From an uncultured Pseudohongiella sp. (GTDB lineage: Bacteria > Pseudomonadota > Gammaproteobacteria > Pseudomonadales > Pseudohongiellaceae): a DNA stretch of 64,000 nucleotides. Under the pieces are notes generated by a model, which was not told the DNA's origin, searched no databases, and worked only from the letters and a program-made list of their open reading frames with translations. The stretch covers positions 2,586,438 through 2,650,437 of the forward strand of contig OX638341.1 of the NCBI GenBank assembly GCA_951812965.1, given 5' to 3'. Below, one piece after another: positions 1 to 64,000 of the stretch. Each line of letters begins with the position of its first letter. The stretch's first letter is position 1. A program made the position numbers and the translations under genes.

Positions 1-1112
1 GCGGCGATGATGCTGAGGCCGCTTTCGGCCAGCGCCTTGCGACCTTGTTCCGAGCTGTTGCCTTCCAGCCGGACCACTACCGGCAAGGTCACGCCGACTT
101 CGCGCACGGCCTCGATGATGCCCTCCGCTATCAGATCGCAACGCACGATGCCGCCGAATATGTTGACCAGAACGGCGCGCACCTTGTCATCGGAAAGAAT
201 GATCTTGAATGCCTCGGATACGCGCTCCGCGGTGGCGCTGCCTCCCACGTCGAGAAAATTGGCGGGACTGCCGCCATGGAGCTGGACGATGTCCATGGTG
301 CCCATCGCCAGCCCGGCGCCGTTGACCATGCAGCCGATATTGCCGTCGAGCGCGACATAGCTGAGTTCCCAGCGCGCCGCATGGGCTTCGCGTTCGTCGT
401 CCTGGGAGGGGTCGTGCATCTCTCTCAATCTTGGTTGTCTGAACAGCGCGTTGCCGTCGATATTGATCTTGGCGTCGAGACAGTTCAAATCACCCTGTTT
501 CGTGATCACCAGCGGATTGATTTCGAGCAGCGACAGGTCCAGTTCCTGAAACAGCCTTGCGAGAGCGAGGAAAATGGCGGTGAACTGCTTGATTTGCCCG
601 CCTGTCAGTCCGAGCTGGAACGCGAGTTCGCGGCCCTGATAGGCCTGGGCGCCCGTAAGCGGATCGATGCCGGCGCGCAGAATCCTGTCAGGCGTCTCTC
701 TTGCCACCTTTTCGATGTCGACGCCGCCTTCGGTCGAAGCCATGAACACGATACGACGCGAGGAACGGTCCAATACCGAGCCGAGGTAGAGTTCGTTTTC
801 GATCTCCACGCATTCCTCGACCAGAATTCTGCCAACCGGCTGACCTTCTGCGCCGGTCTGGTAAGTGACCAGGTTACGCCCGAGCCAATGCTTCGCAAAC
901 ACTTCCGCTTCCGCCGCGCTGTCGACGACTTTTACGCCGCCGGACTTGCCCCGGCCGCCGGCATGCACCTGCGCCTTCACGACCCAGCGGTTTCCACCGA
1001 GATTCTTGGTGGCCGCGGCCGCCTCGGCAGCCGAATCGACCGTTGCCGAGCGTGATACCGGCAGTCCGTACTCGGCGAACAACTGCTTGGCCTGGTATTC
1101 ATGCAAATTCAT
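1..1112 (-). CDS. sucC: Succinyl-CoA synthetase beta subunit, 3' end cut by window
   Basis: This is the ADP/GDP-forming succinyl-CoA ligase beta subunit, which makes succinate and a nucleoside triphosphate from succinyl-CoA in the TCA cycle. Reading the minus strand from the ATG at 1112 gives [20 protein letters not shown], the family's typical N-terminus. The ATP-grasp region follows ([16 protein letters not shown]), then LLEINPLVI and [15 protein letters not shown] (metal/nucleotide site), and the ligase domain with [12 protein letters not shown] and [10 protein letters not shown]. The window holds 370 codons; the family is about 388 residues long, so roughly 18 C-terminal residues lie off the left edge. 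It starts 10 bp after lpd and is the last visible gene of the sdh-suc operon. sucD is expected next, beyond the edge. Confidence 0.97.
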
Positions 1113-1122
1113 TAGAGCTTCC

Positions 1123-2589
<1,467 letters not shown>

Positions 2590-3843
2590 TCAGATTTCCA
2601 GCACCAGGCGGGTCGGGTCTTCGAGCAAATCCTTGATCGAGACCAGAAATTGCACCGCCTCCTTGCCGTCGATCAGGCGATGATCGTAGGACAGCGCCAG
2701 ATACATCATCGGCAGAATTCGAATTTCGCCGTCCACGACCATAGGGCGGTCCTGGATCTTGTGCATGCCGAGGATCGCCGTTTGCGGCGGATTGAGAATC
2801 GGCGTGGAAAGCAATGAGCCGAATATGCCGCCGTTGGAAACGGTAAAGGTTCCGCCGGCGAGTTCCTCGATCGCCAGCTTGCCCGCGCGCGCCTTTTCAC
2901 CGAACTCGAGAATTTCCTGTTCGATACGGGCGAATCCCATATTGTCGGCGTCGCGCAGCACCGGCACAACGAGCCCGCGGGGCGAGGAAACCGCCACGCC
3001 GATATCCTGGTAACCGTGGTAGACGATATCGTTGCCGTCGAGGGACGCATTTACGGCCGGGAAGCGTTTGAGGGCCTCGATCGATGCGCGGACAAAGAAG
3101 GACATGTAACCGAGGCGGACACCGTCATGAGCTTCCTGGAAGCGTTGTTGGTGCCGCTTGCGTATTTCCATGACCGGCTGCATGTTGACTTCGTTGAATG
3201 TCGTCAACATGGCCGTGCTGTTGCTTGCCTCAAGCAATCGCTGGGCGACCCGTGCGCGCAGTCTGCTCATCGGCACCCGCTCTTCCTTGCGATTTTCCAT
3301 CGATTGCGTTGCAGGCGCCGCCGGGGATTGCGTTGCAGGCGCCGCCGGGGCTGGCTGCGGTTCAGTAGCCTGATCTTTAACCTGGGCCGAATCGGATTCG
3401 ATGGCGGATAACTGGTCGAGCACATCCTGCCGTGTTATGCGGCCGCCCTTGCCGCTGCCCTCGATGTCTTCCGGATTCAGCTCGTTCTCTTGCATCAACC
3501 TGCGCGCGGCGGGACCGGCCGCAGGCGCTTCGCCGGACGATTCCGCGGGTTCGGCCTGCACCGGAGCTTCGCTGGCAGGTGCTGGTTCAATGGATTCACC
3601 CGGCGCCAGTTCTTCGATTCTGCCGATTGGCTCGTTGCTGAGAATAGTGTCGCCGTCATGCTTGTAGATTTCCTTCAGCACACCGTCCGCGGGCGATGGA
3701 ACCTCGATCACGACCTTGTCGGTTTCGATGTCCACCAGCACTTCGTCACGCCTCACCGTGTCCCCGGCTTTCTTGTGCCAGGAGGTTATGGTCCCGTCAG
3801 GCACCGACTCGGGCAGGGTCGGGGCTTTCAATTCGATGGTCAT
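2590..3843 (-). CDS. sucB: 2-oxoglutarate dehydrogenase E2, dihydrolipoyl succinyltransferase
   Basis: This is the core of the 2-oxoglutarate dehydrogenase complex; it transfers the succinyl group from lipoate to CoA. Domains in order are one lipoyl domain (residues 1-80, with lipoyl Lys in [11 protein letters not shown]), an acidic Pro/Ala-rich linker, the E3/E1-binding domain (about 108-145, [16 protein letters not shown]), a second linker, and the catalytic domain from about 185 with the His-Asp motif [11 protein letters not shown] near the C-terminus. The length (417) is normal. The second linker holds an exact tandem duplication of 24 bp (3303-3326 and 3327-3350), giving AAPATQSP followed by AAPATQSM. 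Its ATG overlaps the sucA stop as ATGA, so the two are probably translationally coupled. Confidence 0.97.
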
Positions 3844-6710
3844 TGTTTCTTCCGTTCCGGTTTACGAGGTGAATCAGGCGCCAGATCGAGCGCGTCGCGC
3901 AGAAAATCCTCCTGCTGGCGCAGATGCAGGGCAAGATAGCCGGCCGAGGCCGCGGCCGATGGTTCCCGGCCGGCGTATTCGAGCCAGATTTCGGGAAACA
4001 GTTCGCCGATCGCTCGGCGCATGTGGTGCTGGCTCGAATACCAGGCGCCCTGGTTCATGGGCTCCTCCTGGCACCAGACAATGGATTTCACGTTCCAGTA
4101 GCGGCCGATGCAGCGGCTGAAATCTTCCTGGGGAAACGGATACAACTGCTCAAGCCGGATGATGGCGATATTGTCGATGCCGCGCGCTCGGCGCATTTCG
4201 TCGAGGTCGTAGAAAACCTTGCCGCTGCAGACCACCAGTTTGCGCGTTTTTTCGGGGTCGGGTTCAGCGGGGTCGTCAAGCACTACCTGAAAACTTCCAT
4301 TGGCCAGTTGCTCGAGGCTGCTGGCGCATTCACGGCGCCGCAAGAGGCTCTTCGGCGACATTACCACCAGCGGTTTACGCAATGGGCACAGCACCTGCTT
4401 GCGCAACATGTGAAATACCTGAGCGGAGTTCGTCGGTAGACAGACCTGGATATTGTGTTCGGCGCAAAGTTGCAGGAATCGCTCAAGCCTGGCCGAAGAA
4501 TGCTCCGGGCCCTGCCCTTCGTAACCGTGGGGCAGCAGCATGGTCAGCCCGCACAGACGCTGCCACTTGTGTTCGCCGCTGGTGATGAACTGATCGATCA
4601 CCACCTGGGCCGAATTCGCGAAATCGCCGAACTGCGCTTCCCAGATCACGAGCGCGTTCGGTGTTGTGGTGGCATAACCGTATTCGAAAGCGAGCACGGC
4701 CTCCTCGGATAACAGCGAGTCGTAAATGGTGAACGAGCCCTGGTCCTTCTGCAGTTGTTGCAGCGGGATATGTTCCGCCCCGGTATCCTGATCGTGGAGC
4801 ACGGCGTGGCGATGGGCGAAAGTTCCGCGCCCGCAGTCCTGCCCGGTAATGCGCACCTTGTTGCCGCTGACCAGGATACTGGCGTAGGCAAGCGTTTCAG
4901 CGAAGCCCCAATCCACCGGCAGCGCCCCTTCCGCCATGCGCCTGCGATCGTTCATCAACTTTTCGACCTGGCGATGCAGGCGGAACTCTTCCGGCTTGAT
5001 CGTGAGTTTGCGAGCCAGGACCTGCAGATTCGCCAGCGGCATCGAAGTCTGGTAGTGCGGGCTCCAGTCGTGTCCGAGATACGGGCTCCAGTCGACGAAT
5101 AATTCTACGGATGGTTCCTTGACAAGGCTCTTGACCAGGTGTTCTCCGGTGTCCAGCGCGGCGCGGAAACTGCTCTCAAGTGCTTTCGAGTCCGCCGGAG
5201 AAACGACGTCTTCCTCGGCCAGCCTATCCGCATACAAGGTGCGCGTCGTCTTGTGGCCGCGAATACTTTCATACATCAGCGGCTGGGTGATGGCCGGCTC
5301 GTCCGTCTCGTTATGACCCTTGCGGCGATAGCAGATCAGGTCGATCACGACATCCTTCTTGAACTGGTAGCGGAAGTCGAGCGCCAGCCGGGTCACGAAC
5401 AGCACGGCTTCGGGATCGTCGGCATTCACATGAAAGATCGGCGCCTGGACCATCTTCGCCACGTCGGTGCAATACTCCGTCGAACGCACGTCGTCCTGGC
5501 GGCTCGTGGTGAAGCCGACCTGGTTGTTGATGATGATGTGCACGGTGCCGCCGGTGGAAAAGGCGCGCGTGCGCGACATCTGGAAGGTTTCCATGACCAC
5601 GCCCTGTCCGGCGAAAGCGGCGTCGCCATGCACGATCACCGGCAGCACCAGGTCGCCCTGCTTGTCTTCGCGGCGCGATTGCCGCGCCCTGACCGAACCT
5701 TCCACGACCGGGGCCACGATTTCGAGGTGAGACGGATTGAACACCAGCGCAATGTGCACTTCTCCGCCGGACGTCATGATGTTGGACGAGAAACCCTGGT
5801 GATACTTGACGTCGCCGGAACTCTGGTAAACAGCCTTGCCCTCGAATTCATCGAACAGGTCGGAGGGATTCTTGCCGAGAATATTGACCAGCACGTTCAG
5901 GCGGCCGCGATGGGCCATGCCGAACACGACTTCCTTGACGTTATAGGCGCCGGCGCGCTGCACGACTTCGTCCAGCAGCGGAATCAGGCTTTCGCCGCCC
6001 TCGAGTCCGAATCGCTTGGTGCCCGGATATTTTCCGTCCAGGTGCTTTTCCAGCCCTTCCGCGGCGGTCAGCCGCTCAAGCAGATGTTTCTTATCCTCGT
6101 TGGCGAAATGCAGGTAGCCGTCGGTGCTTTCGATATTCTGCTGAATCCACTGCTGCTCGGCCAGGCTGACGATATGCATGTATTCATAACCGATAGAGCC
6201 GCAATAAATCCTTTCCAATGTGTTGATGAGGCCGCGCAAGCTGTCCCTGGATTTGCTGATGAACAGGCCGCCGGCCTGAAAAATCGTCGAATAGTCGATC
6301 GGAGACAGGTCGTGGAATTCGATCTCCAGATCGGGCACGCGCAGCCTTTTCATCAATCCGAGCGGGTCGAGCGAGGCTTTCTGGTGCCCTCTTTCCCGAT
6401 AGGAACTGATCAGTTCCAGCACCTGGACCTGTTTTTGCTCATGTGCGGAATTTACCACCGCGTCGTCGCTGAGCACCTGGGTGTAGCGGCTGACCTTGCC
6501 GAGTTTGCGAAAGTCGTCGCGGATTCTGGAATGAGATACTTCACTCATGCCGCCGGCGCCGGGCGGAAGCGACGAGAAAAAAGCGCGCCATTCCTCGGGG
6601 ATCGATGCGGGATTGGCCAGCCAGCTTTCGTAGAGGCCGTCCACGTACTCCGCATTCGTGCCGGAGAGATGGCCGGTGCTCCAAAGTACTTCCATAACGC
6701 TCTGCTGCAT
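3840..6710 (-). CDS. sucA: 2-oxoglutarate dehydrogenase E1
   Basis: This thiamine-diphosphate enzyme decarboxylates 2-oxoglutarate and succinylates the lipoyl group of SucB. The open frame reaches 6833, but the start chosen is the ATG at 6710 ([17 protein letters not shown]): it gives 956 residues, leaves 38 bp after sdhB, avoids overlap with it, and has a GAGG about 8 bases upstream. The N-terminal segment [20 protein letters not shown] matches the E2/E3-contacting arm of the family. Active-site motifs include [26 protein letters not shown] and the TPP/Mg region [10 protein letters not shown]. The C-terminal domain has [19 protein letters not shown]. It lies between sdhB and sucB in one operon, and its TGA overlaps the sucB ATG. 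Confidence 0.96.
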
Positions 6711-6748
6711 TGCGAATGCCTCGCTTTCCGGCTGGGGCCGGCCCGAAA

Positions 6749-7456
6749 TCAGGTTCCCTGCCGTAACAGCATGCTTCTGATGTGACCGATCGCGCGTGTC
6801 GGATTCAGTCCCTTGGGACACACCGAAACACAATTCATGATACCCCGGCAGCGGAATACGCTGAACGGATCGTCGAGTTCGGACAAGCGCTCCGCAGTCG
6901 CGGTATCCCTGCTATCGGCCAGAAACCGGTATGCCTGCAACAATCCGGCGGGTCCGATGAATTTTTCCGGATTCCACCAGAAAGAGGGGCAACTGGTGCT
7001 GCAGCAGGCGCATAGAATGCACTCGTACAGACCATCTAGTTTTTCCCGTTCCTCCGGCGATTGCAGCCGCTCGATGGCGGGTGGCGTCTCGTCGTTGATC
7101 AGCCAGGGCTTGACCTTTTCGAATTGCCGGTAGAACTGGGTCAAGTCGACGACGAGGTCGCGTATCACCGGCAATCCCGGCAATGGCCGCAATACCAGCT
7201 TGCGACCAGGTCCCGCCGCCCGTGAAACAGGGGTAATGCAGGCAAGTCCGTTGACGCCGTTGATATTCATGCCGTCCGAGCCACAAACGCCTTCACGGCA
7301 GGAGCGGCGGTAAGAGATGGAAGGATCCTTGGCCTTGGCCAGCTCCAGCACGTCGAGAACCATGAGGTCGCGGTCCGCGGGAACATCGACTTCGATATTC
7401 TGCATCGCCGGTTTGCTGTCCTGCTCGGGATTATAGCGATAGATGCTGACTAACAC
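6749..7456 (-). CDS. sdhB: Succinate dehydrogenase iron-sulfur subunit
   Basis: This is the iron-sulfur subunit of complex II, carrying electrons from the SdhA flavin to quinone. The 235-residue protein starts MLVSIYRYNPEQDSKP, as in the family. The [2Fe-2S] ligands lie at about residues 53-73 (CREGVCGSDGMNINGVNGLAC). The [4Fe-4S] motif is CILCACCSTSCPSFWWN, and the [3Fe-4S] motif is CRGIMNCVSVCPKGLNP. Normal length is 235-240. It follows sdhA by 25 bp and precedes sucA by 38 bp, in the order sdhCDAB used by most proteobacteria. The protein is peripheral on the cytoplasmic face of the inner membrane, anchored by SdhC and SdhD. Confidence 0.97.
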   Translation of the reverse strand: MLVSIYRYNPEQDSKPAMQNIEVDVPADRDLMVLDVLELAKAKDPSISYRRSCREGVCGSDGMNINGVNGLACITPVSRAAGPGRKLVLRPLPGLPVIRDLVVDLTQFYRQFEKVKPWLINDETPPAIERLQSPEEREKLDGLYECILCACCSTSCPSFWWNPEKFIGPAGLLQAYRFLADSRDTATAERLSELDDPFSVFRCRGIMNCVSVCPKGLNPTRAIGHIRSMLLRQGT

Positions 7457-7481
7457 GGTTCAGGGTTTCCTTCGGCGTCGC

Positions 7482-9254
7482 CTAATAGGTTCGGGTCTGG
7501 GGTTCGAATACGGGAACGACATTGGGTTTGAAATTCACTTCGCGCTTGCCGATTTTCTTTTCGTCCGGGAAGTAAAGCGAATGACACAGCCAGTTGTCGT
7601 CGTCCCGCTCGCGGAAGTCGTCTCTTGCATGCGCGCCCCTGCTTTCGTTGCGGCCTTCGGCGACGATCGCGGTCGCTTCGGCCACGGCAAAGAGGTTTTC
7701 CAGTTCCAGCGCTTCGATGCGGGCGGTATTGAAGGCCGCGCTCTTGTCCGCCAGCCGGGAATTTGCAATACGCGGGCCGAGATCGGCGAGTTTGGAAATT
7801 CCTTCGCGCATGAAATCGCCGGTGCGAAAGACGCCGAAATGCAATTGCATCACGTTCTGCAACTCCGTCCGCAAGGCCGCGGCGCCTTCTCCTTCGGTCG
7901 ATTCCTCAAGCCGGCGCAGCCGTTCCATGGCGTGCTCTATATCCTCCCTGGCGGCGTTGCGAAGTTGCACGCCCTGCTGCAATACCTCTTCGATTTGTTT
8001 GCCGGCCGCGCGACCGAAAACCACCAGGTCGAGCAAGCTGTTGCCGCCGAGGCGATTGGCGCCGTGCACCGAGACGCAGGCGACTTCTCCCGCCGCGAAC
8101 AGGCCGGGAATCTCCTCGTCTTCGCCGGCGGCGTTACGCGTCAGCGCCTGGCCGTGAATATTGGTCGGAATTCCTCCCATCATGTAATGGCAGGTGGGCA
8201 CGACCGGAATCGGCTCCTTTACCGGATCCACATGCGCGAAAGTGCGGGACAACTCCAGAATCCCCGGCAACTTGCTGTTAAGAACTTCAGCGCCGAGATG
8301 ATCCAGTTTCAGCATGACATGATCGCCGTGTTCACCGCAGCCCCTGCCTTCGAGAACTTCCAGCACCATGGATCTGGAGACCACGTCGCGGCCGGCGAGG
8401 TCCTTGGCGTTGGGCGCGTATCTTTCCATGAATCGTTCGCCGTCCCTGTTAATGAGGTAACCGCCCTCCCCCCGGCAGCCTTCCGTCACCAGCGTGCCGG
8501 CGCCGTGAATGCCGGTGGGATGAAACTGCCACATTTCCATGTCCTGGACGGGGAAGCCGGCGCGCAGGCACATGCCAACGCCGTCGCCGGTATTGATCAG
8601 CGCGTTGGTGGTTGAAGCATAAATACGGCCGGCGCCGCCGGTCGCCAGCACAGTCGCGGCGGCCCGGACGAAACAGACCTCGCCGCTCTCGATATCAATG
8701 GCGGTTACCCCGGTTACCGCGCCGTCCTGATTCGTCACCAGGTCCATCACAAACCATTCGTTGAGGAAAACCGTGTCGTTTTTCAGGTTGCCCTGGTACA
8801 GGGCGTGCAGCAGCGCATGGCCCGTACGATCCGCCGCTGCGCAGGTGCGCGCAGCCTGCCCTCCCTTGCCGTAATTTTTCGACTGACCGCCAAAGGGCCG
8901 CTGATAGATGCGTCCGTTGGCGGTGCGGGAAAAAGGCAGGCCCATGTGTTCGAGTTCGTAGACGGTTTGCGGCCCTTCCATGCACATGTATTCGATGGCG
9001 TCCTGGTCGCCGATATAATCCGAGCCCTTGACCGTGTCGTACATGTGCCAGCGCCAGTCGTCTTCCGGATCGTCGCTGCCAATGGCGCAAGTGATGCCGC
9101 CCTGCGCGGAAACTGTATGCGAGCGGGTCGGAAAAACCTTGGACAATACCGCGGTGCGAAACCCCGACTGCGAAAGTTGCAGGGCCGCCCGCATGCCGGC
9201 TCCGCCGCCGCCGACGATAATCGCGTCGAAAGTAATGACCCTGAACTCGCTCAT
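7482..9254 (-). CDS. sdhA: Succinate dehydrogenase flavoprotein subunit
   Basis: This is the catalytic subunit of complex II, oxidising succinate to fumarate. The frame is open to 9284, but the ATG at 9254 ([20 protein letters not shown]) is preferred: it overlaps the sdhD stop by one base (TAATG) and gives the usual length of 590. Visible motifs are the FAD dinucleotide fold [17 protein letters not shown], the covalent-FAD histidine in [11 protein letters not shown], the substrate-binding [20 protein letters not shown], and [10 protein letters not shown] with [19 protein letters not shown] in the FAD-binding C-terminal half. The C-terminal helical domain ends with [13 protein letters not shown]-like residues. 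It is the third gene of the sdhCDAB-suc operon. Confidence 0.97.
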
Positions 9255-9628
9255 TATCCGCCCCAGAAAATCCTTACGCCCCAAAGAAGATAGATCAGCG
9301 TCAGCAAGGCGCAGACGCCCTGGGTAAACAGGCGGATCGCGGTCCCTGCTCTGCCCAGATGGGCTTCATTGAGATAATCGGTGGTTACGGTCCAGATGCC
9401 TATCCAGGCGTGGGCGCAAAGTGACAACAGCGCGATCAGGCTGAAAATCTGCATCGCCGGCGCGCCGAATTGCGCACGCCAACTCGCATAATCGAGATCC
9501 TGGGTAAACAGCAGACTGCCGAGAATACATACGGCATACGCCAGCAGCACCAGTGCGCTGGCGCGCTGAATCAGCCAGTCGTACAGCCCGGAACGTCCCA
9601 GGCTGGTGGCATTGACTACCATATCCAT
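9254..9628 (-). CDS. sdhD: Succinate dehydrogenase membrane anchor subunit D
   Basis: This is the hydrophobic anchor that, with SdhC, binds heme b and the quinone site of complex II. The start chosen is the ATG at 9628 ([19 protein letters not shown]), giving 124 residues; an in-frame ATG two codons later is possible. Three membrane helices are visible at about residues 22-43, 60-82 and 98-120. Helix II carries [16 protein letters not shown], whose His is the expected axial heme ligand and whose Asp-Tyr belongs to the quinone pocket. It overlaps the end of sdhC by 13 bp and shares a base with the sdhA start. Sequence divergence is normal for this subunit, but context and the heme motif make the call secure. 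Confidence 0.93.
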
Positions 9629-9990
9629 AACCCCGCGAGTATCGCGCCGGCGCCTGCAAGCGCGAATACGGCTATCGCGGCTGATCTGGCGGCGCGCCAG
9701 GTTTCCCCAATGCCGATATCCATCAGCAAATGGCGACAGCCGGCGATCAGGTGGAAGATCAGGGCAGCAAGCGTCAGCCACGTGATGAAACTTGCAGCCG
9801 GCGAAGCCAGAATCTCGGCCGCCTGCCTGAAACCGTCTTCGGAAGCCAGCGAAAGATCGAGCAGATACAACAGCAGAGCGATCGCTGGAAACAGCAGGAT
9901 CCCGGAAATTCTGTGCGATATCGAAACCAGCGCCGTTACCGGCCATTTGAAGCTGAAGAGGTTGAGATTGGTTGGTCTGCCGGTTTTCAT
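9616..9990 (-). CDS. sdhC: Succinate dehydrogenase cytochrome b556 subunit C
   Basis: This is the first gene of the sdh-suc operon and the second membrane anchor of complex II. The frame extends to 10230, but the ATG at 9990 (MKTGRPTNLNLFSFKWP) fits the family: the segment through ALVSISHRISG is the conserved SdhC signature just before helix I. It gives 124 residues with three membrane helices (about 29-48, 66-88 and 102-123). The heme ligand His lies in LIFHLIAGCRHLLMDIGIG. A promoter with good -10 and -35 boxes ends about 40 bp upstream, supporting this start over the longer frame, which would run through the promoter. Confidence 0.94.
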   Translation of the reverse strand: MKTGRPTNLNLFSFKWPVTALVSISHRISGILLFPAIALLLYLLDLSLASEDGFRQAAEILASPAASFITWLTLAALIFHLIAGCRHLLMDIGIGETWRAARSAAIAVFALAGAGAILAGLWIW

Positions 9991-10037
9991 TTTCTCTTTG
10001 CTGGCCTCTGTGTTTTCCCCTGTGCCGGGCCTGCGGA

Positions 10038-10066
10038 AGTATATTCGGAGCGGGCTTGCGTGACAA
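10038..10066 (-). promoter_or_regulatory. Sigma-70-like promoter of the sdh-suc operon
   Basis: On the minus strand, TTGTCA (10066-10061) and TATACT (10043-10038) are separated by exactly 17 bp. Five of six bases match each consensus box. Transcription would begin near 10031, leaving a leader of about 40 bases before sdhC. No obvious operator was recognised. Confidence 0.7.
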
Positions 10067-10079
10067 TCGCGGCTCCAAT

Positions 10080-10109
10080 TTGACAACAGCGAGGGACTGT
10101 TCCTAGTAT
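10080..10109 (+). promoter_or_regulatory. Sigma-70-like promoter of gltA
   Basis: A perfect -35 box, TTGACA (10080-10085), is followed after 18 bp by TAGTAT (10104-10109), which matches four of six bases of the -10 consensus. Transcription would start near 10116, giving a leader of about 95 bases before gltA. It is back to back with the sdh promoter; the two -35 boxes are 13 bp apart. Confidence 0.6.
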
Positions 10110-10209
10110 TGCCGACGCCGCGCGTTCGTGGCATGAAGCAATTTCGCGGGAAATTCCTGTCGAAAGCCATGAATTCGCTTGTTCGGGCATCAATTATCCG
10201 GAGTAGCCC

Positions 10210-11514
10210 ATGACTGAACGAAAGGCGCACCTGATCGTCGACGGCAAACCGGAATCAGTCGAGCTGCCGATATACGAAAGTAATCTCGGCCCCGATGTCA
10301 TCGATGTCCGTGGATTGATCGAAAGCGGCTTTTTCACCTACGACCCGGGATTCATGTCCACCGCGTCCTGCGACTCGGACATTACCTTCATCAACGGCAG
10401 TGAAGGGGTGTTGCTCTACCGGGGCTATCCCATCGAACAACTGGCTGAGCATTCCAGTTATCTGGAAACCTGTTTCCTGCTGCTGCAGGGAGAATTGCCG
10501 GACGCCGAAGAAAAACTCGAATTCGAGAACAATATTCGTTATCACACCATGGTGGATCAGCAGATTCACCAGTTTTTCAATGGCTTTCCCCGCACATCGC
10601 ATCCGATGTCGATGCTCGTCAGCGTAGTCGGCGCCCTGTCGGCCTTCTACCACCACACGCTGGATATTTCCGACCCGGAACATCGCATGCTGGTGGCGCG
10701 CCGCATCATCGCCAAAATGCCGACCCTGGCGGCCATGTGTTACAAGCATGGCGTGGGCCAGCCGTTCATGTATCCGCGCAACTCACTCGGTTTTGCCGAG
10801 AATTTCCTGCATATGATGTTCGGCACGCCCTGCGAGGAAAAGGAAATCAGCCCTGTGCTCGCCCGCGCCATGGATCTCATTTTTTTGTTGCACGCCGACC
10901 ACGAACAGAACGCATCGACTTCTACGGTGCGACTGGCGGGCTCGACCGGCGCCAATCCGTTCTCCTGCATAGCCGCGGGCATCGCGGCGCTTTGGGGGCC
11001 GGCCCACGGCGGCGCCAACGAAGCCGTGCTCGAAATGCTCTTCGAAATCGGCTCCGAATCGCGCATCGACGAGTTCATAGCGCGCGCGAAAGATCCGGAC
11101 GATCCCTATCGCCTGATGGGATTCGGCCACCGGGTGTACAAGAATTTCGACCCGCGCGCCAAAGTGATGCGCGAAGTCTGTAATGAAGTTCTCGAGGAAG
11201 TGGGCGAGGCCGCAGACAACACTCTGTTCAGAATCGCCCGCAGGCTGGAGCAGATCGCCCTCGAAGACGAGTATTTCATCGAGCGCAAGCTCTACCCTAA
11301 TGTCGATTTCTATTCGGGGATCATCCTCAAGGCATTGGGGATTCCGACCAGCATGTTCACGGTGATTTTCGCGACGGGACGCACTCCGGGCTGGATGGCG
11401 CACTGGAATGAAATGGTGAGCGGGTCTTACCGGATCGGGCGACCGCGGCAATTGTACCGCGGGCCGGCAAAGCGGGATTATCCGGCGGCGGACATTACTG
11501 CCAAGGCTTCGTGA
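10210..11514 (+). CDS. gltA: Citrate synthase, hexameric type
   Basis: This enzyme condenses acetyl-CoA and oxaloacetate at the entry to the TCA cycle. The 434-residue length, N-terminal beta-rich extension ([20 protein letters not shown]) and [20 protein letters not shown] mark the NADH-regulated Gram-negative hexameric form. Catalytic residues are visible: His in [16 protein letters not shown], His in [17 protein letters not shown] and Asp in [10 protein letters not shown]; the CoA/substrate region is [16 protein letters not shown]. The ATG at 10210 has GGAG 8-9 bases upstream. It diverges from the sdh-suc operon, so the two halves of the oxidative TCA cycle share one control region. The stop lies only 2 bp before the encoded CCA of a converging tRNA-Ala. 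Confidence 0.97.
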
Positions 11515-11516
11515 AC

Positions 11517-11592
11517 TGGTGGAGCCTACCGGGATCGAACCGGTGACCTCAACGCTGCCAGCGTTGCGCTCTCCCAGCTGAGCTAAGGCCCC
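11517..11592 (-). tRNA. tRNA-Ala, anticodon GGC, with encoded CCA
   Basis: The minus strand folds as a full cloverleaf of 76 nt. The acceptor stem GGGGCCT/AGGCTCC contains the G3-U70 pair that identifies alanine tRNAs. The D arm contains AGCTCAGCTGGGAGAGC. The anticodon arm CAACG-CTGGCAG-CGTTG gives anticodon GGC. The T arm contains GGTTCGATCC, and the 3' end ACCA is encoded. It lies downstream of gltX on the same strand and converges on gltA with 2 bp between them, so its transcript must end inside antisense gltA sequence. Confidence 0.97.
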
Positions 11593-11654
11593 ACGCGAAG
11601 GACGCGATTCTAGGAACCGCTCGTGTCCATGTCAATCACAAACGATCCTGAACG

Positions 11655-11790
11655 AGGCATCTCGCCGCTGCCGGGATGGCGTATCAAGCGGACGCCGTAG
11701 TATCGAGAAGGTCCGCGGGCGAGGCATGCCTCGCCCTTACATTTTCGGGCAGGTGGGTATTCGTAGGGGCGAGGCATGCCTCGCCCGCGC
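11655..11790. repeat. Decayed large palindromic element joined to a pair of 20-bp palindromes
   Basis: This fills the gap between tRNA-Ala and gltX. Positions 11655-11700 resemble 33026-33075: both have GGCATCTCGCCGCTG, then a GTATC-containing stretch and GCGGACGCCGTA, but here the right half is lost. Two perfect copies of the palindrome GGGCGAGGCATGCCTCGCCC follow, at 11717-11736 and 11767-11786, in opposite outer orientation (the flank TTAC ends the first and GTAG opens the second). They lie where the gltX-tRNA transcript would run. Confidence 0.85.
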
Positions 11791-11837
11791 AATCGTACGG
11801 CGCCATTCATTCATTTAAGGTTTCCAGAAAGTACTGC

Positions 11838-13325
11838 TTACGAAGACAAGGTCTGGAATTCTTTTTCCAGTTTCTTTTGTTGTTTGCCGGAAATTCCGCC
11901 TAGTGTATCCATGGCGTTGCGCAGGCGGGACCGGGTCAGGTCGAGGCCGAGGACGGAAATGGAATCGAATACGGAAAGGGATACGGGATTGCCGCTGACG
12001 GCAACGAAGAGGGGAAATAGAAAGTCGCGGATTTTGTAGTCCATTTTTCCGGCCAATTGCTGAAAACAGGCTTCGATGGCGTCCCGGTTCCAGTCCTCCA
12101 GTGATTCGAGGGTCCAGAGACTGAACTGGAGAATGCGGCGGCAGGCTTCCGGGTCGAGTCGCTTGTGGGCGAAGTCGTCCGCTGAGATTTTCAGTTCTCC
12201 CTGGAGAAAATAGCCTGCCAGAGCCGCCGTTTCGCTGAATCGGTTCACTCTTAGCCGCAGCAAGGGAGTGATTTTTTCAATCAGGTCGGGCCGGAAAGCC
12301 CAATCTGCGAAGCGTTTCGCGAATTCCGCATCATCGAGATCTTCCCTGAGATAACGGCCGTTGAGCCAATCGAACTTCTCGCGGTCGAATATCGGCCCGC
12401 CCAGGGAAACGCGTTCCAGGTCGAATTGCGCTTCCATTTCAGCGAGGCAGAATTTCTCCTCGCCGCCGGGCATGCTCCAGCCCATGGTGCCGAGATAATT
12501 GACCAGGGCCTCGGGCAGATAGCCCATCGCCTGGTAGTAGCCGATACTCGTCGGATTTTTGCGCTTGCTGAGCTTGCTCTTGTCCGGATTACGCAGCAGG
12601 GGCATGTGGCAGAATACAGGTTTGTCCCAGCCGAAGGATTCGTACAGTAGCACGTGTTTGGGGACTGAACTGATCCACTCCTCGCCGCGGATCACGTGGC
12701 TGATTTCCATAAGATGGTCGTCGACGACGTTGGCGAAATGGTAGGTGGGCAGCCCATCGGACTTGATCAGCACGGGCATGTCGACCTGGGACCACTGTAT
12801 GCGGATCTCGCCGCGCAGCAGATCCGTAAAGACACATTCTCCTTCGCGCGGCACCTTCAGGCGAATGACATGCCGCTCGCCGGTTTGCAGTCGCTTGGCG
12901 ACCTCATCGGCAGCAAGGCCGAGGCAATGACCGTCATAACCCGGCTGCTGTTTTTGCCGCATTTGTTCCGCGCGCAGATCTGCAAGCCGCTTTTCATCGC
13001 AGAAACAGGGGAACGCAAGCGATTTTTCCAGCAGAACGCGGATATGGTCGGAATAGATTCCGGATCTTTCGCTTTGCCGATATGGCCCCTTCCCGCCGTC
13101 GATGCCCGGTCCTTCGTCCCAGTCGAGACCCAGCCAGCGCAAGGCATGAAGGATCTTGCGCTCGGACTGTTCACTCGACCGCTCCCGGTCGGTGTCTTCG
13201 ATCCGTAAAATGAAGTCGCCGCCGTGGCGATGGGCGAAACAGCGATTGAACAAGGCGATATAAGCCGTGCCGAGGTGCGGGTCGCCGGTCGGCGACGGAG
13301 CGATTCTGGTTCGCACCGGTGGCAT
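11838..13325 (-). CDS. gltX: Glutamyl-tRNA synthetase
   Basis: This enzyme charges tRNA-Glu with glutamate in the cytoplasm. The protein begins MPPVRTRIAPSPTGDPHLGT, with the class I signature (HIGH equivalent HLGT) at about residues 16-19. The second signature is SKLSKRK at about residues 247-253. IEDTDRERS and YRQSERSGIY are typical of the Rossmann and connective-peptide regions. The C-terminal anticodon-binding helical region occupies about residues 320-495. At 495 residues it is slightly longer than the E. coli protein (471). It lies upstream of tRNA-Ala on the same strand, a common gammaproteobacterial arrangement. Confidence 0.96.
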   Translation of the reverse strand: MPPVRTRIAPSPTGDPHLGTAYIALFNRCFAHRHGGDFILRIEDTDRERSSEQSERKILHALRWLGLDWDEGPGIDGGKGPYRQSERSGIYSDHIRVLLEKSLAFPCFCDEKRLADLRAEQMRQKQQPGYDGHCLGLAADEVAKRLQTGERHVIRLKVPREGECVFTDLLRGEIRIQWSQVDMPVLIKSDGLPTYHFANVVDDHLMEISHVIRGEEWISSVPKHVLLYESFGWDKPVFCHMPLLRNPDKSKLSKRKNPTSIGYYQAMGYLPEALVNYLGTMGWSMPGGEEKFCLAEMEAQFDLERVSLGGPIFDREKFDWLNGRYLREDLDDAEFAKRFADWAFRPDLIEKITPLLRLRVNRFSETAALAGYFLQGELKISADDFAHKRLDPEACRRILQFSLWTLESLEDWNRDAIEACFQQLAGKMDYKIRDFLFPLFVAVSGNPVSLSVFDSISVLGLDLTRSRLRNAMDTLGGISGKQQKKLEKEFQTLSS

Positions 13326-13360
13326 CTGGAATAAGCTCGCGACGATTGAGAGTTGCGCGG

Positions 13361-13366
13361 ATTATA
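13361..13366 (-). promoter_or_regulatory. Possible -10 box of gltX
   Basis: A perfect TATAAT is read on the minus strand 36 bp upstream of the gltX ATG, which would put the transcript start near 13354. I could not find a convincing -35 box at 16-18 bp spacing, so this is tentative. Confidence 0.4.
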
Positions 13367-13390
13367 AGCCAAATGACTGACTCGCGGGAC

Positions 13391-13421
13391 CGTCCGCGGG
13401 CAAGGCTTACCTCGCCCCTAC
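13391..13421. repeat. Decayed copy of the 20-bp palindrome
   Basis: CGGGCAAGGCTTACCTCGCCC and the terminal CTAC flank match the GGGCGAGGCATGCCTCGCCC family with three mismatches. It sits between the divergent genes gltX and dusA. Confidence 0.7.
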
Positions 13422-13455
13422 TTGACTGTAGTCCGGTCCTGGGAATAATTGCCGG

Positions 13456-14439
13456 ATGACTTCTTACCGAGAATCGGCGCCCTGCCACCGTTTTTGCGTG
13501 GCGCCGATGATGGATTGCACCGATCGTCACGATCGCGCCTTTCTGCGCCAGTTTTCCCGGCATACGCTTTTGTATACCGAAATGTTGACCAGTGGCGCCC
13601 TGCTCCACGGAGATACGGAAAGGCTGTTGCGGTTCTCGCCTGAAGAGCAGCCGGTGGCCTTGCAACTCGGCGGCAGCGAGCCGGGGGATCTGGCCGCCGC
13701 CGCCCGGATGGCGGAGCGGGCGGGTTACCGGGAAGTCAATCTGAATCTCGGCTGCCCCAGCGACCGGGTGCAAGGCGGAAATTTCGGCGCCTGTCTGATG
13801 CGGGAGCCTGAACGCGTCGCAACTTGTGTTTCCGCCATGCAATCCACAGTCGAAATTCCGGTTACCGTCAAATGCAGGATCGGCGTCGACGACATCGACA
13901 GCGATGAGGACTTGCTGGATTTCATCGGCCGGCTCGCCCAGGCCGGCTGCCGGACTTTCATCATCCATGCCCGAATCGCCATTCTCAAGGGATTGTCGCC
14001 GAAGCAGAACCGGGAAGTTCCGCCTTTGAACTACGCTCGCGTATCCCGAGTCAAACAGGCTTTCCCGGAACTGGAAGTGGTGATCAACGGAGGCATCGAT
14101 TCACTCGACACTGCCGCGGACCTGTTGCGTGAATTCGACGGTGTGATGCTCGGACGCGAGGCCTATGGCAACCCGTTCCTGTTGAGCAAGGTCGACGAGA
14201 TCATTTTTGGCGAGCCCGCCGGCACAAGAACCCGGCTTGACTATCTTGACGGTTTTCTTCCCTATGTCGAACGGGAATTGCGACAGGGAACTCCCTTGCG
14301 CCACATCACTCGCCACATGCTTGGCCTGTTCAGGGGGCAGCCTGGGGGGAGGCGGTTCCGCCGCCACCTCAGCACCCATGGCAATCGTCGTGAAGCGCCG
14401 CTCGAGGTTTTGCTCGACGCGATGTCTCACGTAGCCTGA
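13456..14439 (+). CDS. dusA: tRNA-dihydrouridine synthase A
   Basis: This flavoenzyme reduces U20/U20a in the D-loop of tRNAs using NADPH. The 327-residue protein has the Dus TIM barrel: FCVAPMMDCTDRHDRAFLR at the N-terminus (FMN binding), VALQLGGSEPGDLA, and the signature REVNLNLGCPSDRVQGGNFG containing the catalytic Cys. TVKCRIGVDD, FIIHARIAILKGLSPKQNRE (His for FMN phosphate) and VINGGI follow. The AILKGLSPKQNREVPPL segment distinguishes DusA from DusB and DusC. The C-terminal helical tRNA-binding domain includes RHITRHMLGLFRGQPGGRRFR. Spacing to the next gene is 40 bp. Confidence 0.95.
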   Translation: MTSYRESAPCHRFCVAPMMDCTDRHDRAFLRQFSRHTLLYTEMLTSGALLHGDTERLLRFSPEEQPVALQLGGSEPGDLAAAARMAERAGYREVNLNLGCPSDRVQGGNFGACLMREPERVATCVSAMQSTVEIPVTVKCRIGVDDIDSDEDLLDFIGRLAQAGCRTFIIHARIAILKGLSPKQNREVPPLNYARVSRVKQAFPELEVVINGGIDSLDTAADLLREFDGVMLGREAYGNPFLLSKVDEIIFGEPAGTRTRLDYLDGFLPYVERELRQGTPLRHITRHMLGLFRGQPGGRRFRRHLSTHGNRREAPLEVLLDAMSHVA

Positions 14440-14479
14440 CAATGTCCATTGGCCACCGCGGACCCGGAGAAACAGCAAC

Positions 14480-14941
14480 ATGTTGAGTTCATTGCGCGAC
14501 CTGTTCATGGCGCCCCAGGATCGGTCCGACGCGGATCCCGCAGATACCGAAAGCCGTCTTGAACTGGCGGGCGCCGCCTTGCTGGTCGAGGTGATCAGGG
14601 CCGATTACGAAATGGACGAACGCGAATTCGCATCCATTGCCGAAGTGTTGCGCGCCGACAGCGGCCGGAACGAGGCGGATGTCGAAGAGTTGCTCGCGCT
14701 TGCGCGGCAGGAGTCCGGCGACGCTATCTCCCTGTACGAGTTCACCAGTCTCATCAACGAGCATTGCGATTACGCGGAGAAATGCGCGCTGATCAGGAAC
14801 ATGTGGCGCATAGCCTATGCGGATTCACAATTGAGCAAATACGAAGACCACCTGATCCGCAAGGTTTGCGATCTGATTTATGTCTCGCATAGCGATTTCA
14901 TTCGCACCAAGCTGGCGGAGAAAAGCAGGTTGCAGGACTAG
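14480..14941 (+). CDS. TerB-like cytoplasmic protein
   Basis: This is a 153-residue all-helical acidic protein of the TerB superfamily. The family core is visible as LAGAALLVEVIRADYEMDER, DVEELLALARQE and LIRNMWRIAYADSQLSKYED, with the acidic residues of the metal-binding face (Asp/Glu in RADYEMDERE and YADSQLSKYED). No signal peptide or membrane segment is present. Stand-alone TerB-like proteins of this length are common next to housekeeping genes, and their role is unknown; it should not be read as a tellurite resistance gene. It follows dusA by 40 bp on the same strand and converges with mlaA. Confidence 0.8.
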   Translation: MLSSLRDLFMAPQDRSDADPADTESRLELAGAALLVEVIRADYEMDEREFASIAEVLRADSGRNEADVEELLALARQESGDAISLYEFTSLINEHCDYAEKCALIRNMWRIAYADSQLSKYEDHLIRKVCDLIYVSHSDFIRTKLAEKSRLQD

Positions 14942-14950
14942 ATAGAAGCG

Positions 14951-15679
14951 TCAGAAATCACCGAAGGGGTCGTCGAGCACACCGTCGTTGATTTCGAATT
15001 CACGTTGCTGGAAATTGGCTTCACGCAGAAACAGGTAGCGATCGCCGGTAATCAGGGATTCCGCCGGCAACAGGCTCGTACGCCATTCGAGACGCTCCAT
15101 GGTGAAAGTGGCGGTGAGCGCTGTGTCATCTTCAATCTGGTAGATCGGATTCAATATCGAATCCACGAACAGTCCGAACGCGTCCCTGGTGGAACTGGCG
15201 CCGAATACGGGCAATACGACGTACGGGCCGGCTTCGATGCCCCAGACTCCCAGGGTCTGCCCGAAATCCTCGTTGTGTTTTTCCAGCCCCAGTTCGCTTG
15301 CCACGTCGATCAGCCCGCCGACGCCTATCGTCGTATTGATCAGGATACGGCCGCAATCCGACATTGCCTCGGGTATCTTCCATTGCAGCAGGTTGTTCGC
15401 GGCCGTGTTCAGATCGTCGATGTTACCGAAGAAATTGATGAGTCCGGTTTGCACCGGAGAAGGAGCATAATTGGAAAAACCGACCGCCATTGGCCGCAAC
15501 AGCAAATTGTCGAAATATTCGTTGAATTCGAAGACCACCCGATTGAGCATATAGAAGGGGTCCCGGTTCGGCTGTGCGGAAGCATCCTGCCCGAGAGCCG
15601 GCGTGGCAGGCACGGTCAATGGCAGCGCCAGCGCTGCGCATCGCAGGAATTTTGTCAGTCTTCGCTCCGTTTTCGGCAT
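14951..15679 (-). CDS. mlaA: MlaA/VacJ family outer-membrane lipid-asymmetry protein
   Basis: MlaA removes misplaced phospholipid from the outer leaflet of the outer membrane and passes it to MlaC. The 242-residue product has the family features: RDPFYMLNRVVFEFNEYFDN near the N-terminus, SNYAPSPVQTGLINFFGNID, LQWKIPEAMSDCGRILINTT, DFGQTLGVWGIEAGPYVVLP and ASSTRDAFG. The signal peptide (residues 1 to about 30) reads ...LALPLTVPATPALGQDAS with an AxA-like signal peptidase I site. No Cys lies at a lipobox, although characterised MlaA is a lipoprotein. Other mla genes are not nearby. It is 7 bp downstream of hrpA on the same strand. Confidence 0.9.
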   Translation of the reverse strand: MPKTERRLTKFLRCAALALPLTVPATPALGQDASAQPNRDPFYMLNRVVFEFNEYFDNLLLRPMAVGFSNYAPSPVQTGLINFFGNIDDLNTAANNLLQWKIPEAMSDCGRILINTTIGVGGLIDVASELGLEKHNEDFGQTLGVWGIEAGPYVVLPVFGASSTRDAFGLFVDSILNPIYQIEDDTALTATFTMERLEWRTSLLPAESLITGDRYLFLREANFQQREFEINDGVLDDPFGDF

Positions 15680-15686
15680 CGGTAAT

Positions 15687-18600
15687 TCAATCCGTCAATT
15701 CGGCAAACTGTTTGTCCAGTCTTTCCTTTGAAATCGGGAGACTTGTGCCCAGCCGCTGGGCAAAAAGAGAAACTCTGAATTCCTCTATCGACCAGCGCAG
15801 GGTCTGGATTAGCCTGGAAGCCCCCCGGGTCGAGTGCAATTGCTCATATCTGTCCCAATAGTATGCCACTTCTCGGGTGCTTTTTTCATCCGCGGGACCG
15901 AAAAACGGCGCTTTTTCAAGCCGTAATCTTATGCCGTCCAGATAACGCGGAAACTGCCTCAGCCACTCAAAGGCGGTGTCCTGCAGAAAGTTCTCCGGAA
16001 ACATGCGTTCGAGCTGGCCTTGAATATCCGCCCGCACATATTGACCCGAACCGGTAGACAGGTCGGCCAATCGCCGCCGGATTTCATGTGTTTGTTCCAG
16101 CATGAGGGTCAGCAATTGCTCCAGTTCGTCCGCAAGCACAGGCAGCCTGGGCGCATTGCGCTCCAGCCGTTCGGTAAATTCCTGTCGATTGCGGGGCAAT
16201 TCCTCATTTAGGGAAAAACTTTCCAGATAACAGGTAATAATGGCGTCTTTCTCGACTTCGCCTAATCCCGACATGAAGAAAATGCGGGCGGCGTTTGCAT
16301 TCCGGAAGCGAAGGAAACGCTTGCGCAAGGCATTTTTACGGGCGACGGTGCGCAACATGAAAAGGCGCATTGCGCCTTGCCGGCTTTGCGTCTCGGCTTC
16401 CTGCCTGTTGTCGAGCAATTTCACCGAGACTGAGGAGATCTCGTCCACAAGCGCGGGATACCGTAACAGAACGACGTCAGAGCCGATTTGCACCTGTTCA
16501 GGCAGGTATTCGAAATCCCAGTCCTGCAGGCCGCTGCGCTCAAGTGTGTGACGTTGATGCCGGACCACCGGCGCACTCCCGGCAAAGCGCTCGCGCAATG
16601 CCGCCAAATCGTCCCCTTCCGCCATTACGCGCCCTTTCGGGTCGACGACTTGCAACATGGTTCGCAGGTGACCCGGTAATACGACCGCAACCAGTTCCCG
16701 GCGTTCGACCCGATTGCCTCCGGCCCGATTCATCTGTGACAACAGCGAATCCGCCAATTCGCCGTCGGAGCGTTGCATCCCGGGCAAGACGCTATCGACG
16801 AAATCCGGCACCGGAATGAATTTTCGCCGTTTGCTCTTGGGCAGGCCCCGTATCAGGGCGATGCATTTTTCGCGCACCAGGCCAGGTATGGCCCAATCGA
16901 GGTCGGCGGCGGACAATTGCGCCACGAGTTCGGCGGGGACGCGCAAACTCGCACCGTCGCGACTGCTTCCCGGATCGAATACATAGTCCACCGGCAGCAC
17001 ATTGCTTTGCACCTTGATCTGATCGGGAAACTGGCGCTGCAACTCAGCGAGCGTCTCGCCGCGGAACAGTCCGGCCTGTTCCATATCCAGCGAGCGGTTG
17101 CGCACTGCCGGATCTTCGGCCAGCCAGCACTCGAGCGTCCTGGTGGAAACCACCGATTCCGGCAGGCGCTGATCGTAGAACCGCTGAATTTCCCGTTCGT
17201 TGACGACGAGTTCCGGGCGGCGGAACTTTTCCTCCTGCTTGCGAAGTTCATCCAGAAACCTTCTGTTTTTTTTCAGGAAATCAGCCTTGCTCCGGATAAG
17301 GTCTTCGACCAGGGCCTGATCCAGAAAGATATCGCGTGCGCCCGCAGTATCGAATCTTGCATAGTCCACCGGAATCATGTCGCGCAAGGCGAGCCCGTAC
17401 AGCACGGTTTTTTCGTGGGCCATTACTTGTTGCCTGTCCGCGCTCCAGAAAGGCTCCCCATACTCCTTGCGCAACAGGTGGCCGGCATATTCGATTACCC
17501 ATTCCGGCTTGATTACGGCGGCCATCGAGGCAAAAGTCCGCGCCGTATCGATCCATTCGCTAGTCACGATCCAGCGTTTGTTCTTGCGCGCCAGCGCCGA
17601 AGAAGGCGCCAGAGTCAGTTTTCGGTTTCTGCTGCCGAGATAAGTCCTGCCGTCATGATGCCGCGCAACCTGGTTCAACGATCCGCTTACCAGCGCGCGA
17701 TGGATTTCGGCATAGCCGGCTTGTTTGCGATTCAGTCCGGCGCCAAGCCGTCGGCAGGCGTTCAACAACTGGCGGTGGATTTCCCGCCATTCCCGCACGC
17801 GCTGGAAGGACAGACGGTATCTGGCGCAAAACTTGCGCAATTGCGATTGGGAGACCCGCTCGTTTTCGCATCGATCCCAAAGCGTGAGCAACCCGAGGAA
17901 GTCCGATTCGGGATGGATGAACTCGGCCCATTTGTCGTCGATTCGCCCGCCCGGCGCCGAATCCCTAAGGTCGCCCAGGCTCATGGCGCTGACGATAATC
18001 AGCACTTCGCGCAGACTTCCCGCCTCGGACGCCGCCACCAGCATGCGCCCCAGTTGCGGCTCGAGCGGTAGTTCGGCCAGCATGCGGCCCGTGCGAGTCA
18101 AGGCTCCCGACTCGGTCAAGGCGCCCAGTTCGCGCAGCAGCCTGCGTCCGTCATTGATTGATTTCTGTTCCGGGGCGTCGAGAAAGGGAAATTCCTCGGG
18201 CCGGCCGAGTTGCAAGGCGCTCATGCGCAGGATCACCGAGGCCAGATTGGAGCGCTTGATCTCGGGATCGGTGAAGTCCGGCCGAGACTGAAAGTCCTCC
18301 TCGCCATACAGACGGATGCAGACGCCGTCGGCGAGTCGGCCGCAACGGCCCTTGCGTTGCTCGGCGCTGGCTCTCGATACGGGTTCTATGGGCAACCGCA
18401 ACAATTTGCGCTGAACGCTGTAACGGCTTATGCGGGCAAAACCGGTGTCGATCACGAAATGAATTCCCGGCACCGTCAACGAAGTTTCCGCCACATTGGT
18501 TGAAAGTACGATGCGGCGGCCACCATGAGGCGCGAAAATGCGTTGCTGTTCGGTGGCCCGCAAGCGCGAATACAAGGGCAGGACCTCCGTATTCGGCATG

Positions 18601-19484
18601 CGGCGCTTGCGCAGAAACGCGGCGGTTTCCCGGATCTCCTTTTCGCTGCTGAGAAAGATCAGGATGTCGCCTTCGCCATGACCGTTGAGTTCCGAGATCG
18701 CTTGTGCGATGGCTGCCATCTGCCGGTCTTCTTCGTCCGCGTCGGGAACAAGTTGCTCCGGCGGACGGTAAAGCGTTTTGACGGGATAGCTGCGGCCGGC
18801 GACGCGGACGATGGGAGCCTGGTTGAAATGCGCGGCGATACGGTCCACGTCCAGAGTCGCGGAGGTGACGATCAATCTCAAATCCTTGCGCCTGGGCAGG
18901 ATCAGTTTCAGATAGCCCAGCAGGAAGTCGATATTGAGCGATCGCTCATGGGCTTCGTCGAGTATCAGCGCCTGGTATTTCTTCAACAGTCGGTCGCGCT
19001 GGATTTCCGCCAGTAATATGCCGTCGGTCATCAGTTTGAGCCAGGCGTCCTCCGGCACACGCTGATCGAAGCGAACCTGGACGCCGACGCCGCGATGGGG
19101 GTGTGCGGCGGGCGTGCGAGGCAGGACGCCGAGCCCGAAGCCTACAGGGACGTATTCACGGCGTCCGCCGCACACCCCCATCGCGGCGTCGGCGTTGAGT
19201 TCTTCGCTGATTCGTGCGGCCACGGACATGGCCGCCAGCCTGCGTGGTTGCGTATGACCGATCATGCCGCGTCGACCGAGTCCCGCGCGCAGGCAGATCT
19301 TGGGCAATTGCGTGGTCTTGCCCGATCCGGTATCTCCCGCGACGATGATGACCTGGTTGCGGGCGAGCAATCCCTCGATTTCGGACGCATGCCGGCTTAT
19401 GGGGAGTTCCGCCGGCAGGGTTATTTCGTTGGGGATCGACTGGATGCGCAATTTGTCGCGCTTGAGCGACCGCGAATTAACCAC
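15687..19484 (-). CDS. hrpA: DEAH-box RNA helicase HrpA with an in-frame palindromic insert
   Basis: This is a large DEAH helicase that in E. coli helps rescue stalled ribosomes. Counting from the GTG at 19484 it has 1265 residues: motif I GDTGSGKTTQ (50-59), HTQPRRLAAMSVAARI (Ia), LILDEAHERSLNIDFLLGYL (motif II), VTSATLD (III), LSTNVAETSLTVPGI (V) and the Q(R)KGRCGR-like motif VI EQRKGRCGRL, then the HA2, OB and long HrpA C-terminal domains. The frame opens at a TTG (19535) inside fadD; the GTG overlaps fadD by 8 bp and is more likely. Residues about 97-134 replace the usual short loop before VQVRFDQRV with a segment encoded by a mobile palindrome (19082-19194). All helicase motifs are intact. 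Confidence 0.93.
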   Translation of the reverse strand: MVNSRSLKRDKLRIQSIPNEITLPAELPISRHASEIEGLLARNQVIIVAGDTGSGKTTQLPKICLRAGLGRRGMIGHTQPRRLAAMSVAARISEELNADAAMGVCGGRREYVPVGFGLGVLPRTPAAHPHRGVGVQVRFDQRVPEDAWLKLMTDGILLAEIQRDRLLKKYQALILDEAHERSLNIDFLLGYLKLILPRRKDLRLIVTSATLDVDRIAAHFNQAPIVRVAGRSYPVKTLYRPPEQLVPDADEEDRQMAAIAQAISELNGHGEGDILIFLSSEKEIRETAAFLRKRRMPNTEVLPLYSRLRATEQQRIFAPHGGRRIVLSTNVAETSLTVPGIHFVIDTGFARISRYSVQRKLLRLPIEPVSRASAEQRKGRCGRLADGVCIRLYGEEDFQSRPDFTDPEIKRSNLASVILRMSALQLGRPEEFPFLDAPEQKSINDGRRLLRELGALTESGALTRTGRMLAELPLEPQLGRMLVAASEAGSLREVLIIVSAMSLGDLRDSAPGGRIDDKWAEFIHPESDFLGLLTLWDRCENERVSQSQLRKFCARYRLSFQRVREWREIHRQLLNACRRLGAGLNRKQAGYAEIHRALVSGSLNQVARHHDGRTYLGSRNRKLTLAPSSALARKNKRWIVTSEWIDTARTFASMAAVIKPEWVIEYAGHLLRKEYGEPFWSADRQQVMAHEKTVLYGLALRDMIPVDYARFDTAGARDIFLDQALVEDLIRSKADFLKKNRRFLDELRKQEEKFRRPELVVNEREIQRFYDQRLPESVVSTRTLECWLAEDPAVRNRSLDMEQAGLFRGETLAELQRQFPDQIKVQSNVLPVDYVFDPGSSRDGASLRVPAELVAQLSAADLDWAIPGLVREKCIALIRGLPKSKRRKFIPVPDFVDSVLPGMQRSDGELADSLLSQMNRAGGNRVERRELVAVVLPGHLRTMLQVVDPKGRVMAEGDDLAALRERFAGSAPVVRHQRHTLERSGLQDWDFEYLPEQVQIGSDVVLLRYPALVDEISSVSVKLLDNRQEAETQSRQGAMRLFMLRTVARKNALRKRFLRFRNANAARIFFMSGLGEVEKDAIITCYLESFSLNEELPRNRQEFTERLERNAPRLPVLADELEQLLTLMLEQTHEIRRRLADLSTGSGQYVRADIQGQLERMFPENFLQDTAFEWLRQFPRYLDGIRLRLEKAPFFGPADEKSTREVAYYWDRYEQLHSTRGASRLIQTLRWSIEEFRVSLFAQRLGTSLPISKERLDKQFAELTD
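19082..19194. repeat. Large palindromic element inserted in frame in hrpA
   Basis: Two perfect 30-bp inverted arms (19082-19111 and 19165-19194) flank a 53-bp core (19112-19164). The core is almost identical to 33385-33436, with one single-base indel, while the arms differ between the two copies but stay exactly self-complementary. On the hrpA strand the element reads through without a stop, giving MGVCGGRREYVPVGFGLGVL and then PRTPAAHPHRG. The core itself holds an inner inverted pair, GGACGCCG and CGGCGTCC. Confidence 0.93.
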
Positions 19485-21099
19485 GCAATTCCCGCCGCAG
19501 AATCTTGCCGATATTGGATTTTGGCAAGTCCGCAACGAATTCGACTTTGCGCGGCACCTTGTAGGCGGCGAGCCCCTGTCGGCACCAGGACTGAATGTCC
19601 TCGGCCCCGGGCGCTTCTTCTCCGGCGACCACGAACAGTTTCACGGCCTCTCCGGTTCGTTCGTCGGTCACACCGATTGCCGCACTTTCAACGACTTGCG
19701 GGTGACGATTGACCCAGTCTTCGATTTCGTTGGGAAATACATTGAAGCCGGAAACGAGGATCATGTCCTTCTTGCGGTCGACGATGCTGATATAGCCGTC
19801 TTCGCTGATGCTGACGTAATCGCCGGTGCTGAACCAGCCATCCGGATTGATACTGTCCTGGGTAGCCTCTTCCCTGCCGTAATACCCGGCCATTACCTGG
19901 GGTCCGCGAACCTGCAATTCACCTACGGCGCCCAAAGGCAGTTCATTCGCCTCCTCGTCGATCACGCGCAATTCAGTTTCGGGCACTGCCTTGCCTACCG
20001 TGCCCTTTCGCACCTGGCCCGGAATATTTACCGCGACGACCGGCGAGCATTCGGTCAGGCCGTATCCTTCGAGAATTTCGCATCCGGTCAATTCCTGCCA
20101 TTCCTCGGCAATCGAACTTGACATCGCCATGCCGCCGGCGCCGCAAAATCGATAGGTCGAGAAATCCACTTGCCTGATTTTCGGATACCTGAGCAAGGCC
20201 AGATACAAGGTGTTGATGCCCACAAATCCGTGAATCCTGTTGCGCTTCAGCAATTTGATCAGCGCGTCGAGGTCGCGCGGATTCGGCACCAGAATGTTGT
20301 GACTACCGGCATAAGCCATGGTCAGCAGATGCAACTGGAAGGCGTAGGTGTGATAAAGCGGCAGTGGCCCGACAATGTTGGCGAATTGATCCTCGATCAC
20401 CAGCGAAGTTCTCGAACGCAACTGCATCATGTTGGCGATGAGATTGCGATGCGTAAGCATGGCGCCCTTGGCGACGCCGGTGGTGCCGCCGGTATAGAGA
20501 ATCAGGGCGGTGTATTCTCCCGACCTGGCCGCGGCGGATTCGATCGGCTCCGAGGCCACCGCCTCGCGGAAGAAGTGCGCTCCGGGCAATTCATACTCGG
20601 GAACCATCTTGCGCAGGTGTTTTGCCGCCAGATCGATTAGCTTTCCTTTCGGCCGGGGAATCAGATCTCCCAGGCGGGCAATGATCACGTGCTCGATGTC
20701 CGTATCTTCGACAACACTTTCGATCTTGTCGCAGAAGGCTTCCAGAACGACTACAGCCTTCGCTCCGGAATCGGCGAACTGGTGCTTCATTTCCGGGGCG
20801 GTATAGAGCGGATTGGTTGTGACTATGACAAGGTCGGCCTTGATTGCTGCATAGACTACTACGGGAAATTGCAGCAAATTCGGCAGTTGAATCGCGAGCC
20901 TGTCACCCGGATTCAAATGCAACTGATTGCGTAGGAACCCGGCGAAGCGACTGCTCAATTCATCGATTTCGCGATAGCTAAGACTGTGCCCGAAACAGGA
21001 AAAAGCCGGCAGCGGGCCATGGGCCGCGGCAACGTGGTCCAGTACCTCGTTCAGTGAGGCGTATTGTTCAGGGCGCAATTCCGGGGGAAGTTTTTCCAT
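19477..21099 (-). CDS. fadD: Long-chain fatty-acid-CoA ligase
   Basis: This AMP-forming acyl-CoA synthetase activates long-chain fatty acids for beta-oxidation or lipid synthesis at the inner membrane. Across 540 residues the adenylation motifs are clear: the P-loop-like LILYTGGTTGVAKGAMLTHR, LPLYHTYAFQ, GYGLTECSPVVAVN, the hinge region GDYVSISEDGYISIVDRKKD, and the C-terminal catalytic Lys in VPRKVEFVADLPKSNIGKIL. Length and motif spacing match FadD (about 560). It lies upstream of hrpA, overlapping that gene's likely start, an order I recall from Pseudomonas. Exact chain-length preference cannot be read from sequence. Confidence 0.92.
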   Translation of the reverse strand: MEKLPPELRPEQYASLNEVLDHVAAAHGPLPAFSCFGHSLSYREIDELSSRFAGFLRNQLHLNPGDRLAIQLPNLLQFPVVVYAAIKADLVIVTTNPLYTAPEMKHQFADSGAKAVVVLEAFCDKIESVVEDTDIEHVIIARLGDLIPRPKGKLIDLAAKHLRKMVPEYELPGAHFFREAVASEPIESAAARSGEYTALILYTGGTTGVAKGAMLTHRNLIANMMQLRSRTSLVIEDQFANIVGPLPLYHTYAFQLHLLTMAYAGSHNILVPNPRDLDALIKLLKRNRIHGFVGINTLYLALLRYPKIRQVDFSTYRFCGAGGMAMSSSIAEEWQELTGCEILEGYGLTECSPVVAVNIPGQVRKGTVGKAVPETELRVIDEEANELPLGAVGELQVRGPQVMAGYYGREEATQDSINPDGWFSTGDYVSISEDGYISIVDRKKDMILVSGFNVFPNEIEDWVNRHPQVVESAAIGVTDERTGEAVKLFVVAGEEAPGAEDIQSWCRQGLAAYKVPRKVEFVADLPKSNIGKILRRELRG

Positions 21100-21154
21100 T
21101 TATGAAATGTCCTGCCGCGAAGTCATTTTATTGTTCTGGTCAAGGATGCCGCCA

Positions 21155-22333
21155 CTAATGCAACAAGGCGCTCATGGCTTCTTCGAGCCCCTTTATGGTT
21201 AACGGCATCATCCGATTGGTCACCAATTCCTTCACCAGACCGATCGAATAACTGTGCTCCCAATAATCCCGCGGCGTCGGATTAAGCCAGACCAGATGCT
21301 CGAAATGATCAGCTATTCGCTGCATCCAGATGGCGCCGGGTTCTTCATTGTAATGTTCGATACTGCCGCCGGCATGGGTGATTTCATAGGGCGCCATGGT
21401 CGCGTCGCCGACGAAAATCACCTTGTAATCCTTGGGGTACTTGTGAATCAGGTCAAAAGTGGATTCGGTCTCGGCGTGTCTGCGCTTGCCCTTGGTCCAG
21501 ACTGATTCATAGAGAAAATTGTGGAAATAATAGTATTCGAGATGTTTGAACTCCGTGCGCGCGGCCGAGAATAACTCTTCGCAGACCTTGACATGGGGAT
21601 CCATTGAACCACCGACGTCAAAGAACAGAAGTACTTTTACCGCATTGTGCCGCTCGGGGACCATCTTGATGTCGAGCAGGCCGGCGTTCCGCGCCGTCGA
21701 GGTAATCGTATCGTCCATGTCGAGTTCTTCCTCTGCGCCGGTGCGGGCGAACTTGCGCAATTTGCGCAGCGCCAGCTTGATGTTGCGCGTGCCGATTTCC
21801 ACGCTGTCATCGAGGTCGCGATAGTCGCGGCGGTCCCAGACTTTCACCGCCTTGCCGCTTCTGCCTTCGTTCTGGCCGAGGCGGATGCCTTCCGGATGGT
21901 AGCCATAAGCGCCGAAAGGCGACGTGCCGCCGGTGCCGATCCACTTGCTGCCGCCCTGATGTCGTTTCTGCTGTTCTTCCAGGCGATTGCGGAATTCTTC
22001 CAGCAATTTTTCGAGCCCGCCGAGGCTGTCCAGTTTTGCCTTGTCCTCTTCGCTCAGCGCGGCCTCGAATTGCTTGCGTAGCCAGTCCTCTGGCACCTGG
22101 TAGGCGAGAATGTCCGCGCTTGATTCGACGTCTTTGAAATATTCGGCAAATGCACGGTCGAAGCGGTCGAAGTGTTTTTCGTCCTTGACCATGGACAATC
22201 GCGCCAAGTAGTAAAAATCCTCGACATCGCCGAAGACGATGTTTTCGTTCAGGCATTCCAGCAAGGCGAACAACTCGGTTATTGAAACCGGCAGCTTGTT
22301 CTCTTTCAGGCGCAGGAAAAAGTTGATCAGCAT
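21155..22333 (-). CDS. VWA-domain protein, CoxE-like family
   Basis: This 392-residue protein partners the MoxR ATPase encoded just upstream. The ATG at 22333 (MLINFFLRLKENKLPVSITE) was chosen over the longer frame because it leaves 19 bp after the MoxR gene and starts at the conserved family N-terminus. The von Willebrand A domain occupies roughly residues 205-370, with a metal site FFDVGGSMDPHVK (DxGxS in place of DxSxS) and VIFVGDATM supplying a later acidic ligand. A charged helical segment (EEFRNRLEEQQKRHQGGSK) precedes it. MoxR/VWA pairs act as chaperone-like systems for protein complex maturation; the client here is unknown. Confidence 0.88.
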   Translation of the reverse strand: MLINFFLRLKENKLPVSITELFALLECLNENIVFGDVEDFYYLARLSMVKDEKHFDRFDRAFAEYFKDVESSADILAYQVPEDWLRKQFEAALSEEDKAKLDSLGGLEKLLEEFRNRLEEQQKRHQGGSKWIGTGGTSPFGAYGYHPEGIRLGQNEGRSGKAVKVWDRRDYRDLDDSVEIGTRNIKLALRKLRKFARTGAEEELDMDDTITSTARNAGLLDIKMVPERHNAVKVLLFFDVGGSMDPHVKVCEELFSAARTEFKHLEYYYFHNFLYESVWTKGKRRHAETESTFDLIHKYPKDYKVIFVGDATMAPYEITHAGGSIEHYNEEPGAIWMQRIADHFEHLVWLNPTPRDYWEHSYSIGLVKELVTNRMMPLTIKGLEEAMSALLH

Positions 22334-22352
22334 GATCCCGATCCGGTCGCGG

Positions 22353-23195
22353 CTATCTTCCCGCCCGATGCATGAAGGCCAGTTTCTCCAGCAATTGCAC
22401 GTCCTGTTCGTTCTTGAGCAAGGCTCCGTACAAGGGCGGAATTGCGCTCGAAGCGTCACTGTCCTTGAGAATATCTGCGGGAATATCGTCGGCCATGAGC
22501 AATTTCAGCCAATCGAGCAATTCGGATGTCGACGGTTTTTTCTTGAGCCCCGGCACCTTGCGCAAGTCAAAAAATACTTCCATTGCCTGGCGCACGAGTT
22601 TTTTCTTGATGTCCGGGTAATGCACCCGGACGATCTTCTCCATGGTTACCGTATCCGGGAAGGCGATGTAATGAAAGAAACAGCGGCGCAGAAAGGCATC
22701 TGGCAATTCCTTTTCGTTGTTGCTGGTGATTACCACGATCGGGCGTTGCCGCGCCTTTATCAACTGCCTTGTTTCGTATACGTGAAATTCCATCTTGTCG
22801 AGTTCCAGCAGCAGATCGTTGGGGAACTCGATATCGGCCTTGTCGATTTCGTCGATCAGCAATACGCATTGCTGATCGGACTCGAAGGCCTGCCAGATCT
22901 TGCCTGCGACGATGTAATTGCCGATGTCGTGGACTTTTTCGTCGCCGAGTTGCGAGTCGCGCAGTCTTGAAACCGCATCGTATTCGTACAGCCCCTGCTG
23001 CGCCCGAGTAGTGGACTTGATATGCCATTGAATGAGCGGTAGTTCCAGGGCTTTTGCGATCTGTTCCGCGAGCATGGTCTTGCCGGTGCCCGGCTCGCCC
23101 TTGATCAGCAATGGCTTGCGCAGGCGAATGGCCGCATTGACCGCCATTTGCAGTTCCCTGGTGGCGATGTATTCCTCGGTGCCGGCAAAATTCAT
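22353..23195 (-). CDS. MoxR-family AAA+ ATPase
   Basis: A 280-residue single-domain AAA+ ATPase. It has Walker A LLIKGEPGTGKTMLAEQIA, Walker B CVLLIDEIDKAD, sensor 1 IVVITSNNEKELPDAFLRRC with the arginine finger region following, and a C-terminal helical lid. These fit the MoxR group, which works with VWA-domain proteins; the next gene downstream, 19 bp away, is such a partner. It carries no signal peptide, so the pair acts in the cytoplasm. The specific substrate of this type of pair is not established as far as I know. Confidence 0.93.
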   Translation of the reverse strand: MNFAGTEEYIATRELQMAVNAAIRLRKPLLIKGEPGTGKTMLAEQIAKALELPLIQWHIKSTTRAQQGLYEYDAVSRLRDSQLGDEKVHDIGNYIVAGKIWQAFESDQQCVLLIDEIDKADIEFPNDLLLELDKMEFHVYETRQLIKARQRPIVVITSNNEKELPDAFLRRCFFHYIAFPDTVTMEKIVRVHYPDIKKKLVRQAMEVFFDLRKVPGLKKKPSTSELLDWLKLLMADDIPADILKDSDASSAIPPLYGALLKNEQDVQLLEKLAFMHRAGR

Positions 23196-23236
23196 GATTT
23201 TTCTTCCCGTGCTGCCTCAAAACGCGCCATTGTAGA

Positions 23237-23854
23237 CTAGCGCAAGGCCGTTTGCTTGCCCCATCGGCCGACTCGCCGGTACAGGCGGTAGCCGAACAGA
23301 ATCGCCAGAATTGAACCGTAAAGCACCGCTTCGCCCACATCGGTTCGCAGGATCCAGGTCAGATGAACGATCGCCAGAACTGCCGCCAGGTAAATCAGCC
23401 TGTGCAGGCGTTTCCAGTTTCTACCCATGCGCCGCACCATGGCCTTCGGCGAAGTAATGCCCAACGCTATGAGAATCAACAAGGCAAGAAAGCCGATGCT
23501 GATATAGGGCCGCTCCAGTAATTCCTCTCCGATCGCGAACCAGCGGAATCCAAGCAGCAGCGACATCCAGACAGCGAAATGGATCGCCGCATAGAACAGC
23601 GCAAACAGTCCCAACATGCGGCGGATGCGCACGAAAGCGATCTGGCCGGTGATATTGCGCAGCGGGGTCAGGGACAAGGTAATAAGCAGGAATCGCAGGG
23701 TCCATTCGCCGGTGGAAATGGCAAGTTCCTGCGCCGGGTCGGGTCCGAGGTCATTGACGGCAATGCGCCAGATCAGCCAGGCAAAAGGAGTCAGCGCGGC
23801 GCCGAAGACAGCAGGCTTGAACCACCCGGTCGTCCTTGCGGGAATCAGGGCCAT
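23237..23854 (-). CDS. msrQ: MsrQ, heme-binding quinone-linked membrane subunit
   Basis: This inner-membrane b-type cytochrome feeds electrons from the quinone pool (or flavin) to the periplasmic methionine sulfoxide reductase MsrP. The 205-residue product has about six membrane helices. The conserved segments are LITLSLTPLRNITG, RIRRMLGLFALFYAAIHFAV (heme His), and NWKRLHRLIYLAAVLAIVHL (two more His). It follows msrP by 20 bp on the same strand, so the two form an operon that repairs oxidised methionines in envelope proteins. Confidence 0.94.
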   Translation of the reverse strand: MALIPARTTGWFKPAVFGAALTPFAWLIWRIAVNDLGPDPAQELAISTGEWTLRFLLITLSLTPLRNITGQIAFVRIRRMLGLFALFYAAIHFAVWMSLLLGFRWFAIGEELLERPYISIGFLALLILIALGITSPKAMVRRMGRNWKRLHRLIYLAAVLAIVHLTWILRTDVGEAVLYGSILAILFGYRLYRRVGRWGKQTALR

Positions 23855-23874
23855 TGGGTCAGCGGTCGTGGCAA

Positions 23875-24909
<1,035 letters not shown>

Positions 24910-24924
24910 GGCAAATTTCTCGAT

Positions 24925-25806
24925 TCAATCCTGAGCAGGAGGTTTATCGGCAGTATTGCGTCTGGACTCGCGCTTTTTCGCCGGTTCCTTTCCGGCGCGG
25001 GCGAAGCGGCCGGTTAGCAGATCGCGCTTGCGGTAGAACCAGACAGCGGGCCCAGAGGCAGCGTAAATCACGCACATGGCCAGTAGCAATTCCTGGGGAT
25101 TCTGGGCCACCACCACCAGCAACGCCAAGGTCAATAGTAGCACTATATATGGCACCGTGCCCTTTACATTCAATACCTTGAAACTGAAATAACGGTAGTT
25201 GGAAATCATCAGCAGACCGGTGAGAACCATCACCGCGGCCGCCGGATACGCCACCAGTGCTGTGACTTCCACTTCGTACTTGTAGCCAACCCAGGGAATG
25301 AAGGTAATGAGACCCGCCGCCACGGGGCTTTGCAGTCCCATGAAAAAGCGCTTGTCGACGGTGCCGAGTTGCACATTGAATCGGGCCAGACGCAAGGCGG
25401 CGCAGGCCATATAGAAAAAACTCGCCGCCCAGCCGACCCGCCCGAGCGGCTCGAAGGCCCAACTGAACATGATCAGGGCAGGCGCCATGCCAAAGGACAC
25501 CATGTCGGACAGGCTGTCGAATTCAGCGCCGAACGCGCTTTGACTGCGGGTAAGCCGCGCAATTCGCCCATCGAGACCATCGAGTACGCCGGCAATCAGA
25601 ATGGCCCAGCCGGCTTCATTGAAGTTTCCCGACATACCGGCAATCACAGCGTAAAAGCCCGCGAACAGCGCACCCAGCGTCAACAGGTTCGGCAGCAGGT
25701 ATATGCCGCGCCGCCTGATTTGCTTGCCGCCCTCCGAGACGATCTCCTCGTGCTCGTCGATGGGAAGTATGCTTTCGCTTTCTTCAGTTGTTTGATCTTT
25801 ACTCAT
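24925..25806 (-). CDS. pssA: CDP-diacylglycerol-serine O-phosphatidyltransferase
   Basis: This integral membrane enzyme makes phosphatidylserine, the precursor of phosphatidylethanolamine. The CDP-alcohol phosphotransferase signature [20 protein letters not shown] followed by FDSLSDMV is complete (DGxxAR...GxxxDxxxD). About eight hydrophobic segments span residues 33-250; the tails are charged, the C-terminus being rich in Lys/Arg. At 293 residues it fits the membrane (Bacillus/Pseudomonas-type) PssA and not the soluble E. coli type. It heads the pssA-msrP-msrQ unit and diverges from ilvC. Confidence 0.93.
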
Positions 25807-25852
25807 TCGTTGCCATATCCGTCATTCCGCGCGAAGCGAAGCGGAGTGACTC

Positions 25853-25922
25853 GGGGCATCCATGCCCCTCGCCCCTGCGGGGCGGCGCTCTGCGCCGTCC
25901 AAAATGGCAATCCTGCCATTTT
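25853..25922. repeat. Four consecutive hairpins between pssA and ilvC
   Basis: Four short palindromes follow one another: GGGGCATCCATGCCCC (25853-25868), GCCCCTGCGGGGC (25871-25883), GGCGCTCTGCGCC (25884-25896) and a 10-bp-arm hairpin at 25901-25922 (AAAATGGCAA facing TGCCATTTT). The stretch GCGAAGCGAAGCGGAGTGAC precedes them. The cluster lies upstream of the likely ilvC promoter, so it is not in the ilvC leader, but it may be in the pssA leader. It looks like a REP-type repeat. No second copy was seen in this window. Confidence 0.7.
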
Positions 25923-25969
25923 GTCGCGGAATCTCTCGCCGCGTTCCTCGCATACAGGCATTACGCAAA

Positions 25970-25998
25970 TTTACCCGACTCGGCGGATGCTATATCAT
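25970..25998 (+). promoter_or_regulatory. Likely ilvC promoter
   Basis: TTTACC (25970-25975) and TATCAT (25993-25998) are separated by 17 bp and match four and five of six consensus bases. The transcript would begin near 26005, about 44 bases before the ilvC ATG. Confidence 0.55.
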
Positions 25999-26048
25999 CG
26001 CGCCTCATTTGCCGAATCAACCTTGTCGTCCGGATCCGGAATATTTTC

Positions 26049-27518
26049 ATGAATTACTTTAACTCCCTGCCCTTACGTCTTCAATTGCAACAACTTGGGA
26101 AGTGCCGTTTTATGGGTCGTTCTGAGTTCCACGACGGCGTGGGCAAGCTCAAGGGCAAGAAAGTCGTCATCGTCGGCTGCGGCGCGCAGGGACTCAACCA
26201 GGGGCTGAATATGCGCGACAGCGGCCTTGATATAGCATACGCCCTGCGGGCGGAGGCCATTGCCGAACAACGTGCTTCCTGGAAAAACGCCACCGGCAAC
26301 GGTTTTGTTACCGGAACTTTCGAAGACCTGATTCCCGGCGCCGATCTGGTGCTGAATCTCACGCCCGACAAGCAGCATACTCCGGTGATCGGGCAGATCA
26401 TGCCGCTGATGAAGGAAAATTCCTGTCTTGCCTACTCCCATGGTTTCAATATCGTCGAGGAAGGCATTCAGATCCGGCCCGACATCACCGTGATCATGGT
26501 CGCACCGAAATGTCCCGGCACTGAAGTCCGCGAAGAATACAAACGCGGATTCGGCGTGCCCACCCTGATCGCGGTCCATCCCGAGAACGATCCGCGCGGC
26601 GAAGGCCTTGAAATCGCCAAGGCCTATGCCGCCGCGACCGGGGGTCACCGGGCCGGCGTGCTCGAGTCGTCCTTCGTCGCGGAAGTCAAATCCGACCTCA
26701 TGGGCGAACAGACGATTCTTTGCGGCATGTTGCAAACCGGCTCCCTGCTCTGTTTCGACAAGATGGTCGCCGCCGGCGTCGAGGAAGGCTACGCCTCGAA
26801 ACTGGTTCAGCACGGCTGGGAAACGATCGCCGAAGGGCTCAAGCACGGCGGCATCACCAACATGATGAACCGGCTTTCCAATCCGGCGAAACTGCTGGCC
26901 CATGAGTTGGCCGACGAGTTGAAAGCCATCATGACGCCATTGTTCCGCAAGCACATGGACGACATCATGACCGGCGCTTTCTCCGAAGGCATGATGGCCG
27001 ACTGGCGCGACGACGACCGCAAATTGCTCACCTGGCGCGAGGAAACCGCGTACACCGCCTTCGAAAGATCCACCGCCGGAGAAATGGACATTCCGGAGCA
27101 GGAGTATTACGACAACGGCATTCTCATGGCCGCCATGATCAAGGCCGGCGTCGAACTCGCCTTCGAAACGATGACGAGTTGCGGAATCATCGAGGAGTCG
27201 GCTTACTACGAGTCATTGCACGAGGTGCCGCTGATCGCCAATCTGATCGGCCGCAAGAAGTTGTACGAGATGAACAAGGTCATCTCCGATACCGCGGAAT
27301 ACGGCTGCTATCTTTTCTCCCATGAATGTGTGCCATTGCTGGACGATTTCATGGCCCGGGTCGACACCGACGTGATCGGCAAGGGCATGCAACTTGCCGA
27401 TACCGGCGTCGACAACCAGGAATTGATCGCCGTCGACGAGAAGATTCACGCCCACCCGATCGAAGTCGTCGGCCGCAAGTTGCGCGGCCACATGACCGCG
27501 ATGAAAAAGGCCATCTGA
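26049..27518 (+). CDS. ilvC: Ketol-acid reductoisomerase, class II (long form)
   Basis: This NADPH enzyme isomerises and reduces acetolactate or acetohydroxybutyrate in valine, leucine and isoleucine synthesis. The ATG at 26049 ([20 protein letters not shown]) aligns with the E. coli N-terminus; an open frame upstream is not coding. The 489-residue length and two tandem knotted domains mark class II. Motifs include [69 protein letters not shown] and [19 protein letters not shown]. It sits exactly between ilvH and pssA, as in Pseudomonas, but on the opposite strand; Pseudomonas has a class I enzyme of about 338 residues there. Replacement by an inverted foreign copy is inferred. Confidence 0.96.
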
Positions 27519-27570
27519 CAGATTGTTGTCGAACAACAAGATTAAAGCGGTACAGCTTTCCAGATAGCGC

Positions 27571-28062
27571 TCAGATCGCCAGCACTTTGGTTCCGCGGGA
27601 GATTCCGGTCACGCCGGTGCGAGCGACTTCGAGCACCTTGCAGTCGCTGACTGCGGCGAGAAAGCCATCGAGTTTTTCGCTGGTTCCCGAGAGCTGGATC
27701 GAATAACTCGAACTGGTCTGATCGACCACCTGGCCACGGAAAATCTCGACCACGCGCAGCACTTCGGCGCGTTGCGCGCCGGCCGCCTTCAGTTTGATCA
27801 GCATCAGTTCGCGCTCAATATGGGCGCCGCCGGTCAGATCGATAAGTTTCACGACATCGACGATCCGGTTCAGATGCTTGGTCACCTGCTCGATTCGGGC
27901 ATCGTCACCGGATGTGATCAGTGTAAGCCTCGAGAGCGACTGATCTTCCGTGGGCGCCACGGTCAGCGAATCGATGTTGTAATTGCGCTGGGAAAACAGG
28001 CCGACAACCCGGGACAGCGCGCCCGGCTCATTTTCCATCAGGATTGAAATGATACGCCGCAT
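27571..28062 (-). CDS. ilvH: Acetolactate synthase regulatory (small) subunit
   Basis: This is the regulatory subunit that gives acetohydroxyacid synthase its activity and feedback inhibition by valine. The N-terminal ACT domain is clear: RRIISILMENEPGALSRVVG, followed by LFSQRNYNIDSLTVAPTEDQ. The C-terminal ALS_ss domain covers about residues 80-160 (EIFRGQVVDQTSSSYSIQLS, GISRGTKVLAI). The 163 residues match the family. Its ATG shares one base with the ilvI stop (TGATG), so it is translationally coupled. It converges with ilvC; a 7-bp-arm hairpin (27523-27539) lies between them, without a T-run. Confidence 0.95.
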   Translation of the reverse strand: MRRIISILMENEPGALSRVVGLFSQRNYNIDSLTVAPTEDQSLSRLTLITSGDDARIEQVTKHLNRIVDVVKLIDLTGGAHIERELMLIKLKAAGAQRAEVLRVVEIFRGQVVDQTSSSYSIQLSGTSEKLDGFLAAVSDCKVLEVARTGVTGISRGTKVLAI

Positions 28063-29813
28063 CAGGTTCTCTCCGTCTTGCTCAGCACCATGTCCTTCAT
28101 GGCGCCGCCCTTGATCGCCATCGGATAGACATGCTCATCCGGATCGACCAGGACGTCGACGAATACCAGCCGGTCCTTCAGGGAAAAACACTCGCTCAAT
28201 TTATCGCGCAAATCCTCGGGCCGCTCGATGCGGATGCCGACATGGCCGAAGGATTCCGCCAGCTTGACGAAATCGGGTAGTGATTCGGCATAGGTGCTAT
28301 GGCTGTAACGGCCGCCGTATTGCATGTCCTGCCACTGTTTGACCATGCCCAGGGCCTGATTGTTCAGGCAGATGATCTTGATCGGCAACTGGTATTGCAT
28401 GCAGGTGGCGAATTCCTGCATGTTCATCAGGAAACTGCCCTCCCCCGTAATGCAGACCGAAACCTCGCCCGGAAAGGCGAATTGCGCGCCCATGGCGGCC
28501 GGAAAGCCAAAGCCCATGGTGCCCAGTCCGCCCGAGTTGATCCAGCGCCGGGGCTTGTCGAATCCGTAATATTGGGCGGCGAACATCTGGTGCTGACCGA
28601 CATCGGAGGAAACATAGGCATCGCCGCCGGACAACTCGTGCACAAGCTTGACGACTTGCTGGGGTTTGATCAGGCCGTTTTCCGGCTCCGGAATGCGCAA
28701 TGAATCCTTTTCGCGCCAGCGGTTGATCTGCTCCCACCAGATATTCAGCGAATCGGCGTCGGGTTTGGCCTTCATGCGCTTGATTTCGGCGATCATGTCC
28801 TCAAGCACCGAGGCTACTGGACCGACGATCGGAATATCGGCGCTGACGATTTTCGATATCGAAGCCGGGTCGATGTCGATATGCAATATGGTCGCGTCGG
28901 GGCAGAACTTGCTTGCATCCGAATTGGTGACGCGGTCGTCGAAGCGGGCCCCCGCGCACAACAGTACGTCGCAATAATGCATCGCCATGTTGGCTTCGTA
29001 AGTGCCGTGCATGCCGAGCATGCCGACGAACTGGGAGTCTGACGCCGGGTAACCGCCGAGACCCATCAGCGTATTGGTGATCGGATAGCCGAGCAGCCTG
29101 GCGAGCCGGGTCAGTGCGTCGGAGCCATCGCCCTGGATTACGCCGCCGCCGCTGTAGAGCATTGGCCGTTTCGCGCCCAGCAATGCCTCCACGGCCTTGC
29201 GGATCTGCCCGGGATGGCCTTTTGTCGGCACCGAATAGGAGCGCATGCTGATGTCATCCGGATAGACGTACGGCGCCTTCAGGCGTGGGTCGGTCGCATC
29301 CTTGGGGATGTCGATAACCACGGGGCCCTGGCGTCCGGTGGTCGCGATATGAAACGCTTTTCTGACCAGGGTTGGGATTTCCCCGGCGTTGCGGGCCATG
29401 AAACTGTGTTTCACGATCGGCCGGGAAATGCCGACCATGTCGGTTTCCTGGAAACTGTCGGTGCCGAGCAAACGGCTATCCACCTGGCCTGAAATCACGA
29501 CCAGCGGAATCGAATCCATGTAGGCAGTGGCGATTCCGGTGATGGCGTTGGTCGCGCCCGGGCCGGAAGTGACGAGAACCACGCCTGGCTTGCCCGTAGC
29601 GCGGGCATAGCCGTCCGCGGCATGGGTCGCGGCCTGCTCGTGGCGCACGAGGATATGTTCCACATCGTCCTGGCGAAAGATCGCGTCATAAATATGCAAA
29701 GCGGCGCCGCCGGGATAGCCGAAGATGATTTTCACGTCTTCGTCCCGCAACGCCCGGATCAGCATTTCGCCGCCGGACAGCATTTCCGCCTGTTTTGTCA
29801 TTTTGCCAGTCAT
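28062..29813 (-). CDS. ilvI: Acetolactate synthase catalytic (large) subunit
   Basis: This TPP/FAD enzyme condenses pyruvate with pyruvate or 2-oxobutyrate. The start chosen is the ATG at 29813 (MTGKMTKQAEMLSGGEMLIR), with GGCGGG just upstream; the frame is open to 29843, and MTKQAEM at 29801 is possible. Motifs: the catalytic Glu in VRHEQAATHAADGYARATGK, LVTSGPGATNAITGIATAYM, ISGQVDSRLLGTDSFQETD, and the TPP motif GEGSFLMNMQEFATC ... IICLNNQALGMVKQWQDM. At 583 residues the length is normal. It is the first gene of ilvIH. Confidence 0.95.
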   Translation of the reverse strand: MTGKMTKQAEMLSGGEMLIRALRDEDVKIIFGYPGGAALHIYDAIFRQDDVEHILVRHEQAATHAADGYARATGKPGVVLVTSGPGATNAITGIATAYMDSIPLVVISGQVDSRLLGTDSFQETDMVGISRPIVKHSFMARNAGEIPTLVRKAFHIATTGRQGPVVIDIPKDATDPRLKAPYVYPDDISMRSYSVPTKGHPGQIRKAVEALLGAKRPMLYSGGGVIQGDGSDALTRLARLLGYPITNTLMGLGGYPASDSQFVGMLGMHGTYEANMAMHYCDVLLCAGARFDDRVTNSDASKFCPDATILHIDIDPASISKIVSADIPIVGPVASVLEDMIAEIKRMKAKPDADSLNIWWEQINRWREKDSLRIPEPENGLIKPQQVVKLVHELSGGDAYVSSDVGQHQMFAAQYYGFDKPRRWINSGGLGTMGFGFPAAMGAQFAFPGEVSVCITGEGSFLMNMQEFATCMQYQLPIKIICLNNQALGMVKQWQDMQYGGRYSHSTYAESLPDFVKLAESFGHVGIRIERPEDLRDKLSECFSLKDRLVFVDVLVDPDEHVYPMAIKGGAMKDMVLSKTERT

Positions 29814-30328
29814 GTTCCCGCCTGATCGCCGGCCGCATGGCAATGTTGCCGCTGGCCGATGTGTTACCGCTCAACTTGTAACGGTCGGCAGGCAGAAAAC
29901 CGTAGCAGTTTTCTTGCCTGTCCGATACCGGACAAGTATTTCAGGATAAGTGGCGGCTTGTCGTGTTGCCGCCTGAATTCGGGCCTTCCCTCAGATTGCG
30001 GGTAGGTATCCTCGGAAGGGCCCGGCTCGCGGATGCGCGTTGTTTGTTGCCATGTTCCGCAAAGCGGGACGCATTCTCCCACTTGCAGCGGGAAAGTCAA
30101 GACCGTATGCGGTTTCGCACGGTCTCGTAGGGGCGAGGCATGCCTCGCCCGCGAATGGCCCAAACACCGTGCAATTCCTGCGGGCGACGCATGCGTCGTT
30201 CCAGCCGCCGAGCACAGTTCGGCTTCGCTCGGGCTGCGCACGAAGCTATCTCGTAACCGCTTGCCTCGCCCCTACAGGTGAAACAGGCGTCATCGGAAAT
30301 CCCGCCAAATGACGGAGGGAGGGATTGT
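29814..30328. other. 515-bp intergenic region upstream of ilvI and downstream of clpB
   Basis: No gene was found here. Nearest ilvI is a strong hairpin read in its leader (29889-29920: stem CAGGCA plus GAAAAC with one bulge, loop TGCTACG). A smaller palindrome, TCCGATACCGGA, lies beside it at 29921-29932. No Ile/Leu/Val-rich leader peptide was seen, so attenuation is only a possibility. The half nearer clpB is occupied by a palindromic repeat (30127-30275). Promoter boxes for ilvI were not convincing. Confidence 0.6.
30127..30275. repeat. 20-bp palindrome with degenerate partners
   Basis: A perfect GGGCGAGGCATGCCTCGCCC lies at 30131-30150 with the usual GTAG left flank and GCGAATGGCC right flank. 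About 50 bp on is a decayed partner, GGGCGACGCATGCGTCGTTC (30182-30201). A terminal half unit, TTGCCTCGCCCCTAC, ends at 30275 after an insertion containing GAGCACAGTTCGGCTTCGCTC. The unit looks like a normal 77-bp pair broken by an extra insertion. Confidence 0.8.
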
Positions 30329-32956
30329 TCAGGCTACTTGCGTACCGGGCTCCGCATTACCGGTGGCGGTGCTGAATTCGAGATCGCTGTTGGCGCCGAG
30401 ATCGATGTAGATGGTTGCCCCCGGGGCGAATTCTCCCGCCAGCACATGCTGGGCAAGCGGATTCTCGATTTGATTCTGGATGGCGCGCTTGAGCGGCCTG
30501 GCGCCATAAACCGGATCGAATCCCGCGTCGGCTATGTATCGAAGAACGCTCGGCGACGCATTCACCTGCAACTCGCTATCGGCAAGTCTACGATTCAGCG
30601 ACTCGACCTGCAGGCTTGCAATACCGAGAATTTCTTCCTTGCCCAGTGGCTGGAATACGACAATTTCGTCGATCCGATTGACAAATTCCGGCGAAAAATG
30701 GCGGACCACCGTGTTCAATACAGCCTGTTTCACGGAATCGTACGTATCCCGGTTCGGAGTCTCTTCCTGCATCAGTTGCTGAATGCGTTCGGACCCGAGA
30801 TTGGAGGTCATGATAATGACGGTATTGCGAAAATCCACGGTGCGGCCGTGACCGTCGGTCAGGCGGCCGTCGTCGAGCACCTGCAACAGTACGTTGAATA
30901 CTTCCGGATGCGCTTTCTCGACTTCATCGAGCAGCAACACGGAATACGGGCGCCGGCGCACAGCTTCGGTGAGATAACCGCCCTGCTCGTAGCCGACATA
31001 GCCGGGAGGCGCTCCGATTAGCCTGGCGACGGAATGCCGCTCCATGAATTCCGACATGTCGATGCGGACCATGGACGCTTCGGTATCGAACAGGAATTCG
31101 GCCAGAGTTTTGCATAATTCAGTCTTGCCGACGCCGGTTGGGCCCAGGAACAGGAAAGAACCGTTCGGACGGTTCGGGTCCGACAAGCCTGAGCGCGAGC
31201 GGCGCACGGCATGGGCAACGGCCGATATGGCCTCTTCCTGGCCTACTACCCGCTGCCGCAAGGCGTCTTCCATGCCAAGCAGGCGCTGGCGGTCGCTTTG
31301 CAGCATCTTGTTCACGGGAATTCCAGTAGCGCGGGAGAGGATATCGGCGATTTCCTCGTCGGTAACCCGGTTGCGCAAGAGTTTCTTGTCCGACACTGCG
31401 GCATGGGTGGCCTCTTCCAGTTTCTTTTCCAGACCCGGTATGACGCCGTACTGGATTTCGGACATGCGCGCGAGATCGCCGGCGCGTTGCGCCGATTCGA
31501 GTTCTATCCTGGCCCTTTCCAGACTCGACTTGATCGACTGGGCGCCGTGCAATGATGCCTTCTCGGCCTTCCAGATCTCGTCGAGGTTGGCGTACTCCCT
31601 TTCCAGATTGCAGATTTCCTCGTTAAGCTTTTCCCTGCGCTTTTTCGCCGGCGCATCCTTGTCCTTCTTGAGTGCTTCACGTTCGATCTTGAGCTGGATG
31701 AGGCGCCGGTCAAGCATGTCCATTTCTTCGGGTTTGGAGTCGATCTCCATGCGGATCATGCTGGCGGCTTCGTCGACGAGATCGATCGCCTTGTCGGGAA
31801 GTTGGCGGTCCGATACATAGCGCTGGGAAAGGCGCGCGGCTGCAATAATGGCGGAATCGGAAATTTCAACGCCATGGTGAACCTCGTAGCGCTCTTTCAG
31901 TCCGCGCAGAATGGCAATGGCAGCCTCTTCGTCGGGTTCTTCCACCAGAACTTTCTGGAATCGGCGTTCCAGCGCAGCGTCTTTCTCGATGTACTGCATG
32001 TATTCGTTGAGTGTGGTGGCGCCGACGCAATGCAATTCGCCCCGGGAAAGCGCCGGCTTGAGCATGTTGCCGGCATCCATGGCGCCTTCGGCCTTGCCGG
32101 CGCCGACCATGGTATGCAATTCGTCTATGAACAGGACCACCGAGCCTTCGCGCTTGGCGATTTCCTTGAGTACGCCCTTGAGCCGTTCCTCGAATTCACC
32201 CCGGTACTTTGCCCCGGCGATCAGAGAGCCCATGTCGAGCGCGAGAATGCTCTTGTTCTTCAAGCCTTCCGGCACTTCACCGTTGACGATTCGCTGGGCC
32301 AGCCCTTCGACAATGGCGGTCTTGCCTACACCCGGCTCGCCGATCAGTACCGGATTGTTCTTGGTGCGGCGCTGCAATACCTGAATGGCGCGGCGAATCT
32401 CGCTGTCCCGGCCGATGACCGGATCGAGTTCTCCCAAGCGCGCGCGTTCGGTGAGATCGATGCAATATCGCCCCAGCGCCTGGCGGCTTTCTTCTGCTTC
32501 CGCATCGGACACCGCTTCGCCACCGCGCAGATTGGCTATGGCGTTCTCAAGCGCCTGGGAACTGACACCGCTCGATTTGAGCAGTTTCCCGACCGCTCCG
32601 GTATCTTTCATCGCCGCCAGAAGTATGGTTTCACTGGCGACGAAGCTGTCACCATGTTCGCCGGCTATGGTTTCCGCGCGATTCAGCAATCTTGCAAGCT
32701 CGGGTGAGACCGAAAGCTGCCCGTCGTGTTCCTTCATACGCGGCTGATCCTGCACGATGCGGTCAAGCCCCGCGCGCAATTCGCCTGTATTGAATCCGGT
32801 CTGCGCCAACAGGGCGCGCACTGAGCCACCCTGCTGATCGATCAGGGCAAGCAACAGATGCGCCGGTTCGATGCTGCTATTACGATTCGTCAGGGCGAGC
32901 GATTGCGCATCGGCCAACGCCGCCTGCAGCTTCCCGGTAAATTTGTCTGGTCGCAT
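30329..32956 (-). CDS. clpB: ClpB disaggregase
   Basis: This is the ring AAA+ chaperone that, with DnaK, pulls proteins out of aggregates. The ATG at 32956 ([20 protein letters not shown]) matches the family start; a TTG three codons upstream is less likely. It has 875 residues: N-domain (1-145), AAA-1 with [20 protein letters not shown] and [14 protein letters not shown], the coiled-coil middle domain (about 400-530; [20 protein letters not shown]), and AAA-2 with [40 protein letters not shown] and NLGSERIQ. A heat-shock-like promoter lies upstream. It is followed, in the reading direction, by the ilv region. Confidence 0.97.
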
Positions 32957-32995
32957 GAGTCGCAAAATCTCTTTGGGTTGATTTAACGAACTTGT

Positions 32996-33024
32996 ATATG
33001 AGGTCTGGAGCGCATTACTTCAAC
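32996..33024 (-). promoter_or_regulatory. Sigma-32-like (heat shock) promoter of clpB
   Basis: On the minus strand GTTGAAG (33024-33018) is followed after 14 bp by CCTCATAT (33003-32996). The heat-shock consensus is CTTGAA and CCCCATNT at 13-15 bp spacing, so the -10 matches all but one base. Transcription would start near 32988, about 30 bases before the clpB ATG. This fits ClpB's known control by sigma-32. Confidence 0.6.
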
Positions 33025-33034
33025 CGGGCATCTC

Positions 33035-33142
33035 GCCGCTGTCGGTTTAAGGTATCGGGCGGACGCCGTAAATACGTCCCTGTAGGCTCTACTCAGACAT
33101 CCATGTCTGAGAAGCCACCCGATACCTTAAACCGACAGCGGC
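33035..33142. repeat. Large palindromic element, hybrid type
   Basis: Perfect 25-bp inverted arms (33035-33059 and 33118-33142; arm GCCGCTGTCGGTTTAAGGTA plus TCGGG) enclose a 58-bp core. The first half of the core, CGGACGCCGTAAATACGTCC and CTGTAGGCTC, matches the core of the hrpA and pgeF-side elements. The second half differs and holds its own hairpin, CTCAGACATCCATGTCTGAG (33092-33111). It lies just beyond the -35 box of clpB. Confidence 0.9.
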
Positions 33143-33372
33143 TTACGGCATGCCGAACTGTTTGATGCAGATGAGGTTTGTTATGTGGCTGTCGATTGGC
33201 ACGCTCATTCAGAGCCTCCGCCGTAGGGCTCTACTCAGACACCCATGTCTGAGAAGCCGCCCGGTACTTCAAACCGACAGCGGCTTACGGCATTTCATAC
33301 TGTTTAATGCAGATGAAGTTTGTTATGCAGTTGCAGGTCAGTACGCACAGTCAGAGCCCCCGCCGTAGTGGC
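33089..33372. repeat. 142-bp tandem duplication with fossils of the pgeF 3' end
   Basis: Matching marks recur at a constant offset of 142 bp: CTACTCAGACA at 33089 and 33231, ACCGACAGCGGCTTACGGCA at 33131 and 33273, and ATGCAGATGARGTTTGTTATG at 33165 and 33307. The last block resembles the real pgeF end at 33518 (ATGCAAATTAGGTTTGCCATG). On the minus strand the copies read ITNLICIK and ITNFICIK, against ANLICINK in PgeF. The region is therefore built of repeat-element pieces plus duplicated gene tail. Confidence 0.8.
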
Positions 33373-33465
33373 TGTGTGCAGCGGGCGTGCGAGGCAGGAC
33401 GCCGAGCCCGAGCCTACAGGGACGTATTCACGGCGTCCGCTGCACACAGCCACTACGGCGGGGGC
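33356..33465. repeat. Large palindromic element beside pgeF
   Basis: Perfect 29-bp inverted arms (33356-33384 and 33437-33465) enclose a 52-bp core (33385-33436) that matches the hrpA core except for one missing A. The arms (outer part GCCCCCGCCGTAGTGG, inner part CTGTGTGCAGCGG) differ from the hrpA arms at about 6 of the inner 21 positions, and each change is matched on the other arm. It lies 37 bp beyond the pgeF stop. Confidence 0.93.
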
Positions 33466-33501
33466 GGATCGAAGCCACAGTACTCACTGTTTGATGGGCT
33501 G

Positions 33502-34269
33502 TCAGGACACCTTATTGATGCAAATTAGGTTTGCCATGCGGCCGCAGGGGCCGTCGCGGCGGTGGGAATAGAAGCGGGTGGCATCGCAGTGGGTGCAATG
33601 GGTTCCGCCGGAAATGGTTTTGGCGCCGAGGCGGAACAATTTTATACGGGCGATTTGGGTCAGGTTGGTGTGGTACTTGCCTGGTTTTTCGAGGGGGGTG
33701 AATGCGGAATCGAGCTGTTTTTTTTCGTGGGTGTCGGTGGCGCGGTCCAGGAATGATTCGCGCACGTCATCGCCTGTTTCGTAGTGGCAGGACAGGATGG
33801 CTGGTCCTAACCAGATCAGCAGATCTTTGGGTTCGCTTTGCATGGTTGTCAGTGTGTTCTCGATGATGCCTGCGCTCATGCCGCGCCAGCCGGCGTGAAT
33901 GATCGCAGCTTCGTTCCCGGCTCGATTGCAGACGAAGATCGGCAGGCAATCCGCGGTGAGAACGCAGAGAACCATGCCGGGAGTGCTGGTGATCAGGCTG
34001 TCCGCTTCTGGCGCTTCTCCTGCCTGGAATACGATGGCCGGTTTGCTTCCGTGGACCTGTTGCAGCCACTGGTAGTCGGCGTCGGGAGCGAAAGCCCCGG
34101 CTGCGAGTTCGCGATTGCGCCGGACACTGTTTTCCATGTCGCCGACATGCAGGGCCATGTTGAGTCCGGCGAATTCTTCCTTGCTGCAGCCACCGCCGCG
34201 GGTTGTTGACGCGGCGAGGATCGTGCCGGGCGCGGGCCAGTCCGGGCGCAGCAGTTCAAGCTTGCGCAT
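33502..34269 (-). CDS. pgeF: Multicopper-oxidase-fold purine nucleosidase/laccase-domain protein (YfiH)
   Basis: PgeF (YfiH) is described as a peptidoglycan-editing or purine-nucleoside-cleaving enzyme. The ATG at 34269 (MRKLELLRPDWPAPGTILAA) gives 255 residues. Family motifs are STTRGGGCSKEEFAGLNMAL, WLQQVHG, LTADCLPIFVCNRAGNEAAI, HAGWRGMSAGIIENTL and the C-terminal CTHCDATRFYSHRRDGPCGR with zinc-ligand Cys and His. It overlaps rluD by 14 bp, as in many proteobacteria (bamD/rluD/pgeF/clpB block). The C-terminus ends MANLICINKVS; the usual end is shorter and closes in a Trp-Leu, so the tail may have been altered by the repeat element next door. Confidence 0.93.
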   Translation of the reverse strand: MRKLELLRPDWPAPGTILAASTTRGGGCSKEEFAGLNMALHVGDMENSVRRNRELAAGAFAPDADYQWLQQVHGSKPAIVFQAGEAPEADSLITSTPGMVLCVLTADCLPIFVCNRAGNEAAIIHAGWRGMSAGIIENTLTTMQSEPKDLLIWLGPAILSCHYETGDDVRESFLDRATDTHEKKQLDSAFTPLEKPGKYHTNLTQIARIKLFRLGAKTISGGTHCTHCDATRFYSHRRDGPCGRMANLICINKVS

Positions 34270-35236
34270 CGTTCCTTTCCCGGGCGAGTGCATCGCTCTT
34301 CAATTGCTCAAGCAACTCGATCATATCTTTCGGCAACTCTATGTCCTTGCTGATATTTTTCTTGCTGACGGGGTGTGCGAAAGACAGCCGGCAGGCATGC
34401 AGGGCCTGGCGCTTGAATTCACCCAGGGTTTTTGCAAGTTCGGCTGGGCAGGCGGGAGGCAGTTTGGGTCTGCCGCCGTAGGTTCGGTCTCCGACCGCCG
34501 GGTATCCGAGCCAGGACAGGTGTACGCGAATCTGATGGGTGCGGCCGGTATCCAGCGTTATTTCGAGAAAGGAATGCGCGCTAAATCGTTCCAGCACCCG
34601 ATAATGCGTACGCGCCGGCTTGCCTTCCGCAACAACCGCCATCCGGGTTCTGTGAACGGGATGCCTTCCCAGGGGCTGGTCCACGGTTCCCCCGCCAGTG
34701 GGAACGCCATGTACCAGCGCCTGGTATACGCGTTCGATTCGGCGTTCCTGCAATTGTCTTACCAGACTGGTATGCGCGCGCAACGAGCGCGCGATCAGCA
34801 TAAGGCCGGTGGTGTCCTTGTCGAGGCGGTGGATGATGCCCGCGCGCGGCAATTGCGCCAGTTCCGGAAAAGAATGCAGCAGGCCGTTCAGCAAGGTTCC
34901 TTCGTGATGGCCTGCCGCGGGGTGGACGACCAGGTTTTCTGGCTTGTTTACGATGAGAAGATCCTCATCCTCGAATCGAATATCCAGCTCCATGGCCTCG
35001 GGCGTCAATTCACCGTCCGGCGCGAGTACGGCGTCGATTTCGATGACATCGCCTTGCTGCAAGCGTTCCCTTTGCTTCATATTTCGGGAATTTACCGTCA
35101 AGTTTCCGCTTTTTATCCACAGTTGCAAGCGTGATCGCGAAAAATCAGGAAAAAGTCTGGCTGCCGCCTGGTCCAGGCGCAAGCCAGCCAGCGATTCTGT
35201 TATTGTTTCCCTGCGGAGTATTCTGCTTTCTTGCAT
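34256..35236 (-). CDS. rluD: 23S rRNA pseudouridine synthase RluD
   Basis: This enzyme makes the pseudouridines of helix 69 in 23S rRNA (1911, 1915, 1917 in E. coli). The frame opens at 35281, but the ATG at 35236 (MQESRILRRETITESLAGLR) aligns best with the E. coli start and gives 326 residues. The N-terminal S4 domain (LRLDQAAARLFPDFSRSRLQ) is followed by the catalytic domain with AGIIHRLDKDTTGLMLIARS holding the catalytic Asp, and LDTGRTHQIRVHLSWLGYPA with VGDRTYGGRPKLP. It lies divergently from bamD and is followed with overlap by pgeF. Confidence 0.94.
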   Translation of the reverse strand: MQESRILRRETITESLAGLRLDQAAARLFPDFSRSRLQLWIKSGNLTVNSRNMKQRERLQQGDVIEIDAVLAPDGELTPEAMELDIRFEDEDLLIVNKPENLVVHPAAGHHEGTLLNGLLHSFPELAQLPRAGIIHRLDKDTTGLMLIARSLRAHTSLVRQLQERRIERVYQALVHGVPTGGGTVDQPLGRHPVHRTRMAVVAEGKPARTHYRVLERFSAHSFLEITLDTGRTHQIRVHLSWLGYPAVGDRTYGGRPKLPPACPAELAKTLGEFKRQALHACRLSFAHPVSKKNISKDIELPKDMIELLEQLKSDALARERNDAQA

Positions 35237-35401
35237 CGGTTCATCCAGGTGGCGATTCGCGCAGGTTGTCATATTCTCCATTTCGGTTCCATCTGCGCGG
35301 ATGCCAAGCCGGGGAATGCCTGTCTCCGGGATTCATCTTGGACCGCGGGCGGCGCCGGCGTTACAATTGCCGACGTTACAATTTGACGGCAGATCGGATT
35401 C

Positions 35402-36394
35402 ATGACCCAACTCTTGCGATTCACGAGACTCTCGCTGCTCCTGCTCGTTGCTTCGCTTTTCGTAGCCTGCGCCTGGTTCGGCGGTGACGAAGACGAAGAC
35501 GAATTTGCCGACCTCAGCACCGAGGAACAGTTTTACCAGCGCGCGCTCGATCAACTTACCAACCAGAACTTTCGGGGCTCGATTTCAACTTACGAGGCGC
35601 TTGAATCCCGGTTTCCCTTCGGCCGCTTCGCGGAACAGGCCCAGATAGAAATAGTCTTTGCCTACTATCGCAGCGGCGACCGGGAAGCCGCGCGAGCAGC
35701 GGCGCAACGTTTCATCCGGCTGCATCCCGACAGCGACAACATCGATTACGCCTATTACATGCTGGGACTGTCTTCGTTCGACGACAACAGCAGTTTCCTC
35801 GACCGCTTCGTACCGATCGACCCGACCAAGCGCGACCCTGGCCGCACCGAGGAATCCTTCAATGATTTCGCGCAATTGCTGGCGCTCTATCCGGACAGTC
35901 CGTACGCGGCTGACGCCCGGGCCAGGATGATTTATCTGCGCAACAATCTGGCCGCATACGAGATTCATGTGGCGAATTACTATCTGGAACGCAGGGCCTT
36001 CATCGCTGCCCAGCGCCGGGCGCAATACGTAGTGGAAAACTTCCAGGGAACCCCGGCTGTGGCGGACGCAGTGGCGATCATGGTCGAATGTTATCTGCGT
36101 TTGGGATTGAATGACCTTGCGGACACTTCACTCGCGCTGCTGCAGGAGAACTATCCGGACCATCCTTCCATCGACGAAGACGGAGACTTCCTCATACGTA
36201 CGGAAATTTCCGATCCGTCGCTGCTGTATACCGTGACTTTCGGACTGATCGGCGACAACCGCGGCAATCCGCCCCTCGCGCCGACCTCGCGGCCGCCCTT
36301 GTCGGGCAGCCAGCAGATCATAACCAGCCAGGATGCGCCGGAAGAGCCGGACCGTTCCCTCCTCAGCATCATTACTTTCGGCATCTTCGATTGA
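35402..36394 (+). CDS. bamD: BamD outer-membrane assembly lipoprotein
   Basis: BamD is the essential lipoprotein of the BAM complex that folds outer-membrane beta-barrels. The 330-residue precursor has a lipoprotein signal ending [12 protein letters not shown], with Cys 23 as the lipidated residue. An acidic stretch ([11 protein letters not shown]) follows, then five TPR repeats (about residues 45-240: [40 protein letters not shown] and others). [20 protein letters not shown] is a conserved BamD segment. The C-terminal 70 residues form a low-complexity tail absent from E. coli BamD but, as I recall, present in Pseudomonas. Confidence 0.94.
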
Positions 36395-36407
36395 GCGCGC
36401 AGACAGC

Positions 36408-38051
36408 CTAATCGCCGGGCGGCCACGCATTCGTAATCGGATACCTTCGATCGCGGCCGAAGGCCTTTTGCGTCAAGCGAACGCCGGGCGGGCCCTGACG
36501 CCGCTTGTATTCGTTTCGATCCACCATGCGCACGATTCCGGCAACTACTTCCTCGTCAAAGCCGTCTTTGACGATGCGATTGGCGCTCCAGTCCTGTTCC
36601 ACGTAACGTTCGAGAATCGAGTCCAGCACCTCGTAAGGCGGCAGATTGTCCGCATCTATCTGGTTGGGAGCGAGTTCGGCCGAAGGCGGCCGATCGATCA
36701 CCTCGCGGGGAATGGCTTCGTCCGCATCGTCCGCGAGTTCGTTGCGATATTCAGCGAGACGGTAGACCATGGTCTTGGAAACGTCTTTCAACACGTCGAA
36801 TCCGCCGGCCATATCGCCGTATAAGGTGGCATAACCCACGGCGAGTTCACTCTTGTTGCCCGTGGTCAGGACGAGCAATCCCTTCTTGTTGGAAATAGCC
36901 ATCAGCAACACGCCGCGGCAACGCGCCTGAACGTTCTGCTCGCTAACATCCGGCCCGGCGCCGGCGAACTCGTCTTTCAGCGCGGCCAGGAATGCCGAAT
37001 AGATATCATCGATGGGTATCATGCTGAATTCGACGCCCAGCGCCTGAGCCTGTCTGGCAGCGGCGTCCTTGCTCAAGTCCGAGGTGTAGGTGAAAGGCAT
37101 CATCACGGCCTGAACGCGCTCCGGGCCCAGCGCATCGACCGCTACGGCAAGGGTAAGCGCCGAATCGATGCCACCCGACAATCCGAGCACGACTCCGGGA
37201 AAACCATTCTTGTTCACATAATCGCGTACCCCGAGTACGAGCGCCTGGTAGATCTGCCTTTCCACCGGAGCCGGCGCTTGTGTTTCTCCATCCCGCAACC
37301 TGCAACCGCCGCCCTGCTCGTCCACTTCGATGTCTACCGGATACAGACCTTCCTCGAAAGGCGGCGCCAGCGTTCGTGCGATACCCTCCGCGTCGACGGC
37401 AAGCGAAGCGCCGTCGAACACGAGTTCGTCCTGCCCGCCGACGAGATTTACATATATGATCGGGAAGTCGCCCCGCCTGCACCTTTGCGCCAGCAATGCT
37501 TTCCTGTCTTCGGTCTTGCCGATGTGGAAAGGAGAAGCATTGACATTTATCAGCAATCCAGCTCCGGCGTTGCTTGCCTGCAAAACGGGATACTCGATCC
37601 ACAAGTCCTCACAGATCGTGAATGCGATCTTTACGCCGAACATCTCGACCAGGCAGGGACTGCCGCCGGCGCGGAAATAGCGCTGTTCGTCAAAGACCTG
37701 GTAGTTGGGTAACTGCTGTTTGTGATAAGTCGCAATTCGCCTGCCCTGATCGATTACGGTCAGAGCGTTGAACAGACCCTCATCCGTGGCCTCCGGAAAT
37801 CCGATCGCCACCGGGCACTCGATTCCGGCGCCGGCAATCCCGGCGAGCGCGTGATCGATCCTTGCGGAAAGACTCGGGCGCAATAACAGGTCTTCCGGCG
37901 GATAACCGGTCAAGGTCAATTCGGGAAACACCACCAGATCTGCGCCAAGTTCGGACTTCGCGCGCCGGGCGTTTTCCACGATCCGCTCCGCATTGCCGTC
38001 GATATCGCCGACCAGGAGATTCAATTGCGCCATCACCACTCTTGCGCGCAT
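36408..38051 (-). CDS. nadE: Glutamine-dependent NAD+ synthetase
   Basis: The last step of NAD synthesis: deamido-NAD is amidated with ammonia produced from glutamine by the fused nitrilase domain. The N-terminal amidase (1-265) shows the Glu-Lys-Cys triad: LVVFPELTLTGYPPEDLL (Glu), KQQLPNYQVFDEQRYF (Lys) and FTICEDLWIE (Cys). The C-terminal synthetase has the PP-loop VVLGLSGGIDSALTLAVAVD, LTTGNKSELAVGYATLYGDM and RREGPPGV-like RRQGPPGVRLTQKAFGRDRR. The length of 547 is normal. GGAGG lies 7 bases before the ATG. It converges with bamD across a 13-bp gap. Confidence 0.96.
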   Translation of the reverse strand: MRARVVMAQLNLLVGDIDGNAERIVENARRAKSELGADLVVFPELTLTGYPPEDLLLRPSLSARIDHALAGIAGAGIECPVAIGFPEATDEGLFNALTVIDQGRRIATYHKQQLPNYQVFDEQRYFRAGGSPCLVEMFGVKIAFTICEDLWIEYPVLQASNAGAGLLINVNASPFHIGKTEDRKALLAQRCRRGDFPIIYVNLVGGQDELVFDGASLAVDAEGIARTLAPPFEEGLYPVDIEVDEQGGGCRLRDGETQAPAPVERQIYQALVLGVRDYVNKNGFPGVVLGLSGGIDSALTLAVAVDALGPERVQAVMMPFTYTSDLSKDAAARQAQALGVEFSMIPIDDIYSAFLAALKDEFAGAGPDVSEQNVQARCRGVLLMAISNKKGLLVLTTGNKSELAVGYATLYGDMAGGFDVLKDVSKTMVYRLAEYRNELADDADEAIPREVIDRPPSAELAPNQIDADNLPPYEVLDSILERYVEQDWSANRIVKDGFDEEVVAGIVRMVDRNEYKRRQGPPGVRLTQKAFGRDRRYPITNAWPPGD

Positions 38052-38136
38052 GCGATTCCTCCGGAAAATCCCTGCAATTTATCGATCCCCGACTAGACTT
38101 TGAGCAAGGGCAAAATACCAATGACGAAGGTGGAAA

Positions 38137-38697
38137 ATGATCCGAAACTCCGGAATGACCTTGCTGGAACTGATTTTGGCGATAGCCTTGCTGTCGATAC
38201 TCGTGGCGGCGACGGCGCCATCGCTGAGAGGAATTATAGAACAACGACGGGGCGACGAAGTAATCGGTGTGCTGCGCGATGCAATCGAGCTTGGCCGCGC
38301 CACGGCTATCAGCAGCGGCAGGCTCGCCACTATATGCCGTTCCGGCAACGGCGCAAGTTGCGGCGGCCGCTGGCAAGAAGGCATGATCGTCTTCATCGAC
38401 GCTGACGGCGACCGTCGGCCCGATTCTCCGGGCACTCTTGTGCGGGCGTTCCGTTTTCCGACGTCGAACGGAACCATCCGCTGGCGCTCTTTCGGCAACA
38501 GGCAATATCTGCAAATGACCCCGCTCGGCTTTACCCGCAACCAGAACGGCAATTTCACCTGGTGCCCGGCGGACGGCGACAATAGCAATGCGCGCCAACT
38601 GATCGTCAATGCCGCGGGCAGGCTCCGCGAGGCAGTCGACAGCGATGGCGACGGTGTGCGGGAAGGCAGCAATGGCAGGCCGATCGAATGTGATTGA
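38137..38697 (+). CDS. fimT: Type IV minor prepilin, FimT/GspH family
   Basis: This is a pseudopilin with a very short leader, MIRNSG, cleaved by prepilin peptidase before MTLLELILAIALLSILVAA, where Glu 5 of the mature protein is kept. The remainder is the GspH/FimT beta-sandwich: EVIGVLRDAIELGRATAISS, RWQEGMIVFIDADGDRRP and LIVNAAGRLRE. It has 186 residues, with a Cys near the C-terminus as in FimT/FimU. AAGGTGG lies just before the ATG. It faces the pilVWXE operon, ending 29 bp from pilE. It probably joins the priming tip complex of the pilus. Confidence 0.88.
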   Translation: MIRNSGMTLLELILAIALLSILVAATAPSLRGIIEQRRGDEVIGVLRDAIELGRATAISSGRLATICRSGNGASCGGRWQEGMIVFIDADGDRRPDSPGTLVRAFRFPTSNGTIRWRSFGNRQYLQMTPLGFTRNQNGNFTWCPADGDNSNARQLIVNAAGRLREAVDSDGDGVREGSNGRPIECD

Positions 38698-38726
38698 GCC
38701 GGATGCCGGAAGACGCCTGCCGGAAA

Positions 38727-39158
38727 TTACCGCCAACAAGCTTCCATGGAATCCCCTTCCGCGCCGCGGCTGCCGTCGGCGGACAAGCTGAACAGGCTGC
38801 AAGCATCGTGCGCCTGCCCGCCCCTGGGGCTTGCCACGGCGACGAAACACACGGTCCAGTCGCTTCCGGGGCAGGCTTGCACTTCAATTTCATAGTGACC
38901 TCCCCGGGTCAACCGGCGGCGTCCGGCAACCACCGGCAAACGCAAGGGTTGCGCGTCGTCCACGTAACTGCCGTTGCGCGAATGATATCTTTCCTGATCC
39001 GCCGCCACTTCCACCAGTTCCAGCCTGGCTTCCAATCTGCCGGCCCGCAGCAGATGATCCCGATACGCTGGCAGGGCGAGCGCCGCCAGGATGCCCAAAA
39101 TCGCCAGCACGAGCAGCGCTTCCATCAAGGTGAAGCCGAATTGATTTCTTTTGCCCAT
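38727..39158 (-). CDS. pilE: PilE-like type IV minor prepilin
   Basis: A 143-residue prepilin with leader MGKRNQFG and mature start FTLMEALLVLAILGILAALA with Glu 5. The segment DHLLRAGRLEARLELVEVAA is the usual continuation of the long alpha-helix. The segment ERYHSRNGSYVDDAQPLRLP is the PilE/minor pilin alpha-beta loop, and Cys residues near the C-terminus frame the D-region. It is the last gene of pilV-W-X-E, 34 bp after pilX. In Pseudomonas the minor pilin PilE closes the same cluster. The major pilin pilA is not in this window. Confidence 0.88.
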   Translation of the reverse strand: MGKRNQFGFTLMEALLVLAILGILAALALPAYRDHLLRAGRLEARLELVEVAADQERYHSRNGSYVDDAQPLRLPVVAGRRRLTRGGHYEIEVQACPGSDWTVCFVAVASPRGGQAHDACSLFSLSADGSRGAEGDSMEACWR

Positions 39159-39192
39159 TTTCCCTCCCGGAAAGAACCGGATTTTTTGCTGT

Positions 39193-39711
39193 TCAGGTTA
39201 GTTGCCGCCAGGACAGCCGTGTTTGCGTCAAGGTGCGAGGGCCATCGCAAACGGCCACCCCGAGAATCTGCAGGACGCTCGAACCTGCCCCCGGCCGAGA
39301 CGAAGCACGAGCCGTAATCCTGTAATACACAGGCGCAGACTGATTTTGCGGAACGATCGGCCCGGACAAGGTCTCCACGAAATATCGCGGCGGTTCGGTA
39401 ACGGGTCGGGTCAAATCCGCATTGACGCCATGGATATCCCACCATTGCGGTTCGAGTTGAACGGTCTGAGGCCAGGGAGGCTGACCGATTGGCGGCTCTT
39501 CGTAATTCGCGTCTGGACATTGCCGGCCGATCGTTTCCTCGGCGTCGCGCAAGGCTGCCTCGGCAGCTTCGAAACCGTTATTGAAACGCCGCAAATTCGC
39601 TTCCATGCGATCGTGCAACAGCACCGATTCCATCCCGGCGACGGCCATCAGCGCCAGCAACGCCAGGAATACCAGGCACACAGCCAGAATTGCGCCGTGT
39701 TGCCGCTTCAC
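39193..39711 (-). CDS. pilX: PilX minor pilin, GTG start
   Basis: A 172-residue inner-membrane-anchored minor pilin. The frame is open far upstream inside pilW, but the start is taken as the GTG at 39711, which overlaps the pilW stop as GTGA and has AGAGGAG upstream. The mature part begins KRQHGAILAVCLVFLALLAL, a PilX hallmark, with ANLRRFNNGFEAAEAALRDA next. The 'QxGxxLxxxLxxL' helix without a normal Glu 5 is typical of PilX/GspK. A conserved C-terminal Cys is present (VAVCDGPRTL). Confidence 0.85.
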   Translation of the reverse strand: MKRQHGAILAVCLVFLALLALMAVAGMESVLLHDRMEANLRRFNNGFEAAEAALRDAEETIGRQCPDANYEEPPIGQPPWPQTVQLEPQWWDIHGVNADLTRPVTEPPRYFVETLSGPIVPQNQSAPVYYRITARASSRPGAGSSVLQILGVAVCDGPRTLTQTRLSWRQLT

Positions 39712-40562
39712 GACCCGTTCTCCTCTGTTTCCACGGGTTCGACAGATGGAAAATCGGTCGGCTCGATAAGGCGATTGCGCAAGGTGAGCGTCCGGCCGAA
39801 TTCGCGCCGCATGTCCGGTAAGGCTGAACTTTGCAGTTGCAGTTCGATACGAACATCCCGCAGGTTTTGCCAATCCTCTACTCGTTGCACGGACAACCGG
39901 TCGCTGTCGCCGGCAACGCCAAAGAAGACCCGCATAGATTCCACGCCTTCAACCAGTTCCCTGGCAGGAGTGGGATCGCCGAAATCAGCCAGTTCCCGCA
40001 TGAACAATGCCGGCGGATTATCCGGAGACCCACCGCGCCTGCCGATGTAAAACAGGCTGCCGCGCAGGCCCTGCTGCGTTGCGAACTCCGCCGGAGGCGG
40101 CTGCAATTCCGGCGGCCCATCGGCGCCGCAGCCGGCGACCGACCACCAGAACGCGATCGCATCGCTGCCAGGGGCGAGATTGAACTCCGGATGCGGCCGA
40201 TCCTTACTGAATCCTTCCAAAGAGCTGAATCGCACAGGCCCGGTCCAGTCGGGTCCGAGAGGCGAAAATTCCGCTGATTCCCCCAGACAGCCGGGAAACC
40301 CCGCCAGACGTGCGCTTCTGCCCATGACATGCAAGGCGTAGCGTGCGCCTTCATGCAGACGCAGTTCCGCGCTCACTTCCGCCTGCAAGCCGCTACCCGT
40401 TATAAATGCCCGCAAGGCAAGCGTTACCAACGACATGCCAAGAGCTGTCGCCACCAGCAATTCGACCAGGCTCCAACCGCCGCTGATCTCGCTCGACCGC
40501 GGCGGGCGCCTGACGGTGTCAGGGCCGCAAGACCGTGAGTTGCATTCTTTCCGGATTTTCAT
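39708..40562 (-). CDS. pilW: PilW minor prepilin
   Basis: A 284-residue PilW/GspJ-type minor prepilin. The leader is long (about 29 residues, ending EISGG) before WSLVELLVATALGMSLVTLA with Glu 5. The downstream segment LRLHEGARYALHVMGRSARL is the strongest PilW marker, along with CLGESAEF and GSLFYIGRRGG. The ATG at 40562 (MKIRKEC) or the one at 40571 may be used; both lie inside the 3' end of pilV, overlapping it by about 45 bp. The pilX GTG overlaps its stop. Confidence 0.85.
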   Translation of the reverse strand: MKIRKECNSRSCGPDTVRRPPRSSEISGGWSLVELLVATALGMSLVTLALRAFITGSGLQAEVSAELRLHEGARYALHVMGRSARLAGFPGCLGESAEFSPLGPDWTGPVRFSSLEGFSKDRPHPEFNLAPGSDAIAFWWSVAGCGADGPPELQPPPAEFATQQGLRGSLFYIGRRGGSPDNPPALFMRELADFGDPTPARELVEGVESMRVFFGVAGDSDRLSVQRVEDWQNLRDVRIELQLQSSALPDMRREFGRTLTLRNRLIEPTDFPSVEPVETEENGS

Positions 40563-40956
40563 CGCGATCATCGTCCCACCATATCTTTATAGCCCAGGCT
40601 GCCCCGACTCCATCGCATGAGGGTAAGTCGGCGGCGCCGTCTTGCGGTGTGCTGTCAACACAGACCACCGCCCTGCCCGCGGGCAGGACAGCGCCGATCG
40701 TTTCCTGCCATTGCGTGATGGCGCCGGCCGCCGATTCTCCATTGCTGATTTTTCCACGCAGCGTTTCCGCCATGTCGCCCCCATGCAGCGACGCGCGCGA
40801 TTGATATACGACCGAACCCAGGTATTCGAGCGTCGCCAGTTGCATGGCGGAAAGTCCCGCCAGCCCGAGCGACAGTATCGACAAGGCTACGAGCACTTCG
40901 ATCAGGCTTGCGCCGGCGCTGGAGGCCGGTAGCGCCTTTCCTCTGCTGGATTCCAT
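40519..40956 (-). CDS. pilV: PilV minor prepilin
   Basis: The first gene of the minor pilin operon. A 145-residue PilV/GspI-type prepilin with a leader of about 15 residues ending PASSAG, mature start ASLIEVLVALSILSLGLAGL with Glu 5, and the conserved continuation SAMQLATLEYLGSVVYQSRA. MAETLRGKI and the late Cys pair (VVCVDSTPQ, LPSCDG) also match PilV. It overlaps pilW. A divergent TSUP permease begins 59 bp away. Confidence 0.87.
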   Translation of the reverse strand: MESSRGKALPASSAGASLIEVLVALSILSLGLAGLSAMQLATLEYLGSVVYQSRASLHGGDMAETLRGKISNGESAAGAITQWQETIGAVLPAGRAVVCVDSTPQDGAADLPSCDGVGAAWAIKIWWDDDRDENPERMQLTVLRP

Positions 40957-41015
40957 ACTCTGTTACCTATAAGCTGCCGCAATCTCCAGTTTCCGTCTGA
41001 AAGTATAGGAACACT

Positions 41016-41780
41016 TTGGAAATCGAGCTGAATCTGGGCGCAATTTCCCTGCTTTGCCTGGTCGGATTCCTTGCCGGCGGCATCAATACCGTCGCAGGGG
41101 GAGGCTCCAACCTGACCTTGCCGGTATTGATGATGCTGGGGCTGCCGGCCGATGTGGCCAATGGCACCAACCGGGTGGGGATCTGGCTGCAATGTCTGGC
41201 CGGCGTACGCGCTTTTGACCGGCATGAGGCCTTGCACCGGGCCGCGGTGATTCCGGTTCTCGTTCCCACTCTTTCGGGCGGCCTTGCCGGCGCCCTGCTG
41301 GCGGTAATGCTACCGAATCTTTATCTGAAGCCGGTGTTGCTGATCTGCATTTTGGTAATGGCGGTGGTGATGCTGGTGAAACCGGAAGCGATCGCGCCTC
41401 CCGTCGACGCCGCCATCCGTTCTCCATCAGAAAACAGGCTGGCCTGGTGGGGATTGTTCGGCGCCGGAGTCTACGGAGGTTTCGTTCAGGCCGGCGTCGG
41501 CTTTATCCTGCTTGCAGTGCTTACCGCGGGCCTTCGTTACGACCTGCTGCGCGCGAACGCTCTGAAGATGAGTTGCGCATTGGCATTCACCACGGTCGCA
41601 CTGGGCGTTTTCATCGTTTTCGGGAAGGTCAACTGGCTTCCGGGCCTGGTGCTTGCGGCGGGCGCCATGATCGGCGCCTGGCTGGCGGTCAGGATAGCGG
41701 TCAACGCTTCGCAATTGATCTTGCGCCGAAGTTTATTCGTATTGACCCTGGCGGCGGTTGCCGGCGGCTTTCTGACCTGA
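41016..41780 (+). CDS. TSUP (TauE/SafE) family membrane permease, TTG start
   Basis: A 254-residue inner-membrane protein of the TSUP family, whose known members export or import sulfur-containing or organic anions. Eight hydrophobic segments are visible. The family signature is repeated once in each half: GFLAGGINTVAGGGSNLTLP and FGAGVYGGFVQAGVGFILLA. The start is TTG at 41016, with AGGA five bases upstream; no ATG or GTG exists before the first helix. It is divergent from pilV and 11 bp before a converging histidine kinase gene. The substrate cannot be told. Confidence 0.88.
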   Translation: MEIELNLGAISLLCLVGFLAGGINTVAGGGSNLTLPVLMMLGLPADVANGTNRVGIWLQCLAGVRAFDRHEALHRAAVIPVLVPTLSGGLAGALLAVMLPNLYLKPVLLICILVMAVVMLVKPEAIAPPVDAAIRSPSENRLAWWGLFGAGVYGGFVQAGVGFILLAVLTAGLRYDLLRANALKMSCALAFTTVALGVFIVFGKVNWLPGLVLAAGAMIGAWLAVRIAVNASQLILRRSLFVLTLAAVAGGFLT

Positions 41781-41791
41781 ACCGGCCCGGC

Positions 41792-43204
41792 TCATTCCAC
41801 GCCGGTGGCCCGAGACGCGAACAGTTCAAGCCGGATGCGCGCTCCGCCGGTATCGCTTTCGCTGATGCCTATACTTCCGCGGTAGCTCGAAACAATATCC
41901 TTGACCACGGCGAGTCCGATCCCTTCTCCGGCTGACAGACTGTCCGTCCGGGCGCCTCGTTGCAACACGAAGTTCTGTTGTCCCGGCGGAATTCCCGGCC
42001 CATCGTCTTCCACCGTGATCCGGAGATTCCCCGTGGAAAGCTCGCCGACCTCGATCAGCACCTTGCTTTTGCCGTACTTGAATGCGTTGTCGAGCAGATT
42101 GCCGAAAATTTCCATCAGGTCCCGCTCGTCGCCATGGAACGCGGCATCGGCGGGGCACGAGCTGATTGCCTCTATGTCCTTGTCGACGTATACCTTCCGC
42201 AGGGCGTTCAACACCTTTTCCAGCACCCTGGCGACGCCGACGGTCTGGCCGAGAGAGCTGCTGTCGGCGGTGCGCACCGCACGTTGCAATTGCCAGGTCA
42301 CAATCTGATTCATGCGACCGACCTGCTCGTCCACGGCCCGCAACGTTCCGGCGGCTATGCCGGCGCCGGGACTGGACCCGGACAGATCGCGCATGGCGCC
42401 CGAGATCACGGCAAGCGGCGTTTTCAGACTATGAGCGAGATCGCCCAGGGTAGTGCGATAACGCTGCTGCTGTTTGCGTTCGCTATCAATCAACATGTTC
42501 AGATTCGCGGTTACGCCCTGCAATTCCCTCGGGTAGCGCAAGTCGAGCCGATCCTTGCCGCCCTCCTCGATCTGTTTCAGATCCTGCGCCATGCGCTGCA
42601 GCGGCAGCAGTCCCCAGCGCAACAGCAGGAACTGGATTATCAGCAACAATGCGGCGACCCCGCCGAGCCAGGACCAAAGATCGTTACGGAAGTTCCGGAT
42701 TTCCAAATAGTACGGCGTCGAATTCTCCATCACAGTGAAGCTGTATTCGGTAATGCCGTTTTCCCACAAGATGCCGTATTGGAATACGAACAATTCTTCA
42801 CCCTCGCCGGAAGCGGTGGTGAAAAAACGCGATTCGCCTTCGTTGATGGGCTGATTCAGGATGCCGGTGTCGGTCAGGTTCAAGGCCCGCGCCGAATCGC
42901 TGCGCCAGAGTTCGCCAAGCGCCCGCTGGCTGATGAATCCGTAAAGGCCCGAGTCGAGCTGACTGAATCGGGGCTCGGGCAGATCTTCGAGAAAGTAGAA
43001 CTCGCCGTCCGCCAACTCCACCTCGCCGAGAATAAGATAGATCTGCCCACGCAGACGTTCGGCGGCGCCGGCTTCCACGCTGTCGCGAAAAGCCCGGTCG
43101 AGCACGATACCGGTCAGCCCGAGAAAGACGAACAGCAGGATGCTGAAAGCCAGCAGCAGCCGGCTTTGCAGTGAATAGTTACCCTTGTTTCGCGGCTGCG
43201 TCAT
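41792..43204 (-). CDS. Sensor histidine kinase, PhoQ-like architecture
   Basis: A 470-residue inner-membrane kinase. The ATG at 43204 (MTQPRNKGNYSLQSRLLLAF) is preferred, since the ATG at 43216 lies deeper within the regulator gene. Layout: TM1 (about 18-42), periplasmic sensor (about 43-178, acidic, EVELADGEFYFLEDLPEP), TM2 (about 182-200), HAMP linker, DHp helix with the phospho-acceptor DLAHSLKTPLAVISG, and the ATPase with N-box EIFGNLLDNAFKYGKSKVLI, G1 VEDDGPGIP and G2 AGEGIGLAVVKDIV. The acidic sensor and gene pairing resemble PhoQ, but the ligand is not known. It overlaps the regulator by 26 bp. Confidence 0.92.
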   Translation of the reverse strand: MTQPRNKGNYSLQSRLLLAFSILLFVFLGLTGIVLDRAFRDSVEAGAAERLRGQIYLILGEVELADGEFYFLEDLPEPRFSQLDSGLYGFISQRALGELWRSDSARALNLTDTGILNQPINEGESRFFTTASGEGEELFVFQYGILWENGITEYSFTVMENSTPYYLEIRNFRNDLWSWLGGVAALLLIIQFLLLRWGLLPLQRMAQDLKQIEEGGKDRLDLRYPRELQGVTANLNMLIDSERKQQQRYRTTLGDLAHSLKTPLAVISGAMRDLSGSSPGAGIAAGTLRAVDEQVGRMNQIVTWQLQRAVRTADSSSLGQTVGVARVLEKVLNALRKVYVDKDIEAISSCPADAAFHGDERDLMEIFGNLLDNAFKYGKSKVLIEVGELSTGNLRITVEDDGPGIPPGQQNFVLQRGARTDSLSAGEGIGLAVVKDIVSSYRGSIGISESDTGGARIRLELFASRATGVE

Positions 43205-43883
43205 TTCCCGCTTCACCGAGCACGAAGCAATATCCCTGACCCCTGAGAGTCTCTATCGGATTCAGGTTCTGCTCAGGGTCGAGCTTTTGCCGCAACCTGC
43301 GAATGAAGACTTCAAGTACATTGCTGTCCCGGTCATGGTCTTCGGCATAAAGGTGCTCGGTGAGTTCCGACTTCGAGATCACCTGTCCGGGATGCAGCAT
43401 GAGATATTCGAGCATCTTGTATTCATAGGCTGTCAACTCCACGCGTTCGCCATCCTTGCTGACCTGTTTAGCGGAGGTATCGAGCAAGATCGGACCGAAT
43501 TGCAGCCGCGGCCTGCTAAAGCCCGCGGCCCGGCGCAGCAGCGCGTTGAGGCGCGCGAGAATTTCTTCCATGCGAAAGGGTTTCAGCACGTAGTCGTCGG
43601 CCCCGGCGTCGAGCCCGGACACCTTGTCCTGCCAATCGCTGCGCGCGGTGAGAATTAAAATCGGAAACTGTCTCCCCCGCTCCCGCAACTGCTGAATCAG
43701 CGAAATTCCGTCGATCGCGGGCAAGCCCAGATCGACAATGGCGGCGTCGTAATTGTATTCAGTCGCGTAATACAACCCTTCACGTCCGTCTTCCGCCACG
43801 TCGACTACATAACCGGCATCCTGCAAGCTGTTTTGCAGTTGCTGGTTGAGTAACGATTCGTCTTCGACTACGAGCAGGCGCAT
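43179..43883 (-). CDS. OmpR/PhoP-family response regulator
   Basis: A 234-residue transcriptional regulator. The receiver domain has acidic residues EDES, the phosphorylated Asp in AAIVDLGLPAIDGISLIQQL, Thr in ILILTARSDWQDKVSGLDAG and Lys in DDYVLKPFRMEEILARLNAL. The C-terminal winged helix contains ELTAYEYKMLEYLMLHPGQV and DSNVLEVFIRRLRQKLDPEQ. It lies between a PepSY protein gene and its kinase and overlaps the kinase gene. The PhoP/PmrA-like sequence and neighbouring PepSY gene are typical of envelope-stress systems. Confidence 0.93.
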   Translation of the reverse strand: MRLLVVEDESLLNQQLQNSLQDAGYVVDVAEDGREGLYYATEYNYDAAIVDLGLPAIDGISLIQQLRERGRQFPILILTARSDWQDKVSGLDAGADDYVLKPFRMEEILARLNALLRRAAGFSRPRLQFGPILLDTSAKQVSKDGERVELTAYEYKMLEYLMLHPGQVISKSELTEHLYAEDHDRDSNVLEVFIRRLRQKLDPEQNLNPIETLRGQGYCFVLGEAGNDAAAKQG

Positions 43884-43921
43884 CGCCCCTGTCCCTTGTT
43901 TGGCCGAGCACGGCCCCGGTC

Positions 43922-44272
43922 TCAGTTGCCGCCGCTGACCGCGCCGGTGCTGGCGTTGACGAAGACGGTAAATACCTTGCCTTCGTTCTCCATGCGGATC
44001 TGGTAGCGGCGGGCGGCGGCTTCGCCAACGAGATTGATGCGCAGGACGTTGCCTTCGAATCGCTGCCGCACGAGATTGACCGCCTGCAGTTCGTTGATCT
44101 GGAGCGGTAAGGGGATCACTCCATTGCGTATGCGGGGCGAGAGGCTGTTCCGGTTGGATTCGTTCTGATTCTGCTGCGAAGGCGGCTGGGCCGGAGCCAG
44201 CGGCGCCAGCAACAGCAACATCAGGCCTGACAGCAATAGCCTTCGCAGATTCACTTCAAAGCCGCCTTCCAT
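43922..44272 (-). CDS. Small secreted PepSY-domain protein
   Basis: A 116-residue periplasmic protein. The ATG at 44272 (MEGGFEVNLRRLLLSGLMLL) is preferred; a GTG seven codons on is possible. The signal peptide has a Leu-rich core and ends APLAPAQ. A Gln/Asn-rich linker follows (PPSQQNQNESNRN), then one PepSY unit: LQAVNLVRQRFEGNVLRINL, AARRYQIRMENEGKVFTVFV and NASTGAVSGG. Such proteins are often first in PepSY-regulator-kinase operons, as here (38 bp before the regulator), and may modulate the sensor. Mechanism is not established. Confidence 0.85.
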   Translation of the reverse strand: MEGGFEVNLRRLLLSGLMLLLLAPLAPAQPPSQQNQNESNRNSLSPRIRNGVIPLPLQINELQAVNLVRQRFEGNVLRINLVGEAAARRYQIRMENEGKVFTVFVNASTGAVSGGN

Positions 44273-44635
44273 CTCAAATGTGGATTCGGAATGGTTATGC
44301 GCCCGCAGGAGCGAGTATTGCTCAAGATCATAGCATGTACGCGAAATCGCTCGAAAGCCGCATTGCGGCCTTCCTTGACGCAAGTATCATGAATGCAAGC
44401 TGAATAAGAGCTTAAACGGCGCATCTGTCTGCCATGCATGGTGTTCATGTTCAAAACCATGTGAGATCGTAGGGGCGAGGCATACCTCGTCCGCGAACGG
44501 CCCCGAAACAGTGCAACTGACGGGCGAGGCATGCCTCGCCCCTACATGCTTGGAACATTAGTCCGCAATGCATGGTTTTCAAACCATGACGGCTGGTGTA
44601 TTTTTTGCATTAAGTATGTAAAAAACGAGAATTCC
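44273..44635. other. 363-bp divergent region with a repeat pair
   Basis: The gap between the PepSY operon and the cold-shock gene holds no gene. It contains a 77-bp palindrome pair (44469-44545) and an 18-bp perfect hairpin, CATGGTTTTCAAACCATG (44571-44588). The related string TTCAAAACCATGTGAG lies just before the repeat, at 44452-44467. A run of six T lies at 44601-44606. I did not find promoter boxes good enough to call for either gene. Confidence 0.55.
44469..44545. repeat. 77-bp paired palindrome element
   Basis: The unit runs from GTAG to CTAC. Its left palindrome (44473-44492) has two mismatches, and its right one (44522-44541) is the perfect GGGCGAGGCATGCCTCGCCC. The spacer reads GCGAACGGCCCCGAAACAGT then GCAACTGAC, nearly identical to that of the 45077 copy. 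Confidence 0.9.
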
Positions 44636-45043
44636 ATGTTTAATCGTCCTCTGCCTATCGGCATCGTCATGGCAGTGCTGGCGGCGATACCCTTGTATCT
44701 GCTTTCGTCACAGGGTTTTCAACTCGATTTGCGCAGCTTTCCGATCATTGCCGGGTCCCTGCTAGTGTTTTTTCTGGTCACCGCCCTTTGGAGCGCCACG
44801 GCCGCGCGTCCGGGTTCAGTTTCCGACAGCAGCGCGAATCGCGAGACCGGAATCGTCAAGTGGTTCAATGCCAACAAGGGATTCGGTTTCATTAGCCGTC
44901 AGGGCGGCGGCGATATCTTTGTGCACTTCCGCTCGATCCGCGGGCAGGGTCACCGCGTATTGATGGAAGGACAGAAGGTTGAATTCGGCATAGTCATGGG
45001 AGAAAAGGGAGAACAGGCCCATGATGTGGAGATCCTGCGCTAG
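44636..45043 (+). CDS. Membrane-anchored cold-shock-domain protein
   Basis: A 135-residue protein. The N-terminal half has two hydrophobic helices (about residues 5-25, [19 protein letters not shown], and 35-55, [18 protein letters not shown]). The C-terminal half is a complete cold-shock OB fold: [20 protein letters not shown] (RNP1) and [20 protein letters not shown] (RNP2), then [20 protein letters not shown]. Classical Csp proteins are soluble and about 70 residues long. Similar two-helix forms exist in Pseudomonas as far as I recall, where the role is unknown. It should place a single-strand RNA/DNA-binding domain at the inner membrane, facing the cytoplasm. Confidence 0.88.
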
Positions 45044-45076
45044 GTAGAGATCCTGCGACTTCGCGCAGGATCCGCT

Positions 45077-45153
45077 GTAGGGGCGAGGCATGCCTCGCCC
45101 GCGAACGGCCACGAAACCGTGCAACTGACGGGCGGGCCATGCCTCGCCCCTAC
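45077..45153. repeat. 77-bp paired palindrome element
   Basis: GTAG-to-CTAC unit, 34 bp after the cold-shock gene. The left palindrome at 45081-45100 is perfect; the right one (45130-45149) has two mismatches, where GGGCGAGGCA became GGGCGGGCCA. The spacer GCGAACGGCCACGAAACCGT is shared with the 44469 copy. Confidence 0.9.
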
Positions 45154-45244
45154 ATACTGAAGGCGGTCCCAAGTGGACCGGCTTCGAAACGCGGCGTTAT
45201 AATTCCGCCGAAGCCCCCGTGCGCCGGCTAACAGGATCAGCCCA

Positions 45245-45754
45245 ATGATTTCAGCAATTCGCAAGCTTTCGTTCGTCGTAGTTATCCTGCTCCTGGCGAG
45301 CATTCCCGCCCTGGCGGTCGAGGAAGGCGATCTGGCGCCGGATTTCACCTTGCCTTCCATCTACGAAGGCCGGCCGGATATCAGTCTCTCCGGTCTCGCG
45401 GGCAAAGTGGTCTATATCGATTTCTGGGCTTCCTGGTGCGCGCCCTGCCTGACCTCACTGCCGATGTACAACGACATTTATCGTCGTTACCGGGACCAGG
45501 GCCTGGAAGTAATCGGCATCACTGTCGACGACCCGATCGAAGATGGTCTGGAATTTCTCGCCGATACTCCCCTGGACTTCCCCATTCCCGCCGACCCCGA
45601 AGGCGAGGTAATGGATCTCTACACCGTGTTCGGGATGCCGACCTCGTTTCTGATCGGCCGCGACGGTCAGGTCAGGCTCGTTCACATGGGATTTCGCGAC
45701 GGCGACATAGAGGAGATCGAACACGCCATCCAGGAAGCGCTGGCGGCTGACTGA
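45245..45754 (+). CDS. TlpA-like periplasmic thioredoxin-fold protein
   Basis: A 169-residue exported thiol-disulfide protein of the TlpA/ResA type. The signal peptide ends IPALAVEEG. AGKVVYIDFWASWCAPCLTS has the WCxxC active site, YRDQGLEVIGITVDDPIED follows, and VFGMPTSFLIGRDGQV holds the cis-Pro (MPT). It likely acts as a reductant for exported proteins or for cytochrome c maturation; the partner is not shown by the neighbours. A TATAAT lies at 45198-45203, but I saw no matching -35 box. Confidence 0.88.
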   Translation: MISAIRKLSFVVVILLLASIPALAVEEGDLAPDFTLPSIYEGRPDISLSGLAGKVVYIDFWASWCAPCLTSLPMYNDIYRRYRDQGLEVIGITVDDPIEDGLEFLADTPLDFPIPADPEGEVMDLYTVFGMPTSFLIGRDGQVRLVHMGFRDGDIEEIEHAIQEALAAD

Positions 45755-45789
45755 AGCGCCTGCGGCCAATTAAGCGCCTGCGGCCAATT
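45754..45789. repeat. Short direct repeat after the TlpA-like gene
   Basis: AAGCGCCTGCGGCCAATT occurs twice head to tail (45754-45771 and 45772-45789), followed by a partial third (AAG). The first copy starts at the last base of the TGA stop. It looks like replication slippage. Confidence 0.8.
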
Positions 45790-45802
45790 AAGAGCCGCCG
45801 CC

Positions 45803-46141
45803 CTAGTCGTTCTTGACGTGATCGGCCTTGCCACCGACGAAGGACACGGGCAAAGGCGTGATATTGTCGCCGCTTGAAATCTTGCTGATGCCGCTTTTTT
45901 CCACTTCGTCGATACGAATCACTGACTGAATCGGGATAAAACTGCGGCGGACGCCCGAGAATTCGTTTTTCAGTTTCTCTTCGCTCGTGTCGACGACGAC
46001 CTGGGAGGCCTCGTCAAACACATAGTCCTCGACTTCGATGAATCCGTACAGATCGCTCTGATAGACCTGCCGGACGAACAGTTCGTAGACCTTACCCTTG
46101 TTGAGAAAAGTCACTTTATAGATTTCGGAGGAAGATGCCAT
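45803..46141 (-). CDS. DUF1820 family protein
   Basis: A 112-residue cytoplasmic protein with the DUF1820 pattern: IYKVTFLNKGKVYELFVRQV, YQSDLYGFIEVEDYVFDEAS, VVVDTSEEKLKNEFSGVRRS and FIPIQSVIRIDEVEKSG. The family is widespread in gammaproteobacteria and no function is known to me. It has no signal peptide or membrane helix. It converges with the TlpA-like gene and diverges from miaB across a 245-bp repeat-bearing gap. In Pseudomonas a DUF1820 gene also lies near miaB, as far as I recall. Confidence 0.88.
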   Translation of the reverse strand: MASSSEIYKVTFLNKGKVYELFVRQVYQSDLYGFIEVEDYVFDEASQVVVDTSEEKLKNEFSGVRRSFIPIQSVIRIDEVEKSGISKISSGDNITPLPVSFVGGKADHVKND

Positions 46142-46220
46142 GAAGTCAAACCCGGGTAGCGTGGTGCAAGAGTATCGCGAATATCAGTCCGATTCGAGAT
46201 TTTTCAAGTGCCGTGACTTC

Positions 46221-46302
46221 GGCGGGCGAGGCACGCCTCGCCACTACACACCGTTCGGGCATCGTGATTCTTCCTGTAGGGGCGAGGCATGCCTCGCCCG
46301 CT
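46221..46302. repeat. Palindrome pair between the DUF1820 gene and miaB
   Basis: A decayed first unit (GGGCGAGGCACGCCTCGCCA, 46224-46243, followed by CTAC) and a perfect unit at 46280-46299 with a GTAG flank. The pair is in the outer-to-outer arrangement seen at 11717/11767, not the GTAG-to-CTAC arrangement of the 77-bp units. Confidence 0.85.
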
Positions 46303-46348
46303 CGAATTCACAGTGTCGACCATTGAATATAAACCCCATGAATTGCGT

Positions 46349-46354
46349 TATAAT
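46349..46354 (+). promoter_or_regulatory. Possible -10 box of miaB
   Basis: A perfect TATAAT 32 bp before the miaB ATG, in the context GCGTTATAATCGCGCC. The nearest -35-like TTGAAT (46323-46328) is 20 bp away, which is too far. Tentative. Confidence 0.4.
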
Positions 46355-46386
46355 CGCGCCCACATTCAATTTTTTTCCGCCAACAG

Positions 46387-47784
46387 ATGCAAAGCTTGAA
46401 CGCGCTGGACGACGGCGACGGCGCCGGAACCCGCACCAGGAACGGTCCGGCTGCTTCTTCAGCACCAACCCGGGTGCACATCAAGACTCACGGTTGTCAG
46501 ATGAACGAGTATGACTCCTCGCGCATGCTCGACCTGCTGCGCGAGTCGCGCAACGCCGAACTGGTGGATTCTCCGGAACAGGCCGATATTCTTGTGCTCA
46601 ACACCTGCTCGATTCGGGAAAAGGCGCAGGAAAAAGTGTTTCATCAGCTTGGCCGCTGGCGAGGCCTGAAAGCCGCCAAACCCGGCTTGAAGATTGCCGT
46701 GGGCGGCTGCGTGGCGAGTCAGGAGGGCGAAGCCATCAGCCGGCGCGCACCCTTCGTTGACGTGGTTTTCGGCCCCCAGACCTTGCACAAGTTACCGGAA
46801 ATGCTCGACGCATCGCGCCGGGGCGCGGCGGTGGTCGATGTCAGTTTTCCGGAGATCGAGAAATTCGACCATTTACCTGAGCCCAGGGCTGCTTCCTGTC
46901 AGGCCTATCTGACGATAATGGAAGGCTGCAGCAAGTATTGCAGCTTTTGTGTCGTGCCCTATACGCGCGGCGAGGAAGTCAGCAGGCCTTTCGACGACGT
47001 ACTTGCGGAGGCGGCGCACCTGGCCGGGCAAGGCGTCCGCGAAATTAATCTGCTGGGCCAGAATGTCAATGCGTATCGCGGCCTCACTCACGATGGGGCA
47101 ACCGCGGACCTGGCTTTGCTGATCCAGTACATAGCCAGTATCAATGGTATCGATCGCATCCGGTTCACGACTTCGCATCCTTCCGAATTCAATGATTCGC
47201 TCGTGGCGGCCTATCGTGAAGTGCCGGAATTGGCCGGTCATCTGCATTTGCCGGTGCAAAGCGGCTCTGACCGAGTACTCGCGGCGATGAAACGCGGCTA
47301 CACCGTGCTCGAGTACAAGTCACTCGTGCGCCGCGTCAGCGCAGCAAGGCCGGGAATCAGCCTGTCCTCGGATTTCATTGTCGGCTACCCGGGAGAAACA
47401 CACCGCGATTTTGAAGACACGATGAATCTGGTTATCGAAGTCGGTTTCGATGTTTCGTTCAGTTTCCTGTACAGCGCCCGGCCCGGAACACCGGCGGCGC
47501 AATTGCAGGATCGTACTTCGGAAAGCGAGAAGAAACACCGGCTTGCCGTGCTCCAGGCTCAACTTGCCCGACAGGCCCGGACAATCAGCGAGTCGATGGT
47601 GGGATCGACTTGTTCGATTCTGGTCACCGGCGTGTCAAGGAAGCGCTCGACCGACTTCCAGGGGCGCACCGAAAACAATCGCGTGGTCAACTTCCCATGT
47701 GACGACGGTTCATTGGCAGGCGAATTCGCAAATGTCAGAATTACGGACGCGTTGCCCAATTCACTGCTAGGCGAATTGTGCTGA
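46387..47784 (+). CDS. miaB: tRNA-2-methylthio-N6-dimethylallyladenosine synthase
   Basis: This radical-SAM methylthiotransferase modifies A37 of tRNAs reading UNN codons. The 465-residue protein has an N-terminal MTTase domain with three cluster Cys ([39 protein letters not shown]), the radical-SAM motif [39 protein letters not shown], and a C-terminal TRAM domain (from about residue 392). The first 28 residues ([20 protein letters not shown]...) are an Ala/Arg/Gly-rich extension not needed for the fold. It heads the miaB-ybeZ-ybeY-corC-leuS series. Confidence 0.96.
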
Positions 47785-47797
47785 GCACAGGCACTGC

Positions 47798-48814
47798 ATG
47801 AGTATACATACGCTCGACCTTACGCTGGACCCCGACGACAGTCGGCGTCTGTCCAATCTTTGCGGCCAATTCAACGAAAATATCCGCCAAATAGAAACAA
47901 CGCTTTCGCTGACGATCCGCCAGCGCGGCAACTGGTTCCAGCTTTCCGGCAGCAAGTCGGCGGTGAACGATGGCAGCCGTCTGCTCGAATCGCTGTATCT
48001 GGCGACCGGGCAAGGAGAATTGCTTACATCGAACATCATTCATCTCACCTTGCAGGAAATCGTCGACCCGCCTGCGGGAGCAGGCGAAGCCGCCCAAAGA
48101 GGCGGAATCGTCCGCACGCCGCGGCTTTCGATCAAGCCGCGCAGCAAGCGGCAGGCCGAATATGTCGAGGGGATCGAGCGGATGGATCTGAATTTCGCAG
48201 TCGGCCCGGCGGGTACCGGCAAGACTTATCTCGCAGTGGCCTGCGCAGTGCAGGCGCTGGTGAGCGAGAGGGTCAACCGGATCGTACTCGTGCGTCCGGC
48301 GGTGGAAGCCGGCGAGAAACTGGGATTCCTGCCGGGCGACCTGATCCAGAAGATAGACCCTTATCTTCGGCCTCTTTACGACGCCTTGTACGAAATGCTG
48401 GGATTCGAGAAGGTCAATCGCCTGATCGAGAAAAATGTGATCGAAATTGCGCCGCTGGCTTATATGCGCGGCCGCACCTTGAATGAATCCTTCATCATAC
48501 TCGATGAAAGCCAGAACGCCACCACGGCGCAGATGAAGATGTTTCTGACCCGGATAGGCGTCAATTCAAGAGTCGTCGTGACGGGCGACATTACCCAGAT
48601 AGACCTGCCCGCCGGCACGCGCTCGGGCCTTGTGCAGGTGACACAGGTGCTGCGAGGCATCGACGGTATCGGCTTTACCTGGTTCACTTCCCGCGATGTC
48701 GTGCGGCACCGGCTCGTACAAAGCATCGTCGAGGCCTACGAACGTTTCGATCAGACCCAGGTGACGGGAATCCACGAGCAGGACGCCGGCGCGCGCAATG
48801 AAAGTGACAGTTGA
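47798..48814 (+). CDS. ybeZ: PhoH-like ATPase YbeZ
   Basis: A 338-residue PhoH-family P-loop ATPase linked to rRNA maturation and its partner YbeY. The N-terminal KH-like part (1-100) precedes the ATPase: Walker A FAVGPAGTGKTYLAVACAVQ, RPAVEAGEKLGFLPGD, Walker B SFIILDESQNATTAQMKMFL, then VVVTGDITQIDLPAGTRSGL and DVVRHRLVQSIVEAYE. It starts 13 bp after miaB and overlaps ybeY by 17 bp, the conserved arrangement. Confidence 0.95.
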   Translation: MSIHTLDLTLDPDDSRRLSNLCGQFNENIRQIETTLSLTIRQRGNWFQLSGSKSAVNDGSRLLESLYLATGQGELLTSNIIHLTLQEIVDPPAGAGEAAQRGGIVRTPRLSIKPRSKRQAEYVEGIERMDLNFAVGPAGTGKTYLAVACAVQALVSERVNRIVLVRPAVEAGEKLGFLPGDLIQKIDPYLRPLYDALYEMLGFEKVNRLIEKNVIEIAPLAYMRGRTLNESFIILDESQNATTAQMKMFLTRIGVNSRVVVTGDITQIDLPAGTRSGLVQVTQVLRGIDGIGFTWFTSRDVVRHRLVQSIVEAYERFDQTQVTGIHEQDAGARNESDS

Positions 48815-49271
48815 GATTTCCGATAACTCGAAGGGTCACTGGGTTCCGCACGACAAGCTTTGCCGGAACTGGGTCGAGCAAGCCCTGCTCTCTTCAAACC
48901 ACGAGCATCCGGTGACGGTGAGCCTGTGTTTCGTCGATGCCGGCGAGTCGGAACAACTTAATCGACGCTATCGCGACCGGAAATATCCCGCCAATGTGCT
49001 GTCATTTCCATGCGGGATGCCGGCGGCGTTGGCTGAGCACCTGGAGAGCGAGCCGCTCGGCGATATCGTGGTGTGTACCGAACTCGCGGAAAAGGAAGCG
49101 CAGACCCAGGGCAAACCGGTCGACCATCACTGGGCGCACCTGGTGATTCACGGCTGCCTGCATCTGCTGGGATTCGATCATGCGATGGAAGACAACGCCG
49201 CACGCATGGAAAAAATGGAAATCGAAATATTACGGAAATTTGGAATCCCCAATCCCTATCTAGTATCGTAA
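48798..49271 (+). CDS. ybeY: Endoribonuclease YbeY
   Basis: A 157-residue zinc metallo-RNase involved in 16S rRNA 3' maturation and ribosome quality control. The signature HLVIHGCLHLLGFDH holds the three metal-binding His. Conserved segments include LNRRYRDRKYPANVLSFPCG and LGDIVVCTELAEKEAQTQGK. Length is typical. It overlaps ybeZ and is followed by corC. Confidence 0.95.
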   Translation: MKVTVEISDNSKGHWVPHDKLCRNWVEQALLSSNHEHPVTVSLCFVDAGESEQLNRRYRDRKYPANVLSFPCGMPAALAEHLESEPLGDIVVCTELAEKEAQTQGKPVDHHWAHLVIHGCLHLLGFDHAMEDNAARMEKMEIEILRKFGIPNPYLVS

Positions 49272-49304
49272 TACCTGGACTTGGCAAAGGAGCTACATCA
49301 GCGC

Positions 49305-50174
49305 ATGTCTGACGACCAGACTAGCATCGATCTGAGACGCCGTTCTTGGATCGATAAAATCGCACAAGTTTTCTCCGACGAACCCACCGACACTCGAAGC
49401 TTGCTGGACCTGTTGCGCAACGCGGAACAGGACGACCTGCTCGACGCGGATGCGCTCGGCATCATCGAGGGCGCCTTGCAGGTTTCAAGTATGCAAGTGC
49501 GGGACATCATGATTCCCCGTTCCCAGGCGGTGATCGTATCCACCAGCATGCCGGTGCGGGAGACGGTGGAGATGGTTGCAGGCGCTTCACATTCCCGCTT
49601 TCCGGTGATCGAGGAAAACGTCGACAACATCATCGGCATCCTGCTTGCCAAGGATTTGCTGCCGCTGTGCCTGAAAGGAATGCCGGAGAATTTCAATCTC
49701 AGGAAAATCGTCCGGCCGGCAACCTTCGTGCCCGAATCGCGCCGGGTCAATGTGCTGCTGAAGGAGTTTCGCGAACGGCGCAACCATATGGCGATCGTCG
49801 TCGATGACTATGGCAGCGTCAGCGGCATCGTCACTATCGAAGACGTGCTCGAGCAGATCGTCGGTGAAATACAGGACGAAACCGATATCGACGACGACAG
49901 TCATATCAAGAAATTCGACGAGCGCAATCACATCGTGAAAGCGTTGACTTCCATCGATGACTTCAACGAACATTTCGCCACCGAACTCGATGATCGGGAA
50001 TTCAACACGATTGGCGGTATTCTGCTGCAGGAGTTCGGGCACATTCCGGAACGCGGCGAAAGCACCAGAATCGGCCCCTATCTGATTACCGTGCTGAATG
50101 CCGATAACCGACATATCAAACTGCTTAAGGTTACCTTGACCGGCAATGGCCTGCGCAAGGATGACAGCTCCTAA
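49305..50174 (+). CDS. corC: CorC/YbeX-like CBS-domain protein
   Basis: A 289-residue protein linked to magnesium/cobalt efflux. The ATG at 49305 (MSDDQTSIDLRRRSWIDKIA) is chosen; an upstream TTG at 49281 has no ribosome-binding site. Two CBS domains fill about residues 65-190 (VRDIMIPRSQAVIVSTSMPV and SRFPVIEENVDNIIGILLAK; MAIVVDDYGSVSGIVTIEDV). The C-terminal CorC_HlyC domain has TIGGILLQEFGHIPERGEST. It lacks the membrane helices of the longer HlyC/CorC exporters. lnt, which usually follows, is absent, and leuS begins 1 bp later. Confidence 0.93.
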   Translation: MSDDQTSIDLRRRSWIDKIAQVFSDEPTDTRSLLDLLRNAEQDDLLDADALGIIEGALQVSSMQVRDIMIPRSQAVIVSTSMPVRETVEMVAGASHSRFPVIEENVDNIIGILLAKDLLPLCLKGMPENFNLRKIVRPATFVPESRRVNVLLKEFRERRNHMAIVVDDYGSVSGIVTIEDVLEQIVGEIQDETDIDDDSHIKKFDERNHIVKALTSIDDFNEHFATELDDREFNTIGGILLQEFGHIPERGESTRIGPYLITVLNADNRHIKLLKVTLTGNGLRKDDSS

Positions 50175-50175
50175 A

Positions 50176-52662
50176 ATGGAAAAAGTCGTTCCACAGTACA
50201 ATCCCGATCAGGTCGAAGAAGAAGCGCAGAAATACTGGCGGGAACACGACAGTTTTCGCGTAAGCGAAGATCCGGACAAGGAAAAGTTCTACTGTCTTTC
50301 CATGCTGCCTTACCCGAGCGGCCACCTGCATGTGGGGCACGTGCGCAATTATTCCATCGGCGACGCGATTTCCCGCTTTCACCGCATGAAAGGCAAGAAC
50401 GTGTTGCAACCCATTGGCTGGGACGCTTTCGGCCTGCCGGCGGAGAATTCAGCAATCCAGAACAAGGTCAATCCCGCTCAATGGACCTACGCCAACATCG
50501 AATATGCGCGTACGCAATTGCAGCGGCTCGGCTACGCTTACGACTGGCAACGCGAATTTGCCACCTGCCATCCAGATTACTATCGCTGGGAGCAGTGGTT
50601 TTTTACCCGACTGTTTCGCCAGGGCCTAGTCTACAAGGCGGAATCCGAAGTCAATTGGGATCCGGTCGATCAGACCGTGCTTGCCAACGAACAGGTCGTG
50701 GACGGCAAGGGCTGGCGCTCGGGAGCGCCGGTCGAGCGGCGGCGAATTCCGCAGTGGTTTTTCCGCATTTCCGAATTCGCCCAGGAACTGCTCGACGACC
50801 TGGAAACCCTCGACGGCTGGCCCGACGCCGTGCGCACCATGCAACGCAACTGGATCGGCCGCTCCGAAGGCGTTGAAGTGGAATTTGAAGTAGCCGGCGA
50901 AGCTGATCCCGAGTTGCGCAAGATAAAGGTCTTCACCACTCGCCCTGATACCTTATACGGCGTAACCAGCCTGTCGCTGGCGCCACAGCACCCGCTAGCG
51001 GAGACCGCGGCGGCCGCGAATCCCGAATTGCAGCGATTTCTGAAGGAGTTGGGCGGCGTCAGCATCGCCGAAGCGGATCTGATGACGATGGAAAAACGCG
51101 GTATGGATACGGGGCTGGTTGCCGTGCACCCGCTCACGGGCGAGTCCCTGCCGATTTACGTGGCCAATTTCGTACTCATGAGTTACGGCTCGGGGGCAGT
51201 CATGTCGGTGCCCGCCCATGACCAGCGCGATTGGGAGTTCGCCACTCGGTACGAGTTGGAAATCCGTCAGGTCATACGTCCGCTGGATCCGGACCAGGAA
51301 TGCGATCTCGGCAAAGGCGCATTTATCGATTACGGTGTGCTGCTAAATTCCAGACAATTCGACGGCATGGATTTTGCCGGTTCGTTCAAGGCGATAGCCG
51401 AACACCTCGAATCCGCCGGACAAGGCCGGCGCACGGTGAATTACCGCCTGCGCGACTGGCTGGTGTCCCGGCAGCGTTACTGGGGAGCGCCGATACCGAT
51501 CGTCAATTGTCCGGATTGTGGTCCGGTTCCGGTGCCCGATGAAGACCTGCCGGTGCGACTTCCGGAAGAGGCGGACTTCACCGGCCACGGATCTCCCCTG
51601 ACCAGCCTGCCGGATTTCGTCAATACCGAATGCCCCGAATGCGGTGCGACCGCAACGCGGGAGACTGACACTTTCGACACTTTCATGGAATCTTCCTGGT
51701 ATTACGCGCGTTATACCTGTCCGGACCAGGGCGGCGCCATGCTCGACGAACGCGCGCACTATTGGCTACCGGTCGATCAATATATCGGCGGCGTCGAACA
51801 CGCGATTCTGCACCTGCTTTACGCGCGTTTCTATCACAAGTTGATGCGTAACGAAGGCCTGGTTGCTTCGGACGAACCATTTACTCGACTGCTGTCCCAG
51901 GGCATGGTACTGAAAGACGGCTTCAAAATGTCCAAGTCCAAGGGCAATACCGTCGACCCCATGGCGCTGATCGAACGATACGGCGCCGATACTGTACGGA
52001 TGTCCACCTTGTTCGCCGCGCCGCCCGAGCAATCGGTGGAATGGGCCGACGCGGGCGTCGAGGGCAGCTACCGATTTCTGAAACGGATCTGGAGAACCTT
52101 GCATGAGCATGAGCCTTGCGAAGTGCCCGATTTTTCAGGGCTGACGCTGACTCCGGGGCAGCGGGACTTGCGGCTGAAGACTCATGAAACCATCGCAAAA
52201 GTAAGCGGGGATTACGAAAACCGGTATACCTTCAATACGGCAATCGCGGCCGTCATGGAACTGCTTAACGCTCTGACCCGTTTTACCCAGCAACATTCCG
52301 AGCCGCGGTGGAACGATCGCGAGGTAATGCAGGAAGCGCTGGAGGCGGCAATTCTGATGCTGGCGCCGATCGTGCCCCATTTTTGCCACGTGGCGTGGCG
52401 CCTGCTGGGTCATACGGGCACCGTCATGGATGCGGCCTGGCCCGAGGTAGACTCGCAGGCGCTTAAAAAAGAACAGAATCTGATCGTATTGCAGGTGAAC
52501 GGCAAGCTGCGGGGCAAAATGGAAGTGCCCGTGGGTCTGCCGGATGAACGCTTGCGCGAAATCGTGCTCGATAACGACTCGATTCGCAAATTCACCGCCG
52601 ATGCCGGTATAAGACGGGTGATCGTAGTACCCGGCAGGCTGGTGAATGTAGTTACCGGCTGA
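50176..52662 (+). CDS. leuS: Leucyl-tRNA synthetase
   Basis: A class Ia synthetase of 828 residues. The ATG at 50176 (MEKVVPQYNPDQVEEEAQKY) aligns with the family; an ATG at 50161, inside corC and with AAGG upstream, would add five residues. The HIGH motif is in SMLPYPSGHLHVGHVRNYSI, the editing domain (about 220-415) has VFTTRPDTLYGVT and MSVPAHDQRDWEFA (Asp of editing), and the second signature is FKMSKSKGNTVDP. A zinc-ribbon-like CPDCG...CPECG pair lies in the leucine-specific region (about residues 440-490). The C-terminal domain ends with QVNGKLRGKMEVP. It is followed 6 bp later by lptE. Confidence 0.96.
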   Translation: MEKVVPQYNPDQVEEEAQKYWREHDSFRVSEDPDKEKFYCLSMLPYPSGHLHVGHVRNYSIGDAISRFHRMKGKNVLQPIGWDAFGLPAENSAIQNKVNPAQWTYANIEYARTQLQRLGYAYDWQREFATCHPDYYRWEQWFFTRLFRQGLVYKAESEVNWDPVDQTVLANEQVVDGKGWRSGAPVERRRIPQWFFRISEFAQELLDDLETLDGWPDAVRTMQRNWIGRSEGVEVEFEVAGEADPELRKIKVFTTRPDTLYGVTSLSLAPQHPLAETAAAANPELQRFLKELGGVSIAEADLMTMEKRGMDTGLVAVHPLTGESLPIYVANFVLMSYGSGAVMSVPAHDQRDWEFATRYELEIRQVIRPLDPDQECDLGKGAFIDYGVLLNSRQFDGMDFAGSFKAIAEHLESAGQGRRTVNYRLRDWLVSRQRYWGAPIPIVNCPDCGPVPVPDEDLPVRLPEEADFTGHGSPLTSLPDFVNTECPECGATATRETDTFDTFMESSWYYARYTCPDQGGAMLDERAHYWLPVDQYIGGVEHAILHLLYARFYHKLMRNEGLVASDEPFTRLLSQGMVLKDGFKMSKSKGNTVDPMALIERYGADTVRMSTLFAAPPEQSVEWADAGVEGSYRFLKRIWRTLHEHEPCEVPDFSGLTLTPGQRDLRLKTHETIAKVSGDYENRYTFNTAIAAVMELLNALTRFTQQHSEPRWNDREVMQEALEAAILMLAPIVPHFCHVAWRLLGHTGTVMDAAWPEVDSQALKKEQNLIVLQVNGKLRGKMEVPVGLPDERLREIVLDNDSIRKFTADAGIRRVIVVPGRLVNVVTG

Positions 52663-52668
52663 CCGGCC

Positions 52669-53166
52669 ATGCCCCGGCGGTTACTGATTTACATGCTGCC
52701 GGCTTTGATGTTGGCGACAATTACCGGTTGCGGCTACAACTTGCGGGGAACCGGCGTCGACACACCTGAATTCAGCGAATTACGCCTGCAACTGCCCGGC
52801 GCCGAACCCGAATTCGAACGGATATTGCGACGCAGCCTGGAAACTTCCGGCATTGTGGCGGTTGAAGCTGGCGCTGCTGATTTCCCGCTGCTTTTCATTG
52901 GTCCCGAATCGTTTTCCGGCCGGCCTGCCAGCACTACGGTGCAGGCGCGGGCCGCCCAGATTACCTTGCGGCTTGCGGTGCAATTTAATCTGACGGACGG
53001 CGAAACCGCGGTGATCGATCAGGACACCCTCAGCGTGGAAAGAACCTATTACCAGGACTTGCGCAATATTGCCGGTAATCGCGAAGAAGCCGAATTGTTG
53101 CGCGAGGAGATGCGGCAAGAGCTCGTGGCTCAACTGATGCGGCGGCTGGAGGCGGCCGGACAATGA
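52669..53166 (+). CDS. lptE: LPS-assembly lipoprotein LptE
   Basis: A 165-residue lipoprotein that plugs the LptD barrel in the outer membrane. The signal peptide ends MLATITGC, with Cys 21 the lipidated residue. YNLRGTGVDTPEFSELRLQL and FERILRRSLETSGI match the family's conserved start, and a helical C-terminus (EEAELLREEMRQELVAQLMR) closes it. Its position between leuS and holA is diagnostic, since sequence similarity in LptE is low. Its TGA overlaps the holA ATG as ATGA. Confidence 0.93.
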   Translation: MPRRLLIYMLPALMLATITGCGYNLRGTGVDTPEFSELRLQLPGAEPEFERILRRSLETSGIVAVEAGAADFPLLFIGPESFSGRPASTTVQARAAQITLRLAVQFNLTDGETAVIDQDTLSVERTYYQDLRNIAGNREEAELLREEMRQELVAQLMRRLEAAGQ

Positions 53167-54236
53167 GAATACGCGGCGACCAGCTTTCCCCGGCGCTGAC
53201 CAGGCAAACCGCGTGCCTGTACTGGCTTGCCGGAGACGAAATCCTGCTGTTGCAGGAGGCTGCCGACGAAGTACGCGAGCATTGGCGCCAGGCGGGTTTT
53301 ATCGAACGCGAAGTATTTCATGTCGAACAGGGCTTCGACTGGAATGATTTTCTGTATCAGCTCGACGCCACTTCGCTGTTTGCCGACAGGAAGTTGCTCG
53401 AATTGAGGCTTTATGGCGGCAAACTGGAAACAAAGGGGCGGGAAGCAATTGCCTTGTATCTGGACAAGGCGCCGGAAGACTACCGGGTACTGATTACCGG
53501 ACCCAGAATGGATTCATCCACGTTGTCAACAAAATGGTTCAAGCAACTGGAAAGTAAATTGATTCTGGTGCAAATATGGCCCATAGATCGGGCCAGGCTG
53601 CCGACCTGGCTGCGGCAGCGGCTGACGGCGGCGGGCATTCATGCGGACGATGCCGCGTTACAGGTGCTGACCGACCGGGTGGAAGGAAATTTGCTGGCGG
53701 CAAAACAGGAAGTGGAGAAACTCGCCTTGCTGGCCGGCGCCGAACCAGGCGCCACCGTGAATCTGACCGGCAGGAATGTACAGCGGCTGGTGTCGGACAG
53801 TTCCCGTTACGATCTGGGCAAACTGGCCGATGCCGCGCTCAAGGGTGAAACCGAGCGCGCCCAGCGGGTGCTTGGCGGACTGCGCGCCGAAGGCGTGTTT
53901 CCCTTGCTGATCCTCGCCGTGATCGGCCGGGAACTGCGGCAATTGCAGGAAATGCTGGAGCAGATCGGAAAGGGTCGGGATGTCGGTCAGGCGATGTCCA
54001 ATGCCCGGATATGGAATAGCCGCAAACCGATCGTCTCCCAGGCTTTGAATCGCCTATCCGCTGACGATGCGCAGCAAATGCTGGAGCAATGCAAGATCGT
54101 TGATCATGCAGTCAAGGGCTTGCATCGCGCCAATCCCTGGGATGAGTTGAGTCTGTTGATCTTCTGGCTAAGTAGCGGTGAGCCAATTACCGCGCGCGAA
54201 CTCAGTTCAGACCGCGCCGCTCAAGCAAAGCGTTAA
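53163..54236 (+). CDS. holA: DNA polymerase III delta subunit
   Basis: The clamp-loader subunit that opens the beta clamp. The 357-residue protein has the delta N-terminal domain (YWLAGDEILLLQEAADEVRE, REVFHVEQGFDWNDFLYQLD), ITGPRMDSSTLSTKWFKQLE, the lid domain with VEGNLLAAKQEVEKLALLAG, and the C-terminal helical collar (LILAVIGRELRQLQEM; HRANPWDELSLLIFW). It follows lptE with a 4-bp overlap. Its 3' end overlaps a converging peptidase gene by 35 bp. Confidence 0.95.
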   Translation: MRIRGDQLSPALTRQTACLYWLAGDEILLLQEAADEVREHWRQAGFIEREVFHVEQGFDWNDFLYQLDATSLFADRKLLELRLYGGKLETKGREAIALYLDKAPEDYRVLITGPRMDSSTLSTKWFKQLESKLILVQIWPIDRARLPTWLRQRLTAAGIHADDAALQVLTDRVEGNLLAAKQEVEKLALLAGAEPGATVNLTGRNVQRLVSDSSRYDLGKLADAALKGETERAQRVLGGLRAEGVFPLLILAVIGRELRQLQEMLEQIGKGRDVGQAMSNARIWNSRKPIVSQALNRLSADDAQQMLEQCKIVDHAVKGLHRANPWDELSLLIFWLSSGEPITARELSSDRAAQAKR

Positions 54237-56370
54237 TATCCGCGTCCCTACCCCGGAAATTGCGAAACAGCGTCATGGCGTCTTCGGCGCCGCCTCGCGA
54301 GAGCAACGAGCGGCGAAAATGGATGCCGTTTTCACGCAGCAACCCATCGTTTTCCAGAAACCATTCGACCGAATCGGCATCAAGCACTTCACTCCAGATG
54401 TACGAGTAATAGCCGGCTGAATAGCCCCCCATGATGTGGGAGAAATACGGAACGCGGTAACGCGGCGGAATCTCGTCCATCGCGATACCGGCCTGCTCCA
54501 GCGCGGCCGCCTCGAAATCCATCACCTCCTCGGCGCCGGGCACGTCTTCAGGCGCAAGTTGATGCAGCGCCTGATCGACGATTGATGCAGCCAGATATTC
54601 GGCTGTAGCGAATCCCTGATTAAACTGTTGCGTGGAAAGCACCTTGTCGAGCAATTCCTGCGGCATAGCCTCGCCAGTCTCGAAATGCACCGCATAGTTC
54701 TCGAGCACCTCCGGCCAGACCGCCCACATCTCGTTAACCTGGGACGGATACTCGACAAAGTCTCGCGGCACGCTGGTGCCGGCAAAACTCGGATAGCGCA
54801 CATCGGAGAACATGCCGTGCAAGGCATGGCCGAACTCATGGAATGCCGTGGTTACCTCGTCAAATGTCAGCAAGGTCGGCTCGCCTTCCGGCGGCTTGGT
54901 GATGTTGAGATGATTGCCCACCACCGGCCGGTTGCCCAGCAGATGGGATTGCGCGATATAGGCATTCATCCAGGCGCCGCCGCGCTTGTTGGGGCGGGCG
55001 TAAAAGTCGGCGATGAAAAGCGCCAGCGTTTCTCCGGTGACGTCGAACACTTCGAATACGCGCACATCTTCCTGATATACCGGCAGGTCGAGACGTTCCT
55101 CGAAGGTGATGCCGTACAATCGCTCCGCGGCATAAAACACGCCGCGCAGCAATACATTGTCGAGTTCGAAATAAGGCCGCAACTGGCTTTCGTCAAAATC
55201 GAAGCGCTCGGCGCGCAGAATTTCCGTGTAGTAAGCCCAGTCCCAGGCGGCCAGGGTAAAGTCTCCCCCCGAATCGTCGATCATCTGCTGCAAATCAGCC
55301 GCCTCGCGCCTGGCGTTGGCGACAGTCGGCGGCGCAAGTTCCGCCAGACGCTCGTTGACCGCTTGCACGGAGCCCGCGGTTTCGTCTTCGAGAACATACG
55401 CGGCATGATTTTCGTAACCGAGCAATCTTGCCCGTTCCGCACGCAAACGCAGCACTTCGGTGAGGGTTTCGCGATTGTCGTATTCCCCGCCGCGGGAACC
55501 TCGCGATATGGAAGTTTCCAGAATGCGCTGGCGCAGATCGCGATTCTGCAAGCTGGCCAGCGGCGGCTGGCCGCTCGTGTTGAGCAGGGGTATCACGAAC
55601 CGTCCTGGCATATCACGCGCTTCGGCCTCGTTTCCCGCCGCGGTGATCAGCGCCTCGTCGAGCCCCGTCAATTCTTCACGGCTGTCAACGACAACGGCCA
55701 GTTCATTGACCTCACTCAGCACATTCTGACTGAACCGGGTTTCCAACACGGCGACCCGCGCATTGATATCCCGGAGTCGTTCCTGCTGATCCTCGTCAAG
55801 CGCCGCGCCCGCGCGCACGAAATCGATGTAGCTGCGCTCAAGCAGGCGATGGGATTCGGGGTCCAGGCTCAGCTCGTCCCTGCTTTCGTACAAGGAGGAA
55901 ATGCGTGCGAACAAGTCCCGATTAAGCAGAATCGCATCGTTATGAGCCGCGAGTTCCGGCGCCAGTTGCTGCTCGAGCGCCTGAATGTCGTCATTGGTAT
56001 GAGCGCTCGACAAGGCAAAGAACACCGAAGCCACACGGTTGAGCAATTGCCCGCTCAACTCAAGAGCGACAATGGTGTTTTCGAAATCGGGCGCAGCTGT
56101 CTGGGCAGCGATGGCCTCCACTTCCGCGATCTGCTCGGCCATGCCGCGCTCGAAAGCAGGCTGATAGTGCTCATTCGCGATCAGATCGAAGGGTGGGAAA
56201 TTGAAATAGTGCGGACTGTCCGCGAAAAAGGGATTGTCCGCCATGACGGTTGCCGCTACGGCTTCAGGTTCCGCGTCGGTGGTTCGCGCCGGATTCTGTT
56301 CTTCGCCGGAGCAGGCCGCGAGCGCGGCCAGCAGTATTGTCGCCCCAGATAAATTCAAATACGTGTTCAT
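54202..56370 (-). CDS. dcp: M3-family zinc peptidase, Dcp-like, predicted lipoprotein
   Basis: A 722-residue M3 metallopeptidase of the peptidyl-dipeptidase type, which removes dipeptides from peptide C-termini. The ATG at 56370 (MNTYLNLSGATILLAALAAC) gives a lipoprotein signal ending LAALAAC, so it should be a periplasmic lipoprotein; classical E. coli Dcp lacks this. The zinc site is FDEVTTAFHEFGHALHGMFS (HExxH) with a downstream Glu in VEYPSQVNEMW. YFSHIMGGYSAGYYSYIWSE is the family's C-terminal substrate region. The N-terminal helical lid begins with FNFPPFDLIANEHYQPAFER. Distinguishing Dcp from OpdA by eye is not certain. Confidence 0.88.
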   Translation of the reverse strand: MNTYLNLSGATILLAALAACSGEEQNPARTTDAEPEAVAATVMADNPFFADSPHYFNFPPFDLIANEHYQPAFERGMAEQIAEVEAIAAQTAAPDFENTIVALELSGQLLNRVASVFFALSSAHTNDDIQALEQQLAPELAAHNDAILLNRDLFARISSLYESRDELSLDPESHRLLERSYIDFVRAGAALDEDQQERLRDINARVAVLETRFSQNVLSEVNELAVVVDSREELTGLDEALITAAGNEAEARDMPGRFVIPLLNTSGQPPLASLQNRDLRQRILETSISRGSRGGEYDNRETLTEVLRLRAERARLLGYENHAAYVLEDETAGSVQAVNERLAELAPPTVANARREAADLQQMIDDSGGDFTLAAWDWAYYTEILRAERFDFDESQLRPYFELDNVLLRGVFYAAERLYGITFEERLDLPVYQEDVRVFEVFDVTGETLALFIADFYARPNKRGGAWMNAYIAQSHLLGNRPVVGNHLNITKPPEGEPTLLTFDEVTTAFHEFGHALHGMFSDVRYPSFAGTSVPRDFVEYPSQVNEMWAVWPEVLENYAVHFETGEAMPQELLDKVLSTQQFNQGFATAEYLAASIVDQALHQLAPEDVPGAEEVMDFEAAALEQAGIAMDEIPPRYRVPYFSHIMGGYSAGYYSYIWSEVLDADSVEWFLENDGLLRENGIHFRRSLLSRGGAEDAMTLFRNFRGRDADINALLERRGLN

Positions 56371-56422
56371 ATATTCTTGCCTCATTCCTGTACATCGCGG
56401 TTATCCGGCGATGCCATGTCGC

Positions 56423-57247
56423 TCAGGCGCCCAACTGTCTCGCCAAATCGAGAAAATCTGTGGCCGTTACATCGAAATCGCCGCTAGTGTCTGGCGTGAA
56501 GGAAGGGTTCGGACCTCTTTCCAGTGGCCGTGGCACATATCCCGTACGCATGCCCAAAGCCGAGGAAGCGCGCAGATCGCGTGGATGGGCCGCGACCATC
56601 ATAACTTGCTCCGGAGCCAATCCGAGCAAATCCGCCGCTTTCAGGTACACTTCCGGATCCGGCTTGTAGCGTCCCGCAAGTTCCGCCGACAGAATCGTAT
56701 CCCAGGGCAGACCTGCATTTTTCGCCATATTTGTCAGCAAGGCGACATTGCCGTTTGACAAGGTGGCAATCACATAACGTGTCTTCAACCTGTTCAAACC
56801 CGCCACCGAGTCCGGCCACGGCGACAAGCGGTGCCAGGCATAATTGAATTGGACTCTCTCCTCTTCCGTAAGTTCCTGCAGCCCGTACTCTTCGATCAGG
56901 TCATCGAGAATCATGCGATGCAAAACATCGATCTTCGTCCACGGCAATTCGCCGGTGCGCACCCTATTCATAGACGGCCCATATCCGCCGCGCCAGCGAT
57001 CGGCGAATTCGTGCCAATCCACATCAAAATCCCTGCCGACCGCCAGCAACTGCCCCTCCCTTGCAATCGAAGAGCGCCAATCCACCACGGTGCCGAACAC
57101 ATCAAACGTCAGCGCCCGAACTTCCCCTACAGGCCCGTCAATCTGAGCAAAAGCCAACTTCCCCAACCCCCCGGCGCCCGCCGCAGCCACCAGCGAACCA
57201 CCCATGAACCGACGCCGAGAAAGCCCATCACCACCAATAGTTTTCAT
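56423..57247 (-). CDS. Tat-exported haloacid dehalogenase type II-like protein
   Basis: A 274-residue protein of the HAD superfamily, type II 2-haloacid dehalogenase group. A twin-arginine signal is clear: GLSRRRFMGGSLVAAAGAGG, then KLAFAQ. The HAD motifs follow: motif I ALTFDVFGTVVDWRS (nucleophile Asp), motif II TLSNGNVALLTNMAK, motif III ELAGRYKPDPEVYLKA, and motif IV VMMVAAHPRDLRASSALGM. The WRGGYGPSMNRVRTGELPW cap segment is typical. Cytoplasmic forms are usual, so export is odd. The natural substrate is unknown; hydrolysis of a small 2-halo or phosphate ester is possible. Confidence 0.85.
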   Translation of the reverse strand: MKTIGGDGLSRRRFMGGSLVAAAGAGGLGKLAFAQIDGPVGEVRALTFDVFGTVVDWRSSIAREGQLLAVGRDFDVDWHEFADRWRGGYGPSMNRVRTGELPWTKIDVLHRMILDDLIEEYGLQELTEEERVQFNYAWHRLSPWPDSVAGLNRLKTRYVIATLSNGNVALLTNMAKNAGLPWDTILSAELAGRYKPDPEVYLKAADLLGLAPEQVMMVAAHPRDLRASSALGMRTGYVPRPLERGPNPSFTPDTSGDFDVTATDFLDLARQLGA

Positions 57248-57316
57248 AACTGCATGCCTCCCGAAACAATATTCGAAGCCACCAAATCAATTCGTCTGCA
57301 CAACGCAAGGCGTGGT

Positions 57317-57443
57317 GAGCCGGAAGTGCCTGCGCGCGTCGTTGAGGAGGAGCGCGCCATGGATGGCCCAAAGCGACGACGAATCGATTTTCGCCTCTTC
57401 AGGGATGAAGAGGCGAAATTAAGCGCGCAGGCACTTCCGGCTC
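57317..57443. repeat. 127-bp nested palindromic element
   Basis: Perfect 21-bp outer arms (57317-57337 and 57423-57443; arm GAGCCGGAAGTGCCTGCGCG plus C) enclose 85 bp. Inside, at 57389-57418, a 12-bp perfect hairpin (TTTCGCCTCTTC, loop AGGGAT) and the short GCCATGGATGGC palindrome are nested. It occupies most of the gap between two minus-strand genes. No other copy was seen in this window and no sequence family was recognised. Confidence 0.85.
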
Positions 57444-57489
57444 GCCGCGCCGTTCGAAGCCACAAATTCCAAAAGCCCATTACCGCACA

Positions 57490-58875
57490 CTACCCCAAAT
57501 AGACCAGTAATATCGCCGCCGGACAAACAAACTTCACATAAACCGGCCAGACTTTCCAGAACATCCCGGATTCCGCCTCCGGCGAGCCCTGCACGATTTC
57601 CCTGAGCACCGCATCCCTGCGCCAGATCCAGGCCACGAAAATGCAAAAGAAGAATCCCAGCAGCGGCTGACTCACCTCGGTGGCGTAATTTACGACGAGA
57701 TCGAACAATGGATCGAAATTCAGGACGATCACCAGCGAAACCAGAGTTACGACAGCGCCGATCAGCAGTGCCGCCCTGCCGCGCCTCATGTTTCGATATT
57801 CAGCCGCGAAAGCCACCGGAACCTCGAGCATGGAGATCGAGGATGTCAGCGATGCGATGGTCATTAACAGGAAAAACGCCAGCGAAACGAAAACACCGAC
57901 CGCCCCCATGGCGCTGAACATTTCCGGCAATACCGAAACGATCAGCGCCGGCCCCGCCACGAGACTGCCGTCTGGATTGAAAATCTGCACGCCGCCCGCG
58001 AGCGCCACATACATGGCCGGCAATATCAGCATGCCGGCGATCACGGCGATACCGATATCGAGCAAGGCCACGAGGCTGCCGGTCACCGGCAGATTTTCAC
58101 CCTTGCTGATGTAGGAGCCGTAAATCAGCATTGTGCCGACGCCGAGCGAGAGCGAGAAAAAGGCCTGACCCATGGCGTCAACGAGTAGTCTGGGGTTCGC
58201 GACCTGGGAAAAATCCGGCACCAGGTAAGCGCGCAGCCCATCCATCGCGCCAGGCAGGGTAAGCACATAGACAATCAACAGCAAGAGAATAAGAATCAGC
58301 ATCGGCATCAGCCGCGAAGCCCAGCGCTCGATTCCATTCTTTACACCCGCGCGAATGATGTGAATCGTCAGCGCCATGAACAACACCACGAAAATGCCAT
58401 TGCGCAATTCGCTGTCCGCGGTCAGCCAGCCGGCCGCTTCCGTCATTCCCGCAAGTCGCGCGAGCGGGTCCAGGAAATAGGCCATCATCCAGCCGCTGAC
58501 AATGGCGTAAAAGCTGAGGATGAAGCTCACGGTCAGGATTCCCAGACTGCCGACGAACACGGCCAGCACCCGGGTTCTTGGTCCGCGGGAGATGCTTTGC
58601 AGCGCCTTGATCGAGTTGGCCTTCGCATGGCGGCCGATGATCAGTTCCGCCATCAATGCCGGATAAGCCAGAGCGAAAGCCATGACCAGGTAGGTGAAAA
58701 GAAAGGCCGCGCCGCCGTTGGATGCGGCATTGGTCGGAAAACCCCAGATATTGCCGAGACCTACGGCGGAACCCGAAGCCGCCATGAGAAATCCGAAGCG
58801 CGAACTGAATTCGCCCCGACTCGCCGTCAGGCTGCTAGCGCCGGCTGACGGCGCCGGTGTTTCTTGAGGGCTCAA
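57490..58875 (-). CDS. Neurotransmitter:sodium symporter family transporter, TTG start
   Basis: A 461-residue sodium-coupled symporter with the LeuT fold and about 11-12 helices. TM1 is FLMAASGSAVGLGNIWGFPT, followed by NAASNGGAAFLFTYLVMAFA. The Na+/substrate regions SLGVGTMLIYGSYISKGENL (TM6) and FFLLMTIASLTSSISMLEVP (TM8) are conserved. At the position of the LeuT outer-gate arginine (GNFLRFP) it has Gly (GNIWGFP). The start is TTG at 58875, overlapping the upstream stop as TTGA with AGGAAG about 12 bases before; no ATG or GTG precedes TM1. It is coupled to two exported-protein genes. Amino acids or amines are the usual substrates. Confidence 0.9.
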   Translation of the reverse strand: MSPQETPAPSAGASSLTASRGEFSSRFGFLMAASGSAVGLGNIWGFPTNAASNGGAAFLFTYLVMAFALAYPALMAELIIGRHAKANSIKALQSISRGPRTRVLAVFVGSLGILTVSFILSFYAIVSGWMMAYFLDPLARLAGMTEAAGWLTADSELRNGIFVVLFMALTIHIIRAGVKNGIERWASRLMPMLILILLLLIVYVLTLPGAMDGLRAYLVPDFSQVANPRLLVDAMGQAFFSLSLGVGTMLIYGSYISKGENLPVTGSLVALLDIGIAVIAGMLILPAMYVALAGGVQIFNPDGSLVAGPALIVSVLPEMFSAMGAVGVFVSLAFFLLMTIASLTSSISMLEVPVAFAAEYRNMRRGRAALLIGAVVTLVSLVIVLNFDPLFDLVVNYATEVSQPLLGFFFCIFVAWIWRRDAVLREIVQGSPEAESGMFWKVWPVYVKFVCPAAILLVYLG

Positions 58876-59870
58876 TTCTGATCCACTTCCTGTTGCCTGG
58901 CGCCGGCCAAAATGCCGGGCAAGGCGTAATTGCCTTCATGGCAGGCGTATTCGAACATACGCTCGCCGGAGCGGAACGGTATCTGGGCGCTCCAGGGGCT
59001 GCTGTATGCAGTGTCGTCCGCGATCGTGAACTCGTAGAGCAATTCGTCATCGGCGACGCGGGTAAAGCGCTCGGTAACCCTTGCCGTCGGCGGCAGGTAG
59101 AGCGAATGCTTGATGGCGAATCGAAAACTCTGCTGCGGATGGAAATTGACGGTTTCCACAACCAGGGTGTCCCCCTCCCAGCGGCCCGTGGAATCTCCCA
59201 GCCAGGGGCTGAATCCATCGTCGAGCGGTTCGCTGTCGAGTCGGACAATGCGGGCGTCATGGTTCATCTCCACAAGGATCATGACATAGTCCTCGTTCTG
59301 CACGATCCGGTAGTTGTTGTTGTACAGCACCGGCAGCATAGGCGGCCCTCCGGTGGAGCCGAATCCGACCAGGCAGCGTTCGCCCAATGGGCGCTGTTCC
59401 GGTCCGTCGTATCCGGACTGCTCCCGGTATCCCATGAACGCGAGGCCGGCCGCTTCGGTATAGGGAATTCTGCCGTCGGCGGGATCGACGATGAAGGAGG
59501 TGCGGTATTCGCCCATCACCCGGGCAAGCCGGGTACCGGGGTCGATCCAGAACGCGTTGTACCCCGCGTCGGCATCGCCGTCAGTCGGCGGCGGACGATC
59601 CGGATCGCTCGGAGCGCTGTCGAGTTCGGTAATCTGATTGAGCAGATTGGCGCTTTCCAGTTGCCTGGCCTCTTCTTCGGAGACCACGAGTTTCTCGCCG
59701 AGCGCCGGGTCCCGCTCCAGCGTGGTTATGCTGGCTGAAGTCCAGACTCCCTGCAGATCCGGCGCGCCGTATTCCGTGCGCGGCGTCTGCCATTGCTCCT
59801 GGGATGCGGCCTGGCCGGCGATAATCAGGCAGATCGCGCCGGCTGCAAGCCTTCCTGTTTGAATAGTCAT
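58872..59870 (-). CDS. Secreted protein of unknown function (PDLQGVW family)
   Basis: A 332-residue exported protein with a signal peptide ending AGQAASQEQ. I recognise the pattern EYGAPDLQGVWTSASITTLE near the N-terminus and EYACHEGNYALPGILAGARQ at the C-terminus. Both recur in large families of uncharacterised exported proteins of Acidobacteria and marine Gammaproteobacteria. Between them are RWEGDTLVVETVNFHP and DDELLYEFTIADDTAYSSPW, suggesting a beta-rich fold. No catalytic motif was recognised. It overlaps the cupin gene (ATGA) and the transporter gene (TTGA), so the three are probably translated together. Confidence 0.8.
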   Translation of the reverse strand: MTIQTGRLAAGAICLIIAGQAASQEQWQTPRTEYGAPDLQGVWTSASITTLERDPALGEKLVVSEEEARQLESANLLNQITELDSAPSDPDRPPPTDGDADAGYNAFWIDPGTRLARVMGEYRTSFIVDPADGRIPYTEAAGLAFMGYREQSGYDGPEQRPLGERCLVGFGSTGGPPMLPVLYNNNYRIVQNEDYVMILVEMNHDARIVRLDSEPLDDGFSPWLGDSTGRWEGDTLVVETVNFHPQQSFRFAIKHSLYLPPTARVTERFTRVADDELLYEFTIADDTAYSSPWSAQIPFRSGERMFEYACHEGNYALPGILAGARQQEVDQN

Positions 59871-60562
59871 CTGCGGACCTCGTTGATGACCAGATCAAAC
59901 GCAACCGCGCCCGTGTTGCGAATCAGGAAGGAGGAGCCCTCCTCGCGCCAGGTCCAGTCGCCGATAGCACGCAACTCGGCCGTTATGCCGTCCTCGCGGC
60001 TGACATGCGCCTTGCCCGGAGTGGCCATGATCACAAAGGTCGGCTGGTGGTGTGTCTGCAGGGGCGTTTCTTCGCCGGGGTCAACGGTTACGCGGAAGGA
60101 GCGGAACCAGCGATTCTCGATTTCCGGCTCGACCGTCATGCCCTCCGGGGCATCCTCGTCGCCTTCTACCCCGGCATGGTATGTCGTCAACGCCAGGATG
60201 CGCAACAGGCCCGGGCCGGCATTTGAGATCGCGTGAGTGTAATTGCGTTCGGCATAATCGATGTTCACGCCGACACGGCCATTGCCGGGTCCATTGGCCG
60301 CACTGATCGATGTAGTCATTAGCGGCGCGTCATGGATGTGAGCAAAGGAAGAATCTCCCGGATTTAACTGCACATCGAGCAGATAGATATCGCCATCCCG
60401 AAAAACGGTGCGATGTCGAGGCTCCTGCAGCAGATGAACGATCTTCTGTCCGCGAAAATCCTGTTGCGGCTGAGCCCCGGCCATATCCGAAACCAATCCG
60501 GTGAACATTGCGAGCAAAGCGGCCGCGCAAACCATATAAGCCGGTTTCGCCAGTATAGTCAT
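59867..60562 (-). CDS. Secreted double-cupin-like protein
   Basis: A 231-residue exported protein with start at the ATG 60562 (MTILAKPAYMVCAAALLAMF) and a signal peptide ending DMAGAQPQQ. Two cupin-like halves are visible: NPGDSSFAHIHDAPLMTTSI (about residues 70-90) and DPGEETPLQTHHQPTFVIMA (about residues 160-180). Each has a Gly-x(4)-His-x-His-type metal motif. No closer family was recognised. It is the first gene of a three-gene overlapping unit with an exported PDLQGVW-type protein and an NSS transporter. A role in handling a small molecule outside the inner membrane is inferred only from that context. Confidence 0.7.
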   Translation of the reverse strand: MTILAKPAYMVCAAALLAMFTGLVSDMAGAQPQQDFRGQKIVHLLQEPRHRTVFRDGDIYLLDVQLNPGDSSFAHIHDAPLMTTSISAANGPGNGRVGVNIDYAERNYTHAISNAGPGLLRILALTTYHAGVEGDEDAPEGMTVEPEIENRWFRSFRVTVDPGEETPLQTHHQPTFVIMATPGKAHVSREDGITAELRAIGDWTWREEGSSFLIRNTGAVAFDLVINEVRR

Positions 60563-60645
60563 GTGATTGATCCTGTCCGATTGACGCAAATCGATTGCGG
60601 CATTCTTACACAGCAATGAGACCGGCTCAAAGTCTGTGCGGATTT

Positions 60646-60723
60646 GTAGGGGCGAGGCATGCCTCGCCCGCGGGGTTGCATGGTTTCGGGGCGGTTCGCG
60701 GGCGAGGCATGCCTCGCCCCTAC
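60646..60723. repeat. 78-bp paired palindrome element
   Basis: A GTAG-to-CTAC unit with two perfect palindromes (60650-60669 and 60700-60719). Read on the minus strand, the spacer GCGAACCGCCCCGAAACCAT matches the spacers at 44469 and 45077. Its right end supplies the TAG stop codon of the membrane-protein gene at 60720. Confidence 0.92.
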
Positions 60724-61430
60724 ATTACGGGCACTTCAAGCAGCAATTCCCCGCCGGCGGCGTCGCGCAGTTCGAATTGCGCCAGGTTCGCCCGGCTCAA
60801 TTCGTCCATGAACGATACGCCCTCGTCGAGCGCGGTGATTACGAAAACCAGGCGGCCGGTGATTTCATCTCCCGGCGCCAGCCTCAACGGCAGAAACAGG
60901 TAGCGCTCATTTTCGCTGAGCATACCCCTCACGGTTGCTTCGACGCTAAGGGTTCCCGGCGGAACCTCATCGCGCACCGCCCGATACAGCGTCGATCGCG
61001 CTTCGGCATCGTTCATGCGCAGATACACGTCGATTTCCCGGCTAAAAAGCTCGCCGTTACGCAATCTCACCGTGGGCGTAAAGATGGGGTAGGCAAAACC
61101 GATTTCCACCAGGGCATTGGAAGAACTGTCGGTAATCAGCCGTTGCTCCACCATCTCGATGCTGAGCACGGAATCGGAGTATCGCGGCATCCAGTAAAGA
61201 AAATAGCCGAATCCGCCAAGTATCGCGGGGATGAACAGCAAGGCGACAATGCGCGCCCGCAACAAAACCCAGACCCCGGATAACGCTGCCAGAATCGGAA
61301 GCAGGAAGAGGACGGCGCGCACGATCAGGTCTTGGCGGCCGAACCAGAGGCCGTAGGAGAACAGCAGATAAGCGCAGACGCCCGCCGATGCGAGCAAAAT
61401 CGCGGCGAAGATCGACGTCCGCGTTGTCAT
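60720..61430 (-). CDS. Membrane protein of unknown function
   Basis: A 236-residue protein. Three hydrophobic segments (about residues 7-27, 37-55 and 62-82) anchor it in the inner membrane, and a soluble beta-rich domain of about 145 residues follows (IGFAYPIFTPTVRLRNGELF, YLFLPLRLAPGDEITGRLVF, ALDEGVSFMDEL). I do not recognise the family. It lies directly upstream of a repeat, whose GTAG end provides its stop codon. It precedes lipA by 3 bp in position but is downstream of it on the same strand, so it may be the last gene of the dacA-lipB-lipA run. Confidence 0.75.
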   Translation of the reverse strand: MTTRTSIFAAILLASAGVCAYLLFSYGLWFGRQDLIVRAVLFLLPILAALSGVWVLLRARIVALLFIPAILGGFGYFLYWMPRYSDSVLSIEMVEQRLITDSSSNALVEIGFAYPIFTPTVRLRNGELFSREIDVYLRMNDAEARSTLYRAVRDEVPPGTLSVEATVRGMLSENERYLFLPLRLAPGDEITGRLVFVITALDEGVSFMDELSRANLAQFELRDAAGGELLLEVPVM

Positions 61431-61433
61431 GTT

Positions 61434-62399
61434 TCAGGCGCTGCGCAGCAGCCTGGCTTGCTCATCGGCGTGGTAGGACGAGCGCACGAGCGGACCGCTT
61501 GCGACATGGCGGAAGCCGAGCGATTCGCCGTATTCCCGCAAGGCGTCGAATTCTTCCGGATGCACGAAGCGCTCGACGGGCAGATGATGGCGGCTCGGCT
61601 GCAGATATTGTCCGAGCGTCAGCATGTCCACATCGTGGGCGCGCAGGTCGCGCATGACTTCGCGAACTTCTTCCAGGGTTTCTCCAAGACCCAGCATCAG
61701 CCCGGATTTGGTCGGAATCACGGCTTGCAGACTCTTGTATTCTTGCAACAGGCGCAGCGACCAGCCATAGTCCGCGCCGGGTCTGACCTTGCGATACAGG
61801 CGAGGAATCGATTCGAGGTTGTGATTGAAGACGTCTGGCGGCTCCAGCCTGAGAGTTTCCAGCGCGATTTCCATGCGGCCGCGAAAATCGGGAACCAGGA
61901 TTTCCAGTTGTATGCCGGGATTCAGGCGCCTGGTTTCCCGGATACACGCCGCGAAATGCCCGGCGCCGCTATCTTTCAGATCATCCCGGTCAACCGAAGT
62001 GATGACTACGTAAGTCAATTCCAGATCAAGGATCGCTCTGGCCAATTCCACCGGCTCGTTCACATCGAGCGGTCGCGGTTTACCGTGAGCGACGTCACAG
62101 AACGGGCAGCGCCGTGTGCAGATATCGCCCATGATCATGAAAGTGGCCGTGCCGTTGCTGAAACATTCACCCAGATTGGGGCAGGAAGCTTCCTCGCACA
62201 CCGAGGCCAACTTGTGATTGCGCAACTTCTTGCGCAACCGGGCAATTCGGGGCGATGCGGGAATCTTTACACGCAACCAGGGAGGCTTTTCAGGCAACTC
62301 CGCGGTTGGAACCACTTTGACGGGAATCCTCCGCAGCTTTTCGGCGCCACGTAGTTTTTCCCCTTCGACGAGCACGTTCCTCCGTTTTCGCTCAGGCAT
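61434..62399 (-). CDS. lipA: Lipoyl synthase
   Basis: This radical-SAM enzyme inserts two sulfurs into octanoyl-lysine, giving lipoyl cofactors such as those on SucB at the other end of this window. The 321-residue protein has the auxiliary cluster motif [12 protein letters not shown] (CX4CX5C) and the radical-SAM motif [13 protein letters not shown] (CX3CX2C). [40 protein letters not shown] and the C-terminal SSYHADEQ follow. It overlaps the end of lipB by 8 bp. Confidence 0.96.
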
Positions 62400-63069
62400 G
62401 CGCGGCCTCTCCCGCAGGATACCCGCGCCGTAAAGGAAACCGCTCCAGTTGCTGGTGGATGGCCTCGGTCAGCAATTCTTTCATATGATTCATCGATCCT
62501 GATTCTACCTCGATCATGTCCGCGACCTGGGTTACCTCGAGCCCCCGATAGCCGCAGGGATTAATGGAGCTGAAAGGACTCAGATCCATATCTACGTTCA
62601 AGCTGAGACCGTGATAGCTCCAGCCTCTCCTGATCCGCAATCCGAGAGCGGCGATCTTTGCCGCTCCCACGAATACTCCCGGGGCGCCTGGACGTGTTTC
62701 GGCGGTTATCCCCGCCCGGCCGAGCGCTTCGATCAACGCCATCTCGATCAGGTCGACCAGTTGCCTGATGCCCATGCCGCGGCGGCGCAAGTCGAGCAAT
62801 GGGTACACGACCAACTGGCCGGGTCCGTGATAGGTTACCTGCCCTCCCCGATCGGTCTGAATCACCGGAATATCGCCGGGCGCAAGCAGGTGCTCCCTTT
62901 TTCCGGACTGGCCGAGGGTAAAGACCGGTTCATGACCGAGCAGCCAGATTTCCTCCCTGGTTTCCGGGCCCGCTGTGGCGGCGAAGCGCGTCATGCGCTT
63001 CCAGGCCGGCACATAGTCGACCACTCCGAAATCACGCACGACCGGCACGGTTTCAATCACGACGATCAA
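62392..63069 (-). CDS. lipB: Octanoyl-ACP:protein N-octanoyltransferase
   Basis: This enzyme transfers octanoate from ACP to lipoyl domains, the step before LipA. The 225-residue frame contains the LipB signature [20 protein letters not shown], the catalytic Lys in [20 protein letters not shown] and the catalytic Cys in [13 protein letters not shown]. The frame opens with TTG at 63069, overlapping the dacA stop as TTGA; GTG codons at 63060 and 63039 are possible, and the last ([13 protein letters not shown]) fits the usual start best. It overlaps lipA. The DUF493 gene ybeD, often between dacA and lipB, is absent. Confidence 0.94.
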
Positions 63070-64000
63070 TTTGACAGCAGATTGCTGAATCTAAGACTGA
63101 ACCAGTCGGTCATCCGCTTCATCACGCCGCCGCGGGCAACACCTCGCAGGGCTGCAACCTCGCCGCTGTAAACCGATTCGCCATCGAGCGTGATATTCAC
63201 GGCGCCCATGATCTGGCCGGTTTCGACGGGAGCATAAATAATCTCATCGACATTGACGGCGGCTTCAAGTTCTTCGCCGCGGCCGCGCTGGATCGTGACG
63301 AATACTTCCTCGGTCAGACCCAGATCGAGAGCATCCCGTTCTCCCGACCAGATCGGCACGCTGGTAAGTACCTGGCCGGCGTCGTTCAATTTCCAGGTTT
63401 CGTAATATCGAAAGCCGTAGGTGAGCATTTTTTGGGTTTCCACCGCCCTGGCGTTTTCGCTTTCGGTGCCCATGACCACGGCGATGAGGCGCATGTCCTC
63501 GCGTTCCGCCGACGTCACGAGACAATAGCCCGCGCGGTCGGTCCAGCCGGTTTTCAAACCGTCCACGTTGCGGTCGCGGAACAGCAGGGTATTGCGGTTG
63601 GGCTGACGGATATCGTTGTAGGTGAACTCCCTTTCGGCGTACATCGGATAGTAATCGGAATGGTTGTTGATGGTGGCGCGGGAAATCAGCGCCAGATCGC
63701 GCGCCGACATGCGATTGTAGTATTCCTCGCTGTCGAGACCGCTGGAATTCATGAAAAACGACTGTTCCAGCCCGAGCACTTCGGCATACTGGTTCATCAT
63801 GTCCGCAAAAGCGTCCTCGCTGCCGGCGATATGCTCGGCGATGGCGACGCTGGCGTCGTTGCCGGACTGAATGATGATACCCCGCAGCAGGTCCGCCACG
63901 CTTACATTGGTATTGACGCCCACGAACATCTTGGAGCCATCCATGCGCCAGGCTTTTTCACTGATATGGACTTCGTCATCCATGGCGAGATTGCCACTGA
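63066..64000 (-). CDS. dacA: D-alanyl-D-alanine carboxypeptidase (PBP5/6 type), 5' end cut by window
   Basis: This low-molecular-weight penicillin-binding protein trims pentapeptides in peptidoglycan. The frame is open to the right edge, so about 80-90 N-terminal residues, including the signal peptide and the SxxK motif, lie outside. Visible are [20 protein letters not shown], the SGN motif in [20 protein letters not shown], and the KTG motif in [20 protein letters not shown]. The C-terminal beta-rich domain and an amphipathic membrane-binding end ([14 protein letters not shown]) follow. The stop overlaps the possible TTG start of lipB. Confidence 0.94.

Follow-up and report, generated by a model that had tools for sequence, protein, structure and literature searches.

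What is a long palindrome doing inside the reading frame of a conserved helicase gene? The window (the whole stretch of DNA that was analysed, 64,000 nucleotides from an uncultured Pseudohongiella, whose genome is called G000 below) carries one in hrpA. A sequence-only reading had described perfect 30-bp arms around a 53-bp core, in frame and free of stops. The palindrome is real and its core is indeed 53 nt, but the perfect arms are 31 bp, with 19081-19111 pairing with 19165-19195. A wider definition of the arms gives 34 nt at 97% complementarity. The frame at 15687-19535 on the minus strand is open all through it. The account that we favour, with a probability of about 0.6 for the whole of it, is that of a non-coding gammaproteobacterial hairpin that would have entered hrpA once, whose arms and core are reshaped by template switching, whose RNA binds CsrA, and whose family includes the Rfam motif TwoAYGGAY. 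Four things go beyond the first reading: the two CsrA-type hairpins, the arms that change in concert, the inversion of the core from one species to another, and the relative in Rfam. The features at the locus are:

15687..19535, minus strand: hrpA, ATP-dependent RNA helicase (DEAH box) with the insert in frame, identified by TIGR01967 and Pfam domains
19081..19111, plus strand: left palindrome arm, 31 bp, perfect
19112..19164, plus strand: conserved core of the dispersed element; the RNA-sense strand is plus, antisense to hrpA
19120..19130, plus strand: hairpin 1, GGC[AGGAC]GCC, variable stem with a GGA loop, seen in the predicted fold and in the copy comparison
19142..19156, plus strand: hairpin 2, CTAC[AGGGAC]GTATT, a hexaloop with GGA closed by AC and GU, like the CsrA SELEX consensus, seen in the copy comparison
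19165..19195, plus strand: right palindrome arm, 31 bp, perfect

The 113-nt palindrome folds at -91.6 kcal/mol against -54.7 +/- 3.9 for 200 shuffles, a z-score of -9.5. It had been credited with about 38 added residues. The net gain is 29 (63 residues against 34 between HTQPRR and VRF) because the outer arm on one side coincides, on the hrpA strand, with native GVGV codons.

An insert in a gene that probably still works

The protein matches the HrpA model TIGR01967 at 1302 bits (cut-off 722.75) and a second one, NF008348, at 1145, below its cut-off of 1400. The Pfam domains Helicase_C, HA2, OB and DUF3418 score above their cut-offs. DEAD falls narrowly short, at 25.7 against 26 bits, because the insert splits that domain. 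The alignment to E. coli HrpA is interrupted exactly at the insert, where the query runs from 117 to 146 while the chain stays at residue 150. The TTG listed as start codon, which overlaps the upstream gene, was probably placed too far upstream. Between G000 and G406, another genome that carries the insert, hrpA has dN 0.103 and dS 0.716. This dN/dS of about 0.14 means that the gene is under purifying selection with the insert present. We infer that HrpA with its insert still works, so the insert would be a passenger that is read in frame.

The segment between HTQPRR and VRF was read in 29 of 30 hrpA loci; the remaining one had no pattern match and is not counted. It is 34 residues long in 26 loci, 37 in G022, 63 in G000 and 90 in G021. 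Two loci were found later, in G406, which carries the element, and in G407, which is without it. That makes 31 loci read: 3 occupied (G000, G021 and G406), 1 with a 3-residue scar (G022) and 27 empty. The sequence-only reading had proposed looking for the empty site in HrpA from relatives, and there it is. One could still suppose that the segment is a native loop of HrpA, or that hrpA is a pseudogene, and the DEAD score just below cut-off could be taken that way. We give this almost no credence and reject both versions of it. The 27 empty loci of 31 and the copies elsewhere speak against a native loop, while the dN/dS of about 0.14 and the TIGR01967 match far above cut-off speak against a pseudogene. 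The earlier reading had said that the same segment in HrpA from distant bacteria, with no matching repeat elsewhere, would count against it, as would a frameshifted hrpA. What was found is the reverse on both counts: empty sites with a dispersed core, and purifying selection with a full-length HrpA match. In G024 a second hrpA-like copy, at C1:178555-182276, is broken by several stops, and an open copy is on contig C37.

A maximum likelihood tree of HrpA, built without the inserted segment, has the topology (G407,G018),(G000,(G022,(G021,G406))). G407 and G018 fall outside the clade of carriers, whose forks have support values of 93/97, 96/96 and 100/98. The simplest account needs a single insertion, before the clade of four species, and a single loss, in G022. 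The ancestor of that clade would have received the element in hrpA once, at a place that follows motif Ia and precedes the next conserved strand; an insert without stops and with a length that is a multiple of three was presumably tolerated there. In the lineage of G022 the core and inner arms would have been lost, which would leave the 3-residue scar.

The hrpA cores of G000 and G406 differ at only 2 of 57 sites while the gene differs by 19% (P 0.0008), which is too few for the core to be explained as a simple neutral passenger. Either it was refreshed from other copies, or it was re-inserted, or it is constrained inside the gene.

A dispersed element of the Gammaproteobacteria

The core repeats within the window at 33408 (plus) and 33071 (minus), where 100 shuffles lead one to expect none. 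The sequence-only reading had noticed the core between genes at 33385-33436, and a third copy of the element does lie there. The copies outside hrpA are:

33035..33142, minus strand: second full copy, RF01731-like (38.5 bits, gathering score 43)
33229..33253, minus strand: decayed copy, hairpin-1 part
33354..33466, plus strand: third copy, intergenic

The region 33000-33480 therefore looks like a BIME-like cluster, with three copies in 480 bp, two of them full and in opposite orientation and one decayed.

With the 113-bp palindrome as query, the 3.43-Mb genome has 46 matching places at E<=0.001, a number that includes the query, its own reverse-strand match and separate pieces of single copies. 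Together with the empty hrpA sites this bears out the claim that the segment is a dispersed repeat and not a native loop. Thirteen of 38 genomes searched as relatives (own included) have matches, most of them in G018, G021 and G022 of the same genus. Across a sample of the class, 32 of 369 genomes, own included, have the 26-nt core motif with at most one mismatch, and the reversed pattern has no match in these 369. The highest copy number is 335, in G286. In a phylum-wide sample the motif is present in 14 of 398 genomes (own included), all of the same class, and it is absent from the 261 genomes of other classes. The named host organisms of element matches are Gammaproteobacteria as well. We reject a plasmid, phage or viral carrier at the settings used: the element has no match in plasmids or phages at E 0.01, and the exact 26-nt motif was not found in viral contigs.

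Where do the copies sit? Neighbourhoods were judged with codon-usage gene calling. In G000 just 1 of 24 evaluated core-pattern copies is clearly inside a gene, and it is the one in hrpA; a second intragenic call, L015, was discounted, as the flank on its left scores as non-coding. The hrpA case is therefore an exception for a largely intergenic element. The orientations of the neighbouring genes are +|+ 13, +|- 11, -|+ 10 and -|- 15 for the 49 of 79 copies that have both neighbours called. There is no preferred orientation among them, so a role in 3'UTRs is without support, and we reject a cis-regulatory position on the same count.

Paired arms and inverted cores

The four-genome set gave 83 candidates. 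Three were dropped as spurious and 15 for short flanks, and 14 of the 65 with full flanks were dropped since their inner 12 positions were unpaired (some are decayed or have indels, and at least one is spurious). In the 51 selected copies 1162 of 1196 arm pairs are Watson-Crick (97%), with 18 G.T, 3 A.C and 13 others. The outer 12 columns lie outside the filter, and there 569 of 584 pairs are Watson-Crick; each copy was counted up to the end of its pairing, which three copies reach at 14-15. The arms vary widely between copies, and many columns show all four pair types. If right arms are dealt between copies the pairing has a mean of 0.577 and a highest value of 0.634 in 500 trials. If the arms are slid by one position it falls to 0.277. 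In other genomes the arms are unrelated in sequence yet paired, although 14 of 37 motif copies from other genera have no arm of 12 pairs by the rule used.

The same behaviour can be followed at single sites. Inside hrpA, pairs that changed on both sides and kept their pairing number 4 of 30 between G000 and G406, 2 between G000 and G021, and 6 between G021 and G406, against 2 of 30 one-sided changes in each comparison. Two of three orthologous intergenic pairs have 6 and 1 compensated changes out of 27, with 1 one-sided change each. The arms of the third (G021 C180) have decayed, with 15 one-sided changes and 2 double changes that do not pair. The cores turn as well. In G000 the hrpA core lies antisense to the gene; in G406 and G021 it lies in the sense direction, and the G021 one is expanded and decayed. 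Between genes, a comparison of G021 C247 with G406 C13 shows the entire element turned round, unequal ends included, with different arm sequences. G021 C139, like the inverted flanks at certain contig ends, has the look of an assembly chimera, and none of these was counted as a flip.

Template switching is reported to homogenise the arms of inverted repeats and to invert the spacers between them, with yeast coding genes among the cases (PMC8604942). A single known mechanism would thus account for concerted arms and flips alike. The spacers described there are a few bases, far shorter than the present core. We suggest that DNA polymerase switches templates between the arms and copies arm mutations across, which would keep the palindrome nearly perfect, and that such a switch flipped the hrpA core, accounting for the opposite orientations seen in G000 and in G406 and G021. 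The hrpA locus would be a natural record of arm homogenisation and core inversion in a gene under purifying selection. This record makes template switching at palindromes testable across species.

One can imagine a scenario where the arms are paired purely by selection on RNA structure and the opposite cores are independent insertions at the same site. The arm pairs do have a strand signal. G.T outnumbers A.C by 18 to 3 in the four-genome set (p 0.0015). Beyond that set the asymmetry is weaker, at 7 to 1 across the remaining species of the genus (p 0.07, 6 arm-bearing copies) and 17 to 6 in other genera (p 0.035, 23 arm-bearing of 37 motif copies). All these p values are optimistic, since related copies do not count as independent. 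Such an excess of G.T over A.C is what an RNA of that strand should show; a DNA process that is neutral to strand should not produce it. The conserved loops and core motifs fit this scenario too, as do the differing arm sequences at the flipped intergenic site, and hrpA cores as alike as those of G000 and G406 would be in keeping with a fresh insertion. Against it, compensated changes are also present in hrpA, and there the element runs antisense to the mRNA in one species but along it in others. G.U intermediates are also rare, at 1.5-3.5% of arm pairs, and such a share is low for a stem under RNA selection alone. Two opposite insertions at exactly the same site are unlikely when the carriers are monophyletic and G000 and G021 share inner arms. 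We consider selection on RNA alone a doubtful explanation, though the most serious of the rivals. Since the strand asymmetry is there and the G.U share is low, we think that RNA selection and DNA-level correction both act on the arms.

Two GGA hairpins

Outside hrpA the element appears to be shaped as an RNA, with a long, freely varying stem and two short GGA hairpins at the spacing used by CsrA/RsmA. Hairpin 1 lay outside the search motif. The best local upstream hairpin nevertheless has a GGA loop in 34 of 46 copies, against 8.8% in shuffles; of the other 12, at least 7 can be seen by eye to have a shorter GGA hairpin. The stem of hairpin 1 varies freely. Hairpin 2 takes the form CUAC[AGGGAY]GUAUU or CUCC[AGGGAY]GGAUU. 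Of 49 copies, 37 have A-T and 12 have C-G as its varying outer pair, with no other combination; the 37 copies from other genera divide into 27 with A-T and 10 with C-G. In the minimum-energy fold of the hrpA copy hairpin 1 is present and hairpin 2 is missing.

The SELEX consensus for CsrA is given as RUACARGGAUGU, in most cases with AC and GU closing a hexaloop, and the CsrA dimer is described as bridging sites 10-63 nt apart (PMC7652899). The GGAs of the hrpA copy start at 19124 and 19148, 24 nt apart and both in hairpin loops, the second by copy comparison. The same SELEX source suggests that very stable stems disfavour CsrA (PMC7652899). The CsrB/RsmZ-type sRNAs likewise have GGA in hairpin loops and two sites at bridging distance. 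The present candidate sites differ from them in being dispersed, in tens to hundreds of copies, inside long palindromes. CsrA is present in 13 of 14 genomes searched. To our knowledge it is nearly universal in the class, so its presence tests little. We predict that transcripts of the element bind CsrA. Should the copies be transcribed, their two-site hairpins, scattered in tens to hundreds, could set the level of free CsrA.

Relation to known families

TwoAYGGAY (RF01731, clan CL00106) resembles the element in its long variable outer stem and its two hairpins with CAYGGAYG-type loops. It is listed for human gut, Gammaproteobacteria and Clostridiales (PMC2864571) and is predicted to bind CsrA (PMC4333381). 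The element likewise has two (A)YGGA(Y)-loop hairpins inside a long outer stem. Compared with TwoAYGGAY its hairpin 2 is shorter and has the loop AGGGAY. In the hrpA copy the loops read AGGAC and AGGGAC, which departs from a strict AYGGAY. The gathering score of 43 is reached once, in G354, where a match of 44.1 bits has two CATGGATG hairpins inside long paired arms, which is the same build; G354 copies that score close to the threshold are built alike. In G000 the best score is the 38.5 bits of the neighbouring copy, and the RF01731 search listed no match to the hrpA copy. The model misses nearly all copies, with matches in 2 of 16 genomes at E<=0.001. Rfam microRNA matches fall below their gathering scores and we take them as chance matches of long hairpins. 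We think that the family of the element includes TwoAYGGAY. The accessible part of the TwoAYGGAY literature treats it as an RNA motif and mentions neither dispersed copies nor copies inserted in frame. Our literature search, which took in few subscription papers, found nothing on the present repeat as a dispersed element.

The first reading was reminded of the Rickettsia palindromic elements (RPEs). These are described as palindromic repeats of 105-146 bp, found between genes and in frame in conserved protein genes, in 19 reading frames in all, and an RPE-bearing protein, Gmk, kept its activity (PMC2229807). Our element is also a dispersed palindrome of 100-150 bp that lies in frame in a conserved gene, one gene only. 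The likeness holds as an analogy of effect and not as membership. RPEs belong to other bacteria, they occupy 19 frames against 1 of 24 copies here, and the two were likened by description and not by sequence. The accessible part of the review mentions no CsrA-type loops for RPEs (PMC2229807). The coding palindromes of Nematomorpha mitochondria are also perfect inverted repeats inside working protein genes, but both of their arms encode conserved protein and the abstract names no dispersed element (PMC6649704).

The case brings together three subjects that are usually kept separate: selfish palindromes able to enter proteins, a family of structured RNAs that has no assigned role, and the global regulator CsrA. 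One could go further and propose a large mobile, selfish family of CsrA-decoy RNAs that spread through the Gammaproteobacteria, reaching hundreds of copies in some genomes, with a two-site CsrA hairpin in each copy, stems continually rewritten and flipped by template switching, TwoAYGGAY as one branch and in-frame protein inserts in either orientation. This wider picture is tentative, and we would put it somewhat short of even odds.

How the element moves

REP/BIME elements and MITEs are, like the present element, short, palindromic, dispersed and non-autonomous. The comparison with REP suggests movement as single-stranded DNA by a Y1 (RAYT/TnpA-REP) transposase. The hairpin, the mostly intergenic position, the high copy number, and the close pairs and tandem arrays fit this, and Y1_Tnp is present in 8 of 14 genomes searched. 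Its absence from the element's home genome, G000, separates the element from REP/BIME with a RAYT. Y1_Tnp was also not found in G018, G021 or G022, nor in G276 and G354, which carry the motif. No GTAG/GGAG-type foot, as in REP-type elements, was seen by eye adjoining the hairpin. We consider Y1 transposition quite unlikely.

Movement through an RNA copy by a reverse transcriptase would explain the constraint at the RNA level, and the RNA-strand asymmetry agrees with it. RVT_1 is found in 4 of 18 genomes, with 12 matches in G286, the genome of 335 motif copies. It was not found in G000, G018, G021, G022, G406 or G407, and we regard this route as even less probable than the Y1 one.

The mark of a MITE insertion would be a target-site duplication. 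None was identified here, where the empty hrpA site is too diverged for such a reading and 3 of 7 G021 sites could be aligned in G406. Of these three, one is flipped, one is truncated, and one is without the element together with its flank.

Other observations on the repeats

Many draft contigs of G022 and G021 stop inside the element, and at some of the ends unique flanking sequence is repeated in inverted form. Short-read assemblies thus seem to be broken and misjoined by the element. Another dispersed repeat, about AGATTCTGCGACTCCGCTTCGCTGCGCGCAGAATGAC, makes up approximately 25 of the 43 matches of the G406 search and is found close to several copies of the element. Tandem arrays occur at G583:C1:94443-95378, with five copies at a spacing of ~227 bp, and at L162 (G359), with three units. 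L021, L023 and L026 have an alternative second half after CCTACAGGG (gtgtaggcaagcgtttatgaagcgcagcttcatg...), a possible modular variant of the core.
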